From Dehalococcoidales bacterium (GTDB taxonomy: Bacteria > Chloroflexota > Dehalococcoidia > Dehalococcoidales > BS750m-G39), in NCBI GenBank assembly GCA_016783245.1, contig JADHWY010000005.1, positions 1-41,923 of the forward strand: 41,923 nt of DNA, written 5' to 3'. Below are positions 1-41,923 of the stretch, piece by piece (within the stretch, counting starts at the first letter, position 1; the number at the start of each line of letters is the position of its first letter). Made by a program: the position numbers and the translations under genes. The notes under the pieces are model-generated. The model did no database searches, was not told where the DNA came from, and saw only the letters and a program-made list of their open reading frames with translations.

Positions 1-2
1 GG

Positions 3-122
3 CTTGCTAGTCGTGGAACACGCGAGGCAGCTAAAGCTCCTCAGTCCAGACATACTTCCACCTCCCCCGTAACAGTGTACTTGGCTGAAGATAAACAATC
101 AATAGGTGAATTAATGGCTTGA
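3..122 (+). other. Possible 3' end of an unidentified CDS truncated by the window edge (..LASRGTREAAKAPQSRHTSTSPVTVYLAEDKQSIGELMA*); a competing frame 1-72 ends ..SPDILPPPP*
   Basis: Open frame from the window start to TGA at 120-122; too short to identify; overlaps the 76-bp repeat copy 1. Confidence 0.25.
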
Positions 123-139
123 CATCAATTAGGAAATCT
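64..139. repeat. 76-bp perfect direct repeat, copy 1
   Basis: cccccgtaacagtgtacttggctgaagataaacaatcaataggtgaattaatggcttgacatcaattaggaaatct is identical to 7588-7663. Confidence 0.97.
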
Positions 140-248
140 TTTTGTGTAGCTTTAGTTGTGTTTCCTCCACCTAATAATGCGATGCACTCCTATAGGGAGG
201 AACTGCATAAAACGCCAAAATTACCACTTGGCTCTTAACACTGCCCCC

Positions 249-932
249 TTACTTCAGCAGGGCCTTCTTACCGACAATCTCTTGCTTGATGTACCACCTC
301 TGGACAGCTTCAATTATCTCATCAATATGGTCGCAAACTCTTAGCAGGTTAAGGTCACTTTCAGAGACGAACTCTCTGACTAAGACGGAACTCTTTAGCC
401 AGTCCAAGAGACCTTTCCAGTATTGGCCATTGAATAATAATACAGGAAATGGTCTTATCTTATGGGTTTGCATCAAGGTTAGCACCTCGGTCAGCTCGTC
501 AAGTGTGCCCAATCCACCAGGCATTATGATAAAGGCAGTGGCATACTTTACAAGCATGACTTTGCGAACAAAGAAGTGATTAAACGTTATAGACTTTGTG
601 GTGTAAGGATTGCAGACTTGTTCCTCGGGTAGGTCGATATTTAGTCCGACTGATGTAGCTCCGGCCTTGAGCGCGCCTTTATTGGCTGCCTCCATCACCC
701 CAGGTCCCCCACCAGTTATAATTGTGAAACCCATCTGCCCCAATCGATTGGCTATTTCCTCTGTCTGAGCGTATAGCTCATCCTCTGCCCTAAGCCGAGC
801 CGAACCGTATATGGTGACTGCTGGTTCAATACCTGAAAGCTTATCAAAGCCTTCCACCAATTCGCCAATTACCCGGAACATACGCCAAGATTCTTCCTTG
901 GCTAAATCGTTTATCTCATATCCTTGCGGCAT
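249..932 (-). CDS. LOG family / TIGR00730-type Rossmann-fold protein (lysine decarboxylase-like, nucleoside 5'-monophosphate phosphoribohydrolase family)
   Basis: Motifs GGGPGVMEAANKGA and PGGLGTLDELTE in the 227-aa translation. Confidence 0.9.
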   Translation of the reverse strand: MPQGYEINDLAKEESWRMFRVIGELVEGFDKLSGIEPAVTIYGSARLRAEDELYAQTEEIANRLGQMGFTIITGGGPGVMEAANKGALKAGATSVGLNIDLPEEQVCNPYTTKSITFNHFFVRKVMLVKYATAFIIMPGGLGTLDELTEVLTLMQTHKIRPFPVLLFNGQYWKGLLDWLKSSVLVREFVSESDLNLLRVCDHIDEIIEAVQRWYIKQEIVGKKALLK

Positions 933-991
933 TTTGCCCTCCCGTCTACAGTGCTACAGCATCTGGTACTAACCAAGCAATGGTCATATGA

Positions 992-1270
992 CTAATCCAA
1001 AAGTGCCTCTACTCCATATTCTGGCACAGATATATCCCAACCTGTCTTTTCCCTGAGAAATTCGCTGAAATTTTTAGCTGCCTCAGGTTCCCCGTGAACA
1101 ACAAATACTCGTCTGGGAGCCCTCTTGAGTTCAGAAAGCCATCTGAAAAGCTCGTTTCTATCAGCGTGTGATGAGAAACCGTGTATTTGAGCTATTCTCG
1201 CCCTGACTGGATAATGCTGACCCAGAATCCTGACTTTCTTAGCACCATCAACAACAAGAAGTATTTTCAT
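992..1270 (-). pseudogene. C-terminal fragment of an MBL-fold RNA-processing exonuclease (RMMBL/beta-CASP family RNA specificity domain)
   Basis: VDGAKKVRILGQHYPVRARIAQIHGFSSHADRNELFRWL...VFVVHGEPEAAKNF matches the C-terminal RMMBL region; the metallo-beta-lactamase and beta-CASP domains are absent upstream. Confidence 0.7.
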
Positions 1271-1419
1271 CTTTGACCTCTTTGCTTTCCTTTCTGCTCT
1301 TAGCGCTCCACGCCTTCCAGTATGTTGAACTATCGCCAGCCAGTACTACCATATAGGATAATGGCAATGCTATGATATTTGTTAGAACCTTCATGGCAAG
1401 GACGCTGATATTTATTGAA

Positions 1420-1731
1420 CTAATTAGCTATTTCCTTATTTGTTCGCTTGTGTCGCTCTGTCCATCCAAGAAATTTCAGAAGGTCACCTACAGCCTTATC
1501 CTGCTGCATTTCGTGCCGAAGCGGCAACTCCGGATTGATGCCGTACTTGGTGCGTCTTCCCTCTCTTTTCTTGGTGACATACCCATCAGCCTCAAGGTCA
1601 GAGATGATGCTCCGGGTGGTCTTCTCAGTGATACCTATGGTCAAAGAGATTTCCCTAGCGGTGATTCGCGGCTGCTGAGCAATCAGGCAAAGCACTAGAG
1701 CATGATTGGTAACAAACTTCCATCCCCGCAT
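1420..1731 (-). CDS. Winged helix-turn-helix transcriptional regulator (MarR/ArsR-like)
   Basis: ALVLCLIAQQPRITAREISLTIGITEKTTRSIISDLEADGYVTKKREGRRTKYGI has a wHTH pattern; divergent from the kamA operon. Confidence 0.8.
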   Translation of the reverse strand: MRGWKFVTNHALVLCLIAQQPRITAREISLTIGITEKTTRSIISDLEADGYVTKKREGRRTKYGINPELPLRHEMQQDKAVGDLLKFLGWTERHKRTNKEIAN

Positions 1732-1811
1732 GCTTGCACCTCCTTGCTACATTTATCCACGTATCCCTACGAAAATACTCTTCCATGATTATGGAAAGAG
1801 CTAAAAACCTA

Positions 1812-1839
1812 TTGACAACTGTAACAAATTGTGTATAAT
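1812..1839 (+). promoter_or_regulatory. Sigma70-type promoter for the kamA-like operon
   Basis: TTGACA (1812-1817), 16 bp spacer, TATAAT (1834-1839). Confidence 0.7.
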
Positions 1840-1844
1840 TCAGT

Positions 1845-1862
1845 TAGGAAGTATAATTCCTA
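1845..1862. promoter_or_regulatory. Operator-like palindrome TAGGAA-N6-TTCCTA
   Basis: Inverted repeat just downstream of the -10 box; shares the TTAGGA core with the palindrome at 1879-1912. Confidence 0.5.
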
Positions 1863-1878
1863 TATATTATAACAGGAA

Positions 1879-1912
1879 AAATTAGTTAGGACAAGTATTT
1901 CCTAACTAATTT
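1879..1912. promoter_or_regulatory. Large perfect inverted repeat AAATTAGTTAGGA-N8-TCCTAACTAATTT
   Basis: 13-bp perfect arms with 8-nt spacer in the 5' leader of the operon; operator or RNA hairpin. Confidence 0.6.
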
Positions 1913-2018
1913 GATAGAAAGGAATAAAAGCATGCACCTGCAACTTCGTAAGGAAATTCAGTAAGCAAAATAGCCAAGTCAGTCTACAAAATTTAACTCT
2001 ATAGGAGACAAAAGTAAG

Positions 2019-3386
2019 ATGAAAGCACCTTCAACAACCGTGAAAAGTCAATCTACCCCCAGGGTAGAAAAATATTACATCGAAAGCTGCAGTAACAGTG
2101 AGGCAGAAGATGAACCTCCTGGTGAAACAGCCCTATTTAACAATCTTGAAGATGAGCCTCTAGGTAAAACAGTTGCCCAAAGACGCCGATTCTTTGGGCA
2201 CATACCAGATGGCACCTGGAGCGACTGGAAGTGGCATTTCCGGAACAGGATTACGACTGTTGACCAATTAACCAGGTTTATACCCTTAACCCCTGAAGAG
2301 CAGGCACAACTCAGACTGGTAACCAAACGCTATCCCCTCTCGGTAACCCCCTATTACCTTTCTCTTATTAACCCAGATGACCCTGAAGACCCCATCAGGA
2401 AACAAGTAATACCTTCGTTTTATGAGATAGCTCTGGCTGGCATCGGCTTAGAAGACCCCCTTGAAGAGAGAAGGGACTCCGTGGTCCCGGGGCTGGTTCA
2501 CCGCTACCCAGACCGGGTCTTAATGGTGCTTACCGATATCTGTCCCGTGCTTTGCCGCCACTGCACGCGAAAAAGAGAGTGGCACAATGGGGGGTGGGTG
2601 CGTACTCCCCGGGAAGTCGAAGCCATGCTGGACTATATACGCCAGCACCAGGATATTAGGGATGTTATCATCTCCGGCGGTGACCCCTTGACGCTTTCTA
2701 CGCAGCACTTGGAGGGTATTATCTCCAAAATCAGGAGAATACCGCATGTCGAAATCATACGCATAGGCACCAGATTCCCAGTGGTGTTGCCCCAGCGCAT
2801 AGACGCTGAATTGTGTGCCATGTTATCCAGGTATGGACCCATATGGCTCAATACTCAATTCAACCACTCTCGCGAGATAACTCCTGAAGCGGCGGTGGCC
2901 TGTGACCGGCTGCTGCGGAGCGGGGTTCCGGTAGGCAACCAATCCGTCCTGCTTCGTGGTATAAATGATTCCGTGGAGATGCAGACCAAGCTGTGTCACG
3001 ACCTTCTCCGGATTAAGGTACGTCCTTACTATCTCTTCCAGTGTGATGAGGTCGAGGGGACGGAGCACCTGCGCACCCCGGTAGAGGTGGGTATAAAGAT
3101 AATTGAGGGTATGCGCGGCCATACCTCAGGGCTGGCGGTGCCAACCTTTGTCATCGACCTTCCTCAGGGTGAGGGTAAGGTTCCCTTGCAGCCAAACTAT
3201 ATCCTGGCGCAAACTGAAGAAGAACTCTTGCTGAGGAACTACCGTGGTCACCTCTTCCACTATCGAAATCCCAAGGCCAAGGCATACCCGGAATCAACGC
3301 CGGTCGCCAGCTTGCTTAATGTGCCGGAATTACAATTTGAATCGGAAGGAGCCAAGGATGCGGATAGGGTTATCGTACGATCTTAA
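2019..3386 (+). CDS. kamA: KamA family radical SAM protein, lysine 2,3-aminomutase-like
   Basis: CPVLCRHCTRKR (CX3CX2C radical SAM), ISGGDPL, LLRGIND, VRPYYLFQCDEVEGTEHLRTP, RGHTSGLAVPTFVIDLPQGEGKVPL; RBS aggaga upstream. Confidence 0.92.
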   Translation: MKAPSTTVKSQSTPRVEKYYIESCSNSEAEDEPPGETALFNNLEDEPLGKTVAQRRRFFGHIPDGTWSDWKWHFRNRITTVDQLTRFIPLTPEEQAQLRLVTKRYPLSVTPYYLSLINPDDPEDPIRKQVIPSFYEIALAGIGLEDPLEERRDSVVPGLVHRYPDRVLMVLTDICPVLCRHCTRKREWHNGGWVRTPREVEAMLDYIRQHQDIRDVIISGGDPLTLSTQHLEGIISKIRRIPHVEIIRIGTRFPVVLPQRIDAELCAMLSRYGPIWLNTQFNHSREITPEAAVACDRLLRSGVPVGNQSVLLRGINDSVEMQTKLCHDLLRIKVRPYYLFQCDEVEGTEHLRTPVEVGIKIIEGMRGHTSGLAVPTFVIDLPQGEGKVPLQPNYILAQTEEELLLRNYRGHLFHYRNPKAKAYPESTPVASLLNVPELQFESEGAKDADRVIVRS

Positions 3387-4362
3387 AAGAGCCGTGCCCC
3401 TAGATGAAGCTAGCCCTGAGGATGCTCTTGAGGAGTATGACTCTAGAGAAACCGTAGGGCTTATTGCCGCCGCCCTTGAGGCCGGAGGACACTCGGTGGT
3501 AATGCTGGGTGGGGGCAGGGAATTTCTCGACAATATTCTCCGGGAGCAGGTTGACATTGTCTTTAATATCGCCGAGGGACGGGGGAATTATCGCAGTCGA
3601 GAGGCCCAGGTGCCCTGTGTCCTTGAGATGCTGGGGATACCATATTCCGGCTCCGACTCTCAGTGTCTGGCGATTTGCCTTGATAAACCACTGGCCAAAA
3701 AGCTAGTAGTGACAGAGGGTGTCTGTACCCCAAGGTGGCTGCTGGTAACTGGTGAGGAAGACCTCGGTCAAATACCCTGGGAGCAATTTACCTTCCCTGC
3801 CATCATCAAACCAGCCCATGAAGGCTCAAGCAAGGGCATTCGCCTGACTTCAGTGGTAGACAGCGTGAGAAGGATGCAGGAGGAGGTAAGCAGACTCCTG
3901 GATTGCTACCGACAGCCAGTGATGGTTGAGGAATTTATCGCTGGTGACGAGGTTACGGTAGGCATCATAGGGAATTCCCCACCCAAGGTGATGGGCATGA
4001 TGCGCATACTTCCCAAAAGTAGGGAGAATCCCTTTATCTACTCGCTTGAGGTAAAACGTGATTATCAGAACTTGATTGACTATGAATGTCCCGCTCAGCT
4101 TAAGGATGAAGTCCGGGAAAGGATAACCCTCTCCAGCCTGAAGGTGTTTGGGGTTCTGGGATGCCGGGACTTTGCCCGGCTTGACTTCAGGGTTAGCTCT
4201 GAGGGAAAGGCTTACTTTCTGGAGATAAATCCTCTGCCTGGATTGGGCGCCTATAGTGACCTGGTCATTATAGCGAATAAATCAGGCTGGACTCATAAAG
4301 AGCTGATAAATGCTGTACTTGATGCTGCGCTGAAGAGGTACTCGCAGTGCGTGCCCGTGTAG
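3358..4362 (+). CDS. D-alanine-D-alanine ligase-like ATP-grasp protein (1)
   Basis: MRIGLSYDLKR..., IIKPAHEGSSKGI, VEEFIAGDEVTVGI, LEINPLPGLGAYSDL. ATG at 3358 overlaps the kamA stop; the longer ORF start at 3244 is unlikely. Confidence 0.88.
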   Translation: MRIGLSYDLKRAVPLDEASPEDALEEYDSRETVGLIAAALEAGGHSVVMLGGGREFLDNILREQVDIVFNIAEGRGNYRSREAQVPCVLEMLGIPYSGSDSQCLAICLDKPLAKKLVVTEGVCTPRWLLVTGEEDLGQIPWEQFTFPAIIKPAHEGSSKGIRLTSVVDSVRRMQEEVSRLLDCYRQPVMVEEFIAGDEVTVGIIGNSPPKVMGMMRILPKSRENPFIYSLEVKRDYQNLIDYECPAQLKDEVRERITLSSLKVFGVLGCRDFARLDFRVSSEGKAYFLEINPLPGLGAYSDLVIIANKSGWTHKELINAVLDAALKRYSQCVPV

Positions 4363-5435
4363 CCATTGTTTATAATGAGCCCCTCTACAGCCGCTATGAT
4401 GCCAGGGATGAGCAAGCAGCAGTAATTGGCGTGCTTAACGCCGTGGAAGCGGTGCACCACGCCCTGCTCGAACTGGGCTATGAGGTGGTTCGAGTTCCAC
4501 TGGCGTCACCTCTTGACCAGACCAGAAAGAAGCTCGGTGAACTGGAAGTAAATTTGGTATTTAATCTTTTTGAGGGCTTCTGCGGCTACCCGGAAACGGA
4601 AGCCGAGATACCCGATATTTTGTCGGCACTGGGGATACCTTACACTGGCTGTCCCGGTGCGGCACTCAGACTAGCCCTGGATAAGGTCAAGACCAAGGTA
4701 ATTTTAACAGCTGCCGGAATTAAAACGCCCGATTTCCAGTTACTGAGTCCCGAGACACTGTCGATGTCTCGACTGAGTTACCCGTGTATTGTTAAGCCCC
4801 GTGGAGAGGACGCAAGTCACGGACTTTCAGAGAGGAGCGTGGTGTATGATTTTGCCTCGCTCCAAGAACAGGTTGCCAATGTAAGCGGCTTTTACGGCGG
4901 GCAAGCCCTAGTGGAACAGTTCATAAATGGGCGCGAGTTTAACGTTACCGTGCTGGGTAATTACAATTGCACCGTCCTTCCCGTATCAGAGATAAATTAC
5001 TTACTGCCTCAGGCAATACCTAGAATTCTCAGCTTCGCTGCCAAATGGCAGCCCGATAGCCTTTACTTTCAGGGTACAAGGGTAGTCTGTCCCGCTGAAA
5101 TCGAAACCGGCGAGCGAGAACATATTGCCCAAACAGCACTCACCGCTTTTCGTCTGCTCGGCTGCCGGGGCTACGCCAGAGTAGACATGCGGCAGGATGA
5201 GGAGGGACGGCCTAACGTTATTGAGGTCAATCCCAACCCTGACATTTCTCCCAGCTCAGGTGCGGTACGCCAGGCCGAAGCCGCAGGCATGGCTTACCCC
5301 CAATTCATTGAGAAGATTGTGCAACTAGCGCTGGAGAAGGAAGGCCATGACCATCAAGATACGCCACATGACAAAAAGGGACAAGCCAGCCTTGATGAAA
5401 ATACTGCGGAATACACCCGAGTTCAAGCCGTCTGA
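4347..5435 (+). CDS. D-alanine-D-alanine ligase-like ATP-grasp protein (2)
   Basis: MRARVAIVYNEP..., LVFNLFEGFCGYPETEAEIPDIL, CIVKPRGEDASHGL, VEQFINGREFNVTVLG, VIEVNPNPDISPSSG; GTG start overlaps the preceding gene. Confidence 0.85.
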   Translation: MRARVAIVYNEPLYSRYDARDEQAAVIGVLNAVEAVHHALLELGYEVVRVPLASPLDQTRKKLGELEVNLVFNLFEGFCGYPETEAEIPDILSALGIPYTGCPGAALRLALDKVKTKVILTAAGIKTPDFQLLSPETLSMSRLSYPCIVKPRGEDASHGLSERSVVYDFASLQEQVANVSGFYGGQALVEQFINGREFNVTVLGNYNCTVLPVSEINYLLPQAIPRILSFAAKWQPDSLYFQGTRVVCPAEIETGEREHIAQTALTAFRLLGCRGYARVDMRQDEEGRPNVIEVNPNPDISPSSGAVRQAEAAGMAYPQFIEKIVQLALEKEGHDHQDTPHDKKGQASLDENTAEYTRVQAV

Positions 5436-5826
5436 GGTGGTGGTGGCAGAGGAGGTTATTGATAGCTACCTGCGTGACCCGCGTGGTTCAGGCTATCATG
5501 CGCTTGTAGCTGAATTGGATTCAGCTATTGCCGGCTATATCTGCTATGGGCCTACTCCACTGACGGAAGGTACCTGGGACATATACTGGATGGCAGTGGC
5601 CCAGGAGAAGCAGGGCAAGGGCATAGGCGGGGCTCTACTGGCTTATGCCGAGGACCGGATCAGGGAGAATCAGGGAAGGCTGGCAATCATTGAAACATCG
5701 TCCAAGCCGGAATACGAAAAGACAAGGCGCTTTCATCTAAGTCATGGCTACCAAGTAATCTGCCGCATCCCCGACTTCTATGCCCCAGGCGATGATAAAC
5801 TGATATTGCAAAAGCGGCTAAGTTAA
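5347..5826 (+). CDS. GNAT family N-acetyltransferase
   Basis: IYWMAVAQEKQGKGIGGALLAYAEDRI (acetyl-CoA binding Q/RxxGxG/A region); ETSSKPEYEKTRRFHLSHGY. Confidence 0.85.
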   Translation: MTIKIRHMTKRDKPALMKILRNTPEFKPSEVVVAEEVIDSYLRDPRGSGYHALVAELDSAIAGYICYGPTPLTEGTWDIYWMAVAQEKQGKGIGGALLAYAEDRIRENQGRLAIIETSSKPEYEKTRRFHLSHGYQVICRIPDFYAPGDDKLILQKRLS

Positions 5827-5855
5827 GCTAATAGGAGAAAACAAGAGAGTTAACT

Positions 5856-7596
5856 ATGTTTCGCATTCGTCGGGTTTACGATGATATAACTCCGGTAAAT
5901 AAAGAGGCCATAGCTCAGGTTCAGGATATCCTGCGAACCCAGTTTCCCGGCTTGTCAAAGAAGGACATAGCCAAATTACCCGAGCAATTGCGCAACCCCT
6001 TGAAGTACCGTTTTCGCTCCATTCTCTTTATGGCTGAGGGGGCAAAGGGTCGCGTTATCGGATTTGCCCTTCTGTTTCATGAGCCAGTTCTAAGATTCTG
6101 TTATCTGGATTTTATTTCTGCCGCCAAACAAAAGATGGGGGGCGGAATTGGCAGTGCTCTTTATGAAAGGGTGCGGGAGGAAGCGCTAGACTTGAATACA
6201 ATAGGCCTTTTCTTTGAATGCCTGCCTGACGACCCTAAATTGAGCCGTAACCCTGAAATCAGGAAGCAGAATGCGGCACGCCTTCGTTTCTACGAAAGAT
6301 ACGGCGCCCGACCAATCACCAATACTGCATATGAGACGCCACTTAAACCCGGGGAGGATAATCCGCCCTATCTGGTTTATGATGACCTGGGACAGAACAA
6401 AGGGCTCCCACGTGATACAGCCAGGGAGATTGTCCGGGCGATTCTAGGGCGGAAGTACAAAGGTGTATGTCCACCCTACTACATTGAAATGGTGGTAGAA
6501 TCATTTCAGGACGACCCGATACGCCTTAGAGAACCAAAATATGTGAAAAAGGTTCCGCTTCTACCAAAGCGTTCCATATCGATTGATAAGCAAATCGTGC
6601 TCATCATCAATGACCGACATGCCATTCACCATGTAGAGGAGCGGGGATACGTTGAATCCCCGGTAAGGATAGATTCAATTCTAGAGGAACTTGATGAGAC
6701 GGGACTATTTCATAGGATTACTCCTCGTCATTTTTCGGAACGGTATATCAAGGCGGTACATGATTCCCTATTTGTAGACTACTTCAAGAAAGTCTGTGCC
6801 AATCTAGAACCAGGGCAGTCCATCTACCCCTACGTCTTTCCAATTCGCAACACAGCACGTCCCCCGAAAAAACTCCCCGTTCGTGCCGGATACTACTGTA
6901 TTGACACGTTTACGCCGATAAACCGTAACGCCTATTTAGCGGCAAAAAGGGCAGTGGACTGTGCCTTAACCGCAGCCGAACAAATCCTTGAGGGCTACTG
7001 TTTGGCCTATGCCTTGGTACGCCCACCCGGGCATCATGCTGAGCGCCGTTCCTTTGGTGGGTTTTGTTATTTCAACTCGGCAGCCATAGCCGCCCAGTAT
7101 CTGAGCGCATACGGGAGGGTTGTCATCCTTGATATTGACTAATCACCGTGGCAATGGCCAGCAGGACATATTCTATGAACGCTCTGACGTGCTGACCATA
7201 TCTATCCACGGTCATCCCAGTTTCGCCTATCCCTACTTCAGCGGTTTTGCCATGGAGAAGGGAGCTGCAGCAGGCAAAGGCTATAATATAAATATCCCCC
7301 TACCTGAAAATGTCAACGGTGAAAGGTATCGCCGAGTCCTCAGCGAAATACTGAGACGAATAGTGAGATTCCAGCCGCAATTCCTCATTGTCGCTCTTGG
7401 GCTGGACACAGCAAAGGAAGACCCAACCGGTACCTGGAGCCTTGAGGCAGAAGACTTTGAAGCCGTGGGAAAAATGATTGGTTCGCTTCACTTTCCGACA
7501 CTTGTCATCCAGGAAGGTGGATATGACACCCGAGTGCTTGGCATCAATGCATGTCGCTTTTTTACCGGACTATGGTCAGGTGACCTGCCCCCGTAA
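5856..7596 (+). pseudogene. GNAT domain fused to histone deacetylase/acetylpolyamine amidohydrolase domain, split by a 1-nt frameshift near 7140
   Basis: ORF 5856-7142 ends ...PPGHHAERRSFGGFCYFNSAAIAAQYL..VVILDID*; ORF 7120-7596 continues (frame +1) NHRGNGQQDIFYERSDVLTISIHGHPSFAYPYFSGFA..GLDTAKEDPTG..EGGYDTRV. gactaatcacc would read D-Y-H if one A is removed. Confidence 0.85.
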
Positions 7597-7663
7597 CAGT
7601 GTACTTGGCTGAAGATAAACAATCAATAGGTGAATTAATGGCTTGACATCAATTAGGAAATCT
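7588..7663. repeat. 76-bp perfect direct repeat, copy 2
   Basis: Identical to 64-139; includes the stop codon of the HDAC reading frame (7594-7596). Confidence 0.97.
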
Positions 7664-7840
7664 AATTGTTTCAATCTTCATTCGGCTTTAATGACCAAAG
7701 CAAAGACTGACTACTCGAGACAGTTTTGCACAGGTTATCGGTGCCCTACGGCCAATACAACTTTCATCCCCGAACCCCCAAATACACCATCAAAACAAGC
7801 AGCACCAGATGTAACACCACCTACTTTTTGGGAAATAAAG

Positions 7841-7869
7841 AGGGCAAGTTTAGCTATTTAACTTGCCCT
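7841..7869 (-). terminator. Hairpin AGGGCAAGTT-N9-AACTTGCCCT between convergent genes
   Basis: 10-bp perfect stem; on the minus strand it is followed by a T-rich run (CTTTATTT), so probably the terminator of the VOC gene. Confidence 0.55.
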
Positions 7870-7917
7870 ATCTCTCAATTCGTTGAGCGTTTATTACCGA
7901 GGCGGCTAATATTGTAT

Positions 7918-8340
7918 CTAATATTTGCCGTCAATGACCTCTTTTACAACACCATGGCAAGCCTTAGGATGGATAAAGGCAAAGCGTCTATCCTGTTCCT
8001 TTGCAAGCCTAGGCTTCTCATCGATCACTCTTACACCATTCCTCTTCAACAATTCTAACGCATGACTGCAACTGTCCACATTGTAGGATACGATCATAAC
8101 ACCCTCACCGAAACGCTCGATGAATCTTGCTGTCTCGCCTGTCCCATCAATATCTTCTACCAGCTCTATTGCTGTGGAACCCGCCATAAAATAGCATACC
8201 CTGATTTTCTCATTCAGATCGCTATAGCGACCGGCCACTTCCCAACCAAAGGCATGCTTATAGTCCTCTACGGCCTTATTGAGATTCCTTACGGCGATAC
8301 TGATGTGATCTACATAGTTTACCTTTAATTCTTCACTCAT
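7918..8340 (-). CDS. VOC family protein, methylmalonyl-CoA epimerase-like
   Basis: VDHISIAVRNLNKAVEDYKHAFGWE...KIRVCYFMAGSTAIELVED...GVRVIDEKPR...FIHPKACHGVVKE. Confidence 0.82.
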   Translation of the reverse strand: MSEELKVNYVDHISIAVRNLNKAVEDYKHAFGWEVAGRYSDLNEKIRVCYFMAGSTAIELVEDIDGTGETARFIERFGEGVMIVSYNVDSCSHALELLKRNGVRVIDEKPRLAKEQDRRFAFIHPKACHGVVKEVIDGKY

Positions 8341-8475
8341 TGTCACCTATCCTCCTCGCTCAGTCTATATTAAGTCCAACATAATAGATAATCAAGCCGT
8401 CCTAGATTTACAACATTCTGACGTTTTGTGCAATCTATATTTGCGTCTGTTCTGTCCTGATTATCCAATTAGGGT

Positions 8476-9048
8476 TTATTCTACCAGCCCTTGCCCGGCA
8501 AGGAAAGCTTGATGTAAGGCATCTGGATGTTTGGCTATGGCCCCTTTCTCATCCACCCCGGGGAACAGTAATTCGCCAGCATAGCTAACATCAAGGGTTC
8601 TAAACCAACTCTTTACAGTAGCCACCGCTGGCTGAAATAGATTGGCTGACTTGGTGCCGCCAACAGAAATAAATAATCCCTTTCTCTCTACCTGTCTACT
8701 GCCCGATGCCGGTAATTTCAGTATATACTTCCTTACCCATAGTGCCTGGCAACGGTCAATCATAGCCTTGGTCTGAGCCGTTACCCCCATAAAATACACC
8801 GGCGAAGCCAGAACCAATCGGTCTGCCTTCATCAGTTCAGTGTGAACCATCTGCATATCATCCTCCACCTTACACCTGCCCGTCTCCAGACAGCCATCGC
8901 AGTGCTGACAGGGGGCAATGGTCATTTCATTAAGGGTAATAGTTTTAACCTCAGCCCCACTGCTAGCTGCGCCTCTCATAACTTCAGCCAGCAATAGGTC
9001 GGTGTTACCACCCCGTCGCGGGCTGCCAGCAATACCAAGAACTCTCAA
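8476..9048 (-). CDS. Flavodoxin family protein / NADPH-dependent FMN reductase-like
   Basis: MRVLGIAGSPRRGGNTDLLL, CQHCDGCLETGRC, VLASPVYFMGVTAQTKAMIDR. Confidence 0.88.
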   Translation of the reverse strand: MRVLGIAGSPRRGGNTDLLLAEVMRGAASSGAEVKTITLNEMTIAPCQHCDGCLETGRCKVEDDMQMVHTELMKADRLVLASPVYFMGVTAQTKAMIDRCQALWVRKYILKLPASGSRQVERKGLFISVGGTKSANLFQPAVATVKSWFRTLDVSYAGELLFPGVDEKGAIAKHPDALHQAFLAGQGLVE

Positions 9049-9518
9049 CCTAGGCCCCCTTCAATATAGCTCAGGATTTCTGCCTCTCTGGCTCTCACCT
9101 TACGCTCCAGCTCAGGCTTATCATGCTCATACCCCAGCAGGTGAAGCACCCCGTGGATAATAAGAATTGCTAACTCCTTTTTTATTGAATGCTGGTACTC
9201 CTCGGCCTGTATTACTGCCTGAGGGTAGGAAATAATCACCTCCCCCAGGTGGAGAACGCCATCAGGAGGTTGAACAAAAGGGGAAAGGTCTGCCCCCATT
9301 TCTTCTCTTGTGGAAAAGGCAAGCACATCTGTAGGCTCATCCCTTCCCAGATAGCTGCGGTTTAGCTGTTGCACCCTTTGCTGGGTGGCAATAACCAGAC
9401 CAAGCTCCACATCAGCGCCAACCCCTTGGGCAACGAGGATTTGCTGGGCTACGCTCTGTAGCCAGCCCACCTCAAGGTTTCCCTCAAGGTCTTCATCAAT
9501 TAAAACATTAATCTCCAT
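9045..9518 (-). CDS. ybeY: Endoribonuclease YbeY (16S rRNA maturation)
   Basis: HGVLHLLGYEHDKPE zinc motif; NRSYLGRDEPTDVLAFS. Confidence 0.94.
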   Translation of the reverse strand: MEINVLIDEDLEGNLEVGWLQSVAQQILVAQGVGADVELGLVIATQQRVQQLNRSYLGRDEPTDVLAFSTREEMGADLSPFVQPPDGVLHLGEVIISYPQAVIQAEEYQHSIKKELAILIIHGVLHLLGYEHDKPELERKVRAREAEILSYIEGGLG

Positions 9519-9638
9519 CTCTATTCAGTGCCAATCATAACATAGCCCGAAGAAGCCCTCAATTGGGTTTGAGCGAAATGAAGGGTTGTGATACAATGAC
9601 TATACCGAAAATAAAGCATTACTGGCTCCCACAGCTAT

Positions 9639-9730
9639 GGAGGGATCGCATAGAGGCCTAGTGCGGGCGCCTGCTAAGCGCTTACCCTGGTAATTCGGGG
9701 TCGTGGGTTCGAATCCCACTCCCTCCGCCA
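9639..9730 (+). tRNA. tRNA-Ser (anticodon GCT)
   Basis: GGAGGGA/TCCCTCC acceptor, anticodon loop ctGCTaa, long variable arm, T-arm GTGGG TTCGAAT CCCAC, discriminator G and encoded CCA. Confidence 0.95.
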
Positions 9731-9744
9731 TATCAGGCTGGTAT

Positions 9745-9769
9745 GCCCCTTAGTTAAGGGGCTTTCTTT
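9745..9769 (+). terminator. Rho-independent terminator after tRNA-Ser
   Basis: GCCCCTT agtt AAGGGGC followed by TTTCTTT. Confidence 0.8.
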
Positions 9770-9798
9770 AATAATAATCCTTTATAGAGCAGAAGACC

Positions 9799-11046
9799 AT
9801 GTCCAAATATCATATCTGGACTATAGGTTGCCAGATGAATAAGGCTGAATCAGAGCGCCTCGGCAGTTACCTTGAGCAATTAGGTTATCAGGCCATAGCC
9901 ACCACCGAGGAGGCTGATTTAATCGTGCTCAATAGCTGTGTCGTGCGCCAGAGTGCCGAGAACCGCGTGGTTAACAAGCTCAATGCCCTTAAATCTTTAA
10001 AAAAATTACGCCCAAACTCGACTCTAGCTGTTACTGGCTGCTTGGTTAACGCTGAGGTGGCTCAACTTAAGAAACGCTTCCCCCATGTTGATTACTTCTT
10101 TAAGCCCGGAGATTGTCCACCATGGCTGGAAAAGGCTGAATGGGGGCAAATACTTCCCCCCCATCCTGCGCCCTGCACCTATGTTCCTATCATCCAGGGC
10201 TGCGACAACTTCTGCTCTTATTGCATTGTCCCCTACCGCCGTGGAAGGCAACGGAGTCGCCCGATGGCTGAAATAGTCGGTGAGGTTAAAAAGCTAGTGC
10301 ATCGTGGCGCCAAAGAGGTTACCCTGCTGGGGCAAAATGTGGATTCATACGGGCATGACCTGCCCGACCAGCCAGACTTGGCTGATTTACTCTATGAGCT
10401 AAATGCTATAGATGGACTCTTTCGCATCCGCTTCCTGACCAACCACCCCAAGGATATGAGCCCCAAACTGATTGAGGCAGTAGCCCACTTAGACAAGGTC
10501 TGCGAACAGCTCAGCCTCCCTGCTCAGTCTGGCAGTAACCAAATCTTGAAAGCAATGAGACGGGGCTACACCATAGACTACTACCGCCAGCTTATCACCG
10601 AGATACGCAGTAAAATACCAGGAGTAGCCCTGAGCACCGATGTTATCGTCGGTTTCCCCTCAGAAACAGAGCAACAGTTCCAGCAAACGGTCGACTTGCT
10701 CTCTGAGCTCAGGTTTGATACAGTGCATATAGCCGCTTACACACCAAGGCCGGGAACTATTGCTGCCAGGAAACTTGAGGATAACATTCCACCCGCCGAG
10801 AAAAGGAGGCGGTTAAACGAGATTGAGCGACTCCAGGAGAGCATCGCTGCTGAGATTAATGCCCGGCTATGGGGCAGGACGGTTGAAGTACTGGTAGAGG
10901 GGGAGAAGCAGGGTAGGTGGCAAAGTCGAACCAGAAGTGGTAAACTGGTATTCTTCAGTAACAGCAATGATTGCCTGGGGCAACTGATGAAAATCAGGAT
11001 TGAGAAAACAAGCCCCTGGTCACTACAGGGCAGGGTTGAATCTTAA
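9799..11046 (+). CDS. miaB: tRNA (N6-isopentenyladenosine(37)-C2)-methylthiotransferase MiaB
   Basis: [61 protein letters not shown]. Confidence 0.95.
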
Positions 11047-11061
11047 AATAAGGAGGCGAAA

Positions 11062-11424
11062 ATGAACAAGAATAAAATCCTGAATTTGGCGATAGTAATG
11101 GGATTGCTTATCACTCTTCTAGTATTTATAGGGGGCTGTTATCCAGCAGAGGGAGCCGAAGGAGGATTCGACTGGACGATAATTATCTTCCTGCTGCTGA
11201 TTTTTGGGATGTTCTATTTCGTCATGATTCGACCACAGCGCAAGAGACAGAAGGAACACCAGCAACTGATAGAGGAACTGAAGCGGGGAGATAGGGTAGT
11301 TACTGCCGGCGGCATCTACGGAGTGATTGAAACCATCAGCGAGGATAACGTCGTCATAAAAGTAGAATCAGGAGCCACAATGAGGGTGGCTAAAAACAGC
11401 GTATCCCTCAAACAAGAGAGATAG
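11062..11424 (+). CDS. yajC: Preprotein translocase subunit YajC
   Basis: IIFLLLIFGMFYFVMIRPQRKRQKEHQQLIEELKRGDRVVTAGGIYGVI. Confidence 0.93.
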   Translation: MNKNKILNLAIVMGLLITLLVFIGGCYPAEGAEGGFDWTIIIFLLLIFGMFYFVMIRPQRKRQKEHQQLIEELKRGDRVVTAGGIYGVIETISEDNVVIKVESGATMRVAKNSVSLKQER

Positions 11425-11477
11425 AGATTGTTTATCAACTCAACGAGTCGAGTCTGCCCGCAGAGGCTCAAGCTTTT

Positions 11478-12197
11478 CTAGGATGTCTCGGTAGGGGCAA
11501 GCCCGTGGGCGGCAAGCAAGGATATATTCGTCAAGATTTGACTGGTAGCGCCGTCAGTAATTACCTGTCCGTGGTCAAGAACAATAGTCCGTGGGCAGAG
11601 AGCCCGGACTAGCTCTAGGTCATGAGTGGCAACTATTTTAGTCATCGGTAACCTTTCGAGCAAGCCACTCAAAGACCATTTACTCCGTGGGTCAAGATTG
11701 CTCGTCGGTTCATCAATTACCAGAATCTCCGGGCTCATTGACAGGACAGTAGCTATAGCAATGCGTTTCTTTTCCCCAACACTTAGATGATGGGGTGAGC
11801 GCTGCTCATAGCCAGCCATCCCTACCCAGTCAAGAGCTCTGGTTACTGACTCACGAACCTCAGCCTCAGAATAACCCACATTAATCGGACCAAAGGCAAC
11901 ATCGTCAAAGACAGTAGGCGAGAATAGCTGGTCATCTGGATTTTGAAAAACTAATCCCACCCTGCTCCTCACCCACCTCAGGTTTCCATCATCAACCTGT
12001 CTGCCGAATATCTTCACTACCCCGTTACTGCGCAGGATACCATTCAGGTGAAGTAGTAGCGTAGACTTCCCGGCGCCGTTGGGTCCGATAAGTGCCACTG
12101 TTTCACCCTGACGCATAGTCAAGCAGACATTGGTTAATGCCTGCTGACCATCAGGGTAACAGAAGGAAAGGTTGTCAATGCTTATAATTTCTTCCAT
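11478..12197 (-). CDS. cbiO: Cobalt/nickel ECF transporter ATP-binding protein
   Basis: Walker A GPNGAGKST, VFQNPDDQLFSPTVFDDVAFGP, LSVGEKKRIAIA, Walker B. Confidence 0.93.
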   Translation of the reverse strand: MEEIISIDNLSFCYPDGQQALTNVCLTMRQGETVALIGPNGAGKSTLLLHLNGILRSNGVVKIFGRQVDDGNLRWVRSRVGLVFQNPDDQLFSPTVFDDVAFGPINVGYSEAEVRESVTRALDWVGMAGYEQRSPHHLSVGEKKRIAIATVLSMSPEILVIDEPTSNLDPRSKWSLSGLLERLPMTKIVATHDLELVRALCPRTIVLDHGQVITDGATSQILTNISLLAAHGLAPTETS

Positions 12198-12227
12198 CTC
12201 TCCAACCTACCCCCAATAAATGACCCC

Positions 12228-13019
12228 TTAATATAATAGGTTAAAAACGCTACTCAAAATAAGAATCAAGCTGAAGCCTACGCCAAAGTAGGCATCTGCC
12301 GGCGTAAAGTTCAAACGGTTTAGCGTTCGGGTCTGCCCATTAAAGCCACGAGCGACCATCGCCGCATAAACCCGCTCACCCCTCTCGTAACTGCGAATAA
12401 ATAGAGTGCCGAGCATATTGCCAATCGTCCGCAGTTGCCATAAACGCTTACCGCCAAAGTTGCGACTATCCCTCGCCTGCCTCATCCGCATCACTTCATC
12501 AACTAGAACAAAGATATAACGATACATAAACGATAGAATCATCACCATTACCCTGGGCATTCGCAGTTGCTCCAAGCCTTTGAGAAGATTAGTCATTTTC
12601 GTGGTTGAGGTCAGCAGGATTAAGCTGAGAATGGAAAGCCAGGCCTTGATAACGATATTCGCCAGAACCTGAAGACCACTGTAGGTAACCGTTACCTCCC
12701 ACAGCCATATATTATAGCTGCCAGCTACCTCTCCCTCCTTAAAGAAAGGGATGAAGATAGCAATCAGCACCACGAAGGGCATAATTACCAGCGACCGCTT
12801 TAAAACATAACGGATTGGCACCGTGGACAAAAGAATCAATACAGCAATAATAAAAAGATATAAGGCAAACACCAGCCACCGATTAGGTGGGGTCAGCACT
12901 ACTGCCAATATGAAAAGTAGCGTAGTAATAAATTTGGTGCGCGGGTCAAGCTGATGAATAAAGCTATCCCGGTCGCTATACTGGTCAATAAAACTATGCT
13001 TCACCGCAGCCACCTTCAA
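12228..13019 (-). CDS. cbiQ: Cobalt ECF transporter T component
   Basis: QLDPRTKF, MVMILSFMYRYIFVLVDEVMRMRQARDSRNFGG, SYERGERVYAAMVARGFNG. Confidence 0.93.
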   Translation of the reverse strand: MKVAAVKHSFIDQYSDRDSFIHQLDPRTKFITTLLFILAVVLTPPNRWLVFALYLFIIAVLILLSTVPIRYVLKRSLVIMPFVVLIAIFIPFFKEGEVAGSYNIWLWEVTVTYSGLQVLANIVIKAWLSILSLILLTSTTKMTNLLKGLEQLRMPRVMVMILSFMYRYIFVLVDEVMRMRQARDSRNFGGKRLWQLRTIGNMLGTLFIRSYERGERVYAAMVARGFNGQTRTLNRLNFTPADAYFGVGFSLILILSSVFNLLY

Positions 13020-13038
13020 CTTTGATAGTAAGATATTA

Positions 13039-13329
13039 CTATGCCAGTTCCTTCTTCCTTAATACCAGCAGCCACGCCAGACCATATACCATGCCAAACA
13101 GGATAAGGGTACCAATCAGTCCAGCAAGTATTGTGGCTAGTGCCTCATTCCCTATGCCTGGAAAAACATAGTCGGCAATAATTTGAAAGGGTGCCTCCCC
13201 GGCCAAGTCAATAAACCCTTTATCCTCAGCCACTCTCTCCAGCCCATCGGGTGAAGATGACGCCAGGGGTGATAAACAGGCTACCGCTAAACAAACCAAC
13301 AAACTGATTAGCCACCACTTTGATTTCAC
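13039..13329 (-). CDS. PDGLE domain-containing cobalt transport protein (CbiN-like)
   Basis: ASSSPDGLERVAEDKGF; position within the cbiMNQO operon. Confidence 0.88.
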   Translation of the reverse strand: MKSKWWLISLLVCLAVACLSPLASSSPDGLERVAEDKGFIDLAGEAPFQIIADYVFPGIGNEALATILAGLIGTLILFGMVYGLAWLLVLRKKELA

Positions 13330-13348
13330 CTTTCTACCCTCCTGCTTA

Positions 13349-13987
13349 CTAGATACGTTGTAGTTGCAACAGGTCAGCTCTGGTCGCCAGCACCAAGCTA
13401 AGCACCGCCACGGTAATCAGCCCCTCGCCGATACCAATCAGGGCATGAAAGCCAGCCATAGCCGGTAAAACCACCCCAATTGGTGATGCTCCTGAGACCG
13501 CTAGTTCAATGGCACAGACAATAGCCGCCAGAAATACCGAGCCCCAGGCACCAACAAAGCCGCCAACTAGCGTACCTCTCCGGCCATTACCCAACAACAA
13601 GGTAACCAGACGGTAGATATAGTAGCCGCTAAAGCTGGCGACAATACCCATATTAAATATGTTTGCCCCCAGAGCCAGTAACCCACCATCCTGAAAGATT
13701 AGGGATTGGGCGATTAGCACACAGCTCATTATCAGCACTCCCGCCCACGGACCAAGAAGTATGGCTGCCAGAGCAGCGCCAATAAGGTGTCCCGAGGTTC
13801 CTCCAGCTATAGGGAAATTGAGCATCTGGGCAGCGAAGATAAAGGCTGCCAATACTCCCATCAAGGGCACCTGCTTTTCCCCCAACTTCTTGTTGGCTAG
13901 CCTTACTGCATTACCGACGCCACCGGCTGACACCGCACATGTAGTTGCCACCGTAGCTATATTGAGAAAACCGTCTGGAATGTGCAT
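13349..13987 (-). CDS. cbiM: Energy-coupling factor cobalt/nickel transporter substrate component CbiM
   Basis: N-terminal MHIPDGFLN; AGGTSGHLIGAALAAILLGPW. Confidence 0.94.
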   Translation of the reverse strand: MHIPDGFLNIATVATTCAVSAGGVGNAVRLANKKLGEKQVPLMGVLAAFIFAAQMLNFPIAGGTSGHLIGAALAAILLGPWAGVLIMSCVLIAQSLIFQDGGLLALGANIFNMGIVASFSGYYIYRLVTLLLGNGRRGTLVGGFVGAWGSVFLAAIVCAIELAVSGASPIGVVLPAMAGFHALIGIGEGLITVAVLSLVLATRADLLQLQRI

Positions 13988-14055
13988 CTACGACCCCCTT
14001 CGGCTTATTCAATTAAAAGCAATTGCAATTATATGCGACAACAAATTAAAAAAAT

Positions 14056-14478
14056 TTATTTTCTACACTTTACACAGCGACCAAAAACAGCTAGGTGCCT
14101 CAAATCGGCAATAAATTTATATTCTCGAAGCAAAGTATCCTTCAGAGAAGCTAGCATTGATTCATCAAGGTCAATTATAGCCCCGCACTCCCGACAAACA
14201 AGGTGGTGGTGATGACCTTTGTCAGCAGGATGATACCTGAAGCGACCTCCCCCGAGGTCTGTCTCAGTTACCAGACCAAGCCCTTTGAGTAACTCCAGGG
14301 TGCGGTAGACGGTTGAGATGTTAATATGCGGATATTTAGCCACCACCTGGGCGTAGATTTCCTCAGCACTAATATGGTTATCGCTATTTTCAATTGCCGA
14401 CAGTATCATTAGCCGCTGCGGTGTCAGCCGATAACCCCGCTCACTTAATTTTCCTACTATATCTCCGGGCTGTTTCAC
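14056..14478 (-). CDS. Fur family metal-responsive transcriptional regulator
   Basis: GYRLTPQRLMILSAI, ISTVYRTLELLKGLGLV, HHHHLVCRECG, CVKC. Confidence 0.93.
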   Translation of the reverse strand: MKQPGDIVGKLSERGYRLTPQRLMILSAIENSDNHISAEEIYAQVVAKYPHINISTVYRTLELLKGLGLVTETDLGGGRFRYHPADKGHHHHLVCRECGAIIDLDESMLASLKDTLLREYKFIADLRHLAVFGRCVKCRK

Positions 14479-14577
14479 CTAATCACCACCTAATTTAAGA
14501 CACCTATCTATTATATCAGAATCAATAGTTAATTGCAAACATTTGTATCTGCACTTAGTCTCAACAGAAATTATTTT

Positions 14578-15021
14578 TTACCTCTTGCTATCAAGCAATA
14601 TTGTTACCGGACCGTCGTTATGGATTTCAACCTGCATATACTGCTGAAAGCGTCCAGTTTCCACCTTCAACCCTGTGGCTCTAACCTGCCCCACAAACTG
14701 CTCGAATAGTTGTTCAGCCTGAGTCGGTGGAGCCGCATCAGTAAAACTAGGACGACGTCCCTTCTTGGTATCAGCCAGAAGGGTGAACTGGCTCACCAGA
14801 AGTAGCTCGCCTTGAATATCCAAAGCTGAGAGGTTAAACCTGCCGACCTCGTCAGAAAAAAGGCGCAGGTTGACTGTCCTTTGCGCCAGATATTGGGCAT
14901 CCTTTTCTGTATCCCCATTGGCTACACCTACAAAAATCACCAGTCCTCGACCTATCTTGCCTACTACCTCCTCAGCCACACTCACTGAGGCACCGGAGAC
15001 TCGCTGTAATAGCGCCTTCAC
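14578..15021 (-). CDS. dtd: D-aminoacyl-tRNA deacylase
   Basis: MKALLQRVSGASV, LLVSQFTLLADTKKGRRPSF, VEIHNDGPVTILLDS. Confidence 0.95.
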   Translation of the reverse strand: MKALLQRVSGASVSVAEEVVGKIGRGLVIFVGVANGDTEKDAQYLAQRTVNLRLFSDEVGRFNLSALDIQGELLLVSQFTLLADTKKGRRPSFTDAAPPTQAEQLFEQFVGQVRATGLKVETGRFQQYMQVEIHNDGPVTILLDSKR

Positions 15022-15269
15022 TCCCGCTTCCTTTTCCCCTTCCCCTTGCTGGGTAATTCCTCTCCACCCTTCACAGGCTCCGTCATACCACCTTTCCGAT
15101 TATCTGTAGTATAGAAGCCACTCCCCTTAAAGATAATAGGAGTAGAATGAAAGACACGTCGAGCCTCTCCTTGGCATTTGGGACATATAGCTACCGGCTC
15201 ATCGTCAAACCCCTGCTTCCTTTCAAAATGAAAATGACAAGAACTACACTCATACTCATAAATGGGCAT
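15018..15269 (-). CDS. FmdB family zinc ribbon protein
   Basis: MPIYEYECSSCHFHFERKQ, CPKCQGEARRVFHSTPIIFKGSGFYTTD. Confidence 0.9.
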   Translation of the reverse strand: MPIYEYECSSCHFHFERKQGFDDEPVAICPKCQGEARRVFHSTPIIFKGSGFYTTDNRKGGMTEPVKGGEELPSKGKGKRKRE

Positions 15270-15352
15270 TACCTAACCTCACAAGTTTTTTCCCGCCTAT
15301 TTTACAGGAACAGCCCCGCCAAAGCAAAACCAGCCTTATCCCTCAATATCCT

Positions 15353-16684
15353 TTACCTTATTAAAGAAAGCCTGGCTGCCTGCTCAATTGCCTCGGCTAC
15401 TACAAACAGCGAACCGGCAACACAGAGAAGGTCTTTGTCCCCAGCTAGAGCCAGAGCCTGGGATAGCGCAGATGGAACATCCTCAACCACCTGTGCTTTT
15501 ACTCCGTGCCTGGCAAATTCAGCTACCAGAGGCGCCGGCGCCATAGCCCGAGGATGGCGAGAACGAGTGACAATCACCCTACCAAAAATGGGAAATAACG
15601 CTGAGACTACGCTGGCCATATCCTTATCGCACGATGCTCCAATAACTAGGATAGCCCGGTCAAAGTCAAAGTATTGCTCAATAGACTGCTTCAGCCTCCG
15701 GGCAGAGTCAATATTATGGGCACCATCAACCACCACCAAGGGGTGATGGCTCAGAATCTGGAGTCGACCCGGCCAGCTCACTCGCCCCAATCCCCCAATG
15801 ATGCTTTCCCTGGAAACATTGAAACCCTTACCAGCTAAAACCTCTAACGCAGCCACCGCCGTAGCTGCATTTTCCAACTGGTGCTGACCCAGAAGTGGAA
15901 TGGAAAGTTCATAACTAGCCAGTCTTCCTTCTACACGAAGTCGCTGCTGATTAAAATCGAATCCGAGACCCCGCCAGGTGACATCACTGCCAACTCTTAT
16001 CAACTGCGCCCCACAACTTTTGCTGGTTTCTTCTATTACCCCAGCCACCTCATCAAGCTGGGCGGAGGTTACTACTACGCTGCCGGGCTTGATAATGCCA
16101 GCCTTCTCGGCAGCGATTTCAGCCAGGGTATCACCCAGTGCATCCATATGGTCAAGGCCAATAGAGGTGATAATACAGACCTCGGGGCTTATTACATTGG
16201 TGGCATCGAGCCTGCCCCCCAGCCCCACCTCCAGCACCTGAAAATCCACTCCCTTTTGCTCAAAGTGAGCAAAGGCTAGCGCTGTCAGAAACTCAAAGGT
16301 AGTCATGCGACCATAGGTAGCTTTTTGGTCCACTGCCTCGACCTCAGGCTTGAGCCTTTCCACCAGGACGACAAGCTCTTCATCAGAGATTAAGTCACCA
16401 TCAACCTTGATTCGCTCGTTTAAGAAACTAAGGTGGGGCGAGGTGTAAAGCCCGGTAGTATAACCAGAGGCGCTAAGAACTGATGCCACCATGGCAGCTA
16501 CGCTTCCCTTACCGTTAGTACCAGCAATATGAACTGACCTGGCTTTTAGGTGGGGATTGCCCAACCGAGCCAGAAGCTCATCCATACGCCTCAGGTCATA
16601 ATTAGCCGGGCTATACTCAAACTGGGGCATCGTTTCATAGTTAACATAGCTGTAGATATAGTCTAAGGCTCGCTGATAATCCAT
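15353..16684 (-). CDS. folC: Bifunctional folylpolyglutamate synthase/dihydrofolate synthase
   Basis: VHIAGTNGKGSVAAMV, GLYTSPHL, EVGLGGRLDATNVI, VVDGAHN. Confidence 0.94.
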   Translation of the reverse strand: MDYQRALDYIYSYVNYETMPQFEYSPANYDLRRMDELLARLGNPHLKARSVHIAGTNGKGSVAAMVASVLSASGYTTGLYTSPHLSFLNERIKVDGDLISDEELVVLVERLKPEVEAVDQKATYGRMTTFEFLTALAFAHFEQKGVDFQVLEVGLGGRLDATNVISPEVCIITSIGLDHMDALGDTLAEIAAEKAGIIKPGSVVVTSAQLDEVAGVIEETSKSCGAQLIRVGSDVTWRGLGFDFNQQRLRVEGRLASYELSIPLLGQHQLENAATAVAALEVLAGKGFNVSRESIIGGLGRVSWPGRLQILSHHPLVVVDGAHNIDSARRLKQSIEQYFDFDRAILVIGASCDKDMASVVSALFPIFGRVIVTRSRHPRAMAPAPLVAEFARHGVKAQVVEDVPSALSQALALAGDKDLLCVAGSLFVVAEAIEQAARLSLIR

Positions 16685-16724
16685 TTCTTACCTATCTTTA
16701 CCACAGCAAAAATTTATCTGACGA

Positions 16725-17135
16725 TTAAGGCAATTTTTTGAAAAGCACACCAATCAATATGGGAGAAATAAATTCGGTCAACAAAAATAGGCTCCACAGT
16801 CTACCTTTAAGAATATTATAATCAGCAAGCAATTTCCCCCAAGGGTGCCCCATCACATAATGCCCAAAAACAAATTCAAATAGAACGGTCAATACCACCC
16901 AAAATCCGCCAATTAAAAGCAGGGCAATTTTACTATAGTCAATTTCCACAAACCCGAGAAATAGATAGGTTCCTACCACAACAAAACAAATTCCAATAAT
17001 CGTGCTAATAACATGCCCGGGATATTCACCTATTTTAGGTGCGTAAAACTTGTTTCTAATTGCCCCATTTATAATGGCCAAAATTCCAAATATAACCCAG
17101 ACACCAAAAGCATAGAGGAATATTGTTGCATTCAT
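16725..17135 (-). CDS. Hypothetical multi-TM membrane protein
   Basis: 136-aa ORF with repeated hydrophobic segments; no recognised family. Confidence 0.6.
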   Translation of the reverse strand: MNATIFLYAFGVWVIFGILAIINGAIRNKFYAPKIGEYPGHVISTIIGICFVVVGTYLFLGFVEIDYSKIALLLIGGFWVVLTVLFEFVFGHYVMGHPWGKLLADYNILKGRLWSLFLLTEFISPILIGVLFKKLP

Positions 17136-17292
17136 CCTTCATGTCTCCCTTTTATTCACAGAAACCCGTTGGATTATATCATCACTGATTAACCATCAAC
17201 AACCAAAATTAGAGACTATATAGCTTGACGCCGACCCATGTGGCTGATATTATCACCTTGTAACGAGTTGAGGCTAACCTCGGAGGTGCGAG

Positions 17293-18117
17293 ATGAATTT
17301 CATCGAAAAGCTGACGAATGCAACGGAAAAGAATAAGAGTTTACTCTGCATCGGGCTTGACCCAGACCCGGAGCTGATGCCCAGCAAGGTGGGTGTTTTT
17401 AAATTCAATAAGGCAATCATTGATACCACCTCTGACCTGGTATGTGCCTATAAGCTCAACCTCGCCTTTTATGAAGCCCTTGATGATGAGGGAATCGATG
17501 CCATGAAGCGCACCGTTAAATACATACCCGACGATATTCCAGTAATCGGCGATGCCAAGCGAGGCGATATAGGCAACACAGCTAAAGCCTATGCCAAGGC
17601 TATTTTCTCCAACCTCGGCTTTGATGCAACCACAGTGAATCCTTACCTCGGCTTCGACTCAATAGAGCCTTTCATAGAGTATTGGAATAAGGGGATATTC
17701 ATCCTGTGCCGGACATCAAACCCCGGTGCTGTTGATTTCCAGAGCCTGCCCCTGGAGGCGGAGCGCAGGCACTTCCCCCTGTTTGAGATAGTAGCCCTTA
17801 GAGCAAGCCAGTGGAATAAACACGGCAACATAGGTCTGGTGGTCGGAGCCACCTATCCTGAAGAATTAAAGCTGATAAGGCAGAACCACCCCGATATGCC
17901 CCTTTTGATACCCGGCATCGGTGCTCAGGGAGGAGAACTGGCCTCAGCAGTCCGCTATGGGGTCGATGCTCAGGGGCAGAAGGCAATTATCAGTTCGTCA
18001 AGACAAATTATATACGCCTCGCAGGAAAAGGACTTCGCCCAAGCAGTGCGCCGGGTTGCTTTATCACTAAGAGACGAGATTAACTATTATCGCCCTGAGG
18101 ACACTCCTGCTGTTTGA
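17293..18117 (+). CDS. pyrF: Orotidine-5'-phosphate decarboxylase (type 2)
   Basis: [53 protein letters not shown]. Confidence 0.95.
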
Positions 18118-18124
18118 GGCAAAA

Positions 18125-18316
18125 ATGGTTATGGAGATAAAGCTGGGCGATGTGGTTCGCCTCAAGAAGAAGCACCCCTGCGGCAGCTACGAGTGGCAGG
18201 TGGTCAGACTCGGGGCTGATATAGGGATTAAATGCCTTAAGTGCCAGCGCCGAGTGCTCCTCGAGCGGAGCACCTTCGAGCGCAGAGTTAAAGCCTTCAT
18301 TTCCCGAGGTGAGTAA
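18125..18316 (+). CDS. DUF951 domain-containing protein
   Basis: [51 protein letters not shown]. Confidence 0.85.
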
Positions 18317-19536
18317 TGGCTCGCCGGATTATACATATCGACCTTGATGCCTTCTTTGTCTCAGTAGAACAGGTAAAAAATCCCGAGCTTAAGGGTAAAC
18401 CGGTGGTAGTTGGCGGGAGACCTGAGGGGCGGGGTGTAGTTGCCTCTGCCTCGTATGAAGCCCGGGCTTTTGGACTGCATGCCGGTATGCCCCTGACCAC
18501 CGCCAGCCGTCTTTGCCCTCAAGCTATCTTCATCCAGGGCAGTTTCCCTAAGTATCGTGATGCCTCACAAAGGTTTATGACTATCCTGGCTGACTTTTCA
18601 CCCTATCCAGAGCCGCTCGGTCTTGATGAGGCATATCTGGATGCAACTGGCTTTGAATCTATCTATGGCTCCGTTCACCAGATGGCGGCGAAGATAAAGC
18701 AGCGGATTAAGGATGAACTGGGGCTTGATGCCTCAGTCGGCGTCGCCAGCTGCAAGGTGGTAGCCAAGGTCGCCTCTGAGCTATCCAAGCCGGACGGGTT
18801 ACTGGAGGTAGCTGCCGGCGAGGAGCGTTCCTTCCTGGCACCGCTACCTATAGCCAAACTGCCGGGAATAGGCAGAAAAACAGAGCGAAGATTAAACGGC
18901 CTGGGCGTCAATACTATAGGTGAACTATCTATTATGCCACTAAGTGCCCTCAAGAGCCATTTTGGTGCGTCTGGTGAGGTTCTGCACCGCTTTGCCAATG
19001 GCATTGATGATAGAGAGGTAGAGCCCCCCGCCACTGCCAAGTCCATCAGTCGGGAGACTACCTTCAGCAAAGACACCGGAGACCACTCCCTGCTCAAGGC
19101 AACACTTCGTTATCTCGGTGAACGGGTCGGTGCTGATTTACGCCAGAGAGGCAAGCGGGCGAGATGCATAACCCTGAAGCTCAGATACGCTGATTTCACC
19201 ACCATCACCCGCCGCCATACCCTGAGCCAGACCTGTGATAGCGACCAGACTATCTTTAACACCGGGCAAGGGCTGCTAAAGAAGGCGCTAACCCGGGAAA
19301 GGCAGCCTGTCCGCCTTATTGGCATTGGGGTATCAAGCCTGGTTGAGTCGGGCAGACAGCTAGCTCTGCTGGATTCCTCCGCCCAAAGGCAGGAACAACT
19401 GGATAGAGCTATTGACCGCATCCGTAAGAAATACGGCTTCACCGCCATCCAAACTGGCAGAACTCTGCTGCTAAAGGAAATCTTCCCCGAAAGCGGAGAA
19501 GGCTATAAGCTACACACGCCAAGTTTGTCGCGGTAG
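18316..19536 (+). CDS. dinB: DNA polymerase IV (Y-family)
   Basis: RIIHIDLDAFFVSVEQ, VVASASYEARAFGLHAGMPL, GLDEAYLDAT, LPGIGRKTERRL. Confidence 0.95.
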   Translation: MARRIIHIDLDAFFVSVEQVKNPELKGKPVVVGGRPEGRGVVASASYEARAFGLHAGMPLTTASRLCPQAIFIQGSFPKYRDASQRFMTILADFSPYPEPLGLDEAYLDATGFESIYGSVHQMAAKIKQRIKDELGLDASVGVASCKVVAKVASELSKPDGLLEVAAGEERSFLAPLPIAKLPGIGRKTERRLNGLGVNTIGELSIMPLSALKSHFGASGEVLHRFANGIDDREVEPPATAKSISRETTFSKDTGDHSLLKATLRYLGERVGADLRQRGKRARCITLKLRYADFTTITRRHTLSQTCDSDQTIFNTGQGLLKKALTRERQPVRLIGIGVSSLVESGRQLALLDSSAQRQEQLDRAIDRIRKKYGFTAIQTGRTLLLKEIFPESGEGYKLHTPSLSR

Positions 19537-19616
19537 GGGCGTTGCCCTTTGTTGCCTCATCTCAGGTTTTAATGTTAATATAAATATGTTTAAGCCTTTT
19601 GTGGAGGATTTTTGCT

Positions 19617-20558
19617 ATGTCGGAATTCAGTTGGGACCCGGTAGTGAGCTGGCTTCTGGGTGATGGCACCCGTATTCTCATTATATTGGCAGTAGGAGCC
19701 GCGCTATGGTTTATTTTGCAAAAGCTTGTCCCGCCACTGGTGCACAATGCCGTAAAACGGGCCAAGGGGGAAAGCAAGGAGGGGATTAGGAAAAGGACGG
19801 AGACCCTTACCTCTGTCTTCACCGGGGCAGGAAAGATTCTCATTGCCTTAATCGTCATACTTATGATCCTATCTGAGTTCGACATACCTATTGGGCCCGC
19901 CCTGGCTGGCCTCGGCATCGCTGGCGTAGCCCTCGGCTTTGGTGCTCAGTACCTAGTAAGAGACTTTATTGCTGGCATCTTTATCATCTGGGAAAACCAG
20001 TATCGGGTGGGGGATGTGGCCAAGGTAGCCGACATCGCCGGGCTGGTGGAGGAAGTACACCTGAGGAAGACAGTGCTCCGTGACCTAGATGGCATAGTCC
20101 ACCATATACCCAATGGCGAGATTAAGGTTGCCAGCAACTACAGCCGACACTTTTCCAGGGTCAACCTTAATGTTTCAGTAGCCTATGGCACCGACCTTGA
20201 CCATGCCATAAACGTAATAAACCGCGTGGGTCAGGAGCTCACTGCGGATAAGAACTGGCACAGTCGGATTAAGAGTGCGCCCCAGGTGCTGAGGGTGGAT
20301 AACTTGGGCGACTCCGGGATAGACATCAAGATTTTAGGTGAAGTCAAGCCCCTCGAGCAATGGAACGTGCTGGGGGAGTTGAGGCTTCGCCTCAAGAAGG
20401 CTTTTGATGCTGAGGGCATAGAAATTCCCTGGCCTCACGTCAAGGTATATTTCGGTGAGAGCCCGGCAAATAAAGGGCTAGCCTGTGGGGCTTGCTCCCA
20501 TGTCAACCTTCCCAGCAGTAAATTCTGCTCCAATTGTAGTGCCAAACTCGGCTCTTAA
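19617..20558 (+). CDS. MscS family mechanosensitive ion channel with C-terminal zinc ribbon
   Basis: GPALAGLGIAGVALGFGAQYLVRDFIAGIFIIWENQYRVGD; C-term CGACSHVNLPSSKFCSNC. ATG at 19617 after gtggagga is preferred over the ORF-track start 19599. Confidence 0.9.
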   Translation: MSEFSWDPVVSWLLGDGTRILIILAVGAALWFILQKLVPPLVHNAVKRAKGESKEGIRKRTETLTSVFTGAGKILIALIVILMILSEFDIPIGPALAGLGIAGVALGFGAQYLVRDFIAGIFIIWENQYRVGDVAKVADIAGLVEEVHLRKTVLRDLDGIVHHIPNGEIKVASNYSRHFSRVNLNVSVAYGTDLDHAINVINRVGQELTADKNWHSRIKSAPQVLRVDNLGDSGIDIKILGEVKPLEQWNVLGELRLRLKKAFDAEGIEIPWPHVKVYFGESPANKGLACGACSHVNLPSSKFCSNCSAKLGS

Positions 20559-20624
20559 TAAATCTGCTTGTTTTCTATCCAAGCAATGGCTATAATAGAC
20601 GCTATCTAAGAGAGGGATTTTTCA

Positions 20625-21542
20625 ATGCCTTCTTATGCCTACTTTCATAAGCAGTTTGTCCCCCTATCCGAAGCCAAGATAGGGATTGCGACCAACGCCT
20701 TGCACTACGGCACTGCCATCTTTGAGGGCATCAGGGGCAACTGGAACAGCGAGCAAAAGCAGATTTACCTCTTCCGCCTCAGAGAGCATTATGAACGGCT
20801 GCACAATGGCTGCCACATCTTAATGATTGACCTGCCCTATACCATAGACGAGCTATATAAGATAACCGTGGAGCTGGTGGAAATGTGCAGCTTTCAAGAA
20901 GATGTATATGTCCGCCCCCTTGCTTACAAGAGCGCCGAGCGTCTGGGTGTCCGCCTCCATGATATAGAAGATGATTTCTTAGCCTTTGTTATTCCCTGGG
21001 GACCATACCTGGATGTGGATAAAGCCAGGTGTACTGTTTCCTCCTGGCAGCGTCCTGATGATAATGTAATCCCGCCACGGGCCAAGATTACCGGGCTTTA
21101 TGCCAATAATGCCCTGGCCAAATCAGAAGCCATTCTCAATGGCTTCGACGAGGCAATTATGCTTACCCCGGATGGTCATATCTCAGAAGGAAGCGGGGAG
21201 AATATCTTCCTGGTTATGGATGGCAAACTGGTCACGCCAGCCAGCTATAATAATATCCTCATCGGTATTACTCGCCATACAGTAATAAAACTGGCAAAAA
21301 AAGAACTGGGCATAGAAACGATTGAGAGACAGATTGACCGCAGCGAGCTTTTCTTGGCTGAAGAATGCTTCTTCACTGGCACCGCCGCCCATATAACCCC
21401 GATAGCCGAAATAGACCACCGTAAGGTAGGCAATGGCGAAGTTGGTGAAATAACAAAGAGGTTACAACAGCTCTATTCTGAGGTAATACGAGGTAATAAC
21501 CCAAAATACCTCGATTGGTGCACACCTGTCTATAAAAGATAA
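20625..21542 (+). CDS. ilvE: Branched-chain amino acid aminotransferase (class IV)
   Basis: HYGTAIFEGIRG, VYVRPLAYKS, SEGSGENIFLV, EECFFTGTAAHITPI. Confidence 0.93.
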   Translation: MPSYAYFHKQFVPLSEAKIGIATNALHYGTAIFEGIRGNWNSEQKQIYLFRLREHYERLHNGCHILMIDLPYTIDELYKITVELVEMCSFQEDVYVRPLAYKSAERLGVRLHDIEDDFLAFVIPWGPYLDVDKARCTVSSWQRPDDNVIPPRAKITGLYANNALAKSEAILNGFDEAIMLTPDGHISEGSGENIFLVMDGKLVTPASYNNILIGITRHTVIKLAKKELGIETIERQIDRSELFLAEECFFTGTAAHITPIAEIDHRKVGNGEVGEITKRLQQLYSEVIRGNNPKYLDWCTPVYKR

Positions 21543-21543
21543 G

Positions 21544-22113
21544 CTATTTTTTAGCTGGACTTACTTGCAACGACTTCAATAAGCAAATGACCTGGCAGCT
21601 TTCCTCCAGAACAGTAGTGCAATTATGGGCTTCCTCAAGCAGTTGACCAATAGCAAAGCTGCCATGACCATGAACCATGATAGTCCTGTGTTCCTTTAAT
21701 GCCCGGGCAATTATATCAGCCAGACCCCCGGGTTTCACTTTCATCTGCCAACCCAAGACAGGAACCCGCCCCACTATAGACAGACCTTCAGTATCACTGG
21801 GCACAATCTCGGTTTCAGTTAGTGACAGGGCAACAGCATGAGGGGGGTGGGCATGAACAACGGCTAATGCCGGGGTTTCCCTATAAATAGCACGATGGAC
21901 GGCTAATTCTATTGATGCCAGCGGCGTGTTGCGGTCATTTCTGTTGAGTCCAGTCTCTATTAAATCATGCTCCTGCAAACAGCCCAGCCTGCTGTTGCGG
22001 CGGGTAATGATAATACGCTCTCCCAGCCTGATACTCAGATTCCCACTGTGGGAAGAGACAAGTCCCTTGGTAAACAGGTCATGACCCACAGTCTGAAACT
22101 GGGCTAAAATCAT
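21544..22113 (-). CDS. Class II aldolase/adducin family protein
   Basis: GLVSSHSGNLSIRLG, VVHAHPPHAVALSL, MVHGHGSFAIG. Confidence 0.88.
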   Translation of the reverse strand: MILAQFQTVGHDLFTKGLVSSHSGNLSIRLGERIIITRRNSRLGCLQEHDLIETGLNRNDRNTPLASIELAVHRAIYRETPALAVVHAHPPHAVALSLTETEIVPSDTEGLSIVGRVPVLGWQMKVKPGGLADIIARALKEHRTIMVHGHGSFAIGQLLEEAHNCTTVLEESCQVICLLKSLQVSPAKK

Positions 22114-22152
22114 GGCTTCCCCTTCATAGCGTCCTTCAAAGCATAAACCCCT

Positions 22153-22488
22153 TCACTCCCCTGAGTCAAGTTCTTCCTGGGAAGATTGTTCAGCCGCTTC
22201 TGGCTCAGTTCCAGCCAAAGATAAAGCCTGGGCTTCATTTAGCTTCTTCATCAATCGTGATTTGCGGCGGGCGGCATTATTGGGGTGGATAACCCCCTTT
22301 TCAGCTGCTTTATCTAAAGAACTAATGGCAGCCACCACCGCTTCCCGAGCCGCCTCAAGCTCGCCCAAGAAGATAAGCCTCTCCGCCTTAGTTACATTGG
22401 TCTTACACAGGCTATGAATAGGCTTATTGCGCAATCTTCTTCTTTCAGCTACACGCACCTGTTTTTGAGCCGATTTACTACCTGGCAA
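22153..22488 (-). CDS. rpsT: 30S ribosomal protein S20
   Basis: KQVRVAERRRLRNKPIHSLCKTNVTKAE...AAEKGVIHPNNAARRKSRLMKKLNEA. Confidence 0.92.
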   Translation of the reverse strand: MPGSKSAQKQVRVAERRRLRNKPIHSLCKTNVTKAERLIFLGELEAAREAVVAAISSLDKAAEKGVIHPNNAARRKSRLMKKLNEAQALSLAGTEPEAAEQSSQEELDSGE

Positions 22489-22499
22489 TATCTACCTCC

Positions 22500-24668
22500 T
22501 TAGATTGAGGGTTTTGGTTTTATAGTTGCTTCGTCTCCAACCCTGGAAACACCTATCACCCCTCGAATGCCATCGATTTTTGCCATGAGCCGACTTAGCT
22601 GAGCTAGGCCCTTGGTTTGCAAGGTAAAATGTTCAGAAACAGTCTGGTCATCATGGGGAACTGAGCTCATTGAAGCAATGTTAACCCCCTCCTCAGCCAC
22701 AATAGTGGTAATGTCACGAATCAACCCCACCCTGTCCCAGGCTTCAACCTGAATATTTACCGGATATAGGGAATCGGTCTCCCCCCACTCCACCACAATC
22801 AATCTTTCCTTCTCATCCTCATGAACCACATTGTAGCAATCCTGACGGTGAATAGTCACCCCCCGACTGCGAGTAACATAGCCAGTAATCTTATCCCCGG
22901 GCACAGGCCGGCAGCACTGGGCTAAATGGGTAACTAAATCCCCCATTCCCAGCACCCGGATAGCTGATTCTGGTGGCTTAGGTTGAGTAATTTCCGCCCT
23001 TGCTGGAGGTCGCTCCTGCTCGGCGGATAGCTTCAAGGCAATCTGATGAGTGGAAATACCGCCATAACCAATAGCTGCCAGAAAGTCATCTAGACTATCA
23101 TATTTGAACAGCTTGGTTAGCTCCTCCCGCTCGCTGGATTTTATCCCCAGATGCCTCATCTCCTTTTCCAGAAGCTCCCGACCCCGCTCAATATTTTCTG
23201 CCCGTTCCTGCCTCTTAAACCACTGCCGTATCTTTTCCTTGGCATGAGATGTCTTGATGTAGCCCAGGTGCGGGCTCAGCCAGTCTCGGCTCGGTGCTTT
23301 AGCCCCCTTAGATGACACAATCTCTACTACATCACCATTATTGAGCTGATAATTGAGTGGCACCAGCTTGCCGTTCACCTTAGCTCCTATGCAGCGGTGT
23401 CCCAACTCAGTATGAACCCGATAAGCAAAATCAAGGGGGGTAGAACCCTTGGGCAAATCCTTTATCTCCCCCTTAGGGGTGTAAACAAAAACCTGGTCAA
23501 TGAATATATCTGTTTTAACTGATTCCAAGAATTCCTCAGCCCCGCTGAGCTCCCGGTGCCAGTCAATTAATTGGCGCAGCCAGGCTATCCTCTCCTCAAA
23601 GTGTATATCCTTCTTTTCGCCTTCTTTATAGCGCCAGTGAGCGGCTACCCCATATTCATCAATATGGTGCATATCACGGGTGCGAATCTGAACCTCCAGG
23701 GGGGTCGTGCCCAGACACATTACAGTAGTATGTAAAGATTGATAACTATTTGACTTGGGATTAGCAATAAAATCGTCAAACTCCCCGGGCAAAGGGCGCC
23801 ACAAACTGTGGATAACGCCTAGAGCATTATAACAATCAGGCACAGTACCAACCAATATCCGAAGGGCAAGAAGGTCATGTATATCATCAAAGTGTTTGCC
23901 CTGAGCAGCATACTTCTCCATTTTCTGGTATATGCTGTAGATATGCTTGGGCCTGCCTAACATCTCACCTCTTAGGTCAACCCGCTCAAACTCCTCCTTT
24001 AAAATCTGAATTACCTGAGCTATGAAGTTCTCCCGCTGTGCACGGCGGGCAGCAACCAACTTAGCAATCTGACGATATTTTCCTGGCTCCAGGTAACGGA
24101 AGGATAAATCCTCTAGCTGCCACTTTAGCTCCAATATCCCCAGACGATGAGCTAAGGGAGCATATATCTCCAAAGTCTCCTGGGCAATGCTGCGCTGTAT
24201 TTCCGGCGATAGAGCATCCAAGGTGCGCATATTATGCAGCCTGTCAGCTAGCTTGATAAACACCACACGAAGGTCCTCAGCCATAGCTACCAGCATCTTC
24301 CTCAGGTTCTCCGCCTGCGATTCCCTGGTCGCCGCACTTGGAGCATGCAAGGAGAGCTTGCCCAACTTAGTGGCGCCATCGACCAGCTTGCTTACCTCGG
24401 AGCCAAACTTGGCTTCAAGCTCGGAAATAGGTATGCCACAGTTCTCAGGAACATCGTGAAGCAAGGCTGCCGCCAGAGCGCTGGCATCAAGCTGAAGCTC
24501 AGCCAAGGTCAAGGCAACCTGTAACGGGTGCTCTATGTAAGGGTCACCTGATTTACGCACCTGCCCGTCGTGTGCCTCTGAAGCAAAATTGTAGGCTTCC
24601 TCGACTAGAGCTATCCTCTCTGGCGGTAGATACCCCTGAGCCTTTTCTATAAGCTGACCGAAACTCAT
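22500..24668 (-). CDS. RelA/SpoT family (p)ppGpp synthetase/hydrolase
   Basis: HDGQVRKSGDPYIEHPLQVA, HDVPE, KLADRLHNMRTL, synthetase, TGS and ACT domains in one 722-aa ORF. Confidence 0.95.
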   Translation of the reverse strand: MSFGQLIEKAQGYLPPERIALVEEAYNFASEAHDGQVRKSGDPYIEHPLQVALTLAELQLDASALAAALLHDVPENCGIPISELEAKFGSEVSKLVDGATKLGKLSLHAPSAATRESQAENLRKMLVAMAEDLRVVFIKLADRLHNMRTLDALSPEIQRSIAQETLEIYAPLAHRLGILELKWQLEDLSFRYLEPGKYRQIAKLVAARRAQRENFIAQVIQILKEEFERVDLRGEMLGRPKHIYSIYQKMEKYAAQGKHFDDIHDLLALRILVGTVPDCYNALGVIHSLWRPLPGEFDDFIANPKSNSYQSLHTTVMCLGTTPLEVQIRTRDMHHIDEYGVAAHWRYKEGEKKDIHFEERIAWLRQLIDWHRELSGAEEFLESVKTDIFIDQVFVYTPKGEIKDLPKGSTPLDFAYRVHTELGHRCIGAKVNGKLVPLNYQLNNGDVVEIVSSKGAKAPSRDWLSPHLGYIKTSHAKEKIRQWFKRQERAENIERGRELLEKEMRHLGIKSSEREELTKLFKYDSLDDFLAAIGYGGISTHQIALKLSAEQERPPARAEITQPKPPESAIRVLGMGDLVTHLAQCCRPVPGDKITGYVTRSRGVTIHRQDCYNVVHEDEKERLIVVEWGETDSLYPVNIQVEAWDRVGLIRDITTIVAEEGVNIASMSSVPHDDQTVSEHFTLQTKGLAQLSRLMAKIDGIRGVIGVSRVGDEATIKPKPSI

Positions 24669-24750
24669 ATTTCAAGTATAACGCAACAGGGCTGCTGGTG
24701 CAAAATCTAATAATGTTTATCTACCCCCAAAGGAAAGGGGCAAGAGATTT

Positions 24751-24811
24751 TAGAGAGGGGCTTCGCCCCTCTCTAACCTGAACACCCCCTTCCCTTAATA
24801 AGGGAAGGGGG
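24751..24811. repeat. Compound palindromic repeat, copy A (two adjacent hairpins)
   Basis: TAGAGAGGGGC-ttc-GCCCCTCTCTA (24751-24775) and CCCCCTTCCCTT-aat-AAGGGAAGGGGG (24785-24811). Confidence 0.85.
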
Positions 24812-24887
24812 TCAGGGGGATAGATTGCCAAACAATCTGCCTTTACAAATCCGGCGTTAATACTGTATTCTAGCTTAGAGAGAAACC

Positions 24888-26168
24888 ATGTTGTATCGGG
24901 CACCACGCGGAACCTCAGATATTCTACCCAGTGAGCAAGCCTACTGGCGCTATATAGAGCAAAAAGTAGCCGTTATCGGTCAGCTTTATGGCTACGAGCG
25001 CATCGACGCCCCAGCCTTTGAGGACACCAGGCTCTTTGCCCGCAGTGTAGGAGAAGACACGGACATTGTCAAAAAGGAAATGTATACCTTCCAAGACAGG
25101 GGCGGTAGCCTGCTCACCCTGAGACCAGAGGGCACGGCGCCAGTATGCCGAGCCTACCTGGAACACGGACTACATAACCTGCCACAGCCGGTAAAGCTGT
25201 ATTATATTGCTTCTATCTTTAGATATGAAAGACCTCAGGCAGGAAGATACCGGCAGCACTATCAGTTTGGCTATGAGGCTATCGGCAATGACGACCCCAC
25301 CCTTGATGCTGAAATCATTGATATGGCATGGCAATTCCTGCTCTCGGTAAACCTTCGCCGCCTATCACTCCAGCTAAATAGTATCGGCTGTAAAAAGTGC
25401 CGACCAGGGTATATAGCTGCCCTGAAGGATTACTATGCCGACCACACCCGCGACCTATGTTCTGACTGCAAGACCAGGCTGAAGAGAAACCCACTTCGCC
25501 TGCTTGATTGTAAGAAGCCCTCATGCCAGCAAATAGCTGACCCTGCCCCCAGAAGTATTGATTACCTTTGCCCTGAATGTGAGGAGCACTTCAGCCGGCT
25601 GAAGAGATACCTGGGACTACTCGCCCTTCCCTTTGAAGTAAATCACCATCTGGTTCGGGGATTAGACTACTATACCAAGACGGTATTTGAAATTCAGCCG
25701 GAAGAGGGAGGCTCCCAGAGCACCCTCTGTGGTGGGGGACGATACGATGACCTGATTGAGGAACTGGGTGGTAAGCCTACCCCGGCTATTGGCTTCGCCG
25801 CTGGCATTGAGCGAATAATACTCAATCTAAAGAAGCAGAATGTTGCCATCCCACCTTTGCCCAAGCCCCAGGTTTTTATCGCCTACCTAGGCAATGATGC
25901 CAGAGATGAGGCAATTAAGCTAGCGTCCACCCTGAGGCGGGCTGGCATTGGTGTAATAGAAGCTGTTGGTAATAAAAGCCTGAAGTCCCAATTGAGGCAG
26001 GCTAACACCCTTGGCGTTCGCTACGCAGTGATTATCGGTGAACAAGAGGTAAACACTGGCACAGTGATACTGCGGGATATGACCAGCGCCGAGCAGAAAA
26101 CTATCCCTGTTAATGAAGTTGGGGGGCACCTAGATTTCCTACGAGACACAGTTTCACCTCATAGCTAA
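24888..26168 (+). CDS. hisS: Histidyl-tRNA synthetase
   Basis: APRGTSDILP, LRPEGTAPVCRAYLEH, FRYERPQAGRYRQHYQFGYEAIG, LVRGLDYYTKTVFE. Confidence 0.96.
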   Translation: MLYRAPRGTSDILPSEQAYWRYIEQKVAVIGQLYGYERIDAPAFEDTRLFARSVGEDTDIVKKEMYTFQDRGGSLLTLRPEGTAPVCRAYLEHGLHNLPQPVKLYYIASIFRYERPQAGRYRQHYQFGYEAIGNDDPTLDAEIIDMAWQFLLSVNLRRLSLQLNSIGCKKCRPGYIAALKDYYADHTRDLCSDCKTRLKRNPLRLLDCKKPSCQQIADPAPRSIDYLCPECEEHFSRLKRYLGLLALPFEVNHHLVRGLDYYTKTVFEIQPEEGGSQSTLCGGGRYDDLIEELGGKPTPAIGFAAGIERIILNLKKQNVAIPPLPKPQVFIAYLGNDARDEAIKLASTLRRAGIGVIEAVGNKSLKSQLRQANTLGVRYAVIIGEQEVNTGTVILRDMTSAEQKTIPVNEVGGHLDFLRDTVSPHS

Positions 26169-26335
26169 ATTGTGCTATAATATTATAAATGGCTGCCTTG
26201 TTATCATTTGAAATTAACCCTAAGTGGGTAGCCTTTTCTCTCATAGCCAGAAGCTACTTCGGTTTCACCATCTCCACTCTACAGACCATTCCGCTTTCTC
26301 TCCTCCGTTACAGCCAACAAGGGGGTAAAAATTAG

Positions 26336-28267
<1,932 letters not shown>

Positions 28268-28285
28268 CCTCTTCCCCCGAAACAT

Positions 28286-28891
28286 CTACTCCGTGACATA
28301 TAACTTATGCTCCTTAATATACCTATCTACCGCCTCAGGGACAAGGTGGTCAATAGATAGACCTCGGGCAACCCGGTCTCTAATTTCTGAGGAACTAATC
28401 TCTATCTGCGGCGTATCAAGCAAGATAACACTCTGAGATAACCCGGGGATAATGGCTTCAAGGGGGTCGAGGTCAGGGACTGAAAAGCCTACTCTGGGGA
28501 CAGCCACCAGGTGACACATTTTTATAAGCCGGGACGGCTCACGCCACTGCGGCAACTGAATCAAATTATCCCAACCCAAAATGAAGAATAGCTCATCCCC
28601 GGCACCAAGCTGACCCTTAAGCTCGGCCATTGTATCAACGGTATATGTGGGACCAGCTCGCTCTACTTCCATAGTAGACAGTTTGAAGTAAGGTTCATTG
28701 GCAATGGCTAGGCGCACCATCTCCACCCGGTGTTCGGCAGGCGAAATGGTGTTATCTGCCTTAAGCCACGGCTCACCCGCTGGCACAAATAGAGTCTCAG
28801 CCAGATTTAGCCTGGCTCTTACTTCCTCAGCTATAATGAGGTGCCCCATATGAATGGGGTCAAATGTCCCCCCCAATACCCCAATATTCAT
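28286..28891 (-). CDS. nadD: Nicotinate-nucleotide adenylyltransferase
   Basis: MNIGVLGGTFDPIHMGHLIIAEE, PTYTVDTM, ISSSEIRDRV; start placed at 28891 adjacent to the obg stop. Confidence 0.95.
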   Translation of the reverse strand: MNIGVLGGTFDPIHMGHLIIAEEVRARLNLAETLFVPAGEPWLKADNTISPAEHRVEMVRLAIANEPYFKLSTMEVERAGPTYTVDTMAELKGQLGAGDELFFILGWDNLIQLPQWREPSRLIKMCHLVAVPRVGFSVPDLDPLEAIIPGLSQSVILLDTPQIEISSSEIRDRVARGLSIDHLVPEAVDRYIKEHKLYVTE

Positions 28892-28892
28892 T

Positions 28893-30158
28893 CTACTCCC
28901 ACTCCCATTCAAAATTGCCACAGCGAACTCTATCGCCCGGCTTGACCCCAGCCCTTTCCAAAGCCTTGCTGACCCCCAGTCTGGCGAATTGCCTCCTGAG
29001 CTCCCAGCGTACCCCGGGGCTAGCCACACCTGTCCTGGCGACAATGCGCTCCAGTTCGGGAGCCACCACGATAAAGGTATCCCCTTCCTTGTGCACCCTG
29101 GAAGCAGCACCCTTGGGCTGAGGGTGAAAGACCTTCCTGAGAATCTTACCACCAGCCTCAGTCCCAGTGGCTGACTGAAGCATGTCCATAGTTTCAGCCA
29201 CAAGCTCAGGAATGCCCTCCCCGGTAGCCGCTGAGATAAAAAGGGCCTTGGTTCCAGCACCAGTAAAGCTATCCCCTATCTCAGCTAACCGAGCCCTGAC
29301 CTGCGGTAAATCAATCTTATTTACCACCACAAGCTGTGGCTTTTGAGCTAGAGCCGAGTCAAATAAGCTGAGCTCAGTATTTACCTGCGCCATATCTTCA
29401 GCCGGAGTCGAGGAACTGCCATCTATCAGGTGGATAAGTACCTTGGTACGCACAATATGGCGAAGAAAATCATGTCCTAGCCCTCGACCAAGGTGAGCAT
29501 CATCTATTAGCCCTGGAATTTCAGCTAATACAAAGATTTGCTGGCCAACCTCAACCACACCCAAAATGGGCTCGCGGGTGGTGAAGGGATAACTCGCTAT
29601 CTTGGGTTTGGCTGCTGAGACAGTAGCCAGTAAAGTAGACTTGCCCACATTAGGATAACCTATAAGACCGACATCCGCAATAAGCTTCAATTCTAATATT
29701 ATGAAATTCTCCTCACCAGCTTCCCCTCTCTGAGCAATCTGTGGGGCTTGGTGGGTAGATGTAGCAAAACGGGCATTCCCAGAGCCACCTTTGCCTCCCT
29801 TAGCTACCACTGCCTGCTGACCAGGCTGCTCCAGGTCCGCTATAAGAGCATCGCCCCCTATCTGTGACTTACATGAGACCACGGTTCCCACAGGTACCGC
29901 TAATATCAGGTCTTCCCCCTTCTTGCCATGCTTCTTTTTACCCCTCCCATTCTTGCCATTGGTTGCTCTATAGTACCTTTTTTGCTTGAATATTCTCAGG
30001 CTAGTAACAGCCGAATCAGCCATAACAACTATATCGCCACCATCACCACCATCACCACCATCAGGACCCCCAAAGGGAACAAACTTCTCCCGCCGGAAGC
30101 TTACTACCCCATTGCCCCCATCTCCTGCCTTTACTACTATTTCTGTCCAGTCAAACAT
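28893..30158 (-). CDS. obgE: Obg family GTPase
   Basis: FDWTEIVVKAGDGGNGVVSFRREKFVPFGGPDGGDGG, IGYPNVGKSTLL, NKIDLP, C-terminal OCT domain. Confidence 0.96.
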   Translation of the reverse strand: MFDWTEIVVKAGDGGNGVVSFRREKFVPFGGPDGGDGGDGGDIVVMADSAVTSLRIFKQKRYYRATNGKNGRGKKKHGKKGEDLILAVPVGTVVSCKSQIGGDALIADLEQPGQQAVVAKGGKGGSGNARFATSTHQAPQIAQRGEAGEENFIILELKLIADVGLIGYPNVGKSTLLATVSAAKPKIASYPFTTREPILGVVEVGQQIFVLAEIPGLIDDAHLGRGLGHDFLRHIVRTKVLIHLIDGSSSTPAEDMAQVNTELSLFDSALAQKPQLVVVNKIDLPQVRARLAEIGDSFTGAGTKALFISAATGEGIPELVAETMDMLQSATGTEAGGKILRKVFHPQPKGAASRVHKEGDTFIVVAPELERIVARTGVASPGVRWELRRQFARLGVSKALERAGVKPGDRVRCGNFEWEWE

Positions 30159-30417
30159 AATAAGGACACTCTATTAACACTCTATTAATCTTATTCTCTT
30201 AATTGATTTATTAATTTATAGTTAACACTACTAATTATAATACCACAGGCTAGCGGATAGCTAGGTGAGGTTACGGGCTCTGGGTAAAACAGGGGTTAAA
30301 TCCAAGCTATTTTATTTGAACTTCTGAACAAAATGGGGCGGTTATCCACAATTGGTAGCGTTCTCAATTGAGTTGGTTTGTTTATAGACGGTTGGTTTTC
30401 GGTGGGAATACATGCTA
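30159..30417. other. Candidate replication origin region (oriC), obg-dnaA intergenic
   Basis: AT-rich tract 30160-30245, perfect DnaA box TTATCCACA at 30342-30350, next to dnaA, near a sampled strand-composition switch. Confidence 0.4.
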
Positions 30418-31743
30418 TTAGTAATTCTGGGACTTTTGCTTAAGATATATTCCTTGTTGGATGTCCAAGATTTTACGCCTCAAATAAGGATTGTTATCGA
30501 TGTCATCGGTTATTTTTTGACAGGCGTGGATGACAGTTGAATGGTCTCTATTTCCTAGCTCTAGCCCGATTTGAGCCAGTGAGTAATTGGTTGTCTGTTT
30601 GATAAGATACATTGCCACCTGTCGGGCTAAAGCAGTTTCCCTATCCCTTTTCCTACTCCTTAAGTCTGGGGGGGTTAGCTGGAAGCTGTTAGCTACTGTT
30701 TCTATCACTAGATTAGGTGTGATAGAGGCACTCTTGGCACCCTTACTGGCAATATCCTCAATTGCCTGAGCAGCTAATTTGGGAGTAAGTAGCGCCCCAA
30801 ATAGCTTGGCATAAGCGATAGCCCGGTGCAGGGAACCCTCTAGCTCCCTTATGTTCTGCTGAATCTGGTGAGCGATAAACTCCAGCACCTCCGAAGCTAC
30901 ATCTTCCCCTTCCTGCTCAGCCTTTGCTCGTAGGATAGCCAGACGTGTGTCAAAATCAGGCGGTTGGATATCGGCAATTAGCCCCCACTCAAAGCGGGAG
31001 CATAATCGGTCCCCCAGATGGGGCATGGATTTGGGTGGGCAGTCACTACTGATAACGAGCTGGCGGTTAGCATTATGCAGCTCGTTGAAAGTATGGAAAA
31101 AGCTTTCCTCTGTCTGCTCCTTGCCACCGATAAAGTGGATGTCATCTATTAACAACATATCAACACTTCTAAATTTACTGCGGAATTCCCTGGTGCTTTT
31201 CTCCCGGATGGCATTTATAAACTCGTTGGTAAACTGCTCGGCGCTAGCATAAAGCACCTTGATATTGTTGGCCTGAGCCATATGATAAATGGCGTGCAAC
31301 AGATGAGTCTTGCCTAAACCTACCCCCCCATATATAAATAGAGGATTATAGCTGCGTCCCGGGTTTTCGGCTACGCTCATAGCAGCAGCATAGGCTAAGC
31401 GGTTACTGTTACTTACAACAAAGGAATCAAAGGTATATTTTGAATTGCAGCCGGGGCGAGTTGTTTGCCGGGTAGTAGCGGTTTCTTGCTTTGAGCTTAC
31501 ACGGAAAAGGACTTTGATGTCAGGATGAGTAAGACCAATAAGCGTCTTTTCAATCAAAGAGCGCTGGTTCTTATCTAGGTATTCAGCGACAAAGGTATTG
31601 GGAACCCCGACAATGAACTGATTATCCTGATAACTTAAACCTGTGGTTTTTTCCAGCCAGGTGCGGTAGTATGGCTTGGTAACCTGGATTTGCAATTCAC
31701 CTAAGGCGGCTTCCCAGATTTCCTGAGTTGACCTGGCTTCCAT
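30418..31743 (-). CDS. dnaA: Chromosomal replication initiator protein DnaA
   Basis: YNPLFIYGGVGLGKTHLLHAI, LLIDDIHFIGGKEQTEESFFHTFN, GNRDHSTVIHACQKI. Confidence 0.97.
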   Translation of the reverse strand: MEARSTQEIWEAALGELQIQVTKPYYRTWLEKTTGLSYQDNQFIVGVPNTFVAEYLDKNQRSLIEKTLIGLTHPDIKVLFRVSSKQETATTRQTTRPGCNSKYTFDSFVVSNSNRLAYAAAMSVAENPGRSYNPLFIYGGVGLGKTHLLHAIYHMAQANNIKVLYASAEQFTNEFINAIREKSTREFRSKFRSVDMLLIDDIHFIGGKEQTEESFFHTFNELHNANRQLVISSDCPPKSMPHLGDRLCSRFEWGLIADIQPPDFDTRLAILRAKAEQEGEDVASEVLEFIAHQIQQNIRELEGSLHRAIAYAKLFGALLTPKLAAQAIEDIASKGAKSASITPNLVIETVANSFQLTPPDLRSRKRDRETALARQVAMYLIKQTTNYSLAQIGLELGNRDHSTVIHACQKITDDIDNNPYLRRKILDIQQGIYLKQKSQNY

Positions 31744-31997
31744 GTTTAACTCCTAAGATTCGCCGGCTTAAGTTTATAAATTTAAAGCAATGTTCGACTC
31801 TGGGTAGTCGAAAAGTGTATAGCCTGAGTCGGAGGCTTGGAGGTAGAAGATCAGGAGAGATGTTACTAGAATAATGCCTTGTTTCTTTGATGGCAAACTT
31901 TCTGGTGCTGATTGTTGGCGATTCTTGGCCCTGTTTTCCCTTGCTAAGTCTATCGGGCTTATTTTTCTGCCCAATATCGAACTGATAGATATAAAGC

Positions 31998-32044
31998 GTT
32001 AACTTGTTGGCAAAAATTTATGAAATGTTAACTTGTTGGTAAAA
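31998..32044. repeat. Tandem near-direct repeat GTTAACTTGTTGGyAAAA, 2 copies offset 29 bp
   Basis: 31998-32015 and 32027-32044 differ at one position; lies in the dnaA-fmt divergent intergenic region. Confidence 0.8.
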
Positions 32045-32081
32045 GTCTTTAGTGTTACAATTTAGCGCCGGGAGGCTTAAA

Positions 32082-33029
32082 TTGCGAGTTATTTTTATGG
32101 GCAGTCCTGAGTTTGCCGTTCCCCATCTTGAGCACCTTATCCTCAATCAATATCAGGTGGTTGCTGTTTATACTCAGCCTGATAGACCAGCAGGTAGGGG
32201 GCGCGCCTTAGCGCCTCCTCCAGTGAAGAGGGCAGCGCTAGCTTGGGGGCTGTCGGTGGTGCAACCAGCTAGTTTAAGGGAGGCAGGGGTGGTGGGGCAA
32301 CTGACCGGGCTTCACCCCGATGTTATAGTGGTTGCTGCCTTTGGTCAAATTCTGCCTCGGTCGGTTTTGGGCATCCCACGCTTCGGGTGCATTAATGTTC
32401 ACCCTTCACTGCTGCCTGGATTTCGAGGTGCCTCACCAGTGGCGTCAGCTATCCTGGCTGGTGATGAGTTTACCGGGGTTAGCATTATGTTGATGGATGA
32501 AGGCTTAGATACTGGTCCTATATTAGCCAGGGCACAGATTCCCGTTTCAGCGCAGGATACCACCGGCTCGCTTACCACCAAGCTGTCCCTGATTGGGGCT
32601 CGGTTGCTCCAGGAAGTTTTATCTTATTGGTCAAGGGGTGAGTTAACTCCTCAACCTCAGAATGAAGCCAAGGCTACCTATTCTGGCTCAATTACCAAGG
32701 AGCAAGGCGAGATTGACTGGCATCTGCCAGCTATAGATATATGGCGGCGAGTGCGGGCTTTCCACCCCTGGCCAGGGTGTTACACCACATGGCGGGGAAG
32801 GCAGCTTAAGATTATTGAGGCGGTGCCTTTGACTGAGGAGAGAACCTCTAAGGTAGGGCAGGTGGTGGCGCTGACTTCAGTCCCTGAGGGGTCAAAGGCT
32901 GCCTTTGGAGTCTATACCGGAGACGGAGTTTTAGGCGTCTCTAAGGTTCAACTGGAGGGGAAGCGGGCTATATCTGCCGCCGAGTTTTTGAAAGGGCAAA
33001 GGGAGTTCATTGGGGCAGTTCTACCCTGA
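32082..33029 (+). CDS. fmt: Methionyl-tRNA formyltransferase
   Basis: RVIFMGSPEFAVPHLE, INVHPSLLPGFRGASPV, MLMDEGLDTGPIL; TTG start at 32082 after RBS gggagg preferred over 32052. Confidence 0.94.
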   Translation: MRVIFMGSPEFAVPHLEHLILNQYQVVAVYTQPDRPAGRGRALAPPPVKRAALAWGLSVVQPASLREAGVVGQLTGLHPDVIVVAAFGQILPRSVLGIPRFGCINVHPSLLPGFRGASPVASAILAGDEFTGVSIMLMDEGLDTGPILARAQIPVSAQDTTGSLTTKLSLIGARLLQEVLSYWSRGELTPQPQNEAKATYSGSITKEQGEIDWHLPAIDIWRRVRAFHPWPGCYTTWRGRQLKIIEAVPLTEERTSKVGQVVALTSVPEGSKAAFGVYTGDGVLGVSKVQLEGKRAISAAEFLKGQREFIGAVLP

Positions 33030-33070
33030 ACTAGCTCAGATAGGTGAGTGACGTCTCGGGTAGTTTTTCT

Positions 33071-33133
33071 GTCATTGCGAGCTGAAGGCGTGGCAATCTC
33101 GGTGGTGGTGGGGTATTCCTTGAGATTGCTTCG
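33071..33133. repeat. Degenerate copy of a GTCATTGCGAG..GCAATCTC..GAGATTGCTTCG-type palindromic repeat
   Basis: GTCATTGCGAGC at 33071; GCAATCTC (33093-33100) inverted to GAGATTGC (33122-33129). Confidence 0.6.
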
Positions 33134-33253
33134 GGGTCGACAGAGTTGCCTCAGGTGAGCTAATGCCCCTCTTTTTAATACCTTCCCCCCCCTCCTCGCA
33201 CAAGGCGAGTCGCCTCAGGAGACTTTAAAGGAGCAGATACCAAAGGAGAGCCC

Positions 33254-33382
33254 AAGAGAGGCGAAGCCTCTCTTGCATAACCAATTCCCCCTTTCCTTAC
33301 CCTGAAGTAGTAGAAAAGGGGAGTTATAGAGGGGCGTCAGCCCCTCTTTTATTATTTCCCCCTCCCTTATCAAGGGAGGGGG
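33254..33382. repeat. Compound palindromic repeat, copy B (three hairpins)
   Basis: AAGAGAGGC-gaa-GCCTCTCTT (33254-33274); AGAGGGGC-gtca-GCCCCTCT + TTTT (33328-33350); CCCCCTCCCTT-atc-AAGGGAGGGGG (33358-33382). Confidence 0.85.
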
Positions 33383-33587
33383 ATAAAGGGGGAGGGTTAC
33401 CTAATAAAAGCCTAAAGCGGGTCCCCAGGAAAATCGAAGATTTTTCTGGGTGCTTAAAGGGGGATAGGGTCACCAAACAAAGAACTACAGGAGGTAATGT
33501 GTCACTAATCATATGAACGAGTACATACCTTTGTCTTGAACTGGCAATTAAGCTATAATTAAGTGTTTAATTTCGGCAAGGTGGTGA

Positions 33588-34295
33588 GTGAAGATGGGTA
33601 TTATGATGTATCTACTTTTTATGTTACCCCCGCTAATCTTTATGATTTGGGCGCAGTCGAGGGTATCGTCTGCCTACAAGAAGTATTCTAAGGTACGTAA
33701 TATGCGTGGCATGAGTGGGGTGCAGGCAGCCCAAACCCTGCTTGATTATAATGGTCTCCGTCAGGTTAGGATTGAGGGAACCAAGGGGCGGCTAACTGAC
33801 CACTATGACCCAAGGCACAAGGTGCTGCGGTTGTCATCTGATGTAGCTAGGAATCCCTCAGTGGCAGCATTGGGCATTGTAGCCCATGAGATAGGGCATG
33901 CTGTTCAGGACAACATAGGCTATGCCCCAATGAGAATACGGAGTGCCCTGGTTCCAGCAGCTAACCTGGGCAGTCGCTTCGGCTTTATATGTGTTATCCT
34001 TGGTCTAATATTATATATGTTTGGTGCTGGCTTTGGGCTAAATGTTATGTGGGCAGGGATAGGCCTGTTTGCCGCTGCGGTGCTTTTCGCCTTGGTTACT
34101 TTGCCGGTGGAGTATAATGCCTCAAATCGTGCCCGCCAAATGCTTCAGACCACGGGGCTGGTTTCGACTCAAGAGTATGCGGGGGCCAGTGCTGTTCTGT
34201 CAGCAGCAGCCCTGACCTATGTGGCTGCTTTGCTTCAGGCAGTGGCTCAGCTTTTTTACTTCGTTCTGTTGGCGGTAGGTATGGGGCGAAGGTAG
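33588..34295 (+). CDS. YugP-like neutral zinc metallopeptidase
   Basis: VAALGIVAHEIGHAVQDNIGYAPMRIRSALVPAAN (HExxH); TM segments. Confidence 0.9.
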   Translation: MKMGIMMYLLFMLPPLIFMIWAQSRVSSAYKKYSKVRNMRGMSGVQAAQTLLDYNGLRQVRIEGTKGRLTDHYDPRHKVLRLSSDVARNPSVAALGIVAHEIGHAVQDNIGYAPMRIRSALVPAANLGSRFGFICVILGLILYMFGAGFGLNVMWAGIGLFAAAVLFALVTLPVEYNASNRARQMLQTTGLVSTQEYAGASAVLSAAALTYVAALLQAVAQLFYFVLLAVGMGRR

Positions 34296-34384
34296 CAGCC
34301 TTGCCTCCACCGAGCTAACATTCCTCTGTTGCCTCGCTTAAGACCAGCCTGTATAATCTGTGGTAACAACTTAAGGAGGACTTT

Positions 34385-35164
34385 TTGTCTTTACCGGAGA
34401 ACCTGAGCCAATTTGCTGCCTTGGTCGATATTATAGCTAGGTTGCGAGCGCCTGACGGCTGTCCCTGGGACAGGAAGCAGACCCATGCCTCTCTGCGGGA
34501 AAACCTTCTGGAGGAGTGTTACGAGGTATTGGAGGCTCTGGACGAGGGAGATTCAGGGAAGCTTCGTGACGAGTTAGGCGACCTCTTAATGCAGGTTATT
34601 CTTCATACTCAGATTGCCACTGAAGCCGGGGAGTTTGAGCTGGGGGATGTGGTCAAGGGTATCAATACCAAGCTAATCCATCGCCATCCCCATATCTTTG
34701 GCTCGCAAAAGGTGAAGGATGCCGATGAAGTGGCGCTTAACTGGGAGGTTCTAAAGCGGGAGGAGAGAGAACCTGATACCTCTATACTGGAAAGTGTGCC
34801 CAAGCAGATGCCTGCCCTGGGTTACAGTCAGGCGATTCAGCGCCGGGTGGCTAAGGTTGGCTTTGACTGGGAGGACGTCGATGGCGTCATAGATAAGCTG
34901 GCTGAGGAGGTTGGCGAGTTTAAGCGGGCTGAGACTAAGGAGCAGAAGGCCGGGGAGTTTGGCGATTTATTATTTACCCTGGCTAATATTGCCCGCCGGC
35001 TGGGGGTGGATTTAGAGGCAGCGCTCAGGCAGGCGAATAGGCGGTTTTACCGCCGCTTCTCCTATATGGAAGAGGTCTGCCGTAAGCGTGGGGTAAATTT
35101 GGGCGAGCTATCCTTTGATGAGCAAAACGCCCTGTGGGAGGAGGCGAAAAAGAAAGCAGAATAA
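34385..35164 (+). CDS. mazG: Nucleoside triphosphate pyrophosphohydrolase MazG
   Basis: LRAPDGCPWDRKQTHASLRENLLEECYEVLEALD, RHPHIFG; TTG start after aaggagg. Confidence 0.94.
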   Translation: MSLPENLSQFAALVDIIARLRAPDGCPWDRKQTHASLRENLLEECYEVLEALDEGDSGKLRDELGDLLMQVILHTQIATEAGEFELGDVVKGINTKLIHRHPHIFGSQKVKDADEVALNWEVLKREEREPDTSILESVPKQMPALGYSQAIQRRVAKVGFDWEDVDGVIDKLAEEVGEFKRAETKEQKAGEFGDLLFTLANIARRLGVDLEAALRQANRRFYRRFSYMEEVCRKRGVNLGELSFDEQNALWEEAKKKAE

Positions 35165-35165
35165 A

Positions 35166-35244
<79 letters not shown>

Positions 35245-35320
35245 ATTAATCATATTATAGACAGATTTAAGCTCTTGAGCAACAATTATTAAAGGGAGTT
35301 CATTTATCAAGGTAGATTGA

Positions 35321-35434
35321 AGGGGCGGAGCCCCTCGGGAAATAATATCTCCCATTCATTTTGAGGGAGAGTTTAAGAGAGGCGAAGCCTCTCTTAAAAC
35401 AAATCTTCCCCTTCCCCTTATTAAGGGGAAGGGG
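35321..35434. repeat. Compound palindromic repeat, copy C (three hairpins)
   Basis: AGGGGC-gga-GCCCCT (35321-35335); TTTAAGAGAGGC-gaa-GCCTCTCTTAAA (35372-35398); CCCCTTCCCCTT-att-AAGGGGAAGGGG (35408-35434). Confidence 0.85.
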
Positions 35435-35460
35435 ATTAAAGGGGATAGGGTTACTAAAAA

Positions 35461-36657
35461 ATGAAGTATTGCATAGTGATAATTGACGGTGCCTCGGGTT
35501 GGGCACTGCCCGAGCGTAATAACAATACCTGCCTGGAGCTGGCTCAGACGCCAAACTTGGATGCTATGGCGCGGGAAGGTATCCTGGGGCTTGCCCGCAC
35601 CGTGCCGCCAGGGATGGAACCCTCTAGTGCCTGCGCCTGTATGTCAGTGCTGGGCTACGACCCAAAGCTCTATTACCGGGGTCGGAGTGCCATTGAAGCC
35701 AGGAGCATGGGCATTCCTATTGACGATGGAGAGGTCGTTTTCCGATGCAATCTGGTGGCTATTCGTGATGGCAGAATGTGGAGCTATAGCTCAGGCTATA
35801 TCAGCACCGGGGAGGCAGAACAGCTTATCGCTGCTTTAAATGAGGGCTTGGGCGACGATAATGTGCACTTTTTCCCCGGCGTCAGCTACCGGCATATCTG
35901 TAAGCTCAAAGGGCGAGAGGATACCCTCTTGGCTACCTGCACTCCCCCCCATGATATCCCGGATAAGCCCATTGATGAGTTTATGCCCAGGGGTCCGGGG
36001 AGCGAGCCGCTTAGAGACCTGATGGCACGTTCGGAGGCTGTCCTCCGAGACCACCCAGTAAACATAGAGCGGAGGTCTCGCGGCGATATTCCAGCGACCA
36101 TGATTTGGCTCTTCTGGGGTAGTGGCAGGGTGCCTGATATGCCGGCATTCAAGCAGGTCTATGGTCTTAGCGCCGCACTTACCTCCGGGGTTGACCTCCT
36201 CCGGGGTTTAGCCCGAATGATGGGGATGTATGTATTGGATATACCAGGGGTAACCGATGGTCTGGACAATGACTACGCTGCCCAGACAGAAGGCGCCCTC
36301 AAGGCGCTTGAAGAGCATGACTTGGTGGTTATCCATATTGAAGCGCCCGACGAGGCGGCTCACGCCGGCTCCATTGATGATAAAATTGAGGCTATCCAGA
36401 GGATAGATAAAGAGGTTTTGAGCCGGCTCCGCTCTTGGCGCTTAGATAACCTGCGGCTGTTGGTTATGCCCGACCACTCAACCCCGATTAAGACCCAGAC
36501 TCATACTGACGAGCCGGTTCCATTTCTGCTCTGGGGAGCGGGCTTTGCCGCTAACGGAGCGAAAAAATTCACTGAAGCCGAGGCAAAAAGCACTGACTTT
36601 TTCATTGAGGAGGGGTATAATATTATAACTGGGCTGATAGATACAAAAATTCTTTAG
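35461..36657 (+). CDS. apgM: 2,3-bisphosphoglycerate-independent phosphoglycerate mutase, archaeal (ApgM) type
   Basis: CIVIIDGASGW, TPNLDAMAREGILGLARTVPPGMEPSSACACMSVLGYDP, VHIEAPDEAAHAG, VMPDHSTP. Confidence 0.92.
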   Translation: MKYCIVIIDGASGWALPERNNNTCLELAQTPNLDAMAREGILGLARTVPPGMEPSSACACMSVLGYDPKLYYRGRSAIEARSMGIPIDDGEVVFRCNLVAIRDGRMWSYSSGYISTGEAEQLIAALNEGLGDDNVHFFPGVSYRHICKLKGREDTLLATCTPPHDIPDKPIDEFMPRGPGSEPLRDLMARSEAVLRDHPVNIERRSRGDIPATMIWLFWGSGRVPDMPAFKQVYGLSAALTSGVDLLRGLARMMGMYVLDIPGVTDGLDNDYAAQTEGALKALEEHDLVVIHIEAPDEAAHAGSIDDKIEAIQRIDKEVLSRLRSWRLDNLRLLVMPDHSTPIKTQTHTDEPVPFLLWGAGFAANGAKKFTEAEAKSTDFFIEEGYNIITGLIDTKIL

Positions 36658-36717
36658 ATTACATCCTAGCAAAGTTAGGAAACTTGAGAGAAAATTATTG
36701 AAAGTAGGTGAAGAGTA

Positions 36718-37431
36718 GTGGGATTTTTTAGCAAAAATGAGCAAAAAGAATCAAAAGTATTACCTAATAGCTGTAATTTGAATAAAAATGAACTTCTAAT
36801 GCTTTTGGTTAGACCGTCTCTTGTTAAGGTATTTTCTAGAGATTCAAATGATATCTTAGAAGAATTTAAGGAAAAGTTAAATAGTTTAAATGTATTCACT
36901 TTCTTTGTTTTGGTTAAAGGTAGATTTATTGCTGTTGAAACAAATAATATAAATGGTTTAAATATGGTTCCAGTACTCACTGTTAGTGAAAGTGGACACA
37001 TTGGATATGTTTATGTTTTTAGACTAATTTTGCAGAATTATTTGCAATCTTATATGAATAATATAACAGAGGCACCTATAGAGGCTACTGAATTTTTTGG
37101 GTGTCATGATATTATAATGGTTTCGAATGGAATAGATATTGTTCGAGTGTTTTTTGATGATCAGAATGTTTTACTTCAGTTAATGCAATTTGGGTTTCCT
37201 AATGAATTTAAAGTTCCTGATATTTTTTATTTTGCTACTGTTGCTGACAATGTAACTCCATATCTCAGAGAATTGGAAGATGTATCAAAATTGATTTTGT
37301 CTAAATATAAAGATAACAAAGAGCCAGTGCAGGTTTCGGAGCTTCCAAAACTGCCTTTTGAAGTGTATGATAAATGGAATAAGTTATTTTTGAAGTCTAT
37401 TTTTGGTAGAGCTAGAAAATCTATTGAGTAG
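36718..37431 (+). CDS. Hypothetical protein, strongly AT-rich orphan
   Basis: 237-aa intact ORF (GTG start); about 22% GC in a sampled 60-nt line against about 50% around it; no recognised family. Confidence 0.7.
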   Translation: MGFFSKNEQKESKVLPNSCNLNKNELLMLLVRPSLVKVFSRDSNDILEEFKEKLNSLNVFTFFVLVKGRFIAVETNNINGLNMVPVLTVSESGHIGYVYVFRLILQNYLQSYMNNITEAPIEATEFFGCHDIIMVSNGIDIVRVFFDDQNVLLQLMQFGFPNEFKVPDIFYFATVADNVTPYLRELEDVSKLILSKYKDNKEPVQVSELPKLPFEVYDKWNKLFLKSIFGRARKSIE

Positions 37432-37471
37432 AGCACAGAGTAATTATGGGTAGGCTGGTAGGGAATTAGAT

Positions 37472-38692
37472 ATGGCTCTAATCATTCAAAAATACGGTGG
37501 CTCATCGGTAGCTGATGCCGAAAGGATTAAGAATGTGGCTAGGCGCATAGCTGCTGCCAGGGCTCGGGGTGACCAGGTGGTGGTGGTGGTCTCAGCTATG
37601 GGGGATACCACCGACGACCTTATCAAGATGGCTTATCAGGTTACCCAGCAGCCCGGGGAGCGGGAGCTTGATGTCCTTCTCTCTACCGGCGAGCTCGTTT
37701 CCAGCACCCTGCTGGCAATGGCGCTAAAGAATATGGGCTATGGGGCAATCAGCCTGAGTGGCGCTCAGGCAGGGATAAGGACCGATGCTAGCCACAGCAG
37801 AGCTAGGATTCTCAATCTCAACCCCAAACGGGTGGTTGAGGAGCTGGAGAAGGGGAATATTGTCATTGTGGCTGGCTTTCAGGGGATTACCGATGAGATG
37901 GATATAACCACCCTGGGGCGGGGTGGCTCTGATACCACTGCCGTAGCTCTGGCTGCTAGCCTGGGGGCAGAGGTTTGCCAGATATATACCGATGTGGAGG
38001 GGGTGTCTACTGCTGACCCACGCCTTGTTCCCGAAGCTCAGAAGCTGGACGAGATTGGCTATGAGGAGATGCTGGAGCTGGCAACCTATGGGGCTAAGGT
38101 GGTCCACCCTCGAGCGGTTGAGCTGGGAGAGTTGTTCAATATCCCTATTCTGGTAGCCTCTAGCTTCACTGATAGTCCCGGCACATTAATTCATGGAGGG
38201 GTATCTATGGAAGTGCGAAATAAGGTGAGAAGTATAGCTCATGACCTTGATATGGCTAAGATAACTTTGGTTGGCGTTCCTGACCGACCAGGTATTGCCG
38301 CATCTATCTTTGAGCCCTTAGCTAAGGCGAATATCAGTGTGGATACCATTGTTCAGAATGCCAGTATTGAGAATATTACTGATTTAACCTTTACCGTGGC
38401 TAAAAGCCAGTTAGATAGGGCAATGGATGTGGTGAAACCTATAGCTGAGTCAATTGGTGCCAGGGAATGTGTCAGCGACTCTAGGCTGGGCAAGGTCAGT
38501 ATCATCGGCACTGGGATGCAGAATACCCCGGGCTATGCCGCCAGGATGTTTGGCGTCCTCAGTGAGCGGGGGATTAACATCCAGCTTATTACTACCTCGG
38601 AGATAAGGATAACCTGTATTATTGATGAAGCCAGGGTTAAGGACGCAGTTCAAGCCTTACACCGTGCCTTTGAGCTGGAAATAGAGGGATAG
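37472..38692 (+). CDS. lysC: Aspartate kinase
   Basis: IIQKYGGSSVADAERIKNVA, VVVSAMGDTTDDL, TTLGRGGSDTTAVALAA, two C-terminal ACT domains. Confidence 0.95.
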   Translation: MALIIQKYGGSSVADAERIKNVARRIAAARARGDQVVVVVSAMGDTTDDLIKMAYQVTQQPGERELDVLLSTGELVSSTLLAMALKNMGYGAISLSGAQAGIRTDASHSRARILNLNPKRVVEELEKGNIVIVAGFQGITDEMDITTLGRGGSDTTAVALAASLGAEVCQIYTDVEGVSTADPRLVPEAQKLDEIGYEEMLELATYGAKVVHPRAVELGELFNIPILVASSFTDSPGTLIHGGVSMEVRNKVRSIAHDLDMAKITLVGVPDRPGIAASIFEPLAKANISVDTIVQNASIENITDLTFTVAKSQLDRAMDVVKPIAESIGARECVSDSRLGKVSIIGTGMQNTPGYAARMFGVLSERGINIQLITTSEIRITCIIDEARVKDAVQALHRAFELEIEG

Positions 38693-38797
38693 TTTAGTCA
38701 TATAGCGAGTAAATAGTGTTTCGTTGTTCCTGACTTTGCTTGTTTGGCTGCTTTGGCTGGAGTAAAATACTCTGATGGCTGATTAGCGGAGGCCAGG

Positions 38798-39580
38798 ATG
38801 GTATATCAGGAAGAGGAACAGGCAAGGCTGAGGCGGCAGCACAGCAAGCATGCCATAGCCCTAGCTATGCAGGGTCGGTGGCGGGAGGCGGTAGCGGCTA
38901 ACAAGGACATATTAGGAAGCTTTCCCAACGATGTTGATGCCTATAATCGTTTAGGCAGAGCCTATATTGAGCTGGGCGACTACTCGCAGGCAAAGGAAGC
39001 CTACGGGCGAGCTTTAGAGCTTGACCCATATAATGTCATTGCCCAGAAGAATCTCCGTCGTTTGTCCTATTTAGGGGAGGCGGTGGTTGGCGTAGAGGCT
39101 GATTCTGATAAGGTTGAGCCCCAGCATTTTATTGAGGATACAGGTAAGACAGGCGTGGTCGACCTTTATCACTTGGCACCACTAGAGATACTGGCCAGGA
39201 TGGTGGCTGGCGATAGGGTATATTTGAAGATAGACGAATCTGGTTTAACTGTGGAAAATGGTCGTGGTGAGTATCTGGGGCAGGTCGAGACCAGGCATGG
39301 GCAGAGACTTGTTAAATTAATGGAGGGGGGTAACAGGTATACAGCCGCCGTTGTCAGCTCAGCAGAGGACAGGGTGACTGTCATTATTAGGGAGGTATAT
39401 CAGGACCCCAGTCAGGCAGGGCAGCTTTCCTTCCCCTCAAAGGGGGTCGAGAGCCTTCGTCCTTATCTTAGCAATAAAATGCTTAGGCGTGAGTTGGAGT
39501 ATATTGAGGCTTTGGCTGAGGAGTCTGCTGATACTGAGGATGAGACAGTTGATAATCGGGAGTCAGGAGGTTTTAACTAA
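38798..39580 (+). CDS. Tetratricopeptide repeat protein
   Basis: [56 protein letters not shown]. Confidence 0.82.
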
Positions 39581-39582
39581 GT

Positions 39583-41923
39583 ATGGTTTTAGGAAAGACC
39601 AAACCGGTAAATATAGAAGATGAGATGAGTAGCTCTTACCTTGATTATGCTATGAGCGTCATCGTTTCCCGTGCCTTGCCCGATGTGCGGGATGGATTAA
39701 AGCCTGTACAGCGACGTATCCTTTATGCTATGGATGGTCTGGGGTTAAACCATACCAGCCCGCATAAGAAGAGCGCCCGTATTGTGGGTGAGGTGTTGGG
39801 CAAGTATCATCCTCATGGCGATACCTCAGTTTATGAGGCGATGGTGCGCATGGCACAGGATTTCTCTATGCGAAATGTCTTGGTTGATGGGCAGGGCAAT
39901 TTTGGCAGCGTGGATAATGACCCCCCAGCGGCTATGCGCTATACCGAGGTACGCCTGTCCCAGATTGCTGAGCAGATGTTGGTTGACATTGATAAGGATA
40001 CCGTCGACTTTATGCCTAACTTTGATGATAGCCTTAAGGAGCCTTTGGTTCTACCCACCCAGTTACCCAATTTGCTGGTTAATGGCAGCTCCGGAATCGC
40101 AGTGGGCATGGCTACCAGTATCCCCCCTCATAATCTGGGGGAGGTGTGCGATGCCATTTCCTACCTCATTGATAATCCCGGAGCCACAGTTGATGAACTT
40201 ACCCAATTTATTAAAGGTCCTGATTTCCCCACTGCGGGCATCATCCTGGCAGGAGAGGGGATTAAGAATGCCTATGCTACCGGGCATGGCAAGGTGGTAG
40301 TTCGAGCTAAGGCTCTCCTAGGGGACATGCCCGGCGTTGGACGACGTCAAATAGTTGTTACTGAGCTTCCTTATCAGACGAATAAGGCTGCCCTGGTGGA
40401 GAGAATAGCAGAGCTGGTCAAGGACAGGAAGATTGAGGGTATCAGTGGGCTGCGTGATGAGTCAGACCGTCAGGGTATGCGTATTGTCATTGAGCTGAAG
40501 AGAGAGGCTCAACCGGAGCAGGTGCTCAATAACCTTTATAAATATACCGCAATGCAGTCAGCCTTCTTCGTTAATATGCTGGCTCTGGTTGATGGTCAGC
40601 CCCGGGTAATTAGTCTTAAGGAGGCGCTTCAGTATTACATAGATTTCCGCCACGTGGTTATCACTCGGCGCTCACGGTTTGAGCTGAAACAGGCTAAGGC
40701 AAGGGCTCATATTCTGGAGGGACTTAAAATCGCCTTGGACCATATAAGCAGGGTGATTGCTGTCATCAGAAAATCGGAAACGGCTGAGACTGCTCGCCGT
40801 GAGCTTATGAGCGGCTTTGGTTTATCCCAGGCTCAGGCACAGGCTATCCTTGATATGCAGCTGCGCCGGCTGGCTAATCTGGAGCGGCGCAAGCTCCTTG
40901 ATGAATACGCCGAGGTAGTAAAAACCATTGCCTACCTGGAAGACCTTCTGGCTAACCCCAGGAGAATACTTCTCCTGATAAGGGAAGAGGTGAGCGGGTT
41001 AAAGTCTCAATATGGCGACCCACGGCGAACCGAGATAAGCGAGGAGGAGGTAACGGAATTTCGCCAGGAAGACCTTATCCCTCATCAAAGTGTGGTGGTG
41101 ACGCTCAGTAATAGAGGGTTTGTTAAAAGGGTAGTATCTCGTAGCTACAGGCCACAGCATCGCGGTGGCAAGGGTATCATCGGCATGGTAACCAGAGAGG
41201 CAGATGCAGTAAGACTCCTGGTGGTGGCTGATACCCATGACAACTTACTGTTCTTCACTAATCGGGGCAGGGTCTTCCATCTTAAGTGTTATGAAATCCC
41301 AGCCGATAGCTCCCGCGTTGCTAAAGGGACAGCGGTGATTAACCTTTTCTCCATTACTGATAATGAGAGAGTTACCGCTATGGTAGCCTTGGCTGATTTC
41401 AAGCCGGGTGCCTATTTATTGATGGCTACCCGCCAGGGGGAAATAAAAAAGACAACAGTGGACAAATTCGCTTCAGTGCGAATTAGCGGGCTTATTGCCA
41501 TGGATTTGGAGCAGGGAGATGAGTTGGTGTCAGCCTGTTTGGCCACTGATAAGGACGATGCCCTTTTAGTGACTCAAGAAGGGCAGGCAATCAGGTTTGC
41601 TGTATCTGATTTAAGGGCTGCCTCCAGAACCAGCGGCGGGGTGCGTGGCATCCGCCTGAACCCTGATGACCAGGTGGTCGGCATGGATATTGTCCTTCCT
41701 CGTGCCTTTGTTTTAACCGTTACCACAGGCGGCTTCGGTAAGCTCACCCCGGTTGCTGACTATCCAAGGCAGCATCGTGCTGGCGGCGGCGTCAGGACAT
41801 TTAAGCTTGCTGAGAAAACAGATAAAATTGCTGCCTCCAAGGTGGTTTCTCTATCTCAACAGGCAATGATTATATCGGCTGATGGCATTGTCATCCAGAC
41901 CCCGGTGAAGGAGAAAGACCCCA
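39583..41923 (+). CDS. gyrA: DNA gyrase subunit A (3' end truncated by window)
   Basis: [81 protein letters not shown]-terminal beta-pinwheel. Open to the window edge, hence absent from the ORF track. Confidence 0.96.

Follow-up and report, generated by a model that had tools for sequence, protein, structure and literature searches.

What does a bacterium make with a radical SAM aminomutase, two ligases of the D-Ala-D-Ala ligase (Ddl) fold and an acetyltransferase encoded one into the next? The question is raised by a stretch of 41,923 nucleotides (the window) from a Dehalococcoidales bacterium, whose source is a 1.03-Mb MAG that is 78% complete. On the plus strand are found a KamA-family radical SAM aminomutase, predicted to be a lysine 2,3-aminomutase (2019..3386, 455 aa, LAM_C/Radical_SAM Pfam matches), ATP-grasp ligase A (3358..4362, 334 aa from the ATG at 3358), ATP-grasp ligase B (4347..5435, 362 aa, GTG start), both ligases matching Dala_Dala_lig_C, and a GNAT acetyltransferase (5347..5826, 159 aa, GNAT Pfam). 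The genes overlap by 29 nt (KamA/A), 16 nt (A/B) and 89 nt (B/GNAT). The order KamA-A-B-GNAT, usually with overlaps, is found in 50 loci, where KamA and A lie within 60 nt of each other in 49, A and B overlap in 48, and B and GNAT overlap or abut in most. Since the cassette has been kept in dozens of genomes, chance is ruled out, and the four genes appear to form one operon, by all signs co-transcribed and co-inherited, as an earlier, sequence-only reading of this DNA had proposed. That reading had listed five plus-strand ORFs: four stand as called, while the fifth, at 5856-7596, proved to be two ORFs split by a frameshift.

Co-inheritance is most visible within the order, where 25 of 61 genomes have an ortholog of ligase A and precisely these 25 also have a strong KamA match, the other 36 having a strong match to neither (Fisher p ~1e-17, calculated ignoring phylogeny). 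The recurrence of the gene set in other genomes, which had been anticipated, is thus borne out, and KamA, A and B are correlated in their pairwise identities (r 0.77-0.84). The contig of the nearest locus (L051) is also that of G008, a genome of the window's family. In a sample of the phylum, 33 of 251 genomes have a match at E < 1e-50, including all 11 listed Dehalococcoidaceae; the Dehalogenimonas-like genomes examined hold the full KamA-A-B-GNAT set and the Dehalococcoides-like ones KamA-A alone. Two complete cassette genomes are presumably those of D. mccartyi 195 and D. lykanthroporepellens BL-DC-9. Outside the class, KamA-A, often with B, occurs in Planctomycetota, Acidobacteriota, Omnitrophota, Margulisbacteria, Syntrophaceae and others. 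The arrangement is mostly A-B'-KamA in Omnitrophota, A and B are seemingly fused in a single ORF at two Myxococcales loci, and a two-component system stands between A and KamA-B at three further loci (L107, L115 and L117). As GNAT and/or B are often missing in Planctomycetota and Dehalococcoides, the product may differ between lineages. Neighbouring genes for an EF-G-like protein, a 5'-nucleotidase, Fur with a zinc ABC transporter, and a glycosyltransferase were judged incidental.

Regarding the aminomutase, KamA aligns with the lysine 2,3-aminomutase (LAM) of C. subterminale (2a5h) at 454.8 bits. In LAM, Asp293 and Asp330 hold the epsilon-ammonium group of lysine, and both are substituted in glutamate aminomutase. 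The substrate- and cofactor-binding residues of LAM that were compared are all kept in KamA, namely the PLP lysine (Lys337), the carboxylate-binding Arg134 and the epsilon-amine-binding Asp293 and Asp330; together with Cys125, Cys129 and Cys132 (CxxxCxxC), they are invariant in the 84 KamA sequences compared, in agreement with the lysine-type assignment made earlier. That KamA would turn L-lysine into L-beta-lysine is strongly supported by sequence. Identical lysine-binding residues are, of themselves, no proof of lysine activity. The enzyme scores below the cutoff of the AblA equivalog TIGR03820 (482.4 against 525.4), as do other cassette members (four of them score 459-529, that of L117 alone being barely above), and also below those for glutamate and arginine 2,3-aminomutase (TIGR04368, 442.5 against 650; TIGR04468, 411 against 600) and for EpmB (TIGR03821, 241 against 369.3). 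In a maximum-likelihood tree, most cassette KamA proteins form a group with 99/99 support, separate from AblA, the Omnitrophota/Syntrophaceae-type proteins form a second group, and a few long branches are placed unsurely.

The two ligases keep the Ddl fold and have lost its catalytic tyrosine. AlphaFold models of A and B (pLDDT 88.9 and 88.1) retrieve Ddl/Van enzymes as all of their top PDB matches, with a TM of about 0.82-0.86 to the best targets. In the numbering of E. coli DdlB, whose catalytic triad is Glu15-Ser150-Tyr216, the ATP/Mg residues Lys97, Lys144, Glu187, Asp257, Glu270 and Asn272, as well as Arg255, are essentially invariant in A and B. Tyr216 has become Arg in 95 of 103 A-type sequences (the remaining eight are probably the second ligases of Omnitrophota) and Trp in all 63 B sequences; Ser150 is Ala or Gly in 63/63 of the latter, which have also lost Glu15, and His63 is replaced by Glu in both proteins. 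A and B score below the NCBIfam Ddl cutoffs. The genomes themselves point the same way: a Mur_ligase_M match is present in 57 of 61, in one gene each, FolC-sized where complete (one genome shows two partial matches), and most of the 61 have no other Ddl-like match, making D-Ala-D-Ala synthesis for a cell wall unlikely; peptidoglycan synthesis appears to be missing from these genomes. A and B are best described as ATP-grasp ligases predicted to form amides at active sites unlike that of Ddl, tied to KamA and, as had been suspected, distinct from ordinary D-Ala-D-Ala ligases. Because the Glu15/Ser150 pair, which in Ddl lies close to the amino group of the donor, is kept in A and lost in B, we infer that the donor for A carries a free amine and that B may accept one in which this amine is already masked, for instance what A has produced. 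As a counterpoint, Ddl-like ligases could take a protein or a sugar as acceptor. The sequence-only reading had named three ways in which it could fail (a gene set not conserved together, ordinary Ddl enzymes, a KamA acting on another substrate), and, as far as sequence tells, none of them was encountered.

Two other parts of that reading had to be revised. It had likened KamA and the GNAT to AblA/AblB, and yet the cassette GNAT, which shows 46-75% identity across loci and has PDB 2r7h as its closest solved relative (2.8e-46), is not matched by the AblB profile TIGR03827. It had also made deacetylation an optional step of the pathway. The GNAT-deacetylase fusion is encoded downstream, also on the plus strand, as a truncated 5' part (5856..7142, GNAT and the first half of Hist_deacetyl) and, in another frame, a 3' part (7120..7596, the second half of Hist_deacetyl), the deacetylase domain being closest to acetylpolyamine amidohydrolase (6phr, 3q9b). 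The first frame ends with TAA right after ...LDID, inside the DxDxHHGNG motif, at a point where an intact 580-aa ortholog of the same family (P0006) reads ...ILDIDYHHGNG..., and the downstream frame has HRGNG in place of HHGNG. This ortholog possesses the DxDxHH metal motif and the PGHHA motif; the window holds no intact open frame. As each half still shares 81% identity with this ortholog, the break is either recent or an assembly error. Of the 61 genomes, 4 encode a full-length fusion; a sister genome of the window's (G005) retains a 28-aa remnant, and all six genomes with a whole or broken fusion carry the cassette. With about 5 of the 25 cassette genomes encoding it and the copy of the window broken, the deacetylase was rejected as a core step, and a scheme of acetyl protection followed by deacetylation is at most an accessory branch.

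With a probability of about 60%, we consider that this dedicated, locally regulated operon directs the synthesis of a small beta-lysine-containing peptide or amide. KamA would first convert L-lysine into L-beta-lysine. Ligase A would then activate an amino acid as its acyl phosphate and couple it to an amine, beta-lysine being one of the partners; here the class of reaction is supported and the substrates are presumed. Ligase B may extend the molecule by another unit, in the simplest scheme with the product of A serving as its donor, and the GNAT would acetylate a free amine, again a supported class with a presumed substrate. The minimal KamA-A versions would yield the simplest amide, the fusion would serve as an optional remodelling enzyme, a divergently encoded winged-helix protein would govern the operon, and a transporter encoded beside the cassette in many relatives would carry the product or a precursor. 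The product is best estimated as a small peptide or amide of beta-lysine that is often acetylated; the beta-lysine intermediate, the order of ligation, the acetylation target, the direction of transport and the physiological role are what we infer.

Among the other readings, the product could be an N-acetylated beta-lysine compatible solute, either N-epsilon-acetyl-beta-lysine or its dipeptide, the role of the ligases being to append residues of osmotic use, in analogy to NAGGN; we regard this as possible and clearly less probable than the synthesis of a beta-lysine peptide or amide. An aminomutase paired with a GNAT follows the logic of AblA/AblB, and three Dehalococcoides genomes that have neither B nor GNAT at the locus carry a canonical AblA-AblB fusion (in one of them, 751.7 bits to TIGR03820 and 339.4 bits to TIGR03827), as if the two systems were interchangeable. 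AblAB may have taken over part of the cassette function in Dehalococcoides, a single lineage. AblB was not found in the 21 other cassette genomes tested. However, the cassette GNAT is not AblB, acetyl-beta-lysine needs no pair of ligases, and Dehalococcoides retains KamA and A next to AblA-AblB, which argues that this pair does something else and is not redundant with acetyl-beta-lysine synthesis. Plain N-acetyl-beta-lysine was accordingly rejected as the product on account of the GNAT and of the coexistence of both systems. The main text of a 2025 study on how Dehalococcoides and Dehalogenimonas adapt to salt (PMC12415852) discusses osmolyte genes but makes no mention of aminomutase.

Control of the operon and its neighbouring transporters bear on whether the molecule leaves the cell. 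Divergent from KamA, a winged-helix regulator of 103 aa (MarR/HTH_24-like; 1420..1731, minus strand, Pfam HTH_24 1.4e-8) has homologs in the same divergent position in 21 loci, within 1.5 kb in 19. The intergenic palindrome TTCCTATATATTATAACAGGAA (1857..1878; 0 expected by chance in the window) is a putative operator whose consensus, TTCCTNTATATTATAACAGGAA, is also found upstream of KamA in relatives. Genome scans for this consensus gave one site each, at the cassette, in five cassette genomes and one weak match in a cassette-free genome, and a reversed-pattern control gave none; the divergent protein probably controls this one operon. Immediately next to it, a 34-nt inverted repeat, AAATTAGTTAGGA-N8-TCCTAACTAATTT (1879..1912, 13-bp perfect arms), was considered as an operator or leader element and set aside, as it is not conserved in relatives and does not stand out from shuffled sequence. 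A MarC/NAAT gene adjoins the cassette in 17 loci (in 16, at most about 45 nt downstream on the same strand) and an MFS gene in about 13 (about 12 just upstream, same strand); neither adjoins the operon of the window. These NAAT/MarC-type or MFS transporters probably move the product or a precursor over the membrane.

Such an arrangement would also suit a secreted small molecule, for instance a signal, a metallophore or an antibiotic-like beta-lysine peptide exported by the linked MFS or MarC protein, and a regulator devoted to one operon recalls MarR-type ligand sensors; distant KamA/ATP-grasp clusters of rhizobial plasmids and Thioflavicoccus hold, in addition, diaminobutyrate/diaminopropionate genes. 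We hold this as doubtful as the compatible-solute reading, given that the direction of MFS/MarC transport is presumed and that vertical-looking retention in small-genome Dehalococcoidia, down to every listed member of the Dehalococcoidaceae, would be unusual for an accessory natural product.

Far less probable is the modification of a macromolecule, in which A would attach beta-lysine to a protein, in the style of EpmA/EpmB on EF-P, or to a surface polymer. EpmB does belong to the relatives of KamA, and several Omnitrophota loci have an EF-G-like gene after the cassette, but this neighbour is unconserved outside them, the AblA profile gives KamA a far better score than the EpmB profile does, and the cassette has no EpmA/LysRS-like gene; on the low EpmB score and the missing EpmA, an EF-P-like modification was rejected. 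No characterised small ligase of the Ddl fold is known to act on anything but free amino acids, which also counts against a macromolecular acceptor. Finally, the idea that A and B are ordinary D-Ala-D-Ala or D-Ala-D-X ligases with an unrelated aminomutase for a neighbour can be dismissed as highly improbable: the best sequence and fold matches of A and B are indeed Ddl/Van enzymes, but their triad is lost, differently in each, their scores fall short of the Ddl cutoffs, evidence of peptidoglycan synthesis was not found in the genomes, and both are strictly linked to KamA.

If the synthesis of a beta-lysine peptide or amide is confirmed, it would bring a new metabolite class to dechlorinating bacteria widespread in anaerobic subsurface sediments and give a function to genes annotated as D-Ala-D-Ala ligases in bacteria seemingly devoid of peptidoglycan. 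More tentatively, and with the odds against it, one may envisage a hitherto undescribed, phylum-crossing family of beta-lysine di- or tripeptides made by paired Ddl-like ligases, housekeeping-like in wall-less Dehalococcoidia (e.g., as a peptide osmolyte of a new class or an envelope stabiliser) and present in cultured Dehalococcoides and Dehalogenimonas. As complete genomes resembling cultured members of both genera carry the cassette, the prediction is directly testable. In agreement with the sequence-only reading, no description of KamA and ATP-grasp ligases in one pathway was found in open-access full text, weak evidence given that subscription journals are mostly uncovered and enzyme names containing commas match poorly.

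Compared with known systems, the cassette recalls the NAGGN-type osmolyte dipeptide pathway, which likewise combines ATP-grasp ligation with GNAT acetylation of a small peptide but involves no beta-amino acid, no KamA and another ligase family. Its GNAT is nearest to PDB 2r7h, titled a 'putative' D-alanine N-acetyltransferase, for which no assay is known to us, while the accessory fusion resembles acetylpolyamine amidohydrolase in its deacetylase domain and differs by an added N-terminal GNAT and, in the window, by its frameshift. The rhizobial plasmid and Thioflavicoccus clusters also have KamA with a Ddl-like ATP-grasp gene nearby, but at about 31% identity and with other extra genes (ectB, SbnA, panD). 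With DdlA/B and VanA, ligases A and B have in common the fold, the Mg/ATP residues and Arg255; they differ by the loss of Tyr216 in both and of Glu15/Ser150 in B, and by a cassette devoid of peptidoglycan context. Finally, the AblA/AblB pathway to N-epsilon-acetyl-beta-lysine shares the combination of a lysine 2,3-aminomutase with a GNAT, whereas the cassette is set apart by a KamA of a separate clade under the AblA cutoff, a GNAT of another family and two additional ATP-grasp ligases.

Regarding the ligases of the cassette, several variants were encountered in other loci. A third ATP-grasp ligase follows the GNAT of the cassette at locus L162 (genome G252). In Myxococcales (L123 and L128), a single ORF of ~700 aa appears to be a fusion of ligase A with ligase B. 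An unrelated ATP-grasp-like protein takes the place of ligase B in Margulisbacteria and in one member of the Omnitrophota (L108:11018-12004; L118), with an S66 LD-carboxypeptidase additionally present at L108. The contig of locus L051 (JABMRW010000090.1), titled Deltaproteobacteria, is identical to that of G008, which falls in the window's family, and its title is therefore probably a mislabel.

Ddl-like ATP-grasps or KamA-family genes are also carried by rhizobial plasmids (L131, L165, L166 and L169) and a Thioflavicoccus plasmid (L132), both gene types being present in L132 and L169, and some of them have diaminobutyrate/diaminopropionate or panD genes close by. These plasmid sets are a distant, uncharacterised variant.

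Within the window, the minus strand carries a gene of FolC size (15353-16684) with a Mur-ligase domain. No other gene with this domain was found in the genome, and a single such gene per genome seems to be the rule across the whole order, which is consistent with the absence of peptidoglycan. An ORF of 92 aa, likewise on the minus strand (992-1270), is made up of nothing but an RMMBL domain (PF07521) and seems to be what is left of the C-terminus of a beta-CASP RNase-like protein.

Finally, in Dehalococcoides-like genomes (L134:4235-6496, 753 aa counted from the first start codon; also L135), both enzymes of the N-acetyl-beta-lysine pathway are united in one polypeptide, an AblA-AblB fusion protein.
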